Shown: one piece after another, positions 1 to 64,000 of the stretch
Layout: each line of letters begins with the position of its first letter
How positions within the stretch are numbered: the stretch's first letter is position 1
Source: Pseudomonadales bacterium
GTDB taxonomy: Bacteria; Pseudomonadota; Gammaproteobacteria; Pseudomonadales; Azotimanducaceae
Length of the DNA stretch: 64,000 bases
NCBI GenBank assembly: GCA_022822135.1
Contig: JAJECH010000052.1
Coordinates: 124,001-188,000, forward strand
Reading direction: 5' to 3'
Translations under genes and position numbers: made by a program
The notes under the pieces: model-generated
Seen by the model: only the letters and a program-made list of their open reading frames with translations
Database searches by the model: none
What the model was told of the DNA's origin: nothing

Positions 1-2
1 GG

Positions 3-428
3 CCACGGTTAAACCACGATGCGCCAAACAGGTGCGGCTTAGTGTACCTTCCTGAAGCCGTTCGAGATAAGTTTCTGGATGCGGATTCTGAGAGCACTCC
101 CGATGGGAAGAAATGGCCGAGGCCTACACAAATCCTTATGGAACCTGGCGACGCATGCATCGCGATGTATCAAATTCCCCATTCCGGGACACGCAATGAA
201 CTCGGAACTGAATCTCGCAAGAGCATCATTTTCCGATTACGTAATAAAAGTCGTCAACCTGACAAAATGGTGAATGGCATCACCGATCACCCAGATCGAG
301 GCCAACGAGGCGAATGGTTAGAGTATGAACCAGGCAACAACCCTTGGGAACGATCGAAATACGCGATGTGCAATATGTGGCACGAGTGGCATGGCATGCG
401 CGAGACGGTCATGAAGATGGAGTCTTAG
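3..428 (+). CDS. Phytanoyl-CoA dioxygenase (PhyH) family oxygenase, C-terminal part
   Basis: The reading frame is open from the left edge (base 3), so this is the 3' part of a gene that begins outside the window. What can be seen is the end of a PhyH-type double-stranded beta-helix: a turn PGDA, then HSGTRNELGTESR, which fits the distal iron-binding His followed by a 2-oxoglutarate-binding Arg, and a long polar tail rich in Trp and Met. The proximal HxD pair must lie upstream. Such enzymes hydroxylate substrates with Fe(II) and 2-oxoglutarate. It opens a region holding four further oxygenases of the same superfamily. The family call is by motif and tail pattern; the substrate is unknown. Confidence 0.7.
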   Translation, partial: PRLNHDAPNRCGLVYLPEAVRDKFLDADSESTPDGKKWPRPTQILMEPGDACIAMYQIPHSGTRNELGTESRKSIIFRLRNKSRQPDKMVNGITDHPDRGQRGEWLEYEPGNNPWERSKYAMCNMWHEWHGMRETVMKMES

Positions 429-609
429 GTTTAGCCTTCCAACCTTCGACATCGGTACTAAATAACAGTATGCCGAGCAGCGGACTCTAAAGCTCGTAGG
501 GAGTTTCTCTCCATCGCGAATTCTGTCAGTGACCACTGAAGTGGTGGGATCCGCTTTTCTGCACTATATTTCTCGTGAGCCACATTGAATCACGGATCTC
601 GCTACAAGA

Positions 610-804
610 ATGAGAACAAATATCGAGATTGACGACCAGCTGTTGGATGAAGCTCGCAAATTAACTGGTCTGAAAACTAAGAAAGACACCGTAGAACTAG
701 GCTTAAAGACCTTGGTCAGATTTCAAAAACAAGAAAGTATTAGGCGTCTTCGTGGTCAATTGACGTGGGACGGGAATCTTGATGAAATGAGATCAACTTC
801 ATGA
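610..804 (+). CDS. VapB-type antitoxin (orphaned)
   Basis: A 64-residue protein starting MRTNIEIDDQLLDEA, the usual opening of short VapB antitoxins, with a ribbon-helix-helix-like N-terminus (about residues 1-45) and the basic-then-acidic tail LRGQLTWDGNLDEMR that normally wraps the toxin. Its stop overlaps an ATG (ATGA, bases 801-804) that would start the VapC toxin, but that toxin frame is broken, so the antitoxin is probably an orphan. It may still bind its own promoter. No clear operator was seen upstream. Confidence 0.75.
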   Translation: MRTNIEIDDQLLDEARKLTGLKTKKDTVELGLKTLVRFQKQESIRRLRGQLTWDGNLDEMRSTS

Positions 805-1055
805 TCTTGCTTGACTTCATGGTCTAGGTCGACTATTTCAGAAAAGCAGACAGTCAACAAACTGACGTACTTGACAAGACCCTCAGTGTGGCGTCTTTCA
901 CGGTAGGTGATCTGAGCATCGCTACCGACTGTATCAATCAAGGAATCCCACTCCTCGTTTCGGATCGGGACCTCACAAGGGTTTATCGAGCACCTAGGAT
1001 TGGTCGATGCAAACGCTACTGCATCGAACTAGCAATAAACGTCCAAAACCTCTTC
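801..1055 (+). pseudogene. VapC PIN-domain toxin remnant
   Basis: Translation from the ATG that overlaps the antitoxin stop gives MILLDFMV, then TAG at 825-827, then VDYFRKADSQQ. The usual VapC start has Trp at that place (VWxDxFR), so a TGG to TAG change is the simplest explanation. After VGDLSIA the frame jumps straight to TDCINQGIPLLVSDRDLTRV, which matches the last part of a PIN domain. About 50-60 residues of the middle, with the central acidic residues, are missing. Both lesions rule out an active ribonuclease. The right boundary is approximate. The family is inferred from motifs and gene order. Confidence 0.65.
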
Positions 1056-1074
1056 GACCTATTTCAAGAAAACG

Positions 1075-2115
1075 CTAGCGCGTTTCACCTCGAGCGAACG
1101 CCGCAATGCTGACAGCTGTTTGACGCGCTATATCTGGACATGCGGACGGAAAAATCTCCGCGCCATGGGTTGTACCCATCACTTGTCGACAATACGCTTG
1201 AACACCCGCGCTGAGAAGCAATCTATAGAAATTGATACCCTCGTCGCGGAGCGGGTCACACTCGTTCACACTGATCATCGTCGGCGGTAATCCGGCCACG
1301 TCTTCGGCTTTCGCAAAACCAGGCCACGCTAACGGATTCTCGTTATTCAGCTCATCGATGCCGTAGGCCATCGCACCCCGATTGTTGTGAAGATCAAGCA
1401 AAATTCCATTGTTCTCGATCGACGACGGGTTCTCGTCGAGTGGCCATCGACCAGCGATGTAAGGGCATAACGCATACAGCCCCTTTATGCGGTCGACGTC
1501 GCCATCCTTCAAGAGTTGCATACCGGTCGCTAACGTCAAATTTCCACCTCCACTCTCCCCGGCAACAATGATGTTGTCCGGATCGAAGTTCAACTCGCCA
1601 GCTAGTTCCGGTAGTTGCCGAAGAACGGAAACACAATCGTTCAGACCCGCCGGATATGGCGCAATCTCTGGCACAGACGACGGTGTCAGACAGTTGCGGA
1701 AGTCGACCATGACGACGACAACATCGTTCGACGCGATGATCTTTCCCCATGCGCGGTAGTTGCCGTAGAAACATGACATCGTCTGCATTCCACCACCGTG
1801 AATGTAGTAAATGCAAGGGAGTACGTCAGCCGATTCAGGTCGAATGACCTGCAGATTAACCGTGTTACCGTCAGGTTGTGAAACAGCAGTTCGTTTGCTG
1901 ACAGTGAGCCCACTTTGCGGTGCAACTGGCTCTGCATCCACCCCCTCGAATATTGCTTCTAACTGAGCGACCTGCGCTAGACCCGCAGGTGAATTTGCTG
2001 CTTCCACTAATTGCTCACGACTGCTCGCATCGCCTGGATTCCGCATGGGAGGCATCGCAGCCAACATTTGTTTTAAACGCGGATCAATACGTGGGTCGTC
2101 AGCAGTACTCGGCAT
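1075..2115 (-). CDS. Alpha/beta hydrolase fold-3 esterase (HSL family)
   Basis: A 346-residue hormone-sensitive-lipase type esterase. It has the oxyanion-hole motif HGGG at about residues 106-109 and the nucleophile elbow GESGG with Ser188. An Asp in ECDPLRDEG and a His in THGAEIF complete the triad. No signal peptide is seen, so it is cytoplasmic. The start chosen is the ATG at 2115, preceded by GAGAGGA at good spacing; a longer frame reaches 2181 but lacks a ribosome site. It lies convergent to the VapBC remnant and divergent from the TauD-type gene. It may hydrolyse an ester or lactone made by the neighbouring oxygenases, but the substrate is not readable from sequence. Confidence 0.85.
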   Translation of the reverse strand: MPSTADDPRIDPRLKQMLAAMPPMRNPGDASSREQLVEAANSPAGLAQVAQLEAIFEGVDAEPVAPQSGLTVSKRTAVSQPDGNTVNLQVIRPESADVLPCIYYIHGGGMQTMSCFYGNYRAWGKIIASNDVVVVMVDFRNCLTPSSVPEIAPYPAGLNDCVSVLRQLPELAGELNFDPDNIIVAGESGGGNLTLATGMQLLKDGDVDRIKGLYALCPYIAGRWPLDENPSSIENNGILLDLHNNRGAMAYGIDELNNENPLAWPGFAKAEDVAGLPPTMISVNECDPLRDEGINFYRLLLSAGVQAYCRQVMGTTHGAEIFPSACPDIARQTAVSIAAFARGETR

Positions 2116-2263
2116 GTAGATTCCTCTCGATGAGTGCGAAGTCGAAGAAAGTCCGCAATCATATTGGGCGACAAAATGCATCCTTCAAGAGACGGAAGCC
2201 AAAAAGGTATAAAGCTAGTTCTACCAGCGTTAAAGCACGATACTCGGGAGATATTCGGTTACA

Positions 2264-3076
2264 GTGAAGGCGATCAGAACCGAACCACTATCACCCGCAA
2301 TGGGTGTGCGCGTAGATGGTCTCGATCTTAAGAGCGCAAACAACACCGTTGTAGGTGAACTTCGAAGTTTGCTGAATGAACACCACCTTGTGTGTGTCAG
2401 CCAGCAGGACCTTCACGAGGAGGAACAACAAGCGTTTGGAATGCTCTGGGGTGAATTGCTAACTCATCCGGCAGCGATGAAGCGTAGCAATCCATATGTA
2501 CAAATACTCTCCGGCGACGGTCGCGCGAAGAATCGCGCTTTCGGTTCCTGGCACTCTGATATGACGTGGCACCCCACGCCACCTTGGATTACGATGCTAC
2601 ACGCGCGAACCATTCCTGGCTTTGGAGGTGACACTGGATATGCCAATCAACACCTCGCATGGGAATATCTTGATCAAGCGCGCAAAGATCAACGTCGATC
2701 CCATCGTCGCTACCTTCCTACCGCTGAACAGCTCCTAAATCTGCGCGCAAACCATACCGGCAAAGGTTTCGGAGCGGAGGTGCCCGACTCGATCCATCCA
2801 GTCGTCCGCACACACAACGAGAACGGCAAACAAGCACTCTACGTAAATCCGGAATTTACAACTCACATCGTTGATATGCCTGAAGAGGAATCGCTCAGCA
2901 CGTTGTTTCCGCTATGGATTCACGCGATTACCGAAGAGTTCTGCTATCGACATCGGTGGCGTCAAGGGGATATCGTGATCTGGGACAATCGTTCCGTCAT
3001 GCACACGGCAATTCTTGATTATGACAAACCACGTGCAATGCAACGCGTGGTAGTCAAAGGCGACACGCCAACTTAA
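2264..3076 (+). CDS. TauD/TfdA family Fe(II)/2-oxoglutarate dioxygenase
   Basis: A 270-residue enzyme of the taurine/2,4-D dioxygenase family. The N-terminal LSPAMGVRVDGLDL is typical. The iron ligands are His97 and Asp99 (WHSDMTW) and His247 (VMHTAILDY), with Arg257 placed to bind 2-oxoglutarate. It should couple decarboxylation of 2-oxoglutarate to hydroxylation of a small acid or ether. The start is GTG, with GGGAG rather far upstream. One base separates it from the following lipoprotein gene, which in turn overlaps the enoyl-CoA hydratase gene, so 2264-5406 looks like one operon. A related enzyme lies on the other strand at 10417-11235. Family call firm, substrate unknown. Confidence 0.88.
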   Translation: MKAIRTEPLSPAMGVRVDGLDLKSANNTVVGELRSLLNEHHLVCVSQQDLHEEEQQAFGMLWGELLTHPAAMKRSNPYVQILSGDGRAKNRAFGSWHSDMTWHPTPPWITMLHARTIPGFGGDTGYANQHLAWEYLDQARKDQRRSHRRYLPTAEQLLNLRANHTGKGFGAEVPDSIHPVVRTHNENGKQALYVNPEFTTHIVDMPEEESLSTLFPLWIHAITEEFCYRHRWRQGDIVIWDNRSVMHTAILDYDKPRAMQRVVVKGDTPT

Positions 3077-3077
3077 T

Positions 3078-3461
3078 TTGCCTCGACTCCACTACCTAGT
3101 CACACTATGCTGCTTGAGCGTGACTCTCGTGTCCTGTAGCGAGAGCGACACGATCGGCGATCTTGAATCGAAATATCCGATTGAGATTGAAAGCTGTGTT
3201 TGCCGATTTCTAGCCTTCGAAGCAGACAGTTATTCCGGTATTCTGTATGACGAAATGCTGTCGCAGTGTAATACGACTACAAAAAGTGGACACCCTAGCC
3301 TACCACCGGACATCGAGAGTCATCCAACAATCGAATCACTGCGTTGCGCGGAAGCCGTCGAGGATTGGCAGGAAACAGTCGCAGAAGAACGCGCACAACA
3401 GGCATCAAATCGCCGAAACTACGAAGAACTAACTCAAACCAATGACGAAGTACCACCATGA
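3078..3461 (+). CDS. Small predicted lipoprotein of unknown function
   Basis: A 127-residue product with an N-terminal hydrophobic stretch ending in the lipobox LVSC (Cys20), so it is predicted to be exported and lipidated. The mature part is polar and acidic, with extra cysteines (VCRF, QCN, RCAE) that could form disulfides in the periplasm, and ends in a charged helical region. It begins with TTG one base after the dioxygenase stop and its stop overlaps the ATG of the next gene (ATGA), which supports translation as part of the operon. No family recognised. Its position among cytoplasmic acyl-CoA enzymes gives no clear role. Confidence 0.6.
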   Translation: MPRLHYLVTLCCLSVTLVSCSESDTIGDLESKYPIEIESCVCRFLAFEADSYSGILYDEMLSQCNTTTKSGHPSLPPDIESHPTIESLRCAEAVEDWQETVAEERAQQASNRRNYEELTQTNDEVPP

Positions 3462-4264
3462 TTGATCACGAGTTTTCCGTTACAGAATTCACAGTTGAAG
3501 ACCATGTCGCTCGCATCACATTGAATCGGCCAGAAGCCATGAATTCGCTAAACCCGGAGATTAGATGGGAACTCTCAAAGCGATGGGACACGATTGAAGA
3601 AGACCCCGAGATATGGGTCGCGATCGTAACCGGAGCTGGCGAACGGGCGTTTTGTGCGGGTGCGGATCTCAAGCATCGTTCACGCGAACGCGAGGCAACA
3701 CCCGAGTTACGGGAAAAATGGCAGCGTATGAACGCTGAGACGAAGTCGCTCCATGAACGATGGTATTACCCGAAACCAATCATCGCCGCCGTAAACGGCT
3801 TTGCTCTAGGAGGCGGATTGGAGCTAGCTATGTCGTGCGACATCATCGTGGCAGCAGAGCACGCGGAACTAGGTCTACCTGAACCGAGACGTGGCTTAAT
3901 TGCGGGCGCGGCGGGCGTCCATCGACTACCACGACAAATCGGATTAAAGGTCGCGATGGGTTATATGCTGACAGGGCGACACATGTCAGCGCAGCGGGCG
4001 TACGAGCTCGGTCTCGTAAATGAAGTGGTGCCAGCAGCTAAACTTCACGAGACGGTAGACGCGTACGTTGAGGATATCCTAAAGTGTGCACCCCTATCGG
4101 TTCGCGCAACGAAAGAGGCTACGATGCGAGGATTAGATATGCCATTGGCTCAAGCGTACTACACACCGTATGAATCGGAAAGCCGCCGTGCAAAATCACA
4201 GGATGCGATCGAAGGACCGCGCGCATTTGCAGAGAAACGCATACCAGATTGGAAAGGAGAGTGA
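3458..4264 (+). CDS. Enoyl-CoA hydratase/isomerase (crotonase family)
   Basis: A 268-residue crotonase. The two oxyanion-hole segments are FCAGADL (about 66-71) and NGFALGGGLE (113-122). Glu122 and Glu142 stand where the two catalytic carboxylates of hydratases lie, which favours a true hydratase over an isomerase. It should add water to a 2-enoyl-CoA in beta-oxidation. The start overlaps the lipoprotein stop and the end overlaps the next gene (TGATG), so expression is coupled. A second crotonase lies at 16233-17138. The particular acyl-CoA is not evident. Confidence 0.9.
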   Translation: MIDHEFSVTEFTVEDHVARITLNRPEAMNSLNPEIRWELSKRWDTIEEDPEIWVAIVTGAGERAFCAGADLKHRSREREATPELREKWQRMNAETKSLHERWYYPKPIIAAVNGFALGGGLELAMSCDIIVAAEHAELGLPEPRRGLIAGAAGVHRLPRQIGLKVAMGYMLTGRHMSAQRAYELGLVNEVVPAAKLHETVDAYVEDILKCAPLSVRATKEATMRGLDMPLAQAYYTPYESESRRAKSQDAIEGPRAFAEKRIPDWKGE

Positions 4265-5406
4265 TGACAACCGAAGCAGTGACTGCGGCAGCAGACATCG
4301 AGACTTACTGCGACGAAGGTACGGAACGGGCACTCGCTCTCGGTAACCGTGGTCCGCTGTTGTTCGACCAGCGCGGTAATGTCGACGAAGAAATTCTCAG
4401 AGCCTACCATGAAATCGGTTTCTATGTGTTTGAGCAAGCGGTCTCGACAGAAGAAATCAGTGAGATCCGAGCAGAACTCAACAACGTGCTCTCAAGAGCA
4501 CCGATTGACTCTAAATCGACCGTAGATGCGAACGGAAACGTGGCATTCGGCAGCGAGTTTAAGTATCGGTCATTCAGCTTCGCGAAACCTCTTTCCGATC
4601 CGTATGGCGGCACCGACGCCGCAAACGGTCGCTACGAAGCCAAGATGAGTGAACCAGCGCCTGCGAAAGATGCACCCGGAGAAACGATCTTTTTTATTTC
4701 CGGTATGTGTCAGCTCATGGATTCGTGTTTGCGCCACTACGGCAATCCACGGCTTCTAAAGGTCGCCGAAACCATCAACGGTCCAGACTTCACACCTTTC
4801 ACCGACGGAATTTGGATCAAAGAACCAGAACTCGGTACGTCCGTAGCATGGCACCAAGACGGTACGACGCTTTGGCAGAGCCCCGATTGGCACGAAGACA
4901 TACATGGCTTCAACTTCATGACGCAGCTCTACGACACGACCGCCGAGAATGCGCTATGGGTCGTACCTGGGTCGCACAAACTTGGCAAAATCGATATCCG
5001 AAAACGCGTAACGGAAGCGGGTACCGATAGACTTTCCGAAGCAGTACCGATGTTGTGCAAGGCTGGGGATGTCGCCATTTGCAATCGTCAAGTGCTTCAT
5101 GGTAGCTTCGCAAATACATCATCGCAAAGGCGAGTCACAGTTGTCCATGGCTTTCACATGCGTACCTCGGTCCTTGGGGCAAAAACGTCGTTTCCAGCCG
5201 GAAACTCTGTTCGCTACGATGAAGAACGCGTCCGTCGTAGTTCACGGATGATCCCATTAGCGATTGACGCACGTCACCAGCATTTCGCAGACGAAGAACC
5301 CTATGTTTATCAACCTCTAGTGGACGAAATCGAACAAAATCGGTTAAACGAAGAGACTCGCGAGACGTTACTAAAGAACTACAACATGTATTCGTTGGGA
5401 CTTTGA
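4264..5406 (+). CDS. Phytanoyl-CoA dioxygenase (PhyH) family protein
   Basis: A 380-residue PhyH-type oxygenase. His197 and Asp199 (WHQDGTTLW) are the proximal iron ligands, and His279 (VLHGSFANTSSQRR) is the distal ligand followed by the 2-oxoglutarate-binding arginines. The start is the ATG at 4264 with AAGGAG four bases upstream, overlapping the hydratase stop; an upstream in-frame TTG at 4249 is less likely. The protein has an N-terminal extension of about 45 residues and a long C-terminal tail compared with small PhyH members. Being fused to the hydratase gene by overlap suggests that its product, perhaps a hydroxyacyl or hydroxylated side chain, feeds the same route. Confidence 0.88.
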   Translation: MTTEAVTAAADIETYCDEGTERALALGNRGPLLFDQRGNVDEEILRAYHEIGFYVFEQAVSTEEISEIRAELNNVLSRAPIDSKSTVDANGNVAFGSEFKYRSFSFAKPLSDPYGGTDAANGRYEAKMSEPAPAKDAPGETIFFISGMCQLMDSCLRHYGNPRLLKVAETINGPDFTPFTDGIWIKEPELGTSVAWHQDGTTLWQSPDWHEDIHGFNFMTQLYDTTAENALWVVPGSHKLGKIDIRKRVTEAGTDRLSEAVPMLCKAGDVAICNRQVLHGSFANTSSQRRVTVVHGFHMRTSVLGAKTSFPAGNSVRYDEERVRRSSRMIPLAIDARHQHFADEEPYVYQPLVDEIEQNRLNEETRETLLKNYNMYSLGL

Positions 5407-5462
5407 AACGGGCGGCCTACAAGCTAGAGACTTAGTCAACGTACACTCTATTTGATAAGTAA

Positions 5463-6593
5463 ATGACGGCATACGCATTCACTGACGAGCAGTTACAGCT
5501 CAGAGAGTCAGTACGACGATACCTGAATGACCACGGGACGGTACTTCGAACACGCGAGCTCATGGACGATCCAGAAGGCTTCGATCAACCGTCTTTCCAA
5601 GGACTCTTTAACGAACTTGGCGTTGGTGGTGTGCACGTACCCGAGGAGTTCGGCGGAGCTGGTCTCGGTTATGTCGAGTTATGTATCGTGCTTGAAGAGA
5701 TGGGACGCTCGCTCTTTCCTTCACCGTATCTTTCGTCGAGCGTACTCGCCGCAAACGCGGTGTTGTTAGCAGGGACACTCGAACAAAAAGCAGATCTGTT
5801 GCCTCCGATTGCATCCGGGGGTCAAGTCGCTACCGTCGCGCTTTATGAAGAAAGCAACCTCACAGATATCGGTAACGTCACTCAATGCGTTGTCGATAAC
5901 TCGTTTACGGGGGTCAAGTCGTTCGTTACGGATGGTCACGTCGCAGACCAGATCATTCTCGTAGCGAAACATGCTGCAAATCCCAACGGTAAACCTAAAT
6001 TCTGGCTTTCAAGATCGGACGATCCTGGCATCACCTGCACCAGTATGACATCCATCGATACCACTCGACGGATCTCACGTGTTTCATTTGAAAACGTGAA
6101 AGTCGAACCGCTGGGCGATGTCGAAGCTGACTTCAGTGTTTTCGACCAATTCATCGATTTCGCGTTAGTAGCACTCGCGAACGAAATGGTCGGCGGCGCA
6201 CAGTGGCTTCTCGAAAGCTGCGTCGATTACGCGAATAATCGTGTGCAATTCGGTCGTCCGATCAGTTCGATGCAAGCCATCAAACATAAATGTGCCGATC
6301 TTCTGCTCGAAATAGAGCTCGCTAAATCTGGCGCTTACCGTGCGGCTCAAGCGATTGCCGACGACGATCCGGCTTTACCTGTATACGCTAGCATCGCCAA
6401 AGCTGCCGCAAACGACGCTTATATGCTAGCCGCAGCTGACGCGATTCAGATTCACGGCGGTATCGGGTTTACATGGGATAACGACACGCACCTTTGGTTT
6501 AAGCGTGCGAAGAGTTCACAGGTCCTGTTAGGTACATCCGAGATTCACCGTGACCAGATGCTCGAGCGCGTCGATTTATTAGAGGTAGGTTAG
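5463..6593 (+). CDS. Acyl-CoA dehydrogenase, probable subunit of a two-gene enzyme
   Basis: A 376-residue FAD-dependent acyl-CoA dehydrogenase. The N-terminal helical domain carries VPEEFGGAGLGYVE, and the C-terminal part has IQIHGGIGFTWDNDTHLWFKRA. The GGIGFTW form is common in dehydrogenases that work as mixed alpha2beta2 assemblies, as known for steroid side-chain enzymes such as FadE28/FadE29. Seven bases separate it from a second dehydrogenase gene, so a heteromeric enzyme is likely (inference). It starts at ATG 5463, 56 bases after the oxygenase stop, and may belong to the same transcript. The acyl substrate is not readable. Confidence 0.88.
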   Translation: MTAYAFTDEQLQLRESVRRYLNDHGTVLRTRELMDDPEGFDQPSFQGLFNELGVGGVHVPEEFGGAGLGYVELCIVLEEMGRSLFPSPYLSSSVLAANAVLLAGTLEQKADLLPPIASGGQVATVALYEESNLTDIGNVTQCVVDNSFTGVKSFVTDGHVADQIILVAKHAANPNGKPKFWLSRSDDPGITCTSMTSIDTTRRISRVSFENVKVEPLGDVEADFSVFDQFIDFALVALANEMVGGAQWLLESCVDYANNRVQFGRPISSMQAIKHKCADLLLEIELAKSGAYRAAQAIADDDPALPVYASIAKAAANDAYMLAAADAIQIHGGIGFTWDNDTHLWFKRAKSSQVLLGTSEIHRDQMLERVDLLEVG

Positions 6594-6600
6594 TTAGGCA

Positions 6601-7845
6601 ATGGAATGGAGTGAAACGGCGGTCAGGAACGAACTTCGATCGTTTCTAGAGTCCAGCTGGGACCCTAATGCGGATTTGCTCGACTGGCGCAACAAACTGA
6701 TTGACGCGGGTTGGGGCATGCCGAGCTGGCCAGAACGCTGGTACGGTCGAAACATGCCGTTGAGCTTGCAAAGTGTCGTTGCCGACGAGTTTGCCCGCGT
6801 CGGTGCGGTGTCCGTCGCTCGTACCGGCATTCGACTGCTGGCGGCCGAGACGTTGCTTGCCCATGGTAATGACGCACAACGGGAACGCTATCTCCGCAAG
6901 ATCTTGACGGGAGAAGAAATTTGGTGCCAGTTATTCAGTGAACCAGGAAGTGGTTCCGACCTTGCTGGTTCAACGACACGAGCGGAATTAGTAGGCGATA
7001 ACTGGGTTATCAACGGCCAGAAGGTATGGACAACCTCAGCCCATCACGCTGATTTTGGCTTGTTATTGGCGCGACATGATTGGGACGTTCCGAAGCATCA
7101 AGGACTGTCTTATTTCATTCTCGATTTTCACCAACCAGGCGTCGATGTCCATCCCCTCAAGCAAATGAACGGACACGCATCGTTCAATCAGGTGTTCTTT
7201 AACGACGCGAAGGTACCGCGTAGTGATCAAGTCGGTGAAGATGGCGATGGCTGGCAGATTGCTATGACGACCCTGATGCATGAACGACGCAACGCGGGCA
7301 ACATTTTCGTTGAAACTCGGCGCCGCGGCGTCTTCAATGGCACGATCTACGAGCAGGAGGCCGAGGAAAACAAAATCTTGCTTGAGCCGTACACTTGGTA
7401 TCCCCAACGTGCCGGTCGTGTAGATCTCGTTCTACCCCGTGCTCGGACTACCGGCGCGATCAGCGACTCCGCCGCCCGTCAAGAAATCGCCAAGCTGCTC
7501 ATCATGGCTCGTTGCGCTGAGTGGACCGCGTTGCGCGCTCGTGCTGCACAACAACAAGGTCAACCACAAGGTCCCGAGGGATCACTCGGAAAGTTGGCTG
7601 GAAGCAACATTGCTCGTCAGGCAGCTAAGGTCCATACCTTAATGACCGGTATTGACGCAATGACATCAGGAGAGGACAGCCCAGAATCCGGAATCATCGC
7701 AGAAATATTGCTTTCGGTTCCCGCTATCTCGATTGCCGGCGGGACTGATGAGATTCAGCGCAACATCATCAGCGAAAGGGTTCTAGGTATGCAAAAGGAA
7801 CCGCGCACGGATACCGGACCCTTTAAGGATGTGCGAAAGAACTAG
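6601..7845 (+). CDS. Acyl-CoA dehydrogenase, partner of the preceding gene
   Basis: A 414-residue acyl-CoA dehydrogenase. It shows the FAD/substrate segment FSEPGSGSDLAGSTTRA, the middle beta domain with INGQKVWTTSAHHAD, and the C-terminal AGGTDEIQRNIISERVLGM signature. Compared with simple dehydrogenases it carries an insertion around residues 255-285 with a polar PYTWYPQRAGRVDLV stretch. It directly follows the first dehydrogenase and ends near 7845, convergent with the SDR/MaoC operon. It most likely forms a mixed oligomer with its neighbour and introduces a 2,3 double bond into an acyl-CoA. Confidence 0.9.
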   Translation: MEWSETAVRNELRSFLESSWDPNADLLDWRNKLIDAGWGMPSWPERWYGRNMPLSLQSVVADEFARVGAVSVARTGIRLLAAETLLAHGNDAQRERYLRKILTGEEIWCQLFSEPGSGSDLAGSTTRAELVGDNWVINGQKVWTTSAHHADFGLLLARHDWDVPKHQGLSYFILDFHQPGVDVHPLKQMNGHASFNQVFFNDAKVPRSDQVGEDGDGWQIAMTTLMHERRNAGNIFVETRRRGVFNGTIYEQEAEENKILLEPYTWYPQRAGRVDLVLPRARTTGAISDSAARQEIAKLLIMARCAEWTALRARAAQQQGQPQGPEGSLGKLAGSNIARQAAKVHTLMTGIDAMTSGEDSPESGIIAEILLSVPAISIAGGTDEIQRNIISERVLGMQKEPRTDTGPFKDVRKN

Positions 7846-7864
7846 CTGATTGGCTAGATGTAGG

Positions 7865-8671
7865 TTAACTAACCGGTGGTTCGAAGAACATTGACGTGCG
7901 ACCACCATCGACGACGAGATCATGACAGTTCACGTAGCTACCGGCATCGCTCGCCAAAAACAACGCCGCTTCTGCAATATCCATAGCAAGTCCACTTCGA
8001 GGCATCGGCGTGGCTCGTGCTAGATTTCCTTGCAACTTTTTCATCTTGCGCTCGTTTTCTTCGTCAGGCAGTGTATTCGCACGAGCCGACCCACCCCAGA
8101 ATATTGGGGTTGCGATCGCGCCAGGTGATATCGCGTTAACACGTATCTTGTGCGGACCGAGTTCCACACCCGCCATTCTCGTATAGTGAGTGACCGCGGC
8201 TTTCAATACGGAATACAGGATGTTGCCTTGGCGGTACCGCAAACCCGCAACGCTTGAGTTGTTGATGACAGACCCGCCACCGCTCGCAATCATCGGTTCA
8301 ACGGCGTGACGCGTGGTGAGCATGACACTGCTGAGTAGGAGTTTGACGCCGTAGTCGATTTGCTCACTCGTGATGTTATCGACATCCCCAACCGTTGGTC
8401 CGCCCGCGTTGTTGAACAACACGTCGAGCCGTCCGAATTGATCGGTGGTGAAATCGATCGTGCGTTTGATGTCTGCTTCAACACTTACATCGGCGTGTTG
8501 ATAAACGACGTGATCACCAAGCGCGTCCGCAAGTTTTGAACCTTTCTCCTCTGAACGCCCTGTGATGACGACCTGTGCGCCTTCACTCGCAAACAGTTCC
8601 GCGGTTGCAGCGCCAATGCCACTCGTGCCACCTGAGATATAGGCGACCTTCCCTTCAAGCTTTCCTGTCAC
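7865..8671 (-). CDS. SDR family oxidoreductase
   Basis: A 268-residue short-chain dehydrogenase. The cofactor motif is SGGTSGIG (13-20), NNAG is at 87-90, and the catalytic residues are Ser140, Tyr153 and Lys157. An insertion of about 20 residues (ARANTLPDEENERKMKK) lies after the PG motif where the substrate lid sits. The enzyme would oxidise or reduce a hydroxy/keto group, plausibly the 3-hydroxyacyl step after the MaoC pair. The start is a GTG eight bases after the MaoC stop, without a strong ribosome site, so translation may be coupled. It is last in a minus-strand operon running from 9537. Confidence 0.9.
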   Translation of the reverse strand: MTGKLEGKVAYISGGTSGIGAATAELFASEGAQVVITGRSEEKGSKLADALGDHVVYQHADVSVEADIKRTIDFTTDQFGRLDVLFNNAGGPTVGDVDNITSEQIDYGVKLLLSSVMLTTRHAVEPMIASGGGSVINNSSVAGLRYRQGNILYSVLKAAVTHYTRMAGVELGPHKIRVNAISPGAIATPIFWGGSARANTLPDEENERKMKKLQGNLARATPMPRSGLAMDIAEAALFLASDAGSYVNCHDLVVDGGRTSMFFEPPVS

Positions 8672-8678
8672 GAATCGA

Positions 8679-9098
8679 TCAAGCAGGCAGTTCGATAGTG
8701 GCGGTACCTTGAACCCGCGTCTCGTTCGCTTCGTTGGTTATCGTAATGTCGATCTCAACTTGCTTAAGGTCTTCTTCAATATTGGTCACAACGCCTGTGA
8801 TCGTATGAGGTTGATCAACCAGTACCGGTGCACGAAAGATCGTGTCGATGATCTTAATCTGCGCCGTAGGTGCCCAGCGGTGGATCATCGCACCTAGAAA
8901 TCCCTGACTCATAACGCCCGGAATAATCGCGCCCGGAAAACCTTCTTTGCGCGCCGCGTCATGGTCCGTGAATCGACCCCCACCCCATCCGACGTACTTG
9001 CCGAATCGTCGAACGTTCTCCAGGCTTGTATCCGGATCGAATGCGGGTAACTCCACCCCAAATTCGACCTCATCGATCTTTTCAATCTGATCAGCCAC
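8679..9098 (-). CDS. MaoC-like hot-dog dehydratase subunit
   Basis: A 139-residue single hot-dog domain protein. It has a short N-terminal acidic segment, a central DHDAARKEGFPGAIIPGVMSQGF region that fits the hydratase-2 loop (Asp-His and the following PG), and a C-terminal beta sheet. It starts at GTG 9098, overlapping the upstream gene by 8 bases, with AAGGGAG ahead of it. Split MaoC pairs such as HadA/HadB or ChsH1/ChsH2 form heteromeric (R)- or enoyl-CoA hydratases. This gene plus its upstream partner look like such a pair. Confidence 0.85.
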   Translation of the reverse strand: MADQIEKIDEVEFGVELPAFDPDTSLENVRRFGKYVGWGGGRFTDHDAARKEGFPGAIIPGVMSQGFLGAMIHRWAPTAQIKIIDTIFRAPVLVDQPHTITGVVTNIEEDLKQVEIDITITNEANETRVQGTATIELPA

Positions 9099-9537
9099 TA
9101 GGACGCTCCCTTATAACCGTTCGTGTGTCGGCATTCGCAACGTGAGTGCCATCTTCAGAGTACAACTCCATACGCGTGACGAGGAACACCATGCGCCCTG
9201 AGCGTCCTGTCTTTGTATAGATGTCGTGAAGATGGGATTTGCCGGTAAGCGTCATGTTGTCTCTGATCGGAGCCAACCATTCAACGGCTTTGCCTGCATC
9301 CATCCCAACGCCATTCAACTGTGGAAAATCCTGTGGTAGATTTCGGCGACCCACTAGAGTCGCAACGAATGTCGGTGGCGCTTGAAAGTCCTCGTGATTT
9401 GGGTCAGTGAATTTTTGATCTAGCTCGCCACATGCTTTCGCATATTCGGCGAAACGAGTGCCATCAATTTCAAGTTTCACCTCATCAAATTCTTGATTGA
9501 GGAATTGATCGCGCATGACTTGGATGTCGTCGTCCAA
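9091..9537 (-). CDS. MaoC-like dehydratase N-terminal-type subunit (FAS1-DH)
   Basis: A 148-residue protein of the MaoC N-terminal type. It has KLEIDGTRFAEYAKACGE near the start, the DPNHEDFQAPPTFVATL loop, and LHDIYTKTGRSGRMVFLV near the end. In known split hydratases this half gives the structural domain and the partner gives the catalytic loop. The TTG at 9537 is chosen because AGGGG lies about 7 bases ahead; an ATG at 9516 is the alternative. The 8-base overlap with the next gene shows tight coupling. Substrate unknown; a bulky side-chain enoyl-CoA is plausible given the paired dehydrogenases nearby. Confidence 0.83.
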   Translation of the reverse strand: MDDDIQVMRDQFLNQEFDEVKLEIDGTRFAEYAKACGELDQKFTDPNHEDFQAPPTFVATLVGRRNLPQDFPQLNGVGMDAGKAVEWLAPIRDNMTLTGKSHLHDIYTKTGRSGRMVFLVTRMELYSEDGTHVANADTRTVIRERPSG

Positions 9538-9621
9538 GAAAAACCCCTGCGTTTGACGTTTAAGTGGAGCGCGACATTATCTAAAACGGACGAAACAGAA
9601 ATTCAAGCGCATCGCGGAGAG

Positions 9622-10413
9622 CTACTGTTGGTAGATCGTTGGAAGCTCGGCTTCGTTGTCCAACACGTCCCCAATTTCGAGTTGCCCCATGTACTCGTCC
9701 GTCAGTATGTTCTTCTTGCCGTTGAACCTAACGCCATGCGGCATGTACGCACATGTCATGGCACGCCGGTACGACAATGTCATGTTGCATCCTGCGCCGT
9801 GGGCAACCATGCCGTCAATGTAAATTGCGTCGCCTGCTCTTGCTGGAACAGCAACCGGTTCAATCGTTGCCAACTCCGGGTATCGACTCGGCAGTTCACC
9901 CATATTTACGCCGATCGGAGTGTGCTCGTAATCCGTCAGGTGTTGGGAACCGGGTAGTAAATACAAGCAACCGTTTTCAGGTGTCGCGTCGTCCAGTGCA
10001 ACCCAGATACTGATGGCTTGCGAGGAGTCAAAACTCCAAAAAGGGACGTCTCGATGAAAAGCTGTTGCGTTCGCCAATGGTTCCTTGATCAACGCTTGAT
10101 CGTGCCAAATGTGAATGTGATCAAGACCTGCTAAGGTCGCTGCTAACTCACCTAATTTGGGATTGTGCATGAGTTCGCGCACGTCCTCATGCGTTCGCGA
10201 CAACAACATCAGTTGGAGGAACACGTTTGAATATGGGTTCTCCCGATGGCCGGCGGGTTGTCCACGCAGTGGATGACCGATGCGATCTTCGACTGCAGAG
10301 GTAACGATCTTTTGCCACCGCCGAAGTTCGGTGTCGTCAAGAAACGCTGTGACGTGGAGATGACCGAGAGTCCGGTAGCTATCAATCTCCTCAGGAGTGA
10401 AACCTGTGCGCAT
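9622..10413 (-). CDS. Phytanoyl-CoA dioxygenase (PhyH) family protein
   Basis: A 263-residue PhyH-type oxygenase. The iron ligands are His120 and Asp122 (FHRDVPFW) and His205 (VAHGAGCN), with SYRRAM supplying the 2-oxoglutarate Arg. The segment ENGCLYLLPGSQH is the standard beta-helix turn of the family. The ATG at 10413 lies 3 bases after the stop of the TauD-type gene, so both oxygenases are co-transcribed and may act one after the other on one compound. It differs clearly from the PhyH at 4264, so it is not a recent duplicate. Confidence 0.9.
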   Translation of the reverse strand: MRTGFTPEEIDSYRTLGHLHVTAFLDDTELRRWQKIVTSAVEDRIGHPLRGQPAGHRENPYSNVFLQLMLLSRTHEDVRELMHNPKLGELAATLAGLDHIHIWHDQALIKEPLANATAFHRDVPFWSFDSSQAISIWVALDDATPENGCLYLLPGSQHLTDYEHTPIGVNMGELPSRYPELATIEPVAVPARAGDAIYIDGMVAHGAGCNMTLSYRRAMTCAYMPHGVRFNGKKNILTDEYMGQLEIGDVLDNEAELPTIYQQ

Positions 10414-10416
10414 TGC

Positions 10417-11235
10417 TTAACGCGGTTTAGGTCCCGCCACGGTCACACGCTCCATCAGTCGTTCTTGATCGCCGTAGTCCGGTACGCCGCAGTGCTGTAC
10501 AGAACGGTTATCCCAAAAAGCAATCGAGTTCGGTTCCCAACGGAAGCGACATTGGTAAGCAGGCGTATCTGCGAGTCGGTAAATCTGACGCAGCAAAGCC
10601 GAGGATTCATCTTCGTCCACACCGTCGATCCGCGACGTAAAGTCAACGTTTACGTAGAGAGACTTCCGTCCACTCACAGGATGAGTACGAACCACAGGAT
10701 GCTTTACCTCAGGCCACTCTCTTCGCCAGTATTCGATTTTTTCTTGTGGGACACCCCGTCGAATCATGCCTCGTCGATGGACGACGTGGTCATGAATGGC
10801 ATATAGATCGTCCAGCTTCGTCTTCATTTCGGTTGATAAATTGATATACGCTGTCTCCATGTCAGCGAATACCGTATCACCGCCATATCTGGGTGCAACG
10901 CGACAATATAAGATCGACCCTAATGGGGTCTCATCTCGCCAACTTTCATCGGAGTGCCATCGCGGCGCGGCACCGCGAAGGACCATTACTTTGCGATAAC
11001 CGTCCTTGCTCGGCGACCATGGATGAACATCCAACACTTTGCCGAAATGTTCACCAAACGCGATGTGTTGGTCGCTCGTGAGATTCTGGTTTCGAAAAAA
11101 GAGCACCTTGTGCTCAACCAATTGTGCACTGATCCACTCATAAATGGTGTCATCTGAGACCGATGCGAGATCAACGTTGTGGACTTGCGCACCGAGCGTA
11201 CCCGTGATGCGTTCTACAGTCGGTGCTTCGGACAT
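10417..11235 (-). CDS. TauD/TfdA family Fe(II)/2-oxoglutarate dioxygenase
   Basis: A 272-residue enzyme with His94 and Asp96 (WHSDESW) and His248 (VQHCGVPDY) as iron ligands, and arginines at about 259-263 for 2-oxoglutarate. The N-terminus IERITGTLGAQVHNVDL-like pattern and the SVSDDTIYEW helix are typical of TfdA relatives. It is first of a two-gene minus-strand operon with the PhyH gene 3 bases downstream. A good GGAAGA-type ribosome site precedes the ATG. The 2264 gene is a distant paralogue. Confidence 0.9.
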   Translation of the reverse strand: MSEAPTVERITGTLGAQVHNVDLASVSDDTIYEWISAQLVEHKVLFFRNQNLTSDQHIAFGEHFGKVLDVHPWSPSKDGYRKVMVLRGAAPRWHSDESWRDETPLGSILYCRVAPRYGGDTVFADMETAYINLSTEMKTKLDDLYAIHDHVVHRRGMIRRGVPQEKIEYWRREWPEVKHPVVRTHPVSGRKSLYVNVDFTSRIDGVDEDESSALLRQIYRLADTPAYQCRFRWEPNSIAFWDNRSVQHCGVPDYGDQERLMERVTVAGPKPR

Positions 11236-11398
11236 TCGATCTTCCTTTGAACGTACCCACGTTATCTAAGACGTGTCAATTGTGCAGAAAGCGATCAGCT
11301 TCATGTAAAAGCAACTTGAAGTTCCTATATCGAGAAACCCGGTTTCGTTACGAAGGATGCTTTTCGCTTAGGAAGTTCGGCTTTCGACCATCAACGCA

Positions 11399-11692
11399 TC
11401 AATCGAAGCGAACCCTACGCGCGTAAACGTTGCCGGTTTCGCCGTAATGCGCAATGAAATAAACACCACCTTCGGGTCCTTCCTGAGTGTGGTACAGAAG
11501 ACCACCTTCCGAACAACCGTTTGCACGGTCATCACACTCGAATACCCACCGCGAAATAGGTTCGTCAGAGTCTGAATCGGAGTCGTCATCTGAATCGTCA
11601 TGCGCTTGCACGTTAAAGATAAAGAACCCCAGAATCAGAGCCGCGATAAATAAAAGAAGAATCTGTGGCAGCCATGCACTCTTCAACACCAT
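11399..11692 (-). CDS. Small membrane-anchored acidic protein, function unknown
   Basis: A 97-residue protein with one N-terminal hydrophobic helix (about residues 8-27), which may be an uncleaved anchor or a signal peptide ending near VQA. It is followed by a striking Asp/Ser run (DDSDDDSDSDSDE), then a small domain with two cysteines (FECDDRANGCSEG) and many Gly and Tyr. The acidic run could bind calcium or act as a spacer in the periplasm. It stands alone between operons. No family recognised. Confidence 0.55.
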   Translation of the reverse strand: MVLKSAWLPQILLLFIAALILGFFIFNVQAHDDSDDDSDSDSDEPISRWVFECDDRANGCSEGGLLYHTQEGPEGGVYFIAHYGETGNVYARRVRFD

Positions 11693-11945
11693 TGGAACAC
11701 CTCGGTTTCCGTCTAAGTGACACGAACGACAGCAACAATGAAATGTGCCAAGCCATTCACTTTGATGTTAGACCTATCAGAGCGCCGCTAATCTCACGTG
11801 CATACAGCACGCACGAGTCGGATATGCACATTGCAGCATGCGGCGCGATAGCCTAAATCTATCTGACTATTAGATCAGCGACGCAATCGCGACTCTCTCT
11901 ACAATTCCGCAAAGATTTGAACTCAACAACCTAGAACATCGCAAA

Positions 11946-12464
11946 TTGGACAACGTAGATGGATTAGTGCTTGTCGGCACCGTGGTAGGTGTTCTCGTAT
12001 TTGTACTTGGGTGTGTTCGATTCATAGAGTATTTACTCGAAAAAGCACGTCAGAAAGGGAAATGGGAAGGAGAAGTTGACTCAGACCGAAAGAAGTTTGA
12101 TCAGTTTATGAACCAAATTAGTCAGAGAATAGACGAGATTTGGAAGCACCTTGGCGGCAAACCTGTAAGTGAATCAACCTCGCCGATTAGCCTAACAGAT
12201 TTCGGCAGATCTATCTCGGAGCGAGTAGGTGCGAAGAAATGGTCTCATGAAGAATCTATCGCCTTAATTGAGGAGTTGAGAGGATTCAGTGAATATCAAG
12301 TCCAAGAATTTTGTAATGGTCATGTTTGGAAGAAAATCCTCGGAGATGATGAGTTGAAGGCAAGAGTCGAGAATTGCGCATATCAAGAAGGAATCGACAC
12401 GGAAAAGGTAGCGGAAGTGATTAGTATTGAACTTCGTGACGCGGTTTTATCACATAGAGAGTGA
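11946..12464 (+). CDS. Single-pass membrane protein of unknown function
   Basis: A 172-residue product with one transmembrane helix at residues 5-28, then a basic and charged helical region likely to be coiled coil (KKFDQFMNQISQRIDEIW), and a soluble helical C-terminal domain. The start is a TTG at 11946; no strong ribosome site was seen, so the start is uncertain. The stop overlaps the GTG of the next gene. The pair is flanked by gene-free DNA and its base composition looks a little AT-richer than the neighbours, which hints at accessory DNA. No family recognised. Confidence 0.55.
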   Translation: MDNVDGLVLVGTVVGVLVFVLGCVRFIEYLLEKARQKGKWEGEVDSDRKKFDQFMNQISQRIDEIWKHLGGKPVSESTSPISLTDFGRSISERVGAKKWSHEESIALIEELRGFSEYQVQEFCNGHVWKKILGDDELKARVENCAYQEGIDTEKVAEVISIELRDAVLSHRE

Positions 12465-12754
12465 AGAGGCTCATGGAAGAAAACGACATTGAGAGTGAAA
12501 TCGCCCAGTTGCGAGGACAATTGAAGGCAGCGAATATTTTGATTGGTTCGCTGATTGCGAATCTTGAAAAAAACGCCTCATACAAACTCACTGCAACGTT
12601 AAGCGTCGAAGTTAATTCGGATCATGAAAAGAGACTCAATCAAGTAGAGGTCTCCGAGTCGGGGGTCCTTGAATATAAGGCGGAGCGGGAGTTTATCGAA
12701 GAAGCACTCGCGTTCGCGGAAACGTTAAGGTATCGCCCGTTTAGAATCACGTAG
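12461..12754 (+). CDS. Small hypothetical protein with coiled-coil start
   Basis: A 97-residue soluble protein. Residues 6-35 form a probable coiled coil (ESEIAQLRGQLKAANILIGSLI), followed by a beta-rich stretch with SYKLTATLSVEVN and a helical end. It starts with GTG overlapping the stop of the membrane protein (GTGA), with an alternative ATG four codons in. The overlap suggests that the two products work together. Function unknown. Confidence 0.5.
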   Translation: MKRLMEENDIESEIAQLRGQLKAANILIGSLIANLEKNASYKLTATLSVEVNSDHEKRLNQVEVSESGVLEYKAEREFIEEALAFAETLRYRPFRIT

Positions 12755-13389
12755 ACGGAAACCCTACACGCCTTCCGCGGGTCATTGACCATACAGTCGA
12801 AGTAAATTTCGCTTCTAATTCATTTATAGGAAGATTCCTGAAATTCGTTTTCCTAAGTGCCGTAGGTGACATTGGTCAACGAGGTCCGTAAAGAAGGAAA
12901 CCGACCTAACACCCAATAGACCGCGATCGCCATATCTGATCGTCAATCGCACAAATTCGCTAGTTCTCGATCGATGAATTTCGATTTTGGGAAAGTCCCT
13001 TTTCTTACGTGCTAAGAACACGCTTGTTTAGCACCTGTTTCTAATACTGCGATTCCATCGGGCGAAACGCACAGAGACAGACGATAAGCCCATCCTGTGA
13101 AGCGGCTATGCCATACGCGTTATGCGTCGCTTTGAAGGTCAGATCGCAAATACGTTTGGACCATGGCGGCGCATGATCTCACGACGTGATCTAAGTCGTA
13201 GCCTGAGCAAAACCAGCGGAACGCTTCGATTTTTCGTAGAAGCTTAGTACGAGATCGCCGACGCCAGGAAACAATCCCGTTAATGATTCCTCGCGATATT
13301 TAAATGAACGACTCTCAGGCGATCAGTAGAAACCTACATCAAAAACATAAACCTAAAATGAGAATTCGCTCAGCGCGGGGGATAGAGTC
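12755..13389. other. 635-bp stretch without a convincing gene
   Basis: Between the small two-gene unit and the GMC dehydrogenase there is no frame with good coding character. Open frames of up to 65 codons exist but lack ribosome sites and family features. The last 70 bases before the TTG start at 13390 are AT-rich (AACATAAACCTAAAATGAG) and may hold the promoter of the GMC operon. I see no clear hairpin terminator or repeat. Confidence 0.4.
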
Positions 13390-14997
13390 TTGACGAAGCA
13401 AGAAGAACGAGTCGACGTGGTCATCATTGGCTCAGGCGCTTCGGGCGCGGCTGCCGCTTGGAGTCTTGCCGAAACTCGAATGAAGATTCTGTGCCTTGAG
13501 CAAGGCGAATGGACGAAGCCTCATGAATATCCCAGTACGACGCGAGATTGGGAGGCCCGACACTTTACTGAGTTTAGTATCAGTCCCAATCGACGTGCTC
13601 GAAAGACCGACTACCCTATCAACGAGCGAAATTCACCCATTGCTATCGCAAACTTCAATGGTGTTGGCGGCGGAACGATTCTCTACAACGCTCATTTCCC
13701 GCGCTTCCATCCATCGGATTTTCGAGTTCGATCACTGGATGGCGTCGCCGATGACTGGCCGATTGACTACGAAACGCTAGAACCATACTACGACGAAAAC
13801 GATCGCATGATGGGGGTCAGCGGACTCGCAGGGGATCCTGCATACCCACCAAAACTCGAACTCATGAAACCGGTCCCGCTCGGTAAAACCGGACAAGCGC
13901 TCGGAGAAGGCTTCAACGAGTTAGGATGGCATTGGTGGCCGTCTGATGCCGCCGTTGCTACAGAACCATACGATGGTCGAGCTCAATGCATCAACTTGAG
14001 CGCATGTACTAGTGGATGTGCGCAAGGTGCTAAAGCAAGCACGGATATCACCTATTGGCCTCACGCGATTCGTGCAGGTGTGGAACTGCGAACACGCGCA
14101 CGTGTGAGTCAGATCTTGGTGGACGATAACGATATGGCAACTGGGGTCGTGTACTTTGACGAGGACGGGATTGAACGATTCCAACCCGCAGAGGTCGTCA
14201 TGCTTGCGTGCAACGGTGTCGGTACTCCACGCGTCCTACTCAACTCAACGTCTAGTCGATTTCCGGACGGGCTTGCGAATCGCAGTGGTCTCGTCGGTAA
14301 GAACCTGATGTTTCACCCTTACGCTTCGATTCAAGGCATCTTTGACCGTCCGCTTGATGGTTCGCATGGACCAGGCGTGTGCATCTGGAGTCAGGAGTTC
14401 TATGAGACTGACTTAAGTCGAGGGTATGTCCGCGGCTTCACGTACGAAATCAATCGAGGACGGGGTCCGGTTGCTACGGCCTACACGGGCGTGTTTTCAG
14501 GTCGTATTCCGTGGGGCGAAGACCATCATCAGCACTATCGACGCATGGTTCAACGCATGACCGGTATGGTCGCAATCTGTGAGGACTTACCAGAGGAGTC
14601 CAACACCGTCACGATCGATGACGAATTAGTCGACTCAGACGGCGTTCCTTGCCCCAAGATCGACTATACGCTCAGTGAGAACTCTCGTAAGATGCTCGAT
14701 TTTTCTGTCGAACGCGCAACCGAAGTGCTCAAGGCTGCAGGAGCGTACGACATCCTCACTGAAGCACCGATTGCTGGTGGCGGCTGGCACCTTATGGGTA
14801 CCGCGCGGATGGGCAATGATCCCGATAAATCAGTCGTCAATGAGTGGGGACGTAGTCACGACGTTAAGAACCTATTTGTGATCGATGGCAGCCTGTTTGT
14901 GACCAGCGCAGGTGTTAATCCGACACGAACCATCGGTGCCTTAGCTCTGTATGTTGCTGACTCGATGAAACAACGTCTTGCGAATTTATTCGACTAG
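13390..14997 (+). CDS. GMC family FAD-dependent dehydrogenase, large subunit
   Basis: A 535-residue glucose-methanol-choline oxidoreductase. The N-terminal FAD site is IGSGASGAAAAW. The C-terminal HLMGTARMG contains His467, and Asn510 lies in GVNPTRT; these are the usual catalytic pair. A segment with three cysteines (CINLSACTSGCAQG) resembles the Cys-rich insert of gluconate/sorbitol-type membrane dehydrogenases. It starts at TTG 13390. The following gene looks like the small partner of such dehydrogenases, although no cytochrome gene follows. It should oxidise an alcohol or sugar-like group. Confidence 0.88.
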   Translation: MTKQEERVDVVIIGSGASGAAAAWSLAETRMKILCLEQGEWTKPHEYPSTTRDWEARHFTEFSISPNRRARKTDYPINERNSPIAIANFNGVGGGTILYNAHFPRFHPSDFRVRSLDGVADDWPIDYETLEPYYDENDRMMGVSGLAGDPAYPPKLELMKPVPLGKTGQALGEGFNELGWHWWPSDAAVATEPYDGRAQCINLSACTSGCAQGAKASTDITYWPHAIRAGVELRTRARVSQILVDDNDMATGVVYFDEDGIERFQPAEVVMLACNGVGTPRVLLNSTSSRFPDGLANRSGLVGKNLMFHPYASIQGIFDRPLDGSHGPGVCIWSQEFYETDLSRGYVRGFTYEINRGRGPVATAYTGVFSGRIPWGEDHHQHYRRMVQRMTGMVAICEDLPEESNTVTIDDELVDSDGVPCPKIDYTLSENSRKMLDFSVERATEVLKAAGAYDILTEAPIAGGGWHLMGTARMGNDPDKSVVNEWGRSHDVKNLFVIDGSLFVTSAGVNPTRTIGALALYVADSMKQRLANLFD

Positions 14998-15007
14998 GAG
15001 CTCAACG

Positions 15008-15469
15008 ATGAACGACAAGATCATTGCAACTGAGAAACTTGATGCTCAACTCCGTTCAACGTTGAGCGCACTAATGGACACGATGATCCCAGCGAACGAG
15101 GGATTCAACGCGCCGAGTGCGGGTACAGACGATATTGTCAATGATGTCGAACAAAGCATGCAGGGAAACGCACTTGCTCTCCTGAGTGAAATGCTTACGC
15201 GGTTGAACGACCAGTCAGCCGCGCGTTTTGAAGACCTTGATGCGACAGCACGTTGGCAAGCGTTTAGCGAACTACAGCGCACCGACGCTCACGCGTTGCG
15301 CACACTTGGGAGCGTTGTGTTGCAGTGCTACTACCGTAACGATCAGGTACTCGAATCGTTGGGAATGGAAGCTAGGTCGCCATTTCCACTTGGCAACGAA
15401 GTCGAGCAAGGTGACTGGTCCCTACTCGACCCTGTGAAAGCTCGCGGTAGCTTTTATCGCGAGGTGTAA
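15008..15469 (+). CDS. Gluconate 2-dehydrogenase subunit 3-like small partner
   Basis: A 153-residue helical protein starting MNDKIIATEKL at ATG 15008, with AGGAG eight bases upstream, the Shine-Dalgarno overlapping the stop of the GMC gene. Its pattern (LMDTMIPANEG, then LLSEMLTRLND, then FSELQRT) fits the small subunits that accompany GMC dehydrogenases. Unlike many of those it has no twin-arginine signal, so this pair may stay in the cytoplasm. It ends 16 bases inside the convergent SDR gene. Assigned from context and a weak motif match. Confidence 0.6.
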   Translation: MNDKIIATEKLDAQLRSTLSALMDTMIPANEGFNAPSAGTDDIVNDVEQSMQGNALALLSEMLTRLNDQSAARFEDLDATARWQAFSELQRTDAHALRTLGSVVLQCYYRNDQVLESLGMEARSPFPLGNEVEQGDWSLLDPVKARGSFYREV

Positions 15470-16233
15470 CCCCCGTCAACGGGCAAGACGATACCCGTGA
15501 TGAAACTTGCGTCGTCGCTCGCTAGAAATGTTGCGGCCGACGCGATCTCTTCAGGCTGTCCCATACGTCCGACAGGGTGAAGACTCACGATATAGTCGTT
15601 GAACTCCTGCGATTCGCGAACGTTCGCAGTCATATCAGTTTCGATGTAACCGGGAGCGATCGCATTGACGCGCACACCTCGACTAGCGTATGCGAGAGCG
15701 AACTGCTTCGTTAATCCTGCGACACCATGCTTCGAGGCTATATATCCTGCCGCTCCGGAGAACGCACCAGGCTCGATCGCGACATCTCCTACGCGAGGAC
15801 CCACTAAACCCACCAATCCTGCAATCGACGCAGTATTGACGATCGCACCACCTGAATCGCTTTCACTCATGAGGTACGCGCCGTACGCAAGACCGTTGTA
15901 CACCCCAGTTAGGTTCACCGCGAGTGTATTAGTCCAATCGCCACCCGCGATTCCGGCGTTGTTGAACAATACATCGAATCCGCCAAACTCATCCGCGGTA
16001 TGGTTCATTGCAGCACTAAATGCTTCTTGATCGGTGACATCCAACTGCATCGCAATCGCTTTACCGGTGCGTTGTTGAATTGTGTTTGCCGTTTCCTGTG
16101 CACCTTCCTCGTTGATGTCCGCACACGCGACCCACGCACCTTCTTCCGCGAATCGCTCCGCGGTCGCGCGTCCAATACCGCGAGCCGCACCCGTGACGAG
16201 GGCTTTCCGATCTAATAGGGCTTTCTCCCTCAT
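15454..16233 (-). CDS. SDR family oxidoreductase
   Basis: A 259-residue short-chain dehydrogenase. It has TGAARGIG (14-21), NNAG (91-94), Ser136, and Tyr164 with Lys168 (YIASK). The Ser-Tyr spacing is longer than usual because of an inserted loop (VGPRVGDVAIEPGAFSG). It ends with the typical ITGIVLPVDGG. The ATG overlaps the crotonase stop by one base (TAATG), so the two are coupled, and it could oxidise the 3-hydroxyacyl-CoA formed by that crotonase. Its 3' end overlaps the GMC small subunit gene by 16 bases tail to tail. Confidence 0.9.
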   Translation of the reverse strand: MREKALLDRKALVTGAARGIGRATAERFAEEGAWVACADINEEGAQETANTIQQRTGKAIAMQLDVTDQEAFSAAMNHTADEFGGFDVLFNNAGIAGGDWTNTLAVNLTGVYNGLAYGAYLMSESDSGGAIVNTASIAGLVGLVGPRVGDVAIEPGAFSGAAGYIASKHGVAGLTKQFALAYASRGVRVNAIAPGYIETDMTANVRESQEFNDYIVSLHPVGRMGQPEEIASAATFLASDDASFITGIVLPVDGGYTSR

Positions 16234-17138
16234 TACGACTTTTTCGTTCCGGCTACTTCACGGTTGGCGTGTTTATCTGAATACGCCCCACGAAAGTCTC
16301 GGAATGGTCCGTCACGCCACTCAAGCGCAGCTTTCAAGCCTTCGTCTCTGACCCTTCGACCCCACTCGGCAGAAGCAGCTCGTTGAGCACTGAGCGCTTG
16401 TATTTCAGTTCCGGAATGTAACGCTTCGCGGATACCCATCGTCTCGTATTGACGATTCACGGCACGTTTTGAATACATCAACATTTCGTTGTCAACATGC
16501 GCCATGCGAAATGCGAAGTCTTTAATAAAGTCATCAAGTTCATCCGCTGGCATGGCGTAGTTTGCCCACCCGAGACGCTCCATCTCTGTTCCGGAAAAGG
16601 AGTTACCGATATAAGCGAACTCACGCGCTTTAGCTGGTGGCAAGAACCACGGTGCCCACATCATGTCCATCGTCGTCATCGCTCGGACGGGTGGATACCC
16701 AATTTGTGCATCGTCCGCCACGATTCGAAAGTCACAAACAGAGGCGAGTTCGGTTCCACCAGCGAGACAGTAGCCATGGATCTTGCACACGACCGGCTTC
16801 GCGAGTTCCCAAATCGTCCAGTTTGTCATCACAACGTGTCGTGCCCACTGGGTTGCACCTGGGTGGGTTGTACCTGTCGCAGGTAATTTCGAACGTCGGT
16901 CAACATATTCATCAGATTCTGCCGACCGATTCGGGGTCAGGTCATATCCTGCGCTGAACGCTCGACCTTCGCCTCGCAAAATGATGACGCCGATTTCATC
17001 GTCGGCTTCCGCATCTCGCATCGCCTCCATGAGCTCGCCACGGAGGTTGTTGCTAAGCGCATTTAATGCTTGCGGGCGATTAAGTGAAATCGTTGCTACG
17101 CGACCTTCAGTCTCGTAGAGAACGTCTTGATAAGCCAT
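16233..17138 (-). CDS. Enoyl-CoA hydratase/isomerase family protein
   Basis: A 301-residue crotonase. The oxyanion-hole loops are AFSAGYDL and GYCLAGGTELASVCD. The second catalytic carboxylate region reads IGYPPVRAM, so the usual GxPE glutamate is not present. It may therefore be an isomerase, a hydrolase or another crotonase reaction rather than a simple hydratase. A clear GAGGAAAA ribosome site precedes the ATG. A C-terminal extension of about 35 residues carries WRDGPFRDFRGAYSD. It forms an operon with the SDR downstream. Confidence 0.87.
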   Translation of the reverse strand: MAYQDVLYETEGRVATISLNRPQALNALSNNLRGELMEAMRDAEADDEIGVIILRGEGRAFSAGYDLTPNRSAESDEYVDRRSKLPATGTTHPGATQWARHVVMTNWTIWELAKPVVCKIHGYCLAGGTELASVCDFRIVADDAQIGYPPVRAMTTMDMMWAPWFLPPAKAREFAYIGNSFSGTEMERLGWANYAMPADELDDFIKDFAFRMAHVDNEMLMYSKRAVNRQYETMGIREALHSGTEIQALSAQRAASAEWGRRVRDEGLKAALEWRDGPFRDFRGAYSDKHANREVAGTKKS

Positions 17139-17275
17139 TGGTTTTCCTCTTTAAGGTCTTATGCCATCTAACGACGGATGGCGATCAATCGTGGGTCTTA
17201 CTATGACACGAACGTGTTTGCGTTGATTATGCACCCGGGATTTGACGTGCAATTTGCTCACTCTGTCAGGATCAG

Positions 17276-18772
17276 CTAGACCAAACCGATACGTTCTGCC
17301 ATGCCGATTCGTTGAACTTTTCCGGTTGGTCCCTTCGGGATATCCTGTAAAAACACGATTTCCCTAGGTACCTTAAACGCTGCGAGCCGCTCACGCGCGA
17401 ATCGCTGAACCTCGTCTTTTGCCACAGATTCTCCTTCGCGCACGACCACGATCGAGCCCACGTCTTCACCGAGCTTGTCATGAGGTATTGCAAACGTGCA
17501 CGCCTGGTCGATGGCAGGATGATCAAGCAATACATCATCTACTTCTAGCGGCGCAATTTTCTCGCCACCGCGATTGATGATTTCCTTCAATCGACCTGTG
17601 ACCTTCACGTAGCCTTCTTCATCCATGATCCCTAAGTCACCGGTGCGAAACCATCCGTCGACAAAGTCCTTTGCGTTCGCTTCTGGATTGTTGATATAGC
17701 CTTTTGTCACGTTTTCTCCGTTGATGACGATCTCGCCTTCCTGTCCTGGTTGACGAAACTCGAGGACACTTGTATCCGATATCTGTACCTTCGGTCCGGC
17801 TGCTGGTCCGACGGTACCAGGCTTGCGTTCCTGTGGAGGTAGCGGATTCGAACACATCTGATGTGCTGCTTCTGTCATCGCGTACGCTTCGACGACACGT
17901 GTACCGAATGTCTCTTCTAGTCCGTTTAAAACGGGTACTGGTAGTGAAGCGGACGACGAGCGAATAAATCGCAATCGATTTCGAGCAGCACTCTCTTGAT
18001 TCCGCTTCGCCCTTGCAAGGATCGCCTGATGCATCGTAGGCACCGCACTATACCAAGTCGGCGAAGTCTCGTCTAACCAGCCGTAGAACCTGAGCGCGTC
18101 GAAACCAGGCGTACATGTGACGCAAGCACCCGCATACAGCGTGGCCATGATGGGAGCCATTAAACCGTGGATATGAAACAACGGCATCACATTCAAACAG
18201 TGATCATTCGCAGTCAGCTCAAGCGTGGACGCGATGTTCTGTGCTGACGCCAGTAGGTTTTTCTGCGACAGCGGCACCATCTTGGGTTTCGAAGTCGTGC
18301 CGGACGTATGCAGAATCAGTGCGATGTTGTCCAATGTGCGTCGCTGACGGCTTTCACCGTCTGGACCGAATGTCAATCCCTCTGAACCTAGCGCCGCATC
18401 TATTTCAATCGTTCTGATTCCAAGGTTATTCGCTACATCGAGCACCGGCGAATGGAACCCCGCCTCAACGAGGAGTAGGTCCGCCTCAAGATCTTTCAAG
18501 TAATAGTCGAATTCGTCTGCGGTGTATGCAGGATTCAAAGGCGCAACAGCGCACCATGGCACAGCACTCGCAAAGGTCATTGCCATCAATGACCCATTAC
18601 GCATCACGATCGCGACGCGATCGTCGCCCGAGATCCCACTTCGCGCTAACGAATCTCCACAGCGTTCGGCACATTCAACGAGAGTTCCGTAGTTGACTGC
18701 ATCGCCTTCGACACTCGCGATTGCTGTCGCTTCCTTTGATGCTCCTTCGTACAAGTGCAGAATGTCGTTCAT
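17276..18772 (-). CDS. AMP-dependent acyl-CoA synthetase (possibly oxalyl-CoA-ligase-like)
   Basis: A 498-residue adenylate-forming ligase. It has the ATP loop HTSGTTSKPKMVPLS, AYAMTEA, GWFRTGDLG, the hinge GRLKEIINRGGEKI, and the C-terminal Lys in PKGPTGKVQR. The block VMPLFHIHGLMAPIM with TWYSAVPTMHQAIL resembles AAE3/Pcs60-type oxalate-CoA ligases, but I would not insist on oxalate. It activates a carboxylic acid with ATP and CoA, and is probably the entry step for the surrounding beta-oxidation enzymes. The start at 18772 (MNDILHLYEG) is chosen over a longer frame reaching 18919. It is divergent from the LLM flavin gene. Confidence 0.85.
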   Translation of the reverse strand: MNDILHLYEGASKEATAIASVEGDAVNYGTLVECAERCGDSLARSGISGDDRVAIVMRNGSLMAMTFASAVPWCAVAPLNPAYTADEFDYYLKDLEADLLLVEAGFHSPVLDVANNLGIRTIEIDAALGSEGLTFGPDGESRQRRTLDNIALILHTSGTTSKPKMVPLSQKNLLASAQNIASTLELTANDHCLNVMPLFHIHGLMAPIMATLYAGACVTCTPGFDALRFYGWLDETSPTWYSAVPTMHQAILARAKRNQESAARNRLRFIRSSSASLPVPVLNGLEETFGTRVVEAYAMTEAAHQMCSNPLPPQERKPGTVGPAAGPKVQISDTSVLEFRQPGQEGEIVINGENVTKGYINNPEANAKDFVDGWFRTGDLGIMDEEGYVKVTGRLKEIINRGGEKIAPLEVDDVLLDHPAIDQACTFAIPHDKLGEDVGSIVVVREGESVAKDEVQRFARERLAAFKVPREIVFLQDIPKGPTGKVQRIGMAERIGLV

Positions 18773-18952
18773 GTTGCGCGATGGTTTGTCTCGAAGATCG
18801 GAATTAGACTCAAGCGGTATTGGACGGCAGGTATTCACTTGATATTGAAGTGATGGTCTGTCGTGCAACAACGTACATGGACAATTAGCGCCGCCTCGTA
18901 AAAGCTTGTGAGGCAACATACGAAGGTGAACAGTTCAAAAAGGAGATTTGCC

Positions 18953-19873
18953 ATGCGAATCGGAATATACGGCGGAAACGTGCGTCGAGGTAAGCCACTG
19001 ACGAGCCTTGTCGACGAAATCGTCGAGAAAGAATCAGAAGGTTTCGTCAGTTACTGGATGCCGCAAGTGCACATGTTCGACGCGTTAACCATGATCGCGC
19101 TGGCAGGCCAACAAACATCAACGATCGAGATGGGAACAGCTGTCGTCCCCAGCTATCCGCGCCATCCGAACGCTCTTGCTCAGCAAGCGGCAACTGTAAA
19201 TTCCTTAACGGGTGGACGCTTGGTCCTCGGCGTGGGTCCGTCTCATGCACCGGGCATCGAAGCGCTAGGTCTTAAATACGATCGACCGGCACAGCACATG
19301 CGCGAGTATGTATCGGTGCTCAAGGCTCTGACAACCGAAGGGCAAGTTGATCATCAAGGTGACGTGTATCAGATCAAAACCAGTATTGCAGTACCTGACG
19401 CAAGTCCGTTTCCAATTGTCATGTCCGCGCTCGCGCCGTTGATGTTGAAAGCGGCGGCGGAAGTTGCTGATGGCACGGTTACTTGGATGGTAGGTCGCAA
19501 AACGATTGCCGAAAACACTGTGCCACGCATCACCAAAGCAGCCGCTGCGGCTGGTCGAGAAGCACCACGAGTCATCGTCGGTCTTCCAGTATGCGTGCAT
19601 GACGACAAAGAGCAAGCTATCGCGCGAGCGAATCAAGTGTTTGGGCACTACTACGGGCTGCCGAACTATCGACGCCAGTTGGACAATGAAGGTCTGTCGA
19701 GCGCCGGTGAGATTGCCGTCGTCGGAAACGAAAGCGACGTTGAATCACAACTGCAGGCGTTCTTTGATGCAGGCGCGACCGAAGTGCTCGCTAGCGTGTT
19801 CCCTGCTGGTGACGATAGTCGAGGTTCGTTCGCTCGAACGAATGAACTCTTAAAGGGATTAGTCGCCGCTTAA
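18953..19873 (+). CDS. LLM class flavin-dependent oxidoreductase
   Basis: A 306-residue luciferase-like monooxygenase fold enzyme beginning MRIGIYGG. TAVVPSYPRHP and LVLGVGPSH fit the F420-dependent-like branch (TIGR03564 type, from memory). Whether it uses FMN or F420 cannot be told; no F420 genes are seen here. AAGGAGA lies 6 bases before the ATG at 18953, which decides this start over an in-frame upstream one. It faces away from the ligase and converges with the phosphotriesterase-like gene. Confidence 0.85.
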   Translation: MRIGIYGGNVRRGKPLTSLVDEIVEKESEGFVSYWMPQVHMFDALTMIALAGQQTSTIEMGTAVVPSYPRHPNALAQQAATVNSLTGGRLVLGVGPSHAPGIEALGLKYDRPAQHMREYVSVLKALTTEGQVDHQGDVYQIKTSIAVPDASPFPIVMSALAPLMLKAAAEVADGTVTWMVGRKTIAENTVPRITKAAAAAGREAPRVIVGLPVCVHDDKEQAIARANQVFGHYYGLPNYRRQLDNEGLSSAGEIAVVGNESDVESQLQAFFDAGATEVLASVFPAGDDSRGSFARTNELLKGLVAA

Positions 19874-19885
19874 TTCCCGAAGTCT

Positions 19886-19902
19886 CACGCGCATGTCGCG
19901 TG
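19886..19902. terminator. Small hairpin between convergent genes
   Basis: CACGCG and CGCGTG form a 6-bp GC stem with a 5-base loop. It lies in the 30-base gap between the LLM flavin gene and the convergent phosphotriesterase-like gene. No T-run follows on either strand, so it is only a possible transcription barrier. Confidence 0.3.
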
Positions 19903-19903
19903 G

Positions 19904-20860
19904 TTAGTTACCTTCGAAGAACCTACGGGGGTTATTCACGAAGAGGTCGTCGATCTTCTCTCGACTAACCCCCATTTCCTCTAAATCGGGGATCACGTGC
20001 CGGTGGATGTACAGATATTGATCTACGTTACTCCGCGTGAATTCATGCTCAAGTGGAATGGAACCGTCTGGTAATTCCTTATGAATATGCAAGCAGATAC
20101 AGTCGTGAGCCGGACAAAGCCGATCACCATATCCGTCATCGATTAACGATTTCATCGTCGTCGTACGCATATGGGGGCTAACTAGCCTCCCGGGGTACCG
20201 GTCGAGACCGAGAAAACAACCTTGATCTAGGATCCACTTCAAGTATTCGGTATCTGTCGTATCGTTCGAATGATCGATTTTTACTCTGGTGAGATCGACG
20301 CCTTCTTCAGTAAAAATCTCGATTTGGCGCCGCGCAACCTGGCCGGTGGGATACGAATGGACCATGATCGGGAGTCCAGTTTCTAGATGAGCTCGAGAGA
20401 CCGCTCGAGCCATCAATTCGAGATCCTCTGTGACGCCCTGAAAATCTGCCGCACACTTCAATATGCCTGCTTTGATATCGGTTCCTCGAAATCCCGACTC
20501 AACGTCCTTGATAAATTCACGTGCCATCTGATTTGGCGAGACACCTCGAAGAAAACGCGGCACGTCAAGCCACCATCCGGTCGTATTGATTATGTTGACA
20601 CCGGATCCTTCTGATACTTCACGAAGCAAATCGGGGTCTTTTCCCAGGTCGTAGGTTGTCGCATCAACGATGCTGTCGATGCCAGCCGCTTTAGCACGTT
20701 TAAATGTATCAATCGCGCGTTGTACGCGATCTTCCGGGCCGAATAAATCTGGAAACTGCCGAAACATGCCTGGCGCACTCACCATGACATGCTCATGCAT
20801 AAGCGTGAAGCCGAGCTCGGAACTATCTATGGGTCCAGTGACTGTTTGAATCTGAGTCAA
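19904..20860 (-). CDS. Phosphotriesterase-family metal-dependent hydrolase
   Basis: A 318-residue amidohydrolase-superfamily protein. The metal ligands are HEH (His22, His24), Lys135 (GILKCAAD; the carboxylated bridging Lys), His168 (VHSYP), His197 (IDHSND) and Asp253 (CPAHD). The C-terminal VNNPRRFF is the family end motif. Members act as lactonases or phosphotriesterases. Given the neighbours, lactone opening is more likely than phosphotriester cleavage (inference). It starts with TTG, two bases after the stop of the Gfo/Idh/MocA gene, and is therefore coupled to it. Confidence 0.88.
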   Translation of the reverse strand: MTQIQTVTGPIDSSELGFTLMHEHVMVSAPGMFRQFPDLFGPEDRVQRAIDTFKRAKAAGIDSIVDATTYDLGKDPDLLREVSEGSGVNIINTTGWWLDVPRFLRGVSPNQMAREFIKDVESGFRGTDIKAGILKCAADFQGVTEDLELMARAVSRAHLETGLPIMVHSYPTGQVARRQIEIFTEEGVDLTRVKIDHSNDTTDTEYLKWILDQGCFLGLDRYPGRLVSPHMRTTTMKSLIDDGYGDRLCPAHDCICLHIHKELPDGSIPLEHEFTRSNVDQYLYIHRHVIPDLEEMGVSREKIDDLFVNNPRRFFEGN

Positions 20861-20861
20861 G

Positions 20862-21857
20862 CTATTTCTTGCTAGGCTGTCGGATGCTTACTGGCTTATT
20901 CTCGTTTGCTGATTTGTACGCCGCTTCTGTCAATTGAGCTACTTGAAACGCGTAATCAGGCGGTTCGATGCTGTCCACACCTTTACGCATGGCAGCGAAA
21001 AAGGCTGCATCCGGTGTCGATGCTCTGATACGCCTTGGTACGTCCACCACATTGTCATTTAACAATAACGATTGAAATCGCCATTGGTGCATATGCAATA
21101 CGAGGCTGCCTTCGGTCCCAGAGATCATCAAGCGTTCGTCGTGACGCGCCGCATTTCCAATCGTTGTGAGCGTGCCCACTGCCCCACCGTCAAACGAGAC
21201 ATGGCACGCCATATTGACATCGACCTTCTGTCCTTGTCGATCCTGCGTTGCCCATACCCGTTTTGGTCGCAAGCCGGTCACCCACAACAACGACGCGACA
21301 AGGTGGCTACCTGTATCCATGAACATACCCCCGCCCGACAGTTCCAGGTCAACCCGCCAACCACCGAACGCCTCCCAGTTCTGCGTGACATAGCCAGACA
21401 CGCCGCAAATTTCACCAATCTCACCTCGCGCAATGAGTTCGCGTGCGTAGACATACTCTGGCATCCAATGGCGTTGATATGCGACCATCAATATGCACTC
21501 AACTCGAGAAGCTAATTGGATCAATGAGTTAGCGTGCTTAGACTGTATCACTAACGGCTTTTCAACGAGTACGTGCCGCCCGTCTTCAAGGCTGCGTTTA
21601 ACTTGGAGGTTATGGTGTTTATGCGGCGTGCTAATGATTACCCCGTGAGATTCGATATTTTTGAGCATCGCTTGCCAATTGGCGAAATACGGGATCTCAT
21701 ACCCGGCACGCTCTTGCAGCTGCTCAGCGTGACTTTCCTCCGGGTCGGCAACGCCTACGATTTTCGTGCGTTTGTCATCCAATATGCGCGGTACATGCGC
21801 GCCACGCATGTTGCCACCCGCCCCGACAAGAACGACGTTTAGTCTTGGCTTAGCCAT
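20862..21857 (-). CDS. Gfo/Idh/MocA family NAD(P)-dependent oxidoreductase
   Basis: A 331-residue two-domain dehydrogenase. The N-terminal Rossmann motif is VGAGGNMRGAH, VADPEE binds the cofactor ribose, and HVLVEKPLV holds the conserved EKP. The C-terminal domain has GGGMFMDTGSH. These enzymes usually act on sugars, inositols or their acids. Directly upstream of a lactonase-type hydrolase, it may make the lactone that the latter opens. The start codon is ATG with only a weak ribosome site. Confidence 0.9.
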   Translation of the reverse strand: MAKPRLNVVLVGAGGNMRGAHVPRILDDKRTKIVGVADPEESHAEQLQERAGYEIPYFANWQAMLKNIESHGVIISTPHKHHNLQVKRSLEDGRHVLVEKPLVIQSKHANSLIQLASRVECILMVAYQRHWMPEYVYARELIARGEIGEICGVSGYVTQNWEAFGGWRVDLELSGGGMFMDTGSHLVASLLWVTGLRPKRVWATQDRQGQKVDVNMACHVSFDGGAVGTLTTIGNAARHDERLMISGTEGSLVLHMHQWRFQSLLLNDNVVDVPRRIRASTPDAAFFAAMRKGVDSIEPPDYAFQVAQLTEAAYKSANENKPVSIRQPSKK

Positions 21858-22205
21858 CAGGAATTACAATCAAGTGACAAAAGCGATTTTACACCCGAAG
21901 TGTGTCGGCGCCACTACGACGCGTACCGTATATCACTCCGTTCTTCAAGAGTAACTACGAGTAACGATGCACACCAGTTCAATTAGCTAGATTAAACTTC
22001 AAATGGCAACTCGAAACTCTACATCTGAGCTAAATTTGAAAGACATCACTGATATAAACTGATAATCGCTAAGTAATGTCTCTTTAAGACCTAAAACTAG
22101 GACTATTTTGCGTTTTAGATCTATGTGGAATGTTTGCGGTCAACGCACAAAAAACCTTGCTGAATCTCTACTCTGCACAAAGTAAATCAATTCGACTTGC
22201 TAGTT
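21858..22205. other. 348-bp intergenic region
   Basis: No coding frame of note. The stretch is AT-rich around 22000-22160 and lies upstream of the minus-strand gene ending at 20862 and downstream of the one ending at 22206. It probably holds the promoter for the Gfo/Idh/MocA-hydrolase operon. No clear terminator stem, repeat or RNA gene was seen. Confidence 0.4.
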
Positions 22206-23258
22206 CTATACCTGCAGCGCGGTGGAGAAGTCCGGAAATCCAGTCCATCTACCAGGATCAGTGTGTCGCATCACTGCTACGGTCTTGATCGCTTCAGGAT
22301 TCGCCAATCCATGCGGTTTTTGCCCCGTAAGAACACGGATGACGTTCTCGGCTTGCATGACAGCGGTTTCCCGCACAAATACTTCGGACATAGCCGCAAC
22401 GTGAGGGGTTACGTAACAATTCGGCAATTCGAGTAGTCGACTGCTTGACGGCAGCGGCTCTACCTTCGTTACATCGACTGCAGCGGCTTCAATTTCACCG
22501 CTCCCCAACGCATCGGCTAGTGCTTCTTCGTCAACGATCGGTCCACGAGCAGTGTTTACGAGTAGTGCCGTCGATTTCATGCGTCGGAAAGCGTCTGCAT
22601 TGAATAAATTGTTGGTTTCATTCGTTGCTGAACAGTGGATTGTGATAAAGTCTGATTCAGCAAGCAATGTGTCAAAGTCAACCAAGGAGACACCGTATAG
22701 ATCCCCTGCGAGCTGGTTTACGTAGGGGTCGTGCGCGAGGATTCGACTTACACCGAAGCCACGAATTCGCGTTGCAAACGCTCGTCCGATGTTTCCAAAT
22801 CCAACAATGCCCATGGTGTGACCGGACAGTCGACGCATCGTAGGGGTGTAACCACCCATTGCGCGCGGATTGTCCGCCCAATCCCCCGCACGTGTTGAAC
22901 TAATTGCATCGTATAGTCGCCGTGTCAGCGACAACAACAACGAGACTGCATGGTCTGCCACTTCAGTCGTATTTGAACCAGGAACATTGCAGACCATAAC
23001 ACCAAGTTGCGTAGCCGCGTCTATATCGATCGAATCAACTCCAACACCAAAGCGACTTACCACTTTTAGCTTCGGGCAGGATTCCATCACGTGTCGCGAG
23101 GTCAGTGGCATGATGCCGACCTGCGCGCCGTCTGCGTCGCCAATGAGTTCGATCAGCTCATCTTCGTTACTACATCGACCTTCCTTGATCTCGATCCCGG
23201 CTTCTTCGTACAGGGATTGTTGCGCACCTTGCGCACGTCCTTGTAGAGCTACTTTCAT
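22206..23258 (-). CDS. D-2-hydroxyacid dehydrogenase (phosphoglycerate-dehydrogenase-like)
   Basis: A 350-residue NAD-dependent D-isomer-specific 2-hydroxyacid dehydrogenase. The nucleotide site is GIVGFGNIGRAF. The catalytic Arg lies in the TARGP loop, the acidic partner in DVTKVEPL, and the catalytic His in VTPHVAAMS. No ACT or other regulatory domain follows, so it is not a full serine-pathway SerA. GAGGAAAC precedes the ATG at 23258 and decides the start. It interconverts a 2-hydroxy acid and a 2-keto acid, which would fit alpha-oxidation-like catabolism nearby (inference). Confidence 0.87.
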   Translation of the reverse strand: MKVALQGRAQGAQQSLYEEAGIEIKEGRCSNEDELIELIGDADGAQVGIMPLTSRHVMESCPKLKVVSRFGVGVDSIDIDAATQLGVMVCNVPGSNTTEVADHAVSLLLSLTRRLYDAISSTRAGDWADNPRAMGGYTPTMRRLSGHTMGIVGFGNIGRAFATRIRGFGVSRILAHDPYVNQLAGDLYGVSLVDFDTLLAESDFITIHCSATNETNNLFNADAFRRMKSTALLVNTARGPIVDEEALADALGSGEIEAAAVDVTKVEPLPSSSRLLELPNCYVTPHVAAMSEVFVRETAVMQAENVIRVLTGQKPHGLANPEAIKTVAVMRHTDPGRWTGFPDFSTALQV

Positions 23259-23395
23259 GCTTGTTTCCTCATTGGGGCGCGACGAATTCTGCACGATAGG
23301 TTTGTGCAGATTGTCTGTTTTGATACGACCGAATAATCAAGTATGCGGTTGTCAACGTAATTCGAGATGAGCGTCTACTTAAGCTCCAAATTGAC

Positions 23396-25582
23396 TCAGC
23401 TCGCGCGGATTGGTCCGGTGGCAGATTCAGCTACGACATACCTGTATAGCGTTAACGCCAGTTGGTGGTCTTCTTCGTCTAGCCTCTCCAGTTCTGCCGG
23501 TGAAACCAACAGTGTGCGACAAGGACCGTCAGCCGAGACTGATACAGTCGTCTCCGTCTCTTCAATTGCGCTGGCAGGTTCAATCACTGACCCTGCACTA
23601 CACTGATAAAGAACTGAACCATCGTCAGCTAATACGGAAGCTTTTCCTGACATCAATAACTGCATCCCCTTATGCGGCTCTCCGGGCGCAGTAATAACTG
23701 TTTCGTCGTCATATTCAATGCTCTCGAACCGCCCGCTCAATTTATCAGTCAGATCTTCGAATTGAGCCTGTCGATCTAAGAACTGAGTTAGTTCCGGGTT
23801 AGTACTCAGACGCACTAAGTCGCGTAAATCAGGATCCGCTGCTACGTCAGCTTCATAGTTCTCGAGCAGAACACCCTCGGCTTCCGCTAACGCGAGTTCC
23901 TCAGAATCGACCCAAGAGACGTCATCTGACAGAGACGCCGGAACGTCTCGTTTGATCTCCTGCGCGAGTTTATCGGTCGTCGAGCTAAGAATCGTTTTTA
24001 CACTCTGCGTACTAGCACGCTGGATGAACACACGCAAACCATCAAGCGCAGATAGATCAAAACCAGTTACCTCTTTAAAGTCAATCACAACGCAGGATAA
24101 GTTCAACTCACCAGAGAGCGATTCCTTAAGCTGGTTCACGAGCGAGTGTGCGCTACCGAAAAACACGTACCCCTGTAGTTGATAGATTTGAGCACGCGAA
24201 CCGTAGACTTTTATGATCGACTGTTCGGGTATCGATCTAACTGTTCTGCTCGTACGATCTCGAATCGTGTACTGTGATTTGATCAACGGAACGTGACTTA
24301 GCCGAACAACGAAAAACACCAAGCTGAGCACTAACCCTAAGGCTATCGCTTCAAGAAAACCGACAATCACAATCGTGAAGCAAATCAACACGAGCATGCT
24401 GTATTCAGTCGCTTGCAGACGTTTTCGACTCTTGATCAGCCAATCTGAAATTAGCGGTACCGATATCGCGATTAAAAAGCCGCTGGTTGCAGGTAAAGGC
24501 AGAAGTTGCAATACCTCCGATCCCAAGAAAACGAACGCGATAAACGTAATCGCTATGACGATGCTCGTGATTGGCGTATTCGCATGTAATGCAATATGAG
24601 GCAGCGTTGAGGACGCTACGGTCGCACCGGGGATACCCCCACCGACGCCAGATAGTAGATTAGCAACACCGTGAAGCTTGAATTCCCTATTCCAGTCGAA
24701 TTCCAAATTCGCGCCTAGCTCTAATTGGGCGAAACTCACGACCGTTAGGATCAACAACACTAAAAAAAGGACGGTCGCGCTTACGACCTGGGTGAAGACG
24801 ACTCCCCATTGAATCGCGTCAAGGTCGGCTAACCCAAACGCCGGCCAGAGCGACACTGACCATTCAGCATCCAAGAACATTCCTGCAGAACGTGCATCGT
24901 CGACCGAAATACCGAGTAATAGCAATCCAACATGAAACAACACACAGAAAGTGATGAACAAGAAAGGTACTACCCAAAAAGCACGCCAGATTCTCGTCGC
25001 AACGACCAAGGACACACCAAGAAATACGCTAAGGATCGCCTTCCAAAACACCATCGGTTCGAGTAATGAATCCCAAGTGCTAGGTCGCCAATCCAGACCC
25101 GCCAAACGCAGACCGAAGAGAAGGATGAGAATGCCTGACCCTGCTAATGCACCTGCCGATACGGTAAACGGGACGAATCGAAAAAAATCCGCGACCTTAA
25201 AGGATCCCAGAATTAGAAAAAGTAGCCCGGTCAGAAACGCCGTCCCGATGATCGTCGTTACATACGTCATATAGAGTTCTTCGCCTTGCAAATCGAGTGA
25301 CTGCGCAATCGCGATCATCACTAAGGCGACAGGTATCGGTACCGTTGCGACAGGTGCAGGGAACTTACCAAATATCGCAACAAAAAGCGTGAGGATCGCG
25401 GTTCCGACGAAGAAAACACCCGCTCCTTTCAATGCGAACGGTTCGAGTGCGTCTGTGAACACAATGCTCACTAGAGCGAATATTGAAATTGCCAGCGCGA
25501 ATCCTCGGACAAGACCGACGGAAATTCCCGACGAGAAGTCAAGTTCCTTGCCGAGAAGCTGCTTCTTCTCTTTAGTGCTCAA
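23396..25582 (-). CDS. SulP-family anion transporter with STAS and cNMP-binding-like domains
   Basis: A 728-residue inner-membrane protein. Residues about 30-425 hold 11-13 hydrophobic helices of the SLC26/SulP fold, including LLSGVGGGIPGATVASSTLP. Residues 430-570 form a STAS domain (YQLQGYVFFGSAHSLVNQL and VVIDFKEVTGFDLSAL). The last 120 residues (TVITAPGEPHKGMQLLMSGKASV) look like a cyclic-nucleotide-type beta-barrel. Substrates of the family are sulfate, bicarbonate or dicarboxylates. It starts with TTG overlapping the stop of a frameshifted small frame upstream and is divergent from the PKS. A role in supplying or balancing anions for lipid synthesis is a guess. Confidence 0.88.
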   Translation of the reverse strand: MSTKEKKQLLGKELDFSSGISVGLVRGFALAISIFALVSIVFTDALEPFALKGAGVFFVGTAILTLFVAIFGKFPAPVATVPIPVALVMIAIAQSLDLQGEELYMTYVTTIIGTAFLTGLLFLILGSFKVADFFRFVPFTVSAGALAGSGILILLFGLRLAGLDWRPSTWDSLLEPMVFWKAILSVFLGVSLVVATRIWRAFWVVPFLFITFCVLFHVGLLLLGISVDDARSAGMFLDAEWSVSLWPAFGLADLDAIQWGVVFTQVVSATVLFLVLLILTVVSFAQLELGANLEFDWNREFKLHGVANLLSGVGGGIPGATVASSTLPHIALHANTPITSIVIAITFIAFVFLGSEVLQLLPLPATSGFLIAISVPLISDWLIKSRKRLQATEYSMLVLICFTIVIVGFLEAIALGLVLSLVFFVVRLSHVPLIKSQYTIRDRTSRTVRSIPEQSIIKVYGSRAQIYQLQGYVFFGSAHSLVNQLKESLSGELNLSCVVIDFKEVTGFDLSALDGLRVFIQRASTQSVKTILSSTTDKLAQEIKRDVPASLSDDVSWVDSEELALAEAEGVLLENYEADVAADPDLRDLVRLSTNPELTQFLDRQAQFEDLTDKLSGRFESIEYDDETVITAPGEPHKGMQLLMSGKASVLADDGSVLYQCSAGSVIEPASAIEETETTVSVSADGPCRTLLVSPAELERLDEEDHQLALTLYRYVVAESATGPIRAS

Positions 25583-25826
25583 CGTCTCAACCTTATTACT
25601 TTCTCCAGAAATGCGTCTAACTCAGTCGGTTCACTCGCAACGGCTATCTTACTTTTAGGAATCGAGACCATCCCTTCTGGACGCCCGTCAAATTCATATT
25701 TCAAACCTGTGACTTCTTTGAATCGCAGTTTGTATAGACGACCGGTGCCGCCATCGATAAAAGGTACTGACTCAACCCCTTCACGCGGTTCTCGGAGTCG
25801 ACTATTTTCAACCGCTTACTAAACAT
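25579..25826 (-). pseudogene. Small gene with an apparent single-base frameshift, coupled to SulP
   Basis: An open minus-strand frame of 78 codons (25815 down to a TGA at 25579-25581) encodes a convincing protein end (GGTGRLYKLRFKEVTGLKYE, then MVSIPKSKIAVA and LDAFLEKV) but has no good start codon. In the next frame, an ATG at 25826 gives MFSKRLKIVDSENRVKG, which runs up to the run of four G (plus-strand C run 25776-25779). One extra G would join the two into a protein of about 80 residues. The TGA overlaps the TTG start of the SulP gene, as for a real operon partner. It may be a recent pseudogene, a sequencing error or a programmed shift. No family recognised. Confidence 0.5.
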
Positions 25827-25913
25827 ATGGATTACGTCTATTACCTTCAATATTCCGATCACTCATATACAATCATTCGAAGGTAGCTCTCGTTGATTTA
25901 AAAAGGCGCACGA

Positions 25914-28900
25914 ATGTCGGAAAGTGGCTCTAACCAGATAGACAAAACGAAATCTGATGACAACGCCGAAGAGAACACGCACGAGTATTCGCAAGAGAAA
26001 ATCGCGATCGTGGGGATGGCATGTCGCTTCCCAGGCGCACCGGACTTAACGACCTTCTGGCGTCAATTACTTGACGGTGCGAATTGCGCAATCGAGTGTC
26101 CCCCAGGGTCAAACGAAGGACGAGTTGGCGAGCTGTATAGCGACACATCATCGATTCCCAGTGCATGTCGCCATGGTGCCTTCTTAACCGACATCGACCA
26201 ATTCGACGCAGAGTTCTTCAGGATTTCGCCGTCCGAAGCCGAGTTCCTCGACCCACAACAGCGCATGATGTTGGAAACCAGCTGGCAAGCGCTCGAAAAC
26301 GCAAACATTGATCCAGACTCGTTACGTGGCTCCAGCGCGTCGGTGTTTGCCGGGATGAGTAACAACGACTACCGATACTTGATTCTGAACGGCGCCGAAA
26401 CATCACAGCCGGCTGCAAGTCTGTACACGATCACGGGAACCTCTTTAAATACGGCGATCGGTCGCGTGTCCTACGCGCTCGGGTTTGAAGGACCTGCCAT
26501 GACCGTAGACACCGCGTGTTCTTCGTCCCTGGTCGCGATGCATCAAGCAGCCGTCGCCTTGCGTTCCGGCGAGACAGATGTTGCTCTTGCGGGTGGCGTT
26601 CAACTCATTTTGTCAGGCAAATTGACGGAACTTCGAGCCAACGCCGGCATGCTTTCACCAGATGGAACGTGTAAGACCTTCGACGAAAACGCTAACGGAT
26701 ACGTTCGGGGCGAAGGCTGCGGCATCGTTGTGCTCAAGCGCTTGAGTGACGCGGAACGAGATGGCGACCACATTTGGGCAATTGTGTCAGCAACTGCGAT
26801 TAATCAAGACGGCACTAGCGACGGCTTAACCGTGCCACGCGGCACTTCACAGAAAGCCGTTATCGAAGCGGCCGCAAAACAGGCACAGATATCACCAACC
26901 AGCGTCGACTATCTTGAGGCTCATGGGACCGGCACGCCCGTCGGCGACCCTATTGAAATCAATGCCGCTGCAGAGGTTTATGGAAAAGATCGCGGTTCGA
27001 ACACGCCGCTGTTGATCGGTTCGGTAAAAACGAATATTGGTCATCTTGAACCCGCTGCAGGTGTTGCGGGTGTCATCAAAGCCGCATTAGCGATGAAGTT
27101 TGGTGTTATTCCGCAACACCTGAACTTCGAGACCCCAAGTTCCGCGATTGATTGGGATCGCCTGCCGGTCGAAGTCGTGACGGAAGCTCGGCCATGGCCT
27201 GAAAAAGAACCTTCTGATCGACATGCAGGAATCAATTCCTTTGGATTCTCGGGGACCAACGCTCACGTCATTCTTGGCGGTCACACCGACCCAGAACCAA
27301 TTGGCGATGTTGCGAACGCCATGGACGGCATCGTCGGCGATGCTAAACGTGTCGAACCCGGTATAGATACCCGCGCAGAACTGAGTGCGGACGAAATCAC
27401 TAAGAACTTGCGCAAAAAACGCATCCTTCCAGTATCAGGGAAATCGCTAGAGGCATTGAAAGCCGTTGCTAGCGAATACCTACGTTGGACAGCTACTACC
27501 TCAGACCTGCTACAAGATTCAACCGAAGCTCTTAACTCAAAGCTACTTGATTTTGCTTGGACTACATCCATCGGAAGGAGTCATTTCAACCACCGTAAAG
27601 CACTTGTGTTTGACGGGCACGATTCTCTCGTCGAAAAGCTGACGGACGTTACGACTCTGGACTCAGTCGATTCGTGCGGGACGCCTCAGCACGTTGCGTT
27701 CGCATATACCGGACAAGGTAGTCAATGGGTTGGCATGGGCAAAACGCTTTACGACACCGAGCCTGTATTCAAGAGCGTAATCGATCGATGCGAAGAGGTA
27801 ATTCAGTCCGAGCGCAATAGTTCGCTCATAGCACGAATGTTCGGATCCGGCGGTGCCGCTGACGACCTTGAAGATCCGCAATGGGTACAACCGTGCATTT
27901 ATGCAGTCGAGTGTGCGTTAACGGATCTTTGGGCGAGCCTTGGCATCAAGCCTTCCGTGGTACTTGGGCATAGTCTCGGAGAAATCGCCGCGGCTCGAAC
28001 AGCTGGCGTTTTCTCGCTCGAAGATGGGTGTCGATTTGCCTCCGGTCGCGGGAGACTCATGAGTCAACTACCCGGTCCGGGACTGATGGCAGCGGTGTTT
28101 CTCACAGAAGTAGAAATCGATCTAGCCGTCGCTGAATACAACAACGAACTGAATGGTACGGGAGTAAGTGTCGCGGCACAAAACGGTGCGCACCAAGTCG
28201 TTAGTGGTTATGTTGATGAACTAGAACCTTTGTTAGAGCGTTTCGAAGGCGAGGACATCCGCGTTCGACGATTAAAGAAGAGCCCGGCTTATCACAGTGC
28301 ATTAGTGGAACCGATCTTGGACGAGCTGGCAGAGGTTGTCGCTGGTCTAAATGTCGCGACGCCAAGAATCCCCTTGATAAGCAACCTAAGCGGCGAATTG
28401 GTTGCGCCCGATCGCCTACTCGACAGCGAGTATTGGCAGCGACACGCCCGCGGCACGGTCGCGTATCGAAAAGGTATCGAGTCCGTTGCTAAACAAGGGA
28501 TTGATGCTGTACTAGAAATCGGACCAAATCCAATCCTAGGTCCGATGACAGAAATGGCGTGGCCGGAAAATAACGAAGACTTCCCGGTCGTGCTCGCTAG
28601 CCTTCACGCACCGCGCGAAGATCGACCTGAAATCCCAACCGACGGCGGGTTTCACGAATCTGTTTGCGAAGCCTACGAACAGGGATTGGATATTCGTTTT
28701 CAAGGTCTTTATGTCGGTGAAAAGCGACGCAAGATCAATATCCCAGGCTACGCATTTCAACGTCGGCGGCACTGGGTCCAAGCTCGTTCACGACGCGTCA
28801 CAGACACCGATCACGCGTTACTAGGAACGAGACACGAGACCCCGTATGGCGAGCTCAATTTCGAGACACAGCTGGCGTCCTCTGATCCAATTTGGTTACA

Positions 28901-31900
28901 AGAGCATCTCGTCTTCGGTCAAGTCTTAGTACCGGGTGCATTCTTTGGAGCAATGGGTTTCGAGTGTCTAGGCTCACCACTCGTAGGTACGTGCGTAGAA
29001 GATCTTCAACTTCACAATCCCATGATGCTTAGGAACTCTTCGGAAGAAGAAGAAGCGTCGCGCCGACTTCAGCTCGCCCTTCGGTCAGCAGATACGGAAG
29101 GTGCACGCAAATTCGAGATTTTCAGCAAAGGAACTCAAGAGGAGAGTTGGTTACTTCACGCGACCGGAGTTATTTCGAACCGATCCAATGAAACCGAACC
29201 AAGCGAATCTGTTGTCCTTGAGGAACTAACCGAGTCACTCGAGAGCGAGGACCTCACCGAGTACTACAAACAAAAGTCAGAAGCAAATATTCAACTCGGC
29301 AAACCCTTCCAGAATCTTCGCAGCCTATGGTCTGCATCCGGCAACGCCGCTGCAGAAATAAGGTTGAGAGACGAAGACGTCATGCCGAACGTGGCAATTC
29401 AGCCTTTGTTACTCGACGCTTGCTTTCAAGTCTTAGCTGCGGCGCGTGACTCCTTGGACCTAGGAGGAGGCGCGACGTACATCCCGTTCGGATGGGACCG
29501 TCTAACGCTTCACGCGACGATGACGTCCAGTGTCATCTGCCGCGCACAGATGCATGGCATATCCGAGGAAACCGAGGACACAGGTACTACGGACAACACG
29601 AATCTCGAAGCGCTGAGCGGTGATCTTTGGATTTACGACGAGCGCGGACGCCTTTGTGGCGAATTGCTCGGATTGACGGTGAAGAAAGCAACTCGATCCT
29701 CTCTTCTATCGGCTATCGAAGATCCCACCGATCTGATATACGAAGTGGAATGGCAAAACCGCGATCATCTCACAGCAACTCGCGAGAAATACCCGCTCGC
29801 CGAGCTCAAAGACATTGAAGCTAGCGTTGAGCCATTCTTCAACTACCTGCTCGCACAAGGCGTCACGCCCGAAGAACGATACGACCTACTTCAAGATCTT
29901 GAGCGACTTGCGCATTCATGGGTTCTAGCCGCGTTCGACAACGCCGGATTCGAAAGGACCAAAGGTGCGCAAGTTCTTGTCGAAGAATTAATAGCGCAAT
30001 TTGGTGTTCTACCCATCCACAAGAAGCTCGTCGTGAGAATGCTTCGAATGCTGGTTGACGCCGGTGTTCTAGAGAAGTCATCAAGCGACGAATACACGGT
30101 CGTTCTCGATCAAAGCGGAGCTTTGCCGGATGGCATCGAACCACCCGAAGCTCTATTCGAGAAGTTAAAAGAAAAACACCCTCATGGACTTTACGAACTT
30201 ACACTCCTAAGTCGATTTGGTGTTCGATTCCTCGAACTGTTGACGGGCGGTGCAGATCCGCTCGCGCTCCTATTTGATGACGATTCGTCTGGAGCAGCAG
30301 ACTTTTACCGTACTGCGCCTGTTTCTGCGGCAGGTAATCGACTGCTCGGAGACGCGATTTCAAGCATCGTAAACGATCTGCCTGACGATAGGACGCTCCG
30401 CGTCATCGAAGTAGGTGCGGGGACTGGTGCAACGACAGAGATCGTTTTTGCTGAACTCGAAGCGAAAAAACTTGAATACACCTATACGGATATTTCCGCT
30501 GGTTTTTTCGCGGAGGCCGAACGAAATTTCGCAGGGAACGGGATCAACATCGAATATCGCGCATTAGATATCGAGAACGATCCTCAGACCCAAGGATATG
30601 AAGACGGTTCTTATGACATTGTCGTGGCTGCAAACGTTTTGCATGCGACACAAGACCTTCTCGAAACACTATCTAACTGTCGGAAACTGCTAGCTCCGGG
30701 CGGTGTCCTTATCGCACTGGAATCGCTACGCGGTCGTGCTTGGCAGGATCTGACGTTCGGTTTTCTTGATGGATGGTGGCGATACAACGACGCGTATCGA
30801 AAAGACCATGCGTTAGCAAGCCCGGACATTTGGCGAAGTGCGCTATCAGACGCCGGATATGTCGACGCAGTGGTATTTGGGAGTGAAACCGTCTCCGACA
30901 CTTCTGGTCCACTCGGTTCCGGAACCGTCGTCGCGCAAAACCCACTCGATAGGCAACTACGACCTGGTACTTGGGTAATCGAACGAGATCAAGGGGATAT
31001 CGGAACGCGATTAACGAGTTGGCTTGAGTCACGGGATCAAAACGTCATCGTAACAAGCCTGAATGACGAACACGATTCCGATTCTCTGAAAATCGTCAGT
31101 CACGTCGACCTGGCAGAGCTGCTCGAGCAACTCCCAAGTGATCAACCGTTGCGAGGTGTCGTTCATCTTAAAGGCCTCGACGGACACGGTGCGAATTCCA
31201 CCGCAGAAGATCTCGCATCGGACATCAAAGCTGTAACGACAAGTGCATTAAGCCTGACGCAAGTGCTGATCGAATCGGGCATACGACCAACATCCGGGAT
31301 CTCCTACGTCACATGTGGTTCGCAGGTGATCGAATGTGAACAAATCGGACAGATTGCAAGCGCGGCACTTTGGGGATTCGGCAAAGTTGCTGAACTGGAG
31401 TCTTCGCTGCTCAACCCACGAATGATTGATCTAGATCCGCAAGAAGACACATTCGACTTGCTGATTCAAGACCTGATGACACCCGACGACGATAACCATG
31501 TCGCATACCGCAGAGGTACGAGGTACAGCGCACGCTTGGTGCAGAGTAAGGAGAATGAATCTCGGCTCACTTTGCCGAACGAAAACGAGTGGATCATGCG
31601 GTCCGACAAAGATGGTTCGTTGTCGAACGTGCGTACGGGACCGATTGAAGCTGCCGCTCTGGAAACACGGCAAGTGCGAGTTCGAGTCGAAGCCGCTGGA
31701 TTGAACTTCTCAGATGTCCTTGTCGCATTGGGAGCGCAGGTTCCGAACGCTTCGCTCGGACTTGAGTTTGCAGGATATATCACCGCGACCGCATCCGATG
31801 TCGATGAGTTTTCAATCGGCGATCGAGTCGTTGGTATGGGATTTGGTACGTTTGGAACCGAGATAACGACACACGCCAGTCTTGTTGCCGCGGCACCAGA

Positions 31901-34900
31901 AAACCTGCTGTTCGGCGAGCTGGCGACCATCCCAATTGCGTTTAGTACGGTAGCGATTGGATTTGAACTCGCAAATCTCAAACCAGGTGATCGAGTGCTG
32001 GTTCATTCCGCCGCTGGCGGAGTCGGTCTTGCGGCCATCCAATTGGCGCACGCAGCCGGTGCGCAAGTGATCGCGACTGCGAGTACATCGAAACAAGACT
32101 TTCTCAAGTCGTGTGGTATTGAGCACGTCTTCGACAGCCGGACATTAGCGTTCGGTGAGCAAGTCCTTGAAGTAACCGATGGCGAAGGCGTAGATGTCGT
32201 TCTAAATAGCCTCACTAGCGAAGGATTCATCGACACAAGCCTGAGTTGCCTCAATCAGCACGGTCGATTTATCGAAATCGGACGACTGAATATCTTCTCG
32301 GATGAAGAAATGAAGCGTAAGCGACCGGACGTCGATTACCACGTGATTTCACTTGATGAACTCAAACGAGAAGAGCCTGATCAAGTCGGACACACGTTCA
32401 GCGATCTTATGACTCGGTTCGCTGATGGTGAACTGCAGCCGCTACGACATACGAAGTGGCCGATCGCGGAGATTGGCGATGCGCTGCAATACATGGGTTC
32501 TGCGCGTCACGTCGGCAAACTCGTACTCACCGTACCTGCCTTCGCACACGGCATGCTCAAAGACGATCGTACGTACCTAATCACCGGTGGACTCGGCGGC
32601 ATCGGTTGTGAAGTTGCGACCTGGCTCGTCGAACGTGGTGCAAAACACATCGTTCTCAATGGACGGCGAGCGCCTGAAGAACCTGCGCTCATGACGATTG
32701 AGGAATTGAGTGAACGCGGCTGCAAGATTGAGGTCAAGATTGCGGACATGACGCAGACTTCGGAAATTGACACGATGCTTCGCGAAATCGAGCTCGAAAT
32801 GCCGCCTCTCGGCGGGATTGTCCACAGCGTCGGCGTGCTATCGGACGGTGCAATCCCAAATCAAACGTGGGAGCGATTTGAGCAAGTTCTCGCCCCTAAG
32901 GTTGTCGGTGCATGGCGCTTACATGAAGCGACAAAACGTCTCGACCTCGACTTTTTTGTTTTGTTTTCGAGTGCGACTGGCGTGCTCGGTAATGCAGGAC
33001 AAGCTAATCACGCGGCCGCAAATGCATTCCTGGATCAATTAGCCGCCCATCGTCGCGCATTAGGGCTACCCGGACAATCGATTGCATGGGGAGCATGGTC
33101 CGATATTGGCGAAGCTGCAGAACAACGGGACAGGATTGCGTCGCAATTGGAGACTACCGGTACGGGTTGGATTTCACCTGAGTTGGGCATTCGAACGCTC
33201 GACTATCTTGCGTGCCACGACATCACTAATCCGGCGGCTATGTCCATCGATTGGCGCGTGCTTGAACAGAGTCTGAACTCACGACCGAGTTTCTTGGGTG
33301 AATTACTATCAAGTGATGAAGACGATGATGCGGCAGGACTAGACGCACTGACGATTGACGTTGTCGAGCTGCGGTCAGCTGACTCCGAGTCACGCGTCGA
33401 AGTCTTGATGTCATACGTCCAGAATCAGCTGCAATCCATCCTACGACTACCGTCATTACCGACTCGAAACGTCGGATTTTTCGACCTTGGTATGGACTCG
33501 TTGATGGCTGTTGAACTTCGAAATCGGCTCATTCGAGCATTCGAAGGTGAACTTACGATTTCAAGAACCATTGTGTTCGATCATCCTGACGTCGAAGCCT
33601 TAGCGACCTTCCTTTCAAACGAACTCGAAGATGGCGCAGGCGCCGATCCACGTGAAAACGCGACACAGAACCTGCCATTACTTACGAGCAACGCCAAGGT
33701 CGCCGTCATTGGTCTCGCCTGTCGATTTCCAGGATCCTCAGATTACGTAGCGTTTTGGCACAATCTCATTCGCGAGACTCCGGCTATTCGAGAAAACCGA
33801 CGCGACGACAAAGCGTGGGAAGGCGTCGTGGGTGACGCTAATGCGACCGATGCGTATTTGCGTTGCGGCGGATTTGTTGACGATATCGACGAGTTCGACG
33901 CCAATTTCTTCGGGATCCGGCCGATCGAAGCACGATCAATGGACCCGCGACAGCGTATGCTCCTCGAAACCAGCTGGGAAGCGATCGAGAACGCAGGGAT
34001 TGATCCTAATTCACTCCGTGGCGCTCGAGTGGGTCTTTACATCGGTTTAGGAGGTAGTGAATATAGAGACCTTTTAAGTGCGGGCGGGGTCGAGGACAGC
34101 TACGTTGGTACATCCTCTGGAATGACGGCGGGTCGCATCTCGTATGTGTTCGGTCTAACAGGTCCAGCCATTTCGTTCGATTTGGCGTGTGCGTCGTCAC
34201 TGGTTTCCATTCACGAAGGTATCAAAGCACTGCAGCACGGTGAAATTGACCTAGCACTTGTGGGTGGTGCGAATGCGATCCTTTCTCCAGCCATCATGCG
34301 ATTTCACCGTGAGTTGGGACTTCTGGCGTCCAACGGCAACTGTCTTCCATTCGATGAAAACGCAGAGGGATACGTTCGAGGCGAAGGATGTGGCATACTC
34401 GTACTCAAGCGTTTAGATGAGGCTGAACGCGACGGCGACCCGGTCTGGTCGACACTACTCGGTTCCGCAGTAAACCAGAACGGTGCAAGTGCAGGCTTAA
34501 CCGTGCCAAACGGGACGGCTCAAGAGCAAGTCATGCAAGACGCGGTCTTGAGAGCAGGAATCAACCCTAATGAAGTTGACTACCTTGAAACTCACACGAC
34601 AGGACTTGCATTAAGTGATCCCATCGAGATAAGAGCAGCGTCGTCCGTCTACACGTCATCTTCCGAACGCGAGCGGTCACTGTTAATCGGTTCGCTTAAG
34701 AGTCGTCTCGGGCACCTTGAGTGGGCCGCAGGTGTTGCGGGTGTCATCAAGCTCATTCTGTCGATGTCACAACGGACCGTTCCTGCCCAGTTGCATTTCT
34801 CTGAACCCAATCAGCAAGTAGATTGGGATACGAACCGAATGGAAGTTAACCGTTCATCCGTTGAATGGCCTGAAACTAATGGACGTTCGCCGATCGGCGC

Positions 34901-36041
34901 GGTGAGCGCATTTGGCATGTCAGGAACGAATTCTCATGTGCTGCTTGAAGGCAACGCTAAGACCGACTGGAACGAGACGTCCTGCCCGAATGTTCCTCTG
35001 ATTCGTGGCACGGCTTTTGAAGTACCGTTGCTGCAACCAACGCTACCGAACGAACTTGATCTCTCATCTATCGCGAACACTGAAGCAACGCGTCAATTCC
35101 GATTTCTGCCACTATCTGGAAAATCCCCAGAAGCCGTTCTCGGTTTAGCTCGGAAATATCTCGCTTGGCTTGAAGACCTACGGCTTGACGAGCTTGATCC
35201 TGAAGCGTTGGATTGCTTCTTAGCAGACTTCGCATGGACAGCGTGTACGGGGCGTAGTCATTTTGATGCTCGCATCGGCGTGGCATTCAACGATGCAACG
35301 ACGCTCGTTGATTCACTTTCAGCGATCAAGGCAACGGATATCACAGAACATGCCGGTGACATTCCGCGGCCGATCGGAGTTACGTACGTCTTTAGTGATG
35401 ACGAAGAAGCTTGGTTGAGATTTGGCCGCGATCTATATGAAAAGGAACCTGTCATTCGAGCGGTCATTGATTTGTTTAACGAGCGCTTACTCCAGACTAA
35501 CCAGGATGACCTTCTCGAAGCACTGTCGTTGGATCAATCAGCATCGGATGAACAAATAGACCCAGCGCGACTTCAAGTCGCCTTGCATGCCATTTACATT
35601 GCGGCATCCGTGTATTGGCGATTATTGGGACTACAACCAATTGCCATGGTTGGTTCTCCCGCACAACGAATCTCTGCGTGTCTCCTTGATGGAACGATTG
35701 ATCTTGAGGAGGGAATTGTGAGAATCTCAGAATTTGCATCCAATGGGTCGGACCCTCAAGCAATGAGCGACATTCAGACAACGAACATACAGTGGTTTGA
35801 CACGACAGATCATCAGGGTCTGAAACAACAAGATTCTGACTTTCACTTACCGATCGGTCCTGTAGCGGATATTGAATCCGCTAATGACTCGATGGGCGTT
35901 GGACTAATCCAAACCGTAGCGAAAACGTACGAAACTGGTTTACCGATCGATCTTCGAGCATTGTTCGTTGGTGAAAAACGATCAAGGATGACGCTACCGA
36001 GCTACTCGTTTGAAAGACGCAGATTCTGGTTCAATGACTGA
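25914..36041 (+). CDS. Highly reducing type I polyketide synthase with vestigial second KS-AT
   Basis: 3375 residues. Domains in order: KS1 (about 29-455; Cys202, His337, His377), AT1 (about 585-880; Ser687 in GHSLGE, selectivity site PAYH, more malonyl-like), DH (about 955-1240; His998 in HLVFGQVLVP, Asp in LLLDACFQ), C-methyltransferase (about 1440-1640; EVGAGTG at 1499), ER (about 1880-2207; HSAAGGVG at 2031), KR (2217-2390; TGGLGGIG, Ser2353, Asn2370, but His2366 in place of the catalytic Tyr), ACP (about 2490-2570; Ser2529 in GMDSL), KS2 (about 2590-3020; Cys2759, His2894, His2934), then an AT remnant to the end. No thioesterase and no ACP after KS2. The first module should build a methyl-branched saturated chain. 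The ATG follows AAAAAGG. Neighbouring PPTase, ACPs and hydrolases complete the locus. It recalls the sup/swf PKSs of sponge symbionts (from memory). Confidence 0.93.
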   Translation: MSESGSNQIDKTKSDDNAEENTHEYSQEKIAIVGMACRFPGAPDLTTFWRQLLDGANCAIECPPGSNEGRVGELYSDTSSIPSACRHGAFLTDIDQFDAEFFRISPSEAEFLDPQQRMMLETSWQALENANIDPDSLRGSSASVFAGMSNNDYRYLILNGAETSQPAASLYTITGTSLNTAIGRVSYALGFEGPAMTVDTACSSSLVAMHQAAVALRSGETDVALAGGVQLILSGKLTELRANAGMLSPDGTCKTFDENANGYVRGEGCGIVVLKRLSDAERDGDHIWAIVSATAINQDGTSDGLTVPRGTSQKAVIEAAAKQAQISPTSVDYLEAHGTGTPVGDPIEINAAAEVYGKDRGSNTPLLIGSVKTNIGHLEPAAGVAGVIKAALAMKFGVIPQHLNFETPSSAIDWDRLPVEVVTEARPWPEKEPSDRHAGINSFGFSGTNAHVILGGHTDPEPIGDVANAMDGIVGDAKRVEPGIDTRAELSADEITKNLRKKRILPVSGKSLEALKAVASEYLRWTATTSDLLQDSTEALNSKLLDFAWTTSIGRSHFNHRKALVFDGHDSLVEKLTDVTTLDSVDSCGTPQHVAFAYTGQGSQWVGMGKTLYDTEPVFKSVIDRCEEVIQSERNSSLIARMFGSGGAADDLEDPQWVQPCIYAVECALTDLWASLGIKPSVVLGHSLGEIAAARTAGVFSLEDGCRFASGRGRLMSQLPGPGLMAAVFLTEVEIDLAVAEYNNELNGTGVSVAAQNGAHQVVSGYVDELEPLLERFEGEDIRVRRLKKSPAYHSALVEPILDELAEVVAGLNVATPRIPLISNLSGELVAPDRLLDSEYWQRHARGTVAYRKGIESVAKQGIDAVLEIGPNPILGPMTEMAWPENNEDFPVVLASLHAPREDRPEIPTDGGFHESVCEAYEQGLDIRFQGLYVGEKRRKINIPGYAFQRRRHWVQARSRRVTDTDHALLGTRHETPYGELNFETQLASSDPIWLQEHLVFGQVLVPGAFFGAMGFECLGSPLVGTCVEDLQLHNPMMLRNSSEEEEASRRLQLALRSADTEGARKFEIFSKGTQEESWLLHATGVISNRSNETEPSESVVLEELTESLESEDLTEYYKQKSEANIQLGKPFQNLRSLWSASGNAAAEIRLRDEDVMPNVAIQPLLLDACFQVLAAARDSLDLGGGATYIPFGWDRLTLHATMTSSVICRAQMHGISEETEDTGTTDNTNLEALSGDLWIYDERGRLCGELLGLTVKKATRSSLLSAIEDPTDLIYEVEWQNRDHLTATREKYPLAELKDIEASVEPFFNYLLAQGVTPEERYDLLQDLERLAHSWVLAAFDNAGFERTKGAQVLVEELIAQFGVLPIHKKLVVRMLRMLVDAGVLEKSSSDEYTVVLDQSGALPDGIEPPEALFEKLKEKHPHGLYELTLLSRFGVRFLELLTGGADPLALLFDDDSSGAADFYRTAPVSAAGNRLLGDAISSIVNDLPDDRTLRVIEVGAGTGATTEIVFAELEAKKLEYTYTDISAGFFAEAERNFAGNGINIEYRALDIENDPQTQGYEDGSYDIVVAANVLHATQDLLETLSNCRKLLAPGGVLIALESLRGRAWQDLTFGFLDGWWRYNDAYRKDHALASPDIWRSALSDAGYVDAVVFGSETVSDTSGPLGSGTVVAQNPLDRQLRPGTWVIERDQGDIGTRLTSWLESRDQNVIVTSLNDEHDSDSLKIVSHVDLAELLEQLPSDQPLRGVVHLKGLDGHGANSTAEDLASDIKAVTTSALSLTQVLIESGIRPTSGISYVTCGSQVIECEQIGQIASAALWGFGKVAELESSLLNPRMIDLDPQEDTFDLLIQDLMTPDDDNHVAYRRGTRYSARLVQSKENESRLTLPNENEWIMRSDKDGSLSNVRTGPIEAAALETRQVRVRVEAAGLNFSDVLVALGAQVPNASLGLEFAGYITATASDVDEFSIGDRVVGMGFGTFGTEITTHASLVAAAPENLLFGELATIPIAFSTVAIGFELANLKPGDRVLVHSAAGGVGLAAIQLAHAAGAQVIATASTSKQDFLKSCGIEHVFDSRTLAFGEQVLEVTDGEGVDVVLNSLTSEGFIDTSLSCLNQHGRFIEIGRLNIFSDEEMKRKRPDVDYHVISLDELKREEPDQVGHTFSDLMTRFADGELQPLRHTKWPIAEIGDALQYMGSARHVGKLVLTVPAFAHGMLKDDRTYLITGGLGGIGCEVATWLVERGAKHIVLNGRRAPEEPALMTIEELSERGCKIEVKIADMTQTSEIDTMLREIELEMPPLGGIVHSVGVLSDGAIPNQTWERFEQVLAPKVVGAWRLHEATKRLDLDFFVLFSSATGVLGNAGQANHAAANAFLDQLAAHRRALGLPGQSIAWGAWSDIGEAAEQRDRIASQLETTGTGWISPELGIRTLDYLACHDITNPAAMSIDWRVLEQSLNSRPSFLGELLSSDEDDDAAGLDALTIDVVELRSADSESRVEVLMSYVQNQLQSILRLPSLPTRNVGFFDLGMDSLMAVELRNRLIRAFEGELTISRTIVFDHPDVEALATFLSNELEDGAGADPRENATQNLPLLTSNAKVAVIGLACRFPGSSDYVAFWHNLIRETPAIRENRRDDKAWEGVVGDANATDAYLRCGGFVDDIDEFDANFFGIRPIEARSMDPRQRMLLETSWEAIENAGIDPNSLRGARVGLYIGLGGSEYRDLLSAGGVEDSYVGTSSGMTAGRISYVFGLTGPAISFDLACASSLVSIHEGIKALQHGEIDLALVGGANAILSPAIMRFHRELGLLASNGNCLPFDENAEGYVRGEGCGILVLKRLDEAERDGDPVWSTLLGSAVNQNGASAGLTVPNGTAQEQVMQDAVLRAGINPNEVDYLETHTTGLALSDPIEIRAASSVYTSSSERERSLLIGSLKSRLGHLEWAAGVAGVIKLILSMSQRTVPAQLHFSEPNQQVDWDTNRMEVNRSSVEWPETNGRSPIGAVSAFGMSGTNSHVLLEGNAKTDWNETSCPNVPLIRGTAFEVPLLQPTLPNELDLSSIANTEATRQFRFLPLSGKSPEAVLGLARKYLAWLEDLRLDELDPEALDCFLADFAWTACTGRSHFDARIGVAFNDATTLVDSLSAIKATDITEHAGDIPRPIGVTYVFSDDEEAWLRFGRDLYEKEPVIRAVIDLFNERLLQTNQDDLLEALSLDQSASDEQIDPARLQVALHAIYIAASVYWRLLGLQPIAMVGSPAQRISACLLDGTIDLEEGIVRISEFASNGSDPQAMSDIQTTNIQWFDTTDHQGLKQQDSDFHLPIGPVADIESANDSMGVGLIQTVAKTYETGLPIDLRALFVGEKRSRMTLPSYSFERRRFWFND

Positions 36042-36062
36042 ACCCGAATAGCAAATCGGGAC

Positions 36063-36989
36063 CTACGCAAAACCCGTACTTGACACGAACTCGCGAACGA
36101 ATTTCGCGCACTCTTTCGGTTGTTCGATCTGCATATAGTGTGTCGCGTCCGGGAGGAAGTCGAAATCGACATGAAGCATATGAGATAGATCGACTGTTGG
36201 TAGATACGAAGACGGTAACAAGGGATCTGATCCAATAACGCGGACCGGGCACGGTAGTTTGTCTAAATCCACTTGATCCGCGAACGCGCGGAAGAACCCC
36301 ACGATTTTCGCTTCATAATCAGGTGGACATCGCAATTCGTAACCAGGCTGATCGTCGGATTTCTTGAGAATCGTGTGTGCCATCAACTCCTTCGCCCCTG
36401 TCACTAGGCGTGAATACGCAGGTGAAAAGTCAAGCAATTCAATCAATTGTTCGCGAGACTTAAATCGAAATGTCCGTTTTCGTGTCTGCGTCGCTCTAAG
36501 TTCGACTGCCTCGTCAAACTCAGCGTGACTCTGTCCAGGTCGGTACATTGGTGGGTCAAAAAGAACCAATGCGTTGAACCCGTGCCAACGGCGCTCTAGT
36601 GTTTCCGCTATCAAACCTGAGGAATAAAGCAAGGCGACTAGCGCGGAGACCGAATGCAACACCCCTAAGCTTGGTTTCTTGCCATATTGCTTTTCAACCT
36701 CAAACATAACATGATCAAGGTCAGAGACAAGCGAAATGACATTGTGATCGTCTTTGCTTGTCCGTTCATTCCAACCGTGGTTACGCAGATCAAAGATGAT
36801 CAATTCGAAATCGTTCGCAAGCTCGGACCAAAACGGGTAATAAAGATCAATCGCTAACCCATTGCCGTGTCCCAAAACCAATCGCGGACCAAGTGGATTG
36901 CCGTGTCTTCGGACTGTGATACGAGTTTCCTGGTCAACAACAACTTCGATTGTTGAGAGCGGTTTAGGTAATTGCCAATCGGTCGCCAT
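36063..36989 (-). CDS. Alpha/beta hydrolase, candidate trans-acting thioesterase
   Basis: A 308-residue alpha/beta hydrolase. The oxyanion region is LGHGNG, the nucleophile elbow is LHSVSA (Ser113; the usual last Gly of GxSxG is Ser), the acid is likely in VIGSDPLL, and His lies in DATHYMQ. It is a paralogue of the gene at 38901 (shared YELRC and HYxxxExP features). It ends 21 bases from the PKS stop, tail to tail. The PKS has no thioesterase, so this enzyme may release its product. An in-frame TTG at 37028 overlaps the PPTase stop and is an alternative start. Confidence 0.8.
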   Translation of the reverse strand: MATDWQLPKPLSTIEVVVDQETRITVRRHGNPLGPRLVLGHGNGLAIDLYYPFWSELANDFELIIFDLRNHGWNERTSKDDHNVISLVSDLDHVMFEVEKQYGKKPSLGVLHSVSALVALLYSSGLIAETLERRWHGFNALVLFDPPMYRPGQSHAEFDEAVELRATQTRKRTFRFKSREQLIELLDFSPAYSRLVTGAKELMAHTILKKSDDQPGYELRCPPDYEAKIVGFFRAFADQVDLDKLPCPVRVIGSDPLLPSSYLPTVDLSHMLHVDFDFLPDATHYMQIEQPKECAKFVREFVSSTGFA

Positions 36990-37024
36990 GATGCGGGTTG
37001 TGCCTGAGCGTGTGTAACCTCGCC

Positions 37025-37720
37025 TCAATCGAGCTCATGGGCAAATGCGGCTACAAACCTATTATCGTGCAGACTATGCAGCTCCCAAGTTGCTTCCGAC
37101 AGAGACGTGAATCGGACGACAGCGTGGTCATCCTCACCTGTCATAATCGAGTCGGGGATCGTGAACGCGGTCGTGTCCGCTCGAAAACCCTCGCCTATCG
37201 CCTTGATGAATGCCTCCTTTAACGTCCAGAACTTCACAAACAAATCTGCTCGATCCTGTGGCTTAGTATGCATTAGCAGCTCTCGCTCGTGGTCCGAAAG
37301 CACCTTGTGTAATTCGTCGTTGGTTCCGTAACGCTCGTTTCGAAGCTCAATATCCACACCGATTCTTCCGCGCGGAGCGAATGCAAGTAAACCATGACCT
37401 GCGGTGTGACTCACATTAAAGTTCCAAGGAACTTCGTGTCCTCTGACTAACGCCTTTGGTTTTTCGTTACGCTCCATCGTGAAACTTAGATCGGAATTGA
37501 GAATCCCCATCATTTCGCTCAAGTAGACCCGCAGTGCCGCACGGCATAGTATGAATCGCCCGCGCGCTGGAAACGAATCGAATCGTTTCGCACGCTCCTG
37601 TTCGTTCATATCTAGTAAGTCGTGCGCGTGCGACTCGTTCGCTAGACTCGCAGAAAGGTCAACATAAACAACCGTCACGTCGCCGATCTTCACGTAATCG
37701 CATGCCCAATTTGCTTTCAC
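37025..37720 (-). CDS. Sfp-type 4'-phosphopantetheinyl transferase
   Basis: 231 residues. It has the family motifs NVSHTAGHG (102-110), GVDIE (121-125; Mg-binding Asp and Glu) and FWTLKEAFIKA (164-174). It transfers phosphopantetheine from CoA to a carrier-protein serine. The length and the WxxKEA spacing fit the Sfp/EntD class rather than AcpS. It lies in the PKS locus next to two stand-alone ACPs, so it most likely activates the PKS ACP and these ACPs. The upstream ATG at 37720 has no strong ribosome site. The downstream hydrolase gene overlaps or closely follows. Confidence 0.92.
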   Translation of the reverse strand: MKANWACDYVKIGDVTVVYVDLSASLANESHAHDLLDMNEQERAKRFDSFPARGRFILCRAALRVYLSEMMGILNSDLSFTMERNEKPKALVRGHEVPWNFNVSHTAGHGLLAFAPRGRIGVDIELRNERYGTNDELHKVLSDHERELLMHTKPQDRADLFVKFWTLKEAFIKAIGEGFRADTTAFTIPDSIMTGEDDHAVVRFTSLSEATWELHSLHDNRFVAAFAHELD

Positions 37721-37864
37721 TCTGCGAACCCTGTCTCAAGTAGAGGTTAAAAATCTGATTCGAATCGTTCGATGTCGTACTGAGCAGATACCTGTCCTCA
37801 TACGAACAGATTAAACTCCGACAAATTAAAATGTGGTCTTCATTCGTCAACACAAGGCTTATCG

Positions 37865-38089
37865 ATGTCATCAACCGAAGAGAGAATTACCGCGCTTAGC
37901 AGAAAATTACTCGTCCCAGATCGAGACCCTGACTTCGACAAGGACTTTAGCGAATCCGATATTTCGTCTATCGTTGTTGTGGAATTCGCGAAAGCAGTCG
38001 CTAGCGAATTTGGTCTCGAAATTCCTGCTGAGGAATTTGCTGGATTCAAGAATCTCCGGGAACTCGTCTCCTATATTGATTCCAAGTAG
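37865..38089 (+). CDS. Free-standing acyl carrier protein, copy 1
   Basis: 74 residues with the acyl-carrier pattern: acidic helix I, DPDFDKDFSESD loop, helix II SIVVVEFAKAVASEFGLEIP, and a final helix KNLRELVSYID. The phosphopantetheine serine is Ser35, but the residue before it is Ser34 instead of the near-universal Asp of DSL. It is divergent from the PPTase gene and is followed by a perfect hairpin terminator. It may serve KS2 of the PKS, which lacks a downstream ACP, or carry the starter acid. About 80% identical by eye to copy 2. Confidence 0.87.
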   Translation: MSSTEERITALSRKLLVPDRDPDFDKDFSESDISSIVVVEFAKAVASEFGLEIPAEEFAGFKNLRELVSYIDSK

Positions 38090-38115
38090 GACTAAACCCT
38101 AATTCGTTCAAAAAT

Positions 38116-38156
38116 AAGCCTTAGCCCGCGTCTCCGACACGGGCTAAGGCTTTTGT
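38116..38156 (+). terminator. Strong intrinsic terminator after ACP copy 1
   Basis: A perfect 13-bp stem (AAGCCTTAGCCCG at 38116-38128 with its complement at 38140-38152), an 11-base loop and a following T-rich run (TTTTGTCTTT). It ends the ACP copy 1 transcript 27 bases after its stop, so copy 2 must have its own promoter. Confidence 0.9.
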
Positions 38157-38536
38157 CTTTCTCGACCGCTTCGCTACGTAGACGAACGTTCTTTAGTTAA
38201 CGAACCGAGTCGGGGAGCTGAAGCTCTCAACACCAGTCGTCACAAGATAGTTGATTCTTACAAGACTAATTCGGGCCAGTTCCGTAGGTGCCTTGTGCAC
38301 AAGTGCCTTTAACTAGCGCAAAATTCCTCAAAAACGGTATCAACCGACGTTAGATTGAGGCGGACTCTATCTTCCTCGCGCTTAAGAATCGTTTTACACT
38401 CAAGCGACAATGGACATCTAATTCCTAATCGTCGCTGTTCATTTAAGAGACTTACGAATTCCAAGTCGTTTAAAGAGTTACATTAGAGCGATGTTGCGTA
38501 GAATAAAACGATATTTAGACCATTAGAGGAACGGTT
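38157..38536. other. 380-bp gap between the two ACP genes
   Basis: No coding frame. It includes the near-palindrome CTTGTGCACAAG around 38291-38305. The AT-rich 100 bases before 38537 probably hold the promoter of ACP copy 2. The unusual length of the gap between two tandem copies suggests separate regulation. Confidence 0.4.
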
Positions 38537-38767
38537 GTGTCGTCAACTGAACAACGAATCACTGTGCTCAGCAAAAAACTCCTTGCAGAAGATCGAGACC
38601 CTGATTTCGATAAGCAGTTTAGTGAATCTGATCTCCCATCCATCGTGGTAGTGGAATTCGCAAAAGCGGTGGCGAGTGAATTTGGCTTAGAGATTCCCGC
38701 AGAGGATTTCGCAGAATTGAAAAATCTGCGTGAACTGGTTTCCTACATCGACGCTAAGTTAGGCTAG
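38537..38767 (+). CDS. Free-standing acyl carrier protein, copy 2
   Basis: 76 residues, a close paralogue of copy 1 (same MSSTE start and the same DRDPDFDK and IVVVEFAKAVASEFGLEIPA segments). Ser35 is the attachment site and is preceded by Pro34, again not Asp. The start is GTG at 38537 with GAGGA 6 bases ahead. It arose by tandem duplication of the ACP gene. Divergence at helix I and at the residue before Ser35 hints at different partners. It converges with the second hydrolase gene. Confidence 0.87.
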   Translation: MSSTEQRITVLSKKLLAEDRDPDFDKQFSESDLPSIVVVEFAKAVASEFGLEIPAEDFAELKNLRELVSYIDAKLG

Positions 38768-38900
38768 ACACTCAATCCGTTCATTGGATTGTCAAAGCTC
38801 ATGTCGACAGCGAGGGCTAAGCTTCTAAATTCACGACGCTGATAAATTCAGCGCTAATCGTTGATTCGCAGGCTTCCTTGCGTCCTGCGCATGAGGTGGC

Positions 38901-39794
38901 TCAAAGCACCTCCCGTTGGACTGTAGATAACTCTTTCGCAACCAATTCAGGTCGTTCCATCGGGATATAGTGGCTTAACTCCTCTAGCTGCACATCGGAC
39001 CCGTTTCGGAAGCTCTGTGCGAGTTTTGGCCAAGTAACTGAATGGATGGTGTCTAAGGGATGCCTGATGCCTCGCGCGCTTTTGCCGCGAAATACCTTTA
39101 CTGGAACATCCACAGACGATAGCAAAGGGTGTACGTCCGTACCCGCACACTCAAGAGACGTCTCGGCTTCAACTAGTGGTGAGCATCGAAGTTCGTATTG
39201 CCCGTGTTCAGTCTGCTCAAGCCCATGTTGACAATGATCCCGAAGTACTTCCTCAGACCAAAGATCGAATGGACTACGGTCTCTTATCGACTCGAACCAT
39301 TGCTTTGGTGAGTCCCAGGTCGTTCTGCGCCTCGCATACGGGTGTTCTTCCGGTGAATCGAACATCTTGAATTGGCCTGCAGACGCATACGCACGAGGTG
39401 CGAATATCGCCGGTTCGAATAAGAGCAACGCTTTAATTCGCTTGTTCACCGTCGCTGCAGCCTGTAGCAGAGGATGAGTACCCAAACAATGTCCAACGCC
39501 AATGATTGAGTTTAAGTTCAAACTGAGAATCAAGGAACATAGATCGCTTCCAAGTTGACCCCAGCTATATGGTCCTGTCTTCTCTGACTGTCCATGTCCT
39601 CGAAAGTCAATCGATACTACAGACTGCGATGAATCAAGTCGTCGCACGACTGCATCCCAAACGCGCGCATGGCAACCTAAACCGTGTACAAATAGGACGG
39701 TCGAAGCGTCTTGGGTATTGCCGACTCGCTCGACGAATGCCATCCGCATGCCGTTGATACTCAGATATTTCTGTTCAAGGTTTAATGGTGCCAC
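38901..39794 (-). CDS. Alpha/beta hydrolase with Cys nucleophile, candidate thioesterase
   Basis: About 297 residues if it starts at the GTG at 39794; a TTG at 39833 gives 310. It has LFVHGLGCHARVWD (oxyanion), IDFRGHGQSE, and the nucleophile elbow GVGHCLGTH, where Cys replaces the usual Ser. His lies in LSHYIPMERP. Cys-type elbows are known in some thioesterases and in dienelactone hydrolases. It shares LLFEP and YELRC blocks with the hydrolase at 36063 and is its paralogue. With that gene it brackets the PPTase and ACPs, so a role in chain release or transfer from the PKS is the leading idea. Confidence 0.8.
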   Translation of the reverse strand: MAPLNLEQKYLSINGMRMAFVERVGNTQDASTVLFVHGLGCHARVWDAVVRRLDSSQSVVSIDFRGHGQSEKTGPYSWGQLGSDLCSLILSLNLNSIIGVGHCLGTHPLLQAAATVNKRIKALLLFEPAIFAPRAYASAGQFKMFDSPEEHPYARRRTTWDSPKQWFESIRDRSPFDLWSEEVLRDHCQHGLEQTEHGQYELRCSPLVEAETSLECAGTDVHPLLSSVDVPVKVFRGKSARGIRHPLDTIHSVTWPKLAQSFRNGSDVQLEELSHYIPMERPELVAKELSTVQREVL

Positions 39795-39976
39795 GATTAT
39801 CAGGTAGGTCTCGTGTAGTTGGGAACAAACCAATTGCGCTTGATTTTAGATGCGTGTGTCAGTAGTAGACATCCTCATTCAAGGCTGAAATTTCGACGAC
39901 GTGGCCGAGTCGCGATGTTGAACTGGCGCCTTGAGTGCTCCATACCTTGCTAGCGCATGTGTTTGAAATTTCGTTC

Positions 39977-40750
39977 TCACGTTGTTAGTTTGACCACCTT
40001 GATGACGGCGGATACCAAAATCCAACAACCGATCAAAAAAACAAGCGAAAAAATAGCACGGCGAAATTGTCGATCCGTGACATTAGGTTGGAATCGCTTC
40101 GCAACGTAAGTTGAAATAAACACAACGGGGACAGCTGCAATGATGATCCAGAGAAGTGACTGCGAATAGATACCATCCATCCAGACAAGCACCGTACGAG
40201 TACAGGTCGTGACCCCTAACATCGCAAGCAACGATGCACGAATTGAGGCGATCACGATTGGCTGTCGATAGGCGAACCAGCCAACTACGGGTCCTGAAGC
40301 TGCAAACATCCCGCCGAAAATTCCACCAGCGAAGCCAACACCCGTCGCAGCGAGGGCACCAGAACGGCGAGCTTGCGGGGTCGGGTTGAGAGCGAGCGAC
40401 AAACTACCGGTAATCAAAAAGAGCGCGAATACGATCTCAAGAATCGCGGTTGCTTCCCTTGTTAAATAGTTCAAGATGGCAATGCCAAGAGCGATCGCAG
40501 GTACCTGACCTAGCGTCAGGAACAGAAAAAGGCGTCCGTCAATGCTTCGATACGTATCTGCAAGCGAGACTGCGATATTTAGGAATGCGAGTACGCTAAT
40601 CGCTGCTGCCGTCTCCGCAATCGTCATGACACCCGTTACCTGTACGATCGCCATCACGATAAGACCAAGTGCGAACCCAGACGTGGCTTGGAGCCATGCG
40701 CCCACGGCAATCGCGACTAGAAAGACGCAATATACGTTGATATCTACCAC
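39977..40750 (-). CDS. TauE/SafE family membrane exporter
   Basis: A 257-residue inner-membrane protein with about eight hydrophobic helices in two similar halves, the first beginning GAWLQATSGFALGLIVMAI and the second with GGIFGGMFAASGPVVGW. This two-half layout and the glycine-rich motifs fit the sulfite/organosulfonate exporter TauE/SafE family. The ligand is not readable. It is a single-gene unit 114 bases from the end of the large membrane protein gene. It may continue the anion-transport theme set by the SulP gene, but that is weak inference. Confidence 0.85.
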   Translation of the reverse strand: MVDINVYCVFLVAIAVGAWLQATSGFALGLIVMAIVQVTGVMTIAETAAAISVLAFLNIAVSLADTYRSIDGRLFLFLTLGQVPAIALGIAILNYLTREATAILEIVFALFLITGSLSLALNPTPQARRSGALAATGVGFAGGIFGGMFAASGPVVGWFAYRQPIVIASIRASLLAMLGVTTCTRTVLVWMDGIYSQSLLWIIIAAVPVVFISTYVAKRFQPNVTDRQFRRAIFSLVFLIGCWILVSAVIKVVKLTT

Positions 40751-40864
40751 GAAGGACTCGGGGACTCTGCCTTATGTCAGTCAAACATTTTCGTGATGAT
40801 TCACATTACGGCTTAGTCCCGCGCTCAAATTCAAGCATTGATATGTCGATGGAGACCGTTGACC

Positions 40865-43800
40865 TCAGTCGGGCGACTTGGTCTCTTCTTCTGTGTCGTT
40901 TTTTTCAGATTCTTGTTCATCAACTGGGTCAGCCTCGACGACTGTCTCTTCGTCAGTGACTTGTAGCGCCTTTGTGCCCCAAAACGAAGGTGCACTCAAA
41001 GCGGTAAACGTCGCACGAACCCACTTGATCAGTGCGAATACAAGCCAGAGGGACCACGCCAACATAGTGAGCTGGTATACCCAAAACGGTAACGAGAACA
41101 CCCAAGCCGTCGGGAGATTCACACTACTCTCGTCAGCGAACCACCGTAACACGTGTGCATCAAGTGATGACAAAGACCGCAGATGCGCAAGCATCGATGA
41201 CGATGTGATATACATGTCAGGCGGCGTTTGGAGCGCACTTAGAACCGTTAAGAACAACGCCAAGAGACCGACGAACGCTAAAAAGCCTAAAGCGATCTGA
41301 ATGATTCGATACGCATAAACCGGCAGGCCATCTAGATTCGTTCGTGCGCGCCACCATACGCTGAGCGTCCACAATGCGACAAAAAGAAGCGCCCAAATAT
41401 TCGCCAGCGTCGCACCAATCGCGACAAGAACTGCGTCTAGTTTCGTTAACGGGAATTTCGGCAGATAAGTCAACGTCAATCCGACTAATACCGTAACGAT
41501 GACAACACCCCAGAAGAGCACCGCGGACCCGATGGCCGGACCCCCTAGAAAGAGAATCCATCGACTCTTTGCAAGCTGAACGGTGTGGGACACGTTTCGC
41601 GCATCGCCACTAATCGCTAGATTCGGCGTCCGGTATAGCCACCCAAGCGGATCATCCATCCGCCAGCTCACTCCGTACACATGCTCGCCGTGCGTGACCG
41701 CGAAATTGACCAGAGTACCCGTACTTAGAGGCTGATCCTCGCCGTCGATCGTCACGCCTTCGAGAACCGAATCCGCGGGGAGTTCTACCGAAAAGCTATC
41801 TGCAACACTGGATTCAATACGGAAGTACGCAGCGTTCGTGGATGCGCGAGACCCAACCGTTGACGTCAATTCCACACTCTTTACAGTGAGCGTGTTTCCT
41901 GGTATCGGTGTCGGTTTCGATAGTTTCAGTGAAAGTGTTTCACCCTGACGTGGTTTGTACACGGTTGCATTGCGTTCACTCTGCGATGGCGTGACACCTT
42001 CAGCTTTAAATTGCCAAAAATCACTTCCCCTTACAAACCATCGCTCAGTGCGCTCCGCGTACGATGGTGCAGTGATTACAAGCTCGTCATCAAGCAATAG
42101 CGAACTACGCCAACTAACCGCGCTCACATCAGGCCCGAAAATTACGACTGCACTCCCATCCTTTACTGTCACGTGATCGTCCAGGACCGTCTCGCCTTTC
42201 AGTAGAGGAATTTCCACTGTTACAATCTCTGAACGCTGCTTGCTGATAGAAACGATGGTTTCGACGAATGGTTCGTATCGCAATTCCAACTCACGCTCGA
42301 CCATGACCGGGCGCTGAAATTCGTATGTGCTCGAGGAGAGCGACACATCATCTGAATCGTCGTGACGACGATTCAGCACAATCCGCTGGCGTTGCGACTC
42401 GACTCCTTCTGAAACTCGCCAACAGCACACATTCTTCGAGATCTGCGCGGCTTGGAGCGGGAAATCGATGATGAGATCGTCAATGCCACGAACGTTAAAT
42501 CGCATCAATAGGTTGTTCTGGCCTGCGTCAACTTCAACGTAGGTATTGCCATTTGAACCATGCAACAACGGTAAACGTCGTTCATCTTGCGACACTTCCT
42601 TCAATGACATCTGCGGCGTACTTCGCGGCAAAGGTACTGCAACCTTCGCACCAGCGAGAATCGTGAGATCGACACGCAGTTCGTTTTCGTCACGCATCGT
42701 GAGATTGACCTGCTCGAGGCTAGCGCAGCCTGGCACGCAATCAGGAATGGCAGTCAACCTTTCTTCCAGTTCACTTAGCAGCTCGGAATCTGGAAACGAT
42801 GCATTGGTTGAGGTAGTGGCAACACCGAGCAGTAGAAGCGACGCAAATTTCCGAAACCGCGGCGGAATATCGATATGGTCTCCTACTTTTGCCATAACGA
42901 GGATCAACAATATCAGAAGATGCAGAACCGCGATTAACGCGAAAACGATACGCGTTGCAGGTGGTGGCAGAAAAGCGAGTCCAATACGCTGATCTTTACT
43001 GACGGGACCCGCCCAATTAAGTGAAACGCGATCCCAATTCCAAACGGGTTTGCCTGGTCCGGTTTGCACCGCGACGACAGGTAACTGAGTTGGTGCATCA
43101 CTCCTAACAAAATTGCCGCTTACAACGAGCTCCTCTTCAACATCCGCACTTTGAGTCTTCATTCTCGCTCGATCAGACTCTGCCATTGGACTGGGCATGT
43201 CAAAGTTCTGTCTTCGGATAATCGATCCCTCTTGGAACTCTGGTCGATCATCAGCCATTCGGGTAACGGCGGGTGGCATTAACGTGGGTCCAATCGCGGA
43301 ATCGAGCTGTGGATAAACGGCTTGACGGAGGTTATTCGCGGCCACGTAGACCGATAAGACCGCCACCGGTACCAATAGAACCCAATACGCGATCTGTGTT
43401 ATCCGTTTTGCGTTATCGGAAGTGAACTGTCGGTCAAGTAAAAGAATTACCCCAATGAGCAGCCAGCCGATTGCGGGGGCTGTATGTTCTTGATAGCCTA
43501 ATAAGATCGCGACTGTGACCACAGCAGCGACCGGAATCCCGCCTACTCGATAGAGAACGACAACAATAAGAACACAAATAAAAATGTCCCATAGATTCCA
43601 CCACGACGACAACCATGACTCGTTGACACGGTCCACACCCGATGTCCAAAGCAGCTTCCATCCTGGCGGTACGTTCAGATTTATGTTGAGCGAGTTCGCA
43701 TCTACGAGCCAGCCGTTCGCAGAGATATCGTGCCGCGAGCTTAGTAAACTCACCGCTTCGACCCTTCGCTCCGACGGATGGAGCGTAATCCCCGCTTCGG

Positions 43801-45031
43801 TGCTAGTTTCCGTATCTACGTATGTAACGAGACGATTTGACCCGTCCACGCGAACCGCGCCTAGTTCGTAGTCCGCACCAATGCGGGTTTCAGATTGAAC
43901 ATCCGCGAACATTTGATCTGAAGTAACCATTGACGAACCGTCAAATCCAAGCCAAATTTCCCGTGCGATCCGGAAAAGCGATGGTTTTGGATTCGGGTCG
44001 CCACGCTGTTCATTGGTTAATTTGAGGGTCGAGCCTATAGGCGCAGCGTAAGTAGGTGCACTGCCAAAAGGCGAATCCACTAACGTAGGATCTATTGGTT
44101 CAACACCTTCAACATCTACGGTTCGATGTTGGGTCCTTGCAAGAAATACCCATGTCTCGGACGCTGGCCAATAGGATCCAGTTGATTTAGGCGTGAATTC
44201 ATCCATCACTTGATCGCTAACAGCACTCACTGACAACCAAGAAACACCACGGGAGACCTGGACGAGAAAAGCGCCATCTTGCGTAACTTGCACTGGAACG
44301 TCTGCGTTAACCGAAGTCGCGTCAAAGCCATTGAGAATGAGTTTTCCAAGTGACTCAACACGGTCCTCGCCATCAACGGTTAGTCGGATCCGTGTATCTA
44401 ACATCTGAGGAATGTCGTCGCGCAATCTGCGGTAGACGTCGAGTCGTAGCGAGTTCTCCGATGCTCGCATTAACGTTTGGGCTTGTAACCACAGTTTGCC
44501 GTCCTCGACTTTTGGTACCGAAACCTCCTGACCGTCGATTCTCAACTTGACAATCGCGGCGCTTCGAGGAATCGAGAGCGATCGGGGAGCAGAATCAACG
44601 TCAATATGACCCGTGACGGTGAATGCACCGCGGTCGACAAATACACGCGGGGAATCGTTTACGACGCCAACACGAGCCGCTGAACCGTTTAACTGAACCC
44701 CGACTGGACGTTTTTCACTCGAAGGCAGTTCGACATGGCTATCGGCGTTCGCCTGTCCGACGATTCGAAACGCAATACGGTCTTTCACACCAGACGTCAG
44801 CTCGACGGAGAGTTCGGAAATCCAAACGCACGGTAATCGCCGCTTTGACGTATCGTCGACAGGACAATAAATATTCGGATGGTCGGCAAGGACCCAATCT
44901 TTCCAATCATCAAGTTCGGGTGGAACGTAAACGTCTTGTGCAACAACACTCAGACCTGCTAACGCACACACTAAATAAACCGATGCGCGGAACACGCAGG
45001 CAAAGAGGTTTCGAATAATCGTAGATCGCAT
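40865..45031 (-). CDS. Very large membrane/periplasmic protein of unknown function
   Basis: 1388 residues. A signal peptide (about 1-31, ending VVAQ) leads to a periplasmic region of about 450 residues. Next is a cluster of helices at about 470-610, a second periplasmic block with GSFVRSD-like and beta-sandwich stretches, one helix near 730, a third beta-rich region (about 760-1190), four or more helices at about 1195-1340, and an acidic tail (EEETKSPD). The repeated EL, VDG and VTVDGQ beta patterns suggest Ig-like or alpha2-macroglobulin-like domains. Two CxPG-like segments (CVPGCASLEQVN, VCCWRVSEG) could hold disulfides. No catalytic motif was found. I do not recognise a named family. It is divergent from SelO. 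Confidence 0.75.
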   Translation of the reverse strand: MRSTIIRNLFACVFRASVYLVCALAGLSVVAQDVYVPPELDDWKDWVLADHPNIYCPVDDTSKRRLPCVWISELSVELTSGVKDRIAFRIVGQANADSHVELPSSEKRPVGVQLNGSAARVGVVNDSPRVFVDRGAFTVTGHIDVDSAPRSLSIPRSAAIVKLRIDGQEVSVPKVEDGKLWLQAQTLMRASENSLRLDVYRRLRDDIPQMLDTRIRLTVDGEDRVESLGKLILNGFDATSVNADVPVQVTQDGAFLVQVSRGVSWLSVSAVSDQVMDEFTPKSTGSYWPASETWVFLARTQHRTVDVEGVEPIDPTLVDSPFGSAPTYAAPIGSTLKLTNEQRGDPNPKPSLFRIAREIWLGFDGSSMVTSDQMFADVQSETRIGADYELGAVRVDGSNRLVTYVDTETSTEAGITLHPSERRVEAVSLLSSRHDISANGWLVDANSLNINLNVPPGWKLLWTSGVDRVNESWLSSWWNLWDIFICVLIVVVLYRVGGIPVAAVVTVAILLGYQEHTAPAIGWLLIGVILLLDRQFTSDNAKRITQIAYWVLLVPVAVLSVYVAANNLRQAVYPQLDSAIGPTLMPPAVTRMADDRPEFQEGSIIRRQNFDMPSPMAESDRARMKTQSADVEEELVVSGNFVRSDAPTQLPVVAVQTGPGKPVWNWDRVSLNWAGPVSKDQRIGLAFLPPPATRIVFALIAVLHLLILLILVMAKVGDHIDIPPRFRKFASLLLLGVATTSTNASFPDSELLSELEERLTAIPDCVPGCASLEQVNLTMRDENELRVDLTILAGAKVAVPLPRSTPQMSLKEVSQDERRLPLLHGSNGNTYVEVDAGQNNLLMRFNVRGIDDLIIDFPLQAAQISKNVCCWRVSEGVESQRQRIVLNRRHDDSDDVSLSSSTYEFQRPVMVERELELRYEPFVETIVSISKQRSEIVTVEIPLLKGETVLDDHVTVKDGSAVVIFGPDVSAVSWRSSLLLDDELVITAPSYAERTERWFVRGSDFWQFKAEGVTPSQSERNATVYKPRQGETLSLKLSKPTPIPGNTLTVKSVELTSTVGSRASTNAAYFRIESSVADSFSVELPADSVLEGVTIDGEDQPLSTGTLVNFAVTHGEHVYGVSWRMDDPLGWLYRTPNLAISGDARNVSHTVQLAKSRWILFLGGPAIGSAVLFWGVVIVTVLVGLTLTYLPKFPLTKLDAVLVAIGATLANIWALLFVALWTLSVWWRARTNLDGLPVYAYRIIQIALGFLAFVGLLALFLTVLSALQTPPDMYITSSSMLAHLRSLSSLDAHVLRWFADESSVNLPTAWVFSLPFWVYQLTMLAWSLWLVFALIKWVRATFTALSAPSFWGTKALQVTDEETVVEADPVDEQESEKNDTEEETKSPD

Positions 45032-45344
45032 GAATTTACTCCATTGCCCGACCTCGGTTGAGGCGTTCTCGGGATTCCTCTAACGGAATTAGACTAGGTT
45101 CTCTTTCGTTTGTTGCCGAGTTCAGAATACGGACGTAATGCCATGAGATACCAAACGTTCGAATCCAGTCTGCTTCAGCCGACATCCGATCACTTTAAAA
45201 GCGGACGCGCCGTCAGTGGTCTATCAATTCAGTGCCCCGCACGCTTAGAAAACCTCTCGCTTGCGATAATTCGATTTCACTAACTACACGCGTGAACGGA
45301 ACGAGCTCCAACGCGGCTCATTTCTTGAGTCTGGTATGACATTC
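45032..45344. other. 313-bp divergent intergenic region
   Basis: This lies between the large membrane protein (minus) and SelO (plus) and must hold both promoters. No coding frame, repeat or clear operator was seen. Confidence 0.4.
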
Positions 45345-46922
45345 ATGAACGTAACAATCGAAAGTGACTTTGTTGGCTCGCTGCCAGCAGACCCGATTCA
45401 AGAAAACTATCTGCGTCAAGTTCGAGGCGCGTGCTATTCCTTCGTAGAACCATCGAGAGCAGGTAAGCCGCAGCTGCTCACGTACTCTTCCGAACTCGCA
45501 AAAAGTCTCGGATTTTCTCTCACCGACTGCGAGTCAACCGAATTTCTCGAAGTTTTCTCAGGAAATTCCATTCTCGAAGGTATGAAGCCATTCGCGATGT
45601 GCTATGGCGGGCATCAATTTGGCAACTGGGCGGGTCAGTTGGGCGATGGACGTGCAATCACGCTAGGCGAACTCATCGACGAGGACGGGAACCGACAAGC
45701 TCTGCAATTGAAAGGCGCGGGAAAGACGCCCTACTCTCGTTCCGCGGATGGACTGGCTGTATTGCGATCTTCGTTGCGTGAATACGTGTGCAGCGAAGCA
45801 ATGTACCATCTGGGAGTACCCACGACTCGAGCGTTAACGCTTGTCGGCACGGGGGACGCGGTGATTCGCGACATGCTGTATGACGGTCATCCCGCACCTG
45901 AACCGGGCGCAATTGTGTGTCGGGTCGCACCGTCATTCGTCCGGTTTGGCAACTTTGAAATCTGCGCCGCCCAACGTGACCTGAAATTACTGAAACAACT
46001 CGCAGATTACACGATTAACGCTGACTTTCCAGCACTGAAGGACGCGGAAGAACCACAAAAGTACGTCGCTTGGTTCGAGGAAGTTGTGGATCGGACCGTC
46101 AACATGATCGTGCATTGGATGCGGGTCGGCTTCGTCCATGGGGTCATGAACACGGACAACATGTCCATACTCGGGCTGACGATTGACTATGGGCCCTACG
46201 GGTGGCTTGAAGATTACGATCCTGACTGGACGCCGAATACCACCGACGCCGCGACACGTAGATATCGTTACGGCCAACAACCATGGGTTGCGCAGTGGAA
46301 TTTACTGCAACTCGCAAATGCAATCGTTCCCTTGATCGGCGAAACCAAACCGCTCGAGGATGCGCTAAATCGGTTTCCCCCGACCTATCAGGAGCGGTGG
46401 GAACGAACTGTACGAAACAAGCTTGGACTTACCGAACTCGGTAGCAAAGAAACACCATTGATTACCGAACTTGAGAACGTCCTAAAACTCACAGAAACGG
46501 ACATGACGCTGTTCTTTCGTGAATTGGCAAATCTTGACGTCGACGCGACCATTTCGGCGGAAGACCCGGTGCACGAAATGGAATCCGTCTTCTACGAACC
46601 AACTTCAATCTCCGCGAAACAACGTGAGCAGTTGAATCAGTGGCTTCGCAGCTACGCCACCTTGATTAAACACCAGGATCAAGATCCAGAGCAACGCATC
46701 GCTCGTATGAACGCGACAAATCCACTTTACGTACCGCGTAATTACCTTGCCCAACTCGCGATCGATGAGATTGAAAACGGGAACCTCAAGTATCTCGAGG
46801 ACTGGATGTCAGTGCTGAAGAATCCCTATTCAGAACAACCCGGCAAAGAGTCGTTTGCTACTAAACGCCCCGACTGGGCGAGAACACGAGTGGGTTGTTC
46901 TATGCTTTCGTGTAGTTCTTAA
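45345..46922 (+). CDS. selO: SelO-type protein adenylyltransferase (YdiU)
   Basis: A 525-residue pseudokinase-fold enzyme. It has MCYGGHQFGNWAGQLGDGR, LQLKGAGKTPYSR, FVRFGNFE and the catalytic-loop segment VHGVMNTDNMSILG with IDYGPYGW, all typical of SelO/YdiU. It AMPylates Ser, Thr or Tyr of proteins and is linked to redox stress. The C-terminus ends GCSMLSCSS, which keeps the Cys equivalent to the selenocysteine of animal SelO three residues from the end. No selenocysteine is used here. The start is the ATG at 45345 (MNVTIESDF); an ATG three codons earlier (45336) is possible. Confidence 0.96.
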   Translation: MNVTIESDFVGSLPADPIQENYLRQVRGACYSFVEPSRAGKPQLLTYSSELAKSLGFSLTDCESTEFLEVFSGNSILEGMKPFAMCYGGHQFGNWAGQLGDGRAITLGELIDEDGNRQALQLKGAGKTPYSRSADGLAVLRSSLREYVCSEAMYHLGVPTTRALTLVGTGDAVIRDMLYDGHPAPEPGAIVCRVAPSFVRFGNFEICAAQRDLKLLKQLADYTINADFPALKDAEEPQKYVAWFEEVVDRTVNMIVHWMRVGFVHGVMNTDNMSILGLTIDYGPYGWLEDYDPDWTPNTTDAATRRYRYGQQPWVAQWNLLQLANAIVPLIGETKPLEDALNRFPPTYQERWERTVRNKLGLTELGSKETPLITELENVLKLTETDMTLFFRELANLDVDATISAEDPVHEMESVFYEPTSISAKQREQLNQWLRSYATLIKHQDQDPEQRIARMNATNPLYVPRNYLAQLAIDEIENGNLKYLEDWMSVLKNPYSEQPGKESFATKRPDWARTRVGCSMLSCSS

Positions 46923-47024
46923 CAACCACTTCCCATAAAGTGAAGAGTTTCTTACCGCGTTTGCTGACGGTAACAAGGCACCACTTGATCTCGTGTAGGG
47001 AATCAATCGAATAACGAGTTAGGC

Positions 47025-48047
47025 ATGCGGATTTTTGCCCTGACACGGTTCGTCATCTGCGCAATAGTCGCCGGTGGTCTATACGCGCAGGACCCAGTCA
47101 TCAACGATCCCGATCTAGAGATCGATACTGACTTCGGCGATAACATTCTGGAGTTTGACTTCCCCTCATTCGAAGTTGGAATCGCGGAATATCCCGATGG
47201 TCCAACAGGTGTCACGGTCCTCCGCTTCCAAAACGCAGTAAATACTGCGGTGGATATTCGTGGCGGATCGCCAGGATTCCTCGGTAACTACGGTCTCGTA
47301 CACGCGATCAGTTTGGCTGGTGGTTCTCTACTTGGTTTAGAAGCAGCGTCCGGTGTTAGAGCCGGACTCTTTGCCGAGGGCGAATATAGCACCAATTGGT
47401 TGGACATCCCGCTAGTCAGTGCCGGGGTCATTTTTGATTTTCGCCAACGCGACGACAGTATCTATCCAGACAAGCGATTGGGTCGCGCTGCGTTTGACAA
47501 TATGGAATCAGATCAATTTCCGATGGGAGCGCGCGGCGCAGGCATTTCCGCGACTGTCGGTAAGCTCGTTGATTTCGAGGCAGGTGAGTTTGCTGGGCAA
47601 GGAGCGGCGTTTCAAGACACAGACGGGGTCAAGATATTCGCGTGTGTCGTACTGAACGCCGTCGGCGTCATTTATGATCGCGAAGGCAATATCGTGCTCG
47701 GAGAACTTGATGCAGAATCCCGAGCGCGGGCCAATTCGGGTTCGAATCTAAGCGTTCGGATCGGTTCCGGGTATGGTGTACAACACCAAAACCGTCCAAC
47801 CGCTAACACGACACTCACCGTCGTCGTTACGAATCAAACAATTTGGGGTTTCGACCTCGTTCAGCAAGCACGTCAGGTGCACAGCTCAATGGCTCGAGCG
47901 ATACAACCATTTCATACGCCTACCGACGGCGATGTGCTCTGGCTCGTATCGACAAGCGAAGCCGAAATGACTGACATCACATTAACCGATTTCGGAATAA
48001 TGGCTTCAGATGTGGTGTGGGACGCAGTTTTGGCGGCTCAGCCCTAG
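47025..48047 (+). CDS. P1/S58-type self-processing aminopeptidase, exported
   Basis: A 340-residue DmpA-like N-terminal nucleophile peptidase. It has a signal peptide (1-21, ending LYA), the family segments VDIRGGSPG, AISLAGGSLLGLEAASGV and GVIFDFRQRDD, and the self-cleavage site Asn261-Thr262 in ANTTLTVV. Cleavage would free Thr262 as the catalytic N-terminus. Members release N-terminal D- or beta-amino acids or L-residues. Most bacterial P1 peptidases lack a clear signal peptide, so export is notable. It forms a single-gene unit convergent with hisG. Confidence 0.85.
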   Translation: MRIFALTRFVICAIVAGGLYAQDPVINDPDLEIDTDFGDNILEFDFPSFEVGIAEYPDGPTGVTVLRFQNAVNTAVDIRGGSPGFLGNYGLVHAISLAGGSLLGLEAASGVRAGLFAEGEYSTNWLDIPLVSAGVIFDFRQRDDSIYPDKRLGRAAFDNMESDQFPMGARGAGISATVGKLVDFEAGEFAGQGAAFQDTDGVKIFACVVLNAVGVIYDREGNIVLGELDAESRARANSGSNLSVRIGSGYGVQHQNRPTANTTLTVVVTNQTIWGFDLVQQARQVHSSMARAIQPFHTPTDGDVLWLVSTSEAEMTDITLTDFGIMASDVVWDAVLAAQP

Positions 48048-48077
48048 ATCGACGACCTGCCTACAAGGTTGCTATGG

Positions 48078-48956
48078 TCAGTCGATCAGCTTGTTGATTG
48101 GGTACTCGACAATACCTCTTGCGCCTGCTTCAATTAATTGTGGCACAATCGCCCGTACGGTGCTTTCGTCGACGATCGCATTAAGATCAACCCAGTCCTC
48201 ATCAGTCAGCGCAGATATTGTTGGTTTTTGAAGCGCGGGTAATATCGATTCAACGGCTTTAACTGCATCCTTGTGCACATTCATCATCAAGCCAACCTTG
48301 CCTTCTGCATGCAGACAAGCTTTGAGCATCATGGCAATGTTCTCGACTTTGTCGCGTTTCCATTGCTCTTCATACGCGTCGTGATTTGCGATCAGTCGCG
48401 GCGTGCTCTGCATGACTTCATCAACGATCCGAAGGTTGTTGGCTCGTAATGAACTGCCTGTTTCCGTTATCTCAACAATCGCGTCAACCAGCATCGGTGG
48501 TTTCACTTCGGTAGCCCCCCAAGAAAACTCAACATCAGCCGTTACTCCGTGCTTTGCAAGCCAGCTTTGCGTCAGGTTGACAGCTTCCGTCGCGATGCGC
48601 TTTCCTTCTAGGTCACGAACACTCTGAATCTCCGACTCATTAGGGACTGCGAGCACCCAGCGGATCGGACGCCGACTAACTTTGGAGAACACAAGTTCGC
48701 AGATTTCCTGTACGTCCGCGCCCGTTTCCTGAATCCAGTCCAGTCCGGTAATCCCCGCATCCAATACGCCTAGCTCGACATAACGAGCCATTTCCTGCGC
48801 TCTGACCAACAAACATTCGATGTCGGGATCATCGATTGTTGGGTAGTACGATCGACTTGAGAATGAAATCACATATCCCGCGCGCCCGAATAACTCGCCA
48901 GTAGCTTCCTGCAGGCTACCTGAAGGCAGACCTAGTTTGAGTGTACTTCCCATCAT
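48078..48956 (-). CDS. hisG: ATP phosphoribosyltransferase, long form
   Basis: 292 residues. The catalytic domain has [28 protein letters not shown] (PRPP region) and [14 protein letters not shown]. Residues from about 215 form the regulatory ACT-like domain ([26 protein letters not shown]), so this is the long form that does not need HisZ. It catalyses the first step of histidine synthesis. Its ATG overlaps the hisI stop (ATGA). hisE is not adjacent; the rest of the his genes lie elsewhere. Confidence 0.95.
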
Positions 48957-49336
48957 TTCGACCCGTACACGGCTTTCGGGTCGAAAACTTTCTCTGCAAT
49001 GATCGAATCCTCGCCGGAAGAGGGGTCAATTTCTCGGAAAAAGCAGCTCTCGTAACCTTCATGACAGGCGGCGCCACCAATCTGCTCAACCTTAACCAAC
49101 ACAGCGTCCGCGTCGCAGTCGTAGTAAATGTGTTTTAGTTTCTGCACGTGACCGCTCGTCTCACCTTTGCGCCAGAGCGACTGACGGCTCCGCGAGTAGT
49201 AACAGACTCTACGTGTTTTCAGGGTCTCTTCGTAAGCCGCTTGATTCATGTACGCAAGCATGAGTACTTTTCCGTCGTGATGATTTTGCGCGATCACTGG
49301 GATGAGTTCACTTTTTTGAAAGTCAGGTCCAATCAT
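48953..49336 (-). CDS. hisI: Phosphoribosyl-AMP cyclohydrolase
   Basis: 127 residues. It has the zinc/active-site segments [16 protein letters not shown] and [15 protein letters not shown], followed by [16 protein letters not shown]. It opens the adenine ring of PR-AMP in histidine synthesis. It is not fused to HisE. It starts with ATG 49336 and overlaps hisG downstream by 4 bases. Separate HisI plus long HisG in one operon is unusual compared with the enterobacterial order. Confidence 0.95.
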
Positions 49337-49396
49337 GTCGCAACGAAGTCAGTTAAAACGGTTTAAGTTGAGTTAGATGTCAGGAACATTCGTAGG

Positions 49397-49570
49397 TTAC
49401 ACGTGACAACACGCTAGGCTACGGATGAAAACGGGTGCGTAATTATCAAAATACGGTGTCGCATTGGCGGCAATTGATGTTTCGTCAAGCAGCACGCGCC
49501 AATCAACTGAATACAGTATCCAATCATTCACCATCGCGTTTCGGTCCTTACGGAGCCGCGCAAATATCAT
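49397..49570 (-). CDS. Possible small protein of 57 residues
   Basis: Frame with ATG at 49570 and AAGGAGGG immediately upstream; the spacing is very short, and a GTG at 49582 is an alternative start. The product has a plausible mix (RNAMVNDWILYSVDWRVLLDE) and two Cys near the end. It is divergent from the aminotransferase. No family recognised, and it may be a fragment of an older gene. Confidence 0.3.
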   Translation of the reverse strand: MIFARLRKDRNAMVNDWILYSVDWRVLLDETSIAANATPYFDNYAPVFIRSLACCHV

Positions 49571-49606
49571 GCCCTCCTTCACGTCTGACCTAACCGAGCA
49601 AATTCA

Positions 49607-50797
49607 ATGATCTTGTCAGAAAAAATGAGTCGACTAGGCACGGAAACTGCCTTCGAGGTACTTGCACGTGCTGAAGCGCTGAAGGCATCCGGCCGTGACA
49701 TCATCAACCTCGGAATAGGTCAACCGGACTTCAAGACACCGTCACATATTGTTGAAGCGGCGGTCAAAGCACTGCATGACGGTCACCATGGTTATACGCC
49801 AGCACCCGGCATTCCGCCCCTTAGAGAAGCGGTTGCACAAGACATCCTGCATTGGCGCGGCGTTGACGTCAATCCCGATAACGTGCTAATCGTGCCGGGA
49901 GGCAAGGTCACGATGTTCTTCGCGATCCTTATGTTCGGTGAAGAAGGATCTGAAATCCTCTACCCGAATCCGGGGTTTCCAATTTATGAGTCTGTCATTA
50001 ATTTCTCTGGAGCGAAAGCAGTCCCGATCCCGCTCGTCGAATCGCTCGGGTTCTCATTCAGCGCGGAAACGGTGCTTGATCTTATGACACCCAATACGCG
50101 GTTGGTCATCATCAATTCGCCCGCGAACCCAACTGGCGGAGCAGTCCCTAAAGCAGAGATCGACAAGCTTGTAGATGGCCTCGAGGCTTTCCCAAATGCG
50201 GTCATCATGAGCGATGAAATCTATGCGCGTATCTGTTACGGCGAGGAAGATCACGTATCGCTGCTTAGTTATCCACAGATCCGCGATCGTCTGATCCTGC
50301 TGGACGGTTGGAGCAAGACCTACGCGATGACGGGATGGCGTATGGGTTATTCAGTTTGGCCAGAGTCACTAATCGATCATGCGACTCGATTGGCGATTAA
50401 TTGCCATTCATGTGTGAACGCGTCCGCGCAATACGCCGGAATCGCAGCTTTGCAGGGACCGCAAGACTCGGTCGACGAAATGGTCACGGCATTCGAAGAA
50501 CGACGCACAGTAATCGTCGACGGGTTGAATGGTCTTGCAGGGATAACGTGTACCGAACCCCTAGGTGCTTTCTACACGTTTCCCAATATCACAGGTACCG
50601 GTTTAACTGCGTCTCAATTACAAAACCAGATGCTTGAGGAAGCCGGCGTTGCTACCGTTGCGGGAACATCATTTGGTGCATACGGTGAAGGCTATATTCG
50701 ATTCTCCTATGCCGCATCCTTGGATGAGATCACCGCAGCAATTCAGCGTATCGATGATTTTTTGGGAACGATCGGCGTAAATGAAGTCGCTTCTTAA
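49607..50797 (+). CDS. Class I/II PLP-dependent aminotransferase
   Basis: 396 residues of the aspartate aminotransferase superfamily. It opens with INLGIGQPDFKTP. It has INSPANPTGG, the PLP-binding DGWSKTYAMTGWR with Lys237, and the C-terminal YIRFSYAASLDEI with the carboxylate-binding Arg. It transfers amino groups between an amino acid and a keto acid. It is close to the his genes but does not look like HisC; an aspartate, alanine or aromatic substrate is more likely. It overlaps nothing and ends 4 bases before the convergent oligopeptidase stop. Confidence 0.9.
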   Translation: MILSEKMSRLGTETAFEVLARAEALKASGRDIINLGIGQPDFKTPSHIVEAAVKALHDGHHGYTPAPGIPPLREAVAQDILHWRGVDVNPDNVLIVPGGKVTMFFAILMFGEEGSEILYPNPGFPIYESVINFSGAKAVPIPLVESLGFSFSAETVLDLMTPNTRLVIINSPANPTGGAVPKAEIDKLVDGLEAFPNAVIMSDEIYARICYGEEDHVSLLSYPQIRDRLILLDGWSKTYAMTGWRMGYSVWPESLIDHATRLAINCHSCVNASAQYAGIAALQGPQDSVDEMVTAFEERRTVIVDGLNGLAGITCTEPLGAFYTFPNITGTGLTASQLQNQMLEEAGVATVAGTSFGAYGEGYIRFSYAASLDEITAAIQRIDDFLGTIGVNEVAS

Positions 50798-50801
50798 AAC
50801 G

Positions 50802-52823
50802 TCAGTTGCGAATCCCACTGTGGCGAAGTAGCGCGTCGTTCTGCGGCGCCCTACCACGGAAATTCGAGAACATCTCGCTGGCTTTCACCGAACTCCCGAC
50901 CTCCAGTATTTCCTGAAGGAATCTGCTGCTCGTTTCACGATTGTTCAGACCTTCTTCCTCGAATGCCGCAAACGCGTCGGATGAGAGCACTTCCGCCCAA
51001 AGGTAGCTGTAGTAACCTGCGGCATAACCGCCAGCGAATATATGCGCAAATCCCCATGGAAAACGGTCGTAGTCTTTGTTTGGCAGCATCCCGGTACGTT
51101 CGCGGATTGTGCGCATCGTACCTAGTGGATTGAATCCTTCTGTTTGCATGTGAAGCGTTAGGTCAAGTAGTCCAAACTCAAGCTGACGAACCATCGCGAT
51201 ACCTGAATTGAAGTTTTTGGCTTCGATCAGTCGATTGAGTAGCTCTGTTGGTAGTGTTTCACCCGTCTCGAAGTGCTTCGAGATTCGTCGTAGCGAATCT
51301 GCTTGCCAACACCAGTTCTCCATAAACTGACTTGGGAGCTCGATCGCATCCCACTCAACGCCGTTGATACCAGACACGGTCGCATAAGGTTGTTGCGTGA
51401 GCATGTGGTGGAGACCGTGTCCGAATTCGTGGAACAAAGTAACGACTTCCGAATGCGTCAATAACGAAGGATTACCCTCGGTCGGTGGTGTGAAGTTACA
51501 CGTCAAATACGCAACCGGTAACGTAAGTTCATTCCCTACCGCGCGTCGACTTCTGCAGTCCGCCATCCACGCTCCACCACGTTTTTTCTCTCGAGCAAAG
51601 GCGTCGAGGTAGAAACGCGCGATGACCTCGTTCGAGCGAGCGATCTCATAGTAACGGACATCTTTGTGCCAGGAGGAAGGTGCTTCCTTCCGCTCAATTC
51701 GCACGTCAAACAAGTCCTGAACAACCGCGAACATACCATCTACGACGTGGTCTAGTGGGAAATAGGGTTTCAGCTGGGTATCAGCGACGTCGTACAGCGA
51801 TTCACGCATGCGTTCAGCGACGAAATTCAGGTCCCAAGGTTCAAGTAGTGAAATCTCAAGTTCTTCCTTGGCAAAGACACGCATTCGCTCAAGCTCCTCT
51901 CGAGCCTGAGGTTGTGCCTTAGCGAGCATATCCTCAAGAAAGGACTTCACCTCATTCGCAGAGCTCGCCATTTTCGGATCGATCGAGTATTCAGCGAAGC
52001 AATCGAAACCAACCAAACGTGCTAATTCCGTGCGGTTGACGAGAATTTCCTCGATTACATCCGTATTGTCGAACTCACCGCCTTTTGGTCCACGATCTGA
52101 CGCTCGAGTCGTGTTTGCGTAGTACATTTCTTCCCGTAACGTACGGTTCTCACAATGCATCATGGTGCTCGCGTAGCACGCCATGTCGAGTGTCAACAGG
52201 TATCCCTCAAGCTCCTTCCGTTCCGCTGCAGCTCTCGCAACTGCTAGGTTTGGTTCCGGTATCCCTTTAAGTTCGTCAGGATCGACAACGTGTTTCGTCC
52301 AGGCATCGGTGGCGTCTAATAGGTTGTTGGCGAACGTACTGCTTAAGCGTGTGAGTGTTTGACGAAGTTTCTTAAAACGCTCTCGCTCATCTTCGTCTAA
52401 CGCAACCCCATTTCGTCTGAACGTTCGTAGCGAGTCATCGATCATTTTCCGTTGTGCTGCGCTGAACGACTGAGATTTCTCACTGCCTGCGAGCGAACTC
52501 ATGGACTCGTAAAGAGGTCTGGACTGGCTGAGGCGAGTTGAATGTTCAGTTAATTTCTGAACAGCATCGTCATGTGCCTTTCGAAGTTCATCGTTACTCA
52601 CGACGGCGTTCAAGTGTGAAATCGGAGCCCACGCATCATTTAGTTCAACCTCCAACGATTCCATTGCCATCATGAGGTTATCCCACGAGGGGTCAGACTT
52701 CGCCGTCTCAATGATCAGTTCAATCTCCGCCTCATGACGATCAATCATTTCGTCAATGAGAGGTACCACTTCATTCGCGTCGATCGCTTGATGATCTGGT
52801 AAATCGTGTGTTGTTGTATACAT
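50802..52823 (-). CDS. prlC: M3-family oligopeptidase (oligopeptidase A-like)
   Basis: 673 residues with the chosen ATG at 52823; the frame is open to 53006 but the extra residues are not family-like. The zinc site HEFGHGLHH has His465, Glu466 and His469, with the third ligand Glu further on in NGVEWDAIELPS. An N-terminal helical domain of about 180 residues matches OpdA/PrlC. It cleaves short cytoplasmic peptides, including signal peptides. The gene name follows the gammaproteobacterial convention; dipeptidyl carboxypeptidase (dcp) is a less likely alternative. Confidence 0.88.
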   Translation of the reverse strand: MYTTTHDLPDHQAIDANEVVPLIDEMIDRHEAEIELIIETAKSDPSWDNLMMAMESLEVELNDAWAPISHLNAVVSNDELRKAHDDAVQKLTEHSTRLSQSRPLYESMSSLAGSEKSQSFSAAQRKMIDDSLRTFRRNGVALDEDERERFKKLRQTLTRLSSTFANNLLDATDAWTKHVVDPDELKGIPEPNLAVARAAAERKELEGYLLTLDMACYASTMMHCENRTLREEMYYANTTRASDRGPKGGEFDNTDVIEEILVNRTELARLVGFDCFAEYSIDPKMASSANEVKSFLEDMLAKAQPQAREELERMRVFAKEELEISLLEPWDLNFVAERMRESLYDVADTQLKPYFPLDHVVDGMFAVVQDLFDVRIERKEAPSSWHKDVRYYEIARSNEVIARFYLDAFAREKKRGGAWMADCRSRRAVGNELTLPVAYLTCNFTPPTEGNPSLLTHSEVVTLFHEFGHGLHHMLTQQPYATVSGINGVEWDAIELPSQFMENWCWQADSLRRISKHFETGETLPTELLNRLIEAKNFNSGIAMVRQLEFGLLDLTLHMQTEGFNPLGTMRTIRERTGMLPNKDYDRFPWGFAHIFAGGYAAGYYSYLWAEVLSSDAFAAFEEEGLNNRETSSRFLQEILEVGSSVKASEMFSNFRGRAPQNDALLRHSGIRN

Positions 52824-53089
52824 GTGCGGACGCTCTCGCAGGCTGTTATTCGCTTCGTTGATCTCTAACGTGAAGGTGAACGAAGCCGAATTAGGTGAAC
52901 CGTACTGATTTTCAAATGTTATCCTGCCTGAATTCCGATTTCGGGCTTCTCGTCGATGTCGATCGAACCGAACCGTCCGTTTGCCTTCGTATAGATTCTG
53001 AGACATCTAGCCGAGCTAGAAGTGTGCGATGTTCTAAAAGTTTGACCGATCAGACCGCGTAGGAAGTGCGCGAATCGAATACTCAGCGA

Positions 53090-53110
53090 AAATATACTTT
53101 GAATATATTT
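53090..53110. promoter_or_regulatory. Inverted repeat, possible HigA operator
   Basis: AAATATA (53090-53096) and TATATTT (53104-53110) form a 7-bp inverted repeat with a 7-base spacer, 48 bases upstream of the higB start. Autorepressing TA operons usually carry such a site. AT-rich context means chance occurrence is possible. Confidence 0.4.
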
Positions 53111-53157
53111 GGGTACTTATTACTTCTAGTCGTTTTGGGAATTCTGTATATTTAGTC

Positions 53158-53451
53158 ATGCGGATCATCGCGAAGCGGACACTGCGGCAATTCTGGGAGG
53201 AGCACCCAGATGCTGAGGAACCGTTGCTCGCCTGGTATCGCGAGGTTGAACAGGAAGACTGGGACATGCCGGCGAACGTAAAGGAGAAGTACCGTAACGC
53301 TAGCATCGTTGGAGGCAACCGGGTGGTCTTCAACATTAAAGGCAGCCACTATCGGCTTGTCGTGATGATCAACTACCCGGCACGGATCGTCTACGTGCGT
53401 TTCATCGGGACGCACGCAGAGTATGACGCGATAAACGCTCGGGAGGTGTGA
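53158..53451 (+). CDS. higB: HigB-type mRNA interferase toxin
   Basis: 97 residues of the RelE/HigB family. It begins MRIIAKRTLRQFWEEHPDAE and has the NIKGSHYRLVVMINY and VYVRFIGTHAEYD blocks that are typical of HigB. It cleaves ribosome-bound mRNA when free. The gene comes before its antitoxin, the usual order for higBA. Its stop is one base from the antitoxin ATG, with GGGAGG inside the toxin end serving as the ribosome site for the next gene. Confidence 0.9.
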   Translation: MRIIAKRTLRQFWEEHPDAEEPLLAWYREVEQEDWDMPANVKEKYRNASIVGGNRVVFNIKGSHYRLVVMINYPARIVYVRFIGTHAEYDAINAREV

Positions 53452-53452
53452 T

Positions 53453-54667
53453 ATGACGGGCAATCAAATCAAACCCGTTCGAACTGAAAAGGACTACGAG
53501 TCAGCACTCGGTCGAATCGAAGAGTTGATGGAAGCAGTTCCCGGCACAAACGAATTCGATGAGCTCGACGTCCTAACCGACCTCGTTGAACTCTATGAAA
53601 GCAAGCACTATCCGATTGGCTACCCAAGTGCCGTCGCTGCAATCGAGTTCCGCATGGAACAAGCGATGTTGAGTCCCCGAGATCTAATCCCTTTCATCGG
53701 AAGCCGTGCTAAGGTATCCGAGGTTCTCTCGGGAAAGCGATCGATAACCATGCCAATGGCTCGTGCGCTCCACGAGCATCTTGGTATTCCTGCCGCAGTA
53801 CTGCTACAGAAACCTGAAATCTCCATCGACGATAAGCTCGCCAATTTGGAATGGGACCTGTTTCCTACGAAGGCGATGGCAAAGAAGGGTTGGATTCCTG
53901 ATGTGGCGAATCTCGCGGATCAAGCCGAGGAAATCATGCGAGACCTTATCAAGCGTGCAGGTGGGAAGGATGTCGCTAGTGATGCACTCCACAGCATCGC
54001 ACGTGTTAACGCAAAGATGGATCCCTTCGCACTAAAGGCATGGTGCTGGCAAGTCTTAGCCGAAGTGAACGAGAATCTACCGAAGGCAAACTACGAGAAC
54101 GGAACCGTAACTTTGGAATTTTTGAAAACAGTTGCACGGTTAAGCAGGACTGAAAATGGTCCGTTGCAAGCGAAGGCATTTCTCAGCAAGCACGGGATTG
54201 CGTTCGTGATCGTACCGCATTTGCCTAAGGCTCACCTTGATGGCGCTGCATTACGTCTTGGTGATGGTAGACCTGTCATCGGGTTGACGTTGCGTCATGA
54301 CCGTATCGACGACTTCTGGTTTTGCTTGTTGCACGAACTAGCCCATGTTGGGCGTCACATGGACACTGATAATGGCAGTGCTTTCGTTGATGACATGTCT
54401 CTACGTAAGGTGGAAGCGGAGCGAGAAGATCCGCGCGAAAAAGAAGCCGACGAGTGGACCGAAGAAGCTCTAATACCTCAAGCGGCTTGGGATTCGAGTG
54501 ACGTGAAGGATCATCCGACATCAATGTCGGTCTTAAATTTGGCGAATGCGCTTGAGATTCATCCAGCGATTGTCGCTGCACGTGTAAGGTACGAAACTCA
54601 GAACTACCGCCTACTGTCGCATTTCGTCGGTACAGGGGAAGTCAGTCGTCTGATTTCTTCAACTTAA
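53453..54667 (+). CDS. HigA-like antitoxin fused to an ImmA/IrrE-type zinc protease
   Basis: 404 residues, three times the normal HigA length. Residues 1-125 match HigA: an acidic helical start, then an XRE helix-turn-helix (MLSPRDLIPFIGSRAKVSEVLSG). A middle region of about 130 residues links to a protease domain with HELAHVGRH (His294, Glu295, His298) and a likely third ligand Glu further on (EADEWTEEALIP). Such XRE-COG2856 fusions are known and are linked to toxins. The protease may cut a repressor or release the toxin. It is directly downstream of higB. Confidence 0.85.
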   Translation: MTGNQIKPVRTEKDYESALGRIEELMEAVPGTNEFDELDVLTDLVELYESKHYPIGYPSAVAAIEFRMEQAMLSPRDLIPFIGSRAKVSEVLSGKRSITMPMARALHEHLGIPAAVLLQKPEISIDDKLANLEWDLFPTKAMAKKGWIPDVANLADQAEEIMRDLIKRAGGKDVASDALHSIARVNAKMDPFALKAWCWQVLAEVNENLPKANYENGTVTLEFLKTVARLSRTENGPLQAKAFLSKHGIAFVIVPHLPKAHLDGAALRLGDGRPVIGLTLRHDRIDDFWFCLLHELAHVGRHMDTDNGSAFVDDMSLRKVEAEREDPREKEADEWTEEALIPQAAWDSSDVKDHPTSMSVLNLANALEIHPAIVAARVRYETQNYRLLSHFVGTGEVSRLISST

Positions 54668-54850
54668 CCCAGTATTGGTTGAAGGTAGGAACCATTGATC
54701 AGCAGATGTACAAAATCGCTTCGGTGAATGACTAATTCCGATTCTATTGCGCCAATGTACTTTCCGCTACAACCAACTAGCAGAATTGCCGGACACGAAT
54801 GAAAGTTCGCGCAACGCTATAGTTCAACCACCTACGTCAAAGAAAGAAAA

Positions 54851-55276
54851 ATGACAATCAAAAACGTCTTTGGAATGGTCGAAGAAGTCAAAAAAGATCT
54901 TGAGAACCTTTCACTCGATGATCTTGACCGTGAACTTAAAGAGCGAGACAATCTCTTGCTTCTTGACATTCGCGAAATTCAGGAATACGTAGACCTAGGT
55001 ACGATCCCGTCCGCAATCAACGCCCCTCGAGGCATGCTTGAATTCTGGGCCGATCCGGCGAGTCCCTATTACCGCGATTACTTTCAGGAAGATAAACGCG
55101 TTGTGCTGTTCTGTGCCGGAGGCGGTCGTTCAGCGTTCGCAGCTAAGGCACTGAAGGACATGGGTTATTCGGATGTCGCCCACGTCGAAGCTGGATTCAA
55201 CGGGTGGGCTGAGTCTGGACGAGACGTCGAAGCTACGGCAGACAAAGCCCGTTGGATGCGTAAGCCGCGCGACTGA
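54851..55276 (+). CDS. Rhodanese-domain sulfurtransferase
   Basis: 141 residues, a single rhodanese domain. It has LLDIREIQEYVDLGTIPSAINAPRG and the active-site loop FCAGGGRSA with Cys88. It should transfer a sulfane sulfur to an acceptor. The GGGRS loop is of the six-residue type. It stands alone. A mutated copy of its 3' end lies 2.4 kb downstream (57523-57615). Confidence 0.92.
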   Translation: MTIKNVFGMVEEVKKDLENLSLDDLDRELKERDNLLLLDIREIQEYVDLGTIPSAINAPRGMLEFWADPASPYYRDYFQEDKRVVLFCAGGGRSAFAAKALKDMGYSDVAHVEAGFNGWAESGRDVEATADKARWMRKPRD

Positions 55277-55553
55277 CAACTAAGGTCTAAGCGTACTCGA
55301 AGAAGGCGTTCGACTCAACATCCCGATCGCCAACAGCAACTTAAGAAACGCGAGACTAGCCGCGATATCTGTTTGATCATGTTCAGTTAGCGCAAATCGC
55401 GTTGTCCCGTATACTCTTCGAAGTTACGGTCAAGACGCTCCCCGGGAAAGGGCAACGATCGCCGAGATAACCCCGATCCCTAATCGACCAGAATAACTCC
55501 GCGCCATTGTTGTAGACTTAGTCGCGGACTCAACACTACAGGATTGTTTGTGA

Positions 55554-55874
55554 TTAAGACGACTCCTCTCGACGCTCGTGGTGATCCGAGTACACAATCA
55601 AAGCAGACTTCACGTGAACTTCCAGCTCGTCCGCCAATTCAGCCTTGTTATCGTTGTCGACTACTTTCGCACAGAGCTACCTGCAGTGTTGATCCAGTCT
55701 ACCATCCAGCGCCTGCTTGCCGTCCACGCCTCGCGTTCCGTCCCACTGTGAGGCGTAAATACGCCTCTCTTTGACGTAGGTCTCGTCAATCTCATCCGGT
55801 ACCAGCATTAGACACGTCTTTACGATCACCCAGGTTCCCAGTTGCGATGGACGAGACGAGATACGAATATTTGA
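55554..55874 (-). pseudogene. Possible decayed gene with an in-frame stop
   Basis: A minus-strand frame of 107 codons is broken only by TAG at 55677-55679. The part before the stop reads LGTWVIVKTCLMLVPDEIDE and VKERRIYASQWDGTRG. The part after reads DNDNKAELADELEVHVKSA. The composition is protein-like, but no start with a ribosome site, family or repeat was found. It may be a chance frame. Confidence 0.25.
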
Positions 55875-56084
55875 CTAATCCAGATGTCGCGCGACAGTTT
55901 CAATTGGAGCCACACAACTCAATCTGGTAGGCATCAGATAGACTGTCGCCGCCCAGATCCTGTATCTCAATGCGAATCATCGCGTGATCTAGCTAGTCTT
56001 CAACGAACCGTACCATCAGGAGGTGCATAAATATATCAACCGGGATGAATCTCTACGATGATGTGATCCTTCACTGTGAGCGAA

Positions 56085-56104
56085 TCAAAATTCGCGAATT
56101 TTGA
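56085..56104. promoter_or_regulatory. 20-bp perfect palindrome
   Basis: TCAAAATTCG followed directly by its exact reverse complement. It lies in the gene-poor stretch 190 bases upstream of the PhyH gene at 56296. Such a symmetric site could bind a dimeric regulator. Confidence 0.45.
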
Positions 56105-56225
56105 CCTTCCCTCACAAAAAATGCACGGTACTAGCACGAGTGTATTTGCGTTTAGACGGCGAAGGTATTTGTGTAGTAGAAATTCATCAATCAACGAATT
56201 TCCGCGAATCATGCCGAACTAGATA

Positions 56226-56235
56226 CCCCCCCCCC
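56226..56235. repeat. C10 homopolymer upstream of a PhyH gene
   Basis: Ten C in a row, followed by GTCTTTTTATTGG and 60 bases later the ATG at 56296. Homopolymers of this length slip easily and could change promoter spacing. They are also weak points in sequencing. Confidence 0.8.
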
Positions 56236-56295
56236 GTCTTTTTATTGGATTCAAATTTTTATATGATCGGATGAGATTCTCGTCTCGACTGGAAC

Positions 56296-57063
56296 ATGCT
56301 AACTCCTCGACAAATTAACGAATTCAAATCACTCGGTTTGCTCAAAATCACAAGGTGTATCGATACAGATACAGCATCGCGGCTTGCACAGAAGATTTGG
56401 GATTTCCTAGACGAAGAGAGCGGAGTATCGAAAGGCGATCCGAATTCGTGGTCTCCAGGTCATAGACCGACCGGATTTCAAAAACTGTCCCGAAAAGGCA
56501 CCTTCCAAAGCATGGCATCTTCTAGGCTATGCGAAGCAGTGGATCAATTACTAGGAGAGGGAACGAGCCATTCTCCTACGAACTGGGGTATACCGTTGTT
56601 GGTATTTCCTTCAAAACTTGATCATGAGTGGTCAATTCCGGTCGGCAAAGACACTTGGCACGTCGACGCGCCACCCAATGGTTCATTGTGTCACTCAATT
56701 CGAGCATTTGTACTGCTCGAGGATGTAGGCGAGTCTCAAGGTCCTACCTCCGCTGTCGCTGGATCGTCAAATCTCCTTCGTGAATTACGGTCAAAAGGAG
56801 AGCTGCGACGTTGGTCATCGAAAACGATACTGAGTGAGTTAAGTAAATCTGATCCTTGGATTGAGCATCTCTTATTGGAAACCAATCCGAAAAAGAGAAA
56901 GCGGCTCCTATACTGGGGAGAGTCTCGGAGCGGATTACCTCTCAAGGTCAAGAACCTCACCGGAAAAACCGGAGACGCTTACTTAATGGATATATCGACC
57001 ATCCACTCAAAGTCGGATAACAACTCCCCAATTCCGCGCGTAGTCATAAGTCAAACGTTCTAG
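56296..57063 (+). CDS. PhyH-like Fe(II)/2-oxoglutarate oxygenase
   Basis: 255 residues. The proximal ligands His122 and Asp124 are in TWHVDAPP. The distal His237 is in STIHSKSDN, followed by Arg248 (PRVVIS) as the probable 2-oxoglutarate anchor. The middle carries a charged insert (NPKKRKRLLYWGESRSG). It is shorter and more basic than the other PhyH genes here and stands apart from them in the accessory region. No ribosome site is obvious. It may be laterally acquired. Substrate unknown. Confidence 0.75.
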   Translation: MLTPRQINEFKSLGLLKITRCIDTDTASRLAQKIWDFLDEESGVSKGDPNSWSPGHRPTGFQKLSRKGTFQSMASSRLCEAVDQLLGEGTSHSPTNWGIPLLVFPSKLDHEWSIPVGKDTWHVDAPPNGSLCHSIRAFVLLEDVGESQGPTSAVAGSSNLLRELRSKGELRRWSSKTILSELSKSDPWIEHLLLETNPKKRKRLLYWGESRSGLPLKVKNLTGKTGDAYLMDISTIHSKSDNNSPIPRVVISQTF

Positions 57064-57304
57064 TGCGGAATTACTTAGTGTACTGTATCTATAGGTGGCT
57101 GAAACAGGATAGAAAAACCTAGAAAACCTGTCGATGGATAATCGAGCCTGAGAACTCTAAGACCGGGACGCCCCATTGCTTCTCGTCATTCGCGAACTTC
57201 GAAAGTAAGTAGCTCTAACAAATTAACAGTAGATTCAGGGTTTTTGACTCAGTCAAAGACAGTACATTCAATTCTGTTGAGATGTTCGATCGGCACTCTG
57301 ATCG

Positions 57305-57517
57305 TTGCGCACGTTGAACTCTGTTCGGATACTGGACTGGTCTGTAGGAATCCTATGGAACGGTCTCTTACTGGCTCTAGTCGCGTTCCTCGTATATCTG
57401 ACTATCGACTGTTGGCAGGAAGGTCACTTCATACACGCCTTAATCATAGGTCTGTTCTCTACGATTGGAATCCTTAAATACGTCAGCAATCTTCGTCGTC
57501 TTCTTGTCGCATCATGA
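57305..57517 (+). CDS. Small two-helix membrane protein
   Basis: 70 residues with hydrophobic segments at about 15-34 and 43-60 separated by DCWQEGHFIH, and a basic C-terminus. The start would be TTG at 57305; a later TTG at 57314 is also possible, and no strong ribosome site is visible. It lies just before the rhodanese remnant. No family recognised. Confidence 0.4.
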   Translation: MRTLNSVRILDWSVGILWNGLLLALVAFLVYLTIDCWQEGHFIHALIIGLFSTIGILKYVSNLRRLLVAS

Positions 57518-57522
57518 ACGAA

Positions 57523-57615
57523 GCGTTGAAGGGATGTGATATCCAGACGTTGTCCACCTAGAAGCTGGATTCAATTTGTGAGCGGAATCAGATTAGCGGC
57601 GGAAAATACGGCAGC
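57523..57615 (+). pseudogene. Decayed copy of the rhodanese gene 3' end
   Basis: The sequence from GAAGCGTTGAAGGG onward follows the 3' part of the rhodanese gene (about 55147-55240) at roughly two thirds identity. The best stretch is GAAGCTGGATTCAA (57561-57574). One frame reads DVVHLEAGFN, matching DVAHVEAGFN of the intact gene, then hits stops. The offset between copies is about 2374 bases. Confidence 0.7.
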
Positions 57616-57658
57616 TGAAGCGCTCTAGCTGCACTACCACCCGACGCACGATTCGGAT

Positions 57659-58531
57659 TTAAGCGAATTCGAAATAGGCGTTTGACACGACCACTCGATC
57701 GCCGACTACACCCTCGAAAATCACGCGACCTTCGCTTTCATTCCAACCACGAATGATCAAGTCGTCGCCTGGAAAAACGGGTGACGAAAAGCGCACTTTG
57801 ATCTTCTTAAATCGAGACTGATCGTTATCGCAAAGCGCTTCCAATAACTGCTGTGCACAATGACCGAAAGTGCATAAACCATGCAAGATCGGTGTGTCAA
57901 AACCGCCAAATCTGGCAGCATCCGGGTCGATATGCAGCGAGTTGTAGTCACCTGACAAACGATATATGTGTGCTTGATTGTCGCCGATACGCACGGCTAA
58001 GTTCACATCCGGCGCCGAGTCAGGTACAGCGATTTTCTGCGAGAATGTCTGCCCTACTCCCTCAAACGGCTCGATGTCCCCAAGCTGTTCAACGCCTCGT
58101 CGAAACGACCCGTTCACCATGCGAACGCAGTCTTCTCCATCAGCGTTCGCCACGATGCTCTCGTATTCACAGAAACCGTTGCCTTTGCCACGGGGGTGAA
58201 CGCCAATCAAGCGTGACCGAACCGTGACGGTACCGCGAGTCGGCAATGGCTTCAACACTTCCAGATATCGTTCAGCGTCAATGTTGAGCGGCCCCGGAGA
58301 ATTCGGTATGTGTCCACTATCAACGGGAGCGCCAGCGCCGCCCCACCGAATCGAAAACGTTGGAAAGACAGCGAAATCCGAATTGGCTTCATAGATGTAA
58401 CGTAGATCGTTGATGCCAATGCCAACCGCGTACAGCAACACGTCCCGTTGGTCGTAGGAAATGGAGACAGGTTCGCCCCACGGACCAGGATTCCCGTCGG
58501 GTAAAGCTGCTTGAGCGTTGTAGGTCGCCAC
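57659..58531 (-). CDS. MaoC/hydratase-2 double hot-dog enoyl-CoA hydratase
   Basis: 290 residues with two hot-dog halves like eukaryotic hydratase 2 of MFE-2. The catalytic segment is YRLSGDYNSLHIDPDAARFG (Asp and His dyad), followed by PILHGLCTFG. The N-terminal half has RYIYEANSDFAVFPTF. It hydrates enoyl-CoA to (R)-3-hydroxyacyl-CoA, often with methyl-branched or steroid side chains. The three-gene minus-strand operon with thiolase and DUF35 genes starts at 60174. Confidence 0.9.
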   Translation of the reverse strand: MATYNAQAALPDGNPGPWGEPVSISYDQRDVLLYAVGIGINDLRYIYEANSDFAVFPTFSIRWGGAGAPVDSGHIPNSPGPLNIDAERYLEVLKPLPTRGTVTVRSRLIGVHPRGKGNGFCEYESIVANADGEDCVRMVNGSFRRGVEQLGDIEPFEGVGQTFSQKIAVPDSAPDVNLAVRIGDNQAHIYRLSGDYNSLHIDPDAARFGGFDTPILHGLCTFGHCAQQLLEALCDNDQSRFKKIKVRFSSPVFPGDDLIIRGWNESEGRVIFEGVVGDRVVVSNAYFEFA

Positions 58532-58543
58532 GGATTTAATCCT

Positions 58544-59758
58544 CTAGTCGCGTTCCAGAATCAAAGTTCCCGTCGTCGACAGTGTGCCGCCCGTGCCATT
58601 GACGATACAGTTTGACGCTTCTGTTTGCTTGCCGGGATCACCATTCACACCGTCTTCCGCGGTGCCAGACATTTGGCGATATGCCTCAACCAACAACTGC
58701 ATTCCGTACATACCGGAGTGATTGAACGACAGACCACCACCATTCGTGTTAATTGGGAGGCGCCCGCCAGGTGCAGCGTGCCCTTCTTTCCAAAGGGTGT
58801 ATCCGCGCCCGCGCGGCGCCAAACCAAGCATTTCTGCGGTAATACCAGCCGTGATCGTGAACGAGTCATAGATCATCGCCATCTCAATGTCATTCGGACT
58901 TAACCCCGCCATTTCGTAAGCCATCTTTGCCGAACGATGCGCCGATGTTGCCGTGAAGTCCTCCATCTCAACCATGTTCGAGTGACCCATCGACTCGCCT
59001 GCGCCGACGACCCATACGGGTTTCGACTTCAGCGTACGTGCGATCTCCGGTCGCGCCAGGATCACCGCGCCACCGTGATCGGTTACCAAACAACAGTGGT
59101 AGAGCGTCATCGGCCACGCGATCAGACGAGCATTGAGGACATCCTCGATGGTGATCTCCCCGCCGAATGGGTTGGTTTCCTTTGAATACATGAGTGCACG
59201 CGGGTTTTTCATAGCCCACTGTCGGGTAACCACGCTGATGTGCGCGAAGTCTTCAGGCGTTGTACCGTACACATGGTTATGTCGAACCATTGCGTGAGCG
59301 TACTGAGCAGGCGCGCCCGCGATCCCATACGCTGCAGTCGCTTCTTCAGCAGGAGACACTTCACCACGTCCGCCTCCACCACGTCCGCCCATGCCGCGAT
59401 ACGACCAACCTGCCTCACCGTGGCTGATAAGCGCCGTGTCGATCATGCCAGCTGCGATGGCTGCTAAGGCATGCCTAACGTGCAGTTGGAAGGAGCAACC
59501 TCCGACTGAAGTCGTATCAATATACGATGGATGAATACCCAAGTGTTCCGCCAGTTCGGAAGACCAGCCGGCCGAAAACACGCCATCAATATCACTGATT
59601 GGAATACCGGTATATTCGGAGACGTTTTTAATCGCTTCAAGATGCAGCTGCAGTGATGTGCAACGAATGGTTCGTTCTTCGCCGCCGGGATAGCCGATCA
59701 GGTTGGATTCACATGCACCAACGAGTGCCGCACGATATGACAAGTCAGGCATCTTCAT
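58544..59758 (-). CDS. Thiolase-like protein (SCP-x/lipid-transfer type)
   Basis: 404 residues of the thiolase superfamily. The nucleophile Cys88 lies in VGGCSFQLH. NTNGGGLSFNHSGMYG is the His segment and CIVNGTGGTLST the C-terminal loop. This class (Ltp2, SCP-x) includes retro-aldolases that work with a DUF35 partner on steroid side chains as well as thiolases. The ATG overlaps the DUF35 stop by 4 bases, supporting a complex. It probably cleaves the hydroxyacyl-CoA formed by the hydratase downstream. Confidence 0.88.
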   Translation of the reverse strand: MKMPDLSYRAALVGACESNLIGYPGGEERTIRCTSLQLHLEAIKNVSEYTGIPISDIDGVFSAGWSSELAEHLGIHPSYIDTTSVGGCSFQLHVRHALAAIAAGMIDTALISHGEAGWSYRGMGGRGGGGRGEVSPAEEATAAYGIAGAPAQYAHAMVRHNHVYGTTPEDFAHISVVTRQWAMKNPRALMYSKETNPFGGEITIEDVLNARLIAWPMTLYHCCLVTDHGGAVILARPEIARTLKSKPVWVVGAGESMGHSNMVEMEDFTATSAHRSAKMAYEMAGLSPNDIEMAMIYDSFTITAGITAEMLGLAPRGRGYTLWKEGHAAPGGRLPINTNGGGLSFNHSGMYGMQLLVEAYRQMSGTAEDGVNGDPGKQTEASNCIVNGTGGTLSTTGTLILERD

Positions 59759-60174
59759 GACTCGACGACCCTCCAGAATGGAATGAACGTATCGTCGTTT
59801 GCCTGTTCAAATTCGACTTTGACTTTAGAACCGATCTTGATGTCTTCTGGTTTGTTTGGATCCACGCCGCGTAATACGGTCTGCATGCGGTCACCTTCTT
59901 TCAGATCAATGAATGCAGTGACGAAAGGCAGTTCCTTTGCCCAGGCACCAGCTGCCAGGCGATGTTGAACCGCGAAGGTATACAAGGTTCCCTCGCCGCT
60001 CACTTCGATCCAGTCCAGCTTATCGGAATGACAAAACGGACAGATCAACCGAGGGTACCAATGAACACTATTGCACTCGGTGCAATGCGGAAGTACGAGT
60101 TTCCCTTGTTTCGCGCCTTCCCAGAAAGGCTTGTTATGTTGTCCCTGTCGAGGGATCGGTTTGTCGTATGCCAC
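59755..60174 (-). CDS. DUF35 zinc-ribbon/OB-fold partner protein
   Basis: 139 residues. The zinc ribbon has Cys31, Cys34, Cys45 and Cys48 (HCTECNSVHW and LICPFCHS), followed by an OB fold (SGEGTLYTFAVQHR). DUF35 proteins bind acyl-CoA and dock onto thiolase-like enzymes. It is first in the operon and overlaps the thiolase gene. Upstream (60175-60290) lies the original region before the biotin carboxylase gene. Confidence 0.92.
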   Translation of the reverse strand: MAYDKPIPRQGQHNKPFWEGAKQGKLVLPHCTECNSVHWYPRLICPFCHSDKLDWIEVSGEGTLYTFAVQHRLAAGAWAKELPFVTAFIDLKEGDRMQTVLRGVDPNKPEDIKIGSKVKVEFEQANDDTFIPFWRVVES

Positions 60175-60248
60175 TTAGCTATCCAGACATGAAGTAAAAA
60201 CGAGATTCTTCGAAATTATCTATAAGGGTTATTCCATCACCGATTGCC

Positions 60249-60333
60249 CTGAATACACTTGACCGCTTCGCATTTCGCAACGAATCCTTATGAAACTCCT
60301 GGTTGTCAACCGCGGTGAGATTGCGAAGCGAAT
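60249..60333 (+). repeat. Left 85-bp direct repeat (biotin carboxylase 5' region)
   Basis: Matches 63488-63572 at 78 of 85 positions, including 41 bases before the ATG and the first codons. The differences within the first 78 bases are five transitions. It marks the left edge of a 3.2-kb insertion. Confidence 0.9.
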
Positions 60334-60355
60334 TCGAATGAACAGAAAAGAGTAA
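60290..60355 (+). pseudogene. Truncated 5' stub of the biotin carboxylase gene
   Basis: The frame reads MKLLVVNRGEIAKRIR followed by MNRKE and TAA. It keeps the start of a biotin carboxylase (NRGEIA motif) but has no further homology. The intact start (MKLLVANRGEIAIRIA) is at 63529. The stub is a leftover of the locus before insertion, or the duplicated end of the insert. Confidence 0.85.
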
Positions 60356-60366
60356 ACAGAGGAAAA

Positions 60367-62313
60367 ATGAAAGTTGACGCAATCCTAAACCAGATCGACG
60401 TCGGAAGCATTGCGCTGCCAGAATTCCAAAGAGGGTACGTTTGGAATCGGGATCAGGTTCGCGGACTCATGCAATCACTCTATCGCGGTCATCCCGTCGG
60501 CAGTTTGCTCGTCTGGGAAACGCCGACAGAAGGGGCTAACGCTCGCGGCGACCAGGACCTGCATCCGGGTTTTGTTAGACTCCTACTCGACGGACAGCAA
60601 CGCGTGACCTCGCTCTATGGTTTAGTTCGCGGTGAAGCGCCCCCTTTCTTCGAAGGGAATGATCGTGCTTTTTCAGACTTGCGATTCCACCTCAGTGAGG
60701 AGGTATTCTCGTTTTATCAACCATTGAAAATGAAAGACGATCCTCTGTGGATTGACGTGACGGAATTACTACAAAAAGGCGCGGGGGTTGTTCTTCACCG
60801 ATTCCTCGGCAAACCCGAATACAGCGAACGAATAGACGAGTTCCTTACACGTTTAAACCAAATCGATCAGATTAAGAATGTCGAGCTACATATTGAAGAG
60901 GTCACTGGGAAAGACAAGTCGATCGACGTGGTCGTTGATATCTTCAATCGAGTAAACAGCGGAGGAACCAAGCTATCTAAGGGTGACCTAGCATTGGCGA
61001 AAATATGTGCTGAATGGTCCGAAGCAAGACAGAGTCTGAACAAGGAACTTCATAGATGGTCAAGCGCTGGCTATGAGTTTAAGCTCGAATTGTTGCTACG
61101 TAGCGTAACTACAACACTGACAGGCGAAGCGATGTTTAGTGTATTGGACGGCGTGGAGAGTAAGGACTTTCAAGAAGGTCTAAAAACTACAGTCAAACAT
61201 ATCGACAAACTGCTCAATCTGATCGGCTCGCGTCTCGGACTTGACCATGATCGCGTACTCGGTGGACGCTACGCACTCCCTCTCATGTCGCGATACCTAG
61301 AGAACCGCGGAGGATCTATTACTGATCCAAACGAACGCGATAAACTGCTATATTGGTATGTGCATAGCTTTCTATGGGGACGTTACGCAGGTTCGACAGA
61401 GACGGTTCTTAATCAAGACCTCGATGCGATAGAGGACATCGAGCACGGCATCGATAAGCTGATAGCGAACCTTCGACAGGACCGAGGCGAGTTATTTTTA
61501 GGCCCGCAGGATTTTCTTGGCTGGAGTCGAAGTGCACGGTTCTACCCGTTACTTTACATGCTAACTAGGGCGTGGGGCGCATTGGACTGGGAATCAGGCG
61601 TAGAGCTTAAGGGGCACCTTCTCGGTAATTTCAGTAACCTCGAACTTCATCATATTTTCCCGAAGGCAAGGTTGTACGAAGCTGGATTCGAGCGGCCTCA
61701 AGTTAATGCACTTGCAAACTTCACATTTCTTACAAAAGAGACTAACCTGAAGGTACTAGATAAGGAGCCAATCACCTACCTCACTGCCTACGCGAATAAG
61801 GATCCGGAACTAATCACATCACATTGGATACCGCTAGAACCTGAACTATGGCGCATTGACCGCTACGAGGACTTCCTGACTGCGCGACGTGAGCTCCTCG
61901 CGAATGCTGCAAACGACTTTCTCGAAACACTAAGCCACGGAAATGTTCCAGAAGAAGTTCAGGATGTCCGCGTGGTGGACCGGGAAGTAGGATCGACACC
62001 AATCGGTTTCGATGGCGAAGAAGAACGACTGCTCATTGAATTGAACGACTGGGTATCAGCTCAGGGATTGCCAAAAGGAGAGTTGATGTTAGAACTATCC
62101 GACTCAATCACTGGAGCGACGTGTGCGGTTCTCGATCTTGCATGGCCTGATGGAATTCAAGTAGGTTTAAGTGCCCCAGTCGCAGTTCTTTTGGACGAAC
62201 CTGTGAGAACGGAGGTAGAGGCAAATCGAGCCGGATACCGCTTTTTCACTGACGTCGAATCGTTCCGTAATTACGTGGAAAGGGAAGTGCTAGCAATTGA
62301 AGACGCCGCATGA
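60367..62313 (+). CDS. GmrSD-like DUF262/HNH restriction protein
   Basis: 648 residues. The N-terminal DUF262 domain has LPEFQRGYVW and the NTP-binding-like LLDGQQRVTSL (Asp75-Gln-Gln-Arg79), then FNRVNSGGTKLSKGDL. The C-terminal part has an HNH-type nuclease centre with HHIFPKARLYE (His428, His429) and NLKVL. GmrSD proteins cut modified phage DNA. The single-chain layout fits fused GmrSD. AGAGG precedes the ATG. It is the main gene of an insertion between two biotin carboxylase 5' copies. Confidence 0.9.
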   Translation: MKVDAILNQIDVGSIALPEFQRGYVWNRDQVRGLMQSLYRGHPVGSLLVWETPTEGANARGDQDLHPGFVRLLLDGQQRVTSLYGLVRGEAPPFFEGNDRAFSDLRFHLSEEVFSFYQPLKMKDDPLWIDVTELLQKGAGVVLHRFLGKPEYSERIDEFLTRLNQIDQIKNVELHIEEVTGKDKSIDVVVDIFNRVNSGGTKLSKGDLALAKICAEWSEARQSLNKELHRWSSAGYEFKLELLLRSVTTTLTGEAMFSVLDGVESKDFQEGLKTTVKHIDKLLNLIGSRLGLDHDRVLGGRYALPLMSRYLENRGGSITDPNERDKLLYWYVHSFLWGRYAGSTETVLNQDLDAIEDIEHGIDKLIANLRQDRGELFLGPQDFLGWSRSARFYPLLYMLTRAWGALDWESGVELKGHLLGNFSNLELHHIFPKARLYEAGFERPQVNALANFTFLTKETNLKVLDKEPITYLTAYANKDPELITSHWIPLEPELWRIDRYEDFLTARRELLANAANDFLETLSHGNVPEEVQDVRVVDREVGSTPIGFDGEEERLLIELNDWVSAQGLPKGELMLELSDSITGATCAVLDLAWPDGIQVGLSAPVAVLLDEPVRTEVEANRAGYRFFTDVESFRNYVEREVLAIEDAA

Positions 62314-62677
62314 TGTGTTGCTTCAATCGTCGATCGAGGCGCGTTTTTGTCGAATTCGATGATGATTCTCGTAATCACTCGTAGTGTTACATACCGGATA
62401 GCGGCTCGGCAATCAAGAAGGTCGACGCCAGATGGCGTTTGAATTGGTACAAGTGGAATGAATCAAGAAGGTTTTGCAAGAACTGGTCCAGCTGACGCCA
62501 ATTGAGGAATCTTTGTACGTGAGGTCAACCGGCAGACGTAGGGTCGATATGTGGTTTCATCTTGAATAAACTCGTACGAGTTATCACGACATATAAACGA
62601 AATTCAATCAGCACATAGATTATTGATATCGAAGAGTGTAAATTGACAGACTGGGCTTATCCGCAGCTGCGTTGCCA
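62314..62677. other. 364-bp gap within the inserted island
   Basis: No coding frame. It has two copies of AATCAAGAAGGT (about 62412 and 62462) and a 14-bp palindrome AACTCGTACGAGTT (62569-62582). The AT-rich end before 62678 may be a promoter for the next gene. Confidence 0.4.
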
Positions 62678-63370
62678 ATGAGTAAATTCGACAGAGAATT
62701 TGAGTCGCTTCTCCGATTACGCTTTAAAGAACACGATAAGCAACTACTAGAAAGCCTTGTTCGGGTAAAGCAAGAACACAATGGTCGAGGTCTTCTGTAT
62801 AGCTCGTTAACCGTCGTGGCGATGCATAAAGAAATCGAGAACGAACTTTTAAAAAGTACCTCCAAATGCGTTCTGACGCTAACGGAGTTAATGCAAAACA
62901 GATCGAGCATCAAGTTGTGTCCATTTAGGAGAAAGGCCGAAAAGTTATGTATTACAGCACTCTCCAAGAGAAAGGCGGAGTTGGATTCTGTCTGCAAATT
63001 CAATACGGACAGTATCGTGAATTCGCTGGAAAACAAGGGTATGGTGTCTGAGTATCGCGCACTGAATAACGAATTTGTACAGCTTCAGTTCGAAAACGCA
63101 CGCGTAGAGCTTCGCTCGAAACATCGTGAAATTTTCTGGGCTAAATTGAAGCGAATGAGATTAGGCATCGTATTGGTCGTCACCTTAGCGACGACGCTCG
63201 CGTATTTAGGAATCAATGGCTTGCCGAAAGCGTGGGATCTTTTTCAAGACTTCATTGATTACACGACCGACGCTACCCTACAAAGTGAGGAGAGCCAAAA
63301 TCACGATGGGGCTAAGCGTCAACAGACTTCCATTACTCGGTACGCAAATCAAGAATTGCGTCTGCGTTAG
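62678..63370 (+). CDS. Single-pass membrane protein in the defence island
   Basis: 230 residues from ATG 62678 (a TTG two codons earlier also fits). Residues 1-165 are helical, basic and rich in charged residues (FRRKAEKLCITALSKRKAEL). A transmembrane helix lies at about 170-190 (IVLVVTLATTLAYLGI), and a polar tail follows. The layout is cytoplasmic domain, helix, periplasmic tail. It shares the island with GmrSD, so a defence role, for example membrane effector, is possible but unproven. No family recognised. Confidence 0.55.
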   Translation: MSKFDREFESLLRLRFKEHDKQLLESLVRVKQEHNGRGLLYSSLTVVAMHKEIENELLKSTSKCVLTLTELMQNRSSIKLCPFRRKAEKLCITALSKRKAELDSVCKFNTDSIVNSLENKGMVSEYRALNNEFVQLQFENARVELRSKHREIFWAKLKRMRLGIVLVVTLATTLAYLGINGLPKAWDLFQDFIDYTTDATLQSEESQNHDGAKRQQTSITRYANQELRLR

Positions 63371-63487
63371 TGTCGTCATATTGTCATTGTCGATTAACCG
63401 GTCTTCGCTCAAAATCTCAAGAAAATCGTGTTTCCTGGAAAAACCGAGGATTCGAGGATTCATAGTCGGCGAAAGGAAATGATCTAG

Positions 63488-63572
63488 CTGAATACACTTG
63501 ACCGCTTTGCATTTCGCAACGAATCCTTATGAAACTCCTGGTCGCCAACCGTGGTGAAATTGCGATTCGAAT
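63488..63572 (+). repeat. Right 85-bp direct repeat (biotin carboxylase 5' region)
   Basis: Second copy of the 60249-60333 repeat, starting 41 bases before the ATG of the intact biotin carboxylase gene. It closes the inserted island on the right. Confidence 0.9.
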
Positions 63573-64000
63573 CGCTGACGCGGCACAAGATTTAGGCATT
63601 CCAACCGTCGCCATCTATTCCACGGACGACGAACAGTCTCGCCATGTGTCTGCGCTTGATGAGTCCGCGCTGCTTAACGGTTCTGGCGTCAAGGCTTACC
63701 TCAACACCGAAGACATCGTCGACATTGCATCACGATACGAGTGTGATGCAGTTCACCCGGGTTACGGTTTCCTAAGTGAGAACGCGACTTTCGCAACTTC
63801 ATGTGAAGAAGCAGGTATCGCGTTTATCGGTCCGACGCCTGAAACTCTGACATTGTTTGGGGACAAGAGCAGCGCACGAAACTTCGCGATCGAACAAAAC
63901 GTGCCCGTTGTAAGAGGTTCGGATGGCGCCGTCTCGATCGATGAAGCAAGTTCGTTACTTGAGAGCTTGCCGCAAGGTCAAGGCATATTGCTGAAAGCGA
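63529..64000 (+). CDS. Biotin carboxylase subunit (5' part)
   Basis: The frame starts at ATG 63529 and is open to the window end (157 codons seen). It begins MKLLVANRGEIAIRIADAA and contains DAVHPGYGFLSENATF and GIAFIGPTPETL, the N-terminal biotin carboxylase domain. It belongs to an acetyl-, propionyl- or methylcrotonyl-CoA carboxylase alpha chain; which one cannot be told without the rest. It carboxylates biotin with ATP and bicarbonate. Its natural upstream region was displaced by the GmrSD island, so its promoter may now lie inside the island. Confidence 0.93.
   Translation, partial: MKLLVANRGEIAIRIADAAQDLGIPTVAIYSTDDEQSRHVSALDESALLNGSGVKAYLNTEDIVDIASRYECDAVHPGYGFLSENATFATSCEEAGIAFIGPTPETLTLFGDKSSARNFAIEQNVPVVRGSDGAVSIDEASSLLESLPQGQGILLKA

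Follow-up and report, generated by a model that had tools for sequence, protein, structure and literature searches.

In the window, by which we mean the whole 64,000-nucleotide stretch of DNA analysed here, a type I polyketide synthase (PKS) continues beyond its only acyl carrier protein (ACP) domain into a second ketosynthase (KS2) and the remnant of a second acyltransferase (AT2). Our comparisons suggest that, on balance, this ending is probably a functional terminal half-module without an AT, which would work in trans with a free-standing ACP as the acceptor. The PKS, the domains of its ending, and the neighbouring genes were located as follows.

25914-36041, + strand: type I PKS of 3375 aa, KS1-AT1-DH-MT-ER-KR-ACP-KS2-AT2 remnant (ORF and Pfam)
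33414-33614, + strand: cis ACP domain, residues 2501-2567, with Ser2529 (Pfam and alignment)
33696-34994, + strand: KS2, residues 2595-3027, with Cys2759, His2894, and His2934 (Pfam and alignment)
35103-35318, + strand: KS-AT linker of the terminal half-module, residues 3064-3135 (Pfam and AT1-block HMM)
35382-35726, + strand: AT2 remnant, residues 3157-3271, nucleophile column at Pro3249 (Pfam, alignment, and AT1-block HMM)
35883-36035, + strand: post-AT linker, residues 3324-3374, retained at the PKS C-terminus (alignment and AT1-block HMM)
36063-37028, - strand: alpha/beta hydrolase, conserved partner gene (neighbour scan and HMM)
37025-37720, - strand: 4'-phosphopantetheinyl transferase, PPTase (neighbour scan and HMM)
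37865-38089, + strand: free-standing ACP 1, 74 aa (ORF and HMM)
38537-38767, + strand: free-standing ACP 2, 76 aa (ORF and HMM)

Pfam analysis of the PKS indicated two KS domains, a full AT1, DH, MT, ER, and KR domains, and a single ACP (residues 2501-2567); no ACP was detected after KS2-AT2 in the whole 3375-aa ORF. AT2 matched the Pfam model at positions 1-113 of 319 with 24.1 bits, which was below the cut-off of 32.7 bits. Against the family AT1-block HMM, positions 1-208 and 408-458 of 462 were aligned, and 54 residues stood in place of the 199 unaligned model positions. In the window, the AT2 block (316 aa) is about 130 aa shorter than the AT1 block (446 aa). The first-pass annotation had described a PKS ending in a second KS with a gutted AT and no ACP, on which Pfam and the AT1-block HMM agree. 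Ser2529, Cys2759, His2894, and His2934 were found in the alignment where it had placed them, the column of GHSLGE in AT1 reads GSPAQR in AT2 (Pro3249), and the post-AT linker resumes after the gap, as it had stated. Its figure of about 180 missing AT-core residues was also a fair one. By sequence, the terminal half-module has no functional AT, and the rest of the enzyme carries a full cis AT. The structure model of KS2-AT2 was confident (pLDDT 85, pTM 0.90), and its first match in the PDB was the KS-AT didomain of CurL with a TM score of 0.81 by query length. The model of an AT-free tail (locus L079) was poor (pLDDT 65) and was left out of the argument.

Relatives of the PKS were collected by an alignment-based scan, covering named genomes, with patterns drawn from KS2, and the best 80 of 93 were retained; because the patterns were based on KS2, relatives without KS2 could be missed. 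A single-sequence scan of genome contigs for PKS relatives gave eight matching stretches, none of which was confirmed. All of the best 80 were titled MAG, and many of the isolate prefixes of these records are presumably those of sponge projects. They belonged to many phyla, including Gamma- and Alphaproteobacteria, Nitrospira, Nitrospinota, Bryobacterales, other acidobacterial groups, Latescibacterota, Gemmatimonadota, Rhodothermales, Bacteroidota, Chloroflexi, Actinomycetes, Acidimicrobiia, Spirochaetaceae, and others. Seven of the 80 loci had been matched at KS1 and not at KS2; six of them had a full ORF, and KS2 was present in all six. After exclusion of 13 of the 80 loci with partial ORFs, a set of 70 proteins (3122-3569 aa) was obtained, consisting of the window, G008, G002, and 67 loci. 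This set was unthinned, with nine pairs more than 95% identical, and it kept L107, whose AT2 block is the shortest (22 aa), L075, which lies at a contig end, and L082 and L084, whose C-termini lack the post-AT motif.

The post-AT motif was found at the C-terminus in 67 of the 70 proteins, and, within the sampled family, the ending is conserved, widespread, and not unique to the window. A recent deletion in the window alone, which the first-pass annotation had considered, is excluded by the same ending in the other full-length members, three of which have odd or cut C-termini (L075, L082, and L084). An assembly error was rejected as well, with uninterrupted ORFs carrying the same ending on four records titled 'chromosome' (OX638355.1, OX638356.1, OX638318.1, and OY288106.1, corresponding to L067, L071, L088, and L098, respectively). 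Among 97 related genomes, the KS2 tail was found in 13, the window's own included: eleven had a single long ORF, and in G013 and G023 the ORF was in pieces. At the loci of the latter two genomes (L035 and L033, respectively), the PKS reading frame consists of overlapping pieces, and the ACP frame of G013 also contains stops. The tail was absent in six of 17 other genomes of the same genus (G001, G004, G006, G012, G015, and G017), three of which are less than 90% complete. When 369 genomes were drawn from the class, a full-length match was obtained, among the matches listed, in the window's own genome and G274 only.

The decay of AT2 was evident throughout the set. The catalytic Ser and His of AT1 were kept in 70/70, with an AT1 block of 433-456 aa, whereas the AT2 block ranged from 22 to 393 aa and was shorter than the AT1 block in every case. 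AT1-model positions 241-300, the stretch of the catalytic His, were covered in none of the 70 AT2s, whereas coverage reached 59-69 of the 70 for the KS-AT linker and 62-67 for the post-AT linker; about a dozen members have AT2 reduced to the linkers. The nucleophile column of AT2 contained Gly (45 proteins), a gap (13), Asp (5), Ser (3), Ala (2), Pro (1), or Glu (1). The simplest history would be one old loss of the catalytic-His stretch with decay ever since. As for the three AT2s with Ser, that of L036 reads GSSLNQ, the remaining nucleophile motif being gone, and those of L087 and L098 likewise have no His stretch. Over about 220 aa, the AT2s of L087 and L098 are 76% and 95% identical, respectively, to AT1 of the same protein, so that an ancestral Ser is less likely than a copy-back from AT1. 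In L098, on a record titled chromosome, the DNA of AT1 and of the AT2 remnant is 94% identical over a 300-nt copy (L098:3650-3949 and 11342-11641), and copying from AT1 to AT2 within this PKS gene is likely.

The catalytic residues of KS2 have been retained. In the full-length family alignment, window included, the Cys was kept in 70/70, the first His in 68/70 (Asn in L043 and L106), and the second His in 70/70. The HGTGT loop was intact in 70/70 KS1, whereas its last Thr was altered in 69/70 KS2, to Leu in the window and the four relatives nearest to it and otherwise to Ser. A chain-length factor (KS-CLF) is recognised by the lost active-site Cys and a non-elongating KS (KS0) by the lost catalytic His of HGTGT; KS2 showed neither hallmark, the HGTGT His being present in the window also.

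The dN/dS ratio (omega, Nei-Gojobori estimates) in six close pairs, which share genomes and do not include the window, was 0.037-0.074 for KS2, 0.022-0.036 for KS1, and 0.055-0.139 for AT1. In the same pairs, omega of the AT2 remnant was 0.281-0.435, indicating relaxation, and non-catalytic linkers were relaxed too (up to 0.35 for the KS1-AT1 linker). Three of nine pairs, including both with the window, were saturated in most domains and excluded from these values; in some of the six pairs, dS of KS2 was far under that of KS1, so that recombination may blur the omega values. As judged from these comparisons, KS2 is constrained as a working domain, and it is well supported that it is functional. 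The first-pass annotation had left room for a dead tail, in which KS2-AT2 would be the fossil of a lost second module. AT2 is indeed plainly decaying and no ACP follows it in the protein; yet the omega of KS2 lies within the range of other catalytic domains in the six pairs, its catalytic residues are kept across many phyla, and the ending is retained even in a single-contig genome of 1.59 Mb (L098; G466:C1). The selection and conservation data make a dead tail very unlikely.

The origin of KS2 was examined in a KS tree with 20 KS from related gammaproteobacterial genomes as the outgroup. KS2 was set apart with a support of 0.71, and KS1 and the outgroup were poorly split (0.25); because of these weak splits, only mean identities were used. 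These were 55% for KS1-KS2, 45% for KS1-outgroup, and 44% for KS2-outgroup. In the window alone, the KS1-KS2 identity was 46%, no higher than KS1-outgroup (45%), and hence we only infer a duplication of KS-AT. Probably, a methyl-branching PKS of one module gained a second copy of its KS-AT pair at its end; the catalytic-His stretch of AT2 would have been lost before the sampled lineages split, and AT2 would have decayed since, with KS2 staying under selection. Separately, a comparison of the window's PKS with L044, L046, L047, L053, G002, and G008 showed two PKS types within one genus. KS1 of the window is 65% identical to copies of Latescibacterota, Rhodothermales, and Nitrospira, and on average 57% identical to the second type found in its genus, which suggests PKS exchange between symbionts.

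The genes beside the PKS were examined in 85 neighbour loci, from which eight of the 80 loci were excluded as coming from repeat genomes. HMM matches to the alpha/beta hydrolase were obtained in 71 loci, to the free-standing ACP in 68, and to the PPTase in 43, and 38 loci had the full trio; a nearby ACP was unfound in 17/85 and a PPTase in 42/85, some of these misses being short contigs. The Ser of the HS motif and the C-terminal His of the hydrolase were invariant in 71/71 sequences. The attachment Ser of the free-standing ACP was kept in 73/73, and the Asp that usually precedes it was missing in all 73. No HMM match to hydrolase, ACP, or PPTase was obtained near the PKS in five long loci (L054, L065, L071, L072, and L113). 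Of eight long loci without a nearby ACP, seven come from genomes with an ACP match of 70-107 bits at another site; in the genome of L072, where the PKS ORF is broken, the best ACP match had just 46 bits. In L071 (G467:C1, a record titled chromosome), an 81-bit ACP match lies at 723 kb and the PKS at about 3.66 Mb, indicating that the carrier gene need not be linked.

A discrete AT for the pathway was found neither among the ten neighbour genes scanned nor as a dedicated gene in the whole-genome search, in which the sole AT match above the cut-off outside the PKS was on contig C32, beside a KS and an ACP; we read these three as a housekeeping set. Other genes near the PKS were a second alpha/beta hydrolase (window 38901-39833), which accompanies the PKS in only two other loci, and, directly upstream (window 23396-25582), a SulP-type permease with STAS and cNMP-like domains. 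Another permease family, of the xanthine/uracil type as judged from one scanned member, was observed near the PKS in 29 loci.

A strong match to the free-standing ACP (at least 73 bits) was obtained in 13 of the 97 related genomes, which were exactly the 13 with the KS2 tail, five of which had contributed rows to the ACP profile; the best match elsewhere had 58 bits. Four of the six genomes in the G274 family carried the full tail, and the same four carried the ACP, two of them (L045 and L098) having contributed profile rows; of the other two, G465 had a tail fragment and no strong ACP, and G463 had neither. We also compared distances over 58 loci. The free ACP was correlated with the hydrolase (0.23), KS2 (0.23), AT1 (0.22), and KS1 (0.10), and the partial correlations given AT1, MT, ER, and KR were 0.18 for KS2, 0.18 for the hydrolase, and -0.07 for KS1. 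The KS2 partial value was reached in 0/500 label permutations and that of KS1 in 465/500, permutations that ignore phylogeny. These values are weak, yet they point to better co-divergence of the free ACP with KS2 than with KS1. The distances of KS2 were correlated with those of the cis ACP at 0.75 and with those of KR at 0.74, and linkage alone may explain such similar values. The first-pass suggestion that KS2 acts on the free-standing ACPs has thus gained indirect support from the shared 13 of 97 genomes and the weak co-divergence, and the free-standing ACP is the probable partner of KS2, although its role could instead lie with the hydrolase or in a lipid step further on. The co-divergence gives no direction, and a priming site, at which the free ACP would bring a starter to KS2 and not receive a chain from it, would agree with it equally. 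A KS right after an ACP is, however, in the usual position of the next acceptor KS, and KS2 directly follows the cis ACP, which makes priming improbable.

Taking KS2 as an acceptor of the finished chain, we propose the following route. Cys2759 of KS2 would receive the chain from Ser2529 of the cis ACP. The acceptor would be the free-standing ACP, activated by the adjoining PPTase and presumably loaded by AT1 or a housekeeping malonyltransferase. KS2 would then catalyse one last decarboxylative condensation, which we prefer, or a chain hand-over, and the dedicated alpha/beta hydrolase would release the chain. Decarboxylation requires both KS His, and non-elongating KS domains are often without one of them; because both are kept in KS2, we lean towards condensation. 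If KS2 merely relayed the finished acyl chain, without condensation, from the cis ACP to the free-standing one (or left it to the hydrolase), the product would be a simple methyl-branched fatty acid, consistent with the relaxed HGTGT loop, with a conserved hydrolase that could release an acid, and with the mid-chain-branched fatty acids proposed for Sup enzymes (PMC4245539). Against such a transfer stands the retention of the two His in 68/70 and 70/70 KS2, and we consider it possible but rather doubtful.

The Sup enzymes are also the nearest in architecture. Apart from the extra KS-AT remnant, the domain set KS-AT-DH-MT-ER-KR-ACP agrees with the single-module Sup type, for which a methylating, fully reducing domain set is typical. 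In the published descriptions compared here, the Sup (sponge symbiont ubiquitous) PKS, SupA, has one module, occurs in several phyla of sponge symbionts, and is proposed to form methyl-branched fatty acids (PMC4245539, PMC3908369, and PMC9426513); SUP was reported in Chloroflexota, Spirochaetota, Proteobacteria, and Acidobacteriota (PMC9426513). The present family shares the one-module type I organisation and the multi-phylum spread, and it is probably the Sup PKS. The same descriptions call Sup monomodular and, in the parts compared, mention neither a terminal KS-AT remnant nor a trans ACP, whereas here the remnant is present and a free-standing ACP would act in trans; this may be no real difference. 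No description of a terminal KS in Sup was met in the portions of the Sup/Swf literature covered (PMC3908369, PMC4245539, PMC9864124, and PMC9426513), nor did literature searches for this architecture or for Sup bring up a paper recognisable as reporting one; the primary Sup papers may already depict the KS-AT ending. The first-pass statement that no enzyme with such an ending had been described fails as worded, the ending being common to the whole sampled family; if the family is Sup, known sup/swf PKSs would routinely end so.

In 68 of the 70 proteins, the last eight bases of the published KS primers, forward and reverse, matched KS1 in 68/68, which is weak, indirect support for Sup, and matched KS2 in 22/68 (forward) and 25/68 (reverse). 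The idea of a PCR bias is partly supported by these KS2 counts. The Swf PKS (SwfA), also a one-module PKS of sponge symbionts, is described as KS-AT-DH-ER-KR-ACP without MT, with I or V for the second Q of DPQQR and with HATGT (PMC3908369). The present enzyme differs in having an MT, DPQQR in KS1 of the window, and HGTGT in 70/70 KS1.

In trans-AT PKSs, what is left of the linkers of a lost AT typically follows the KS, and this terminal half-module likewise has an AT-less KS with AT-linker remnants; chains named 'AT-less polyketide synthase' were among the solved relatives, ranked under KS-AT chains. The PKS differs from trans-AT systems in its full cis AT and in that the only other AT above the cut-off in the genome stands beside housekeeping-type fatty-acid genes. 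Terminal KS domains as such are already in print, as two reports show. In TAS1, which forms tenuazonic acid, a KS is likewise the last domain and was shown to catalyse the final, releasing cyclisation (PMC4640141); this enzyme is a hybrid of NRPS and KS, and its triad is Cys-His-Asn, in contrast to Cys-His-His here. Catalytic Cys and His are also kept in the KS domains with which algal type I PKSs end, with the loop HANGT there and HTTGL/HANGL here, but those are large, multimodular, trans-AT eukaryotic enzymes (PMC4661987).

Taken together, these findings raise the tentative possibility that, across sponge microbes, KS2 of a split module in a widespread lipid synthase forms the final C-C bond onto a dedicated small carrier, and that the partner hydrolase offloads a beta-keto lipid, or one derived from it, rather than the plain methyl-branched fatty acid proposed for Sup. 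If the family is Sup, its working parts would go beyond the PKS and its live terminal KS to include a small ACP and a hydrolase, in many cases together with a PPTase; a different product would be predicted, and the PKS expressed without the ACP and the hydrolase should fail or mislead. The family also displays successive evolutionary stages in the loss of an AT from a cis-AT enzyme.
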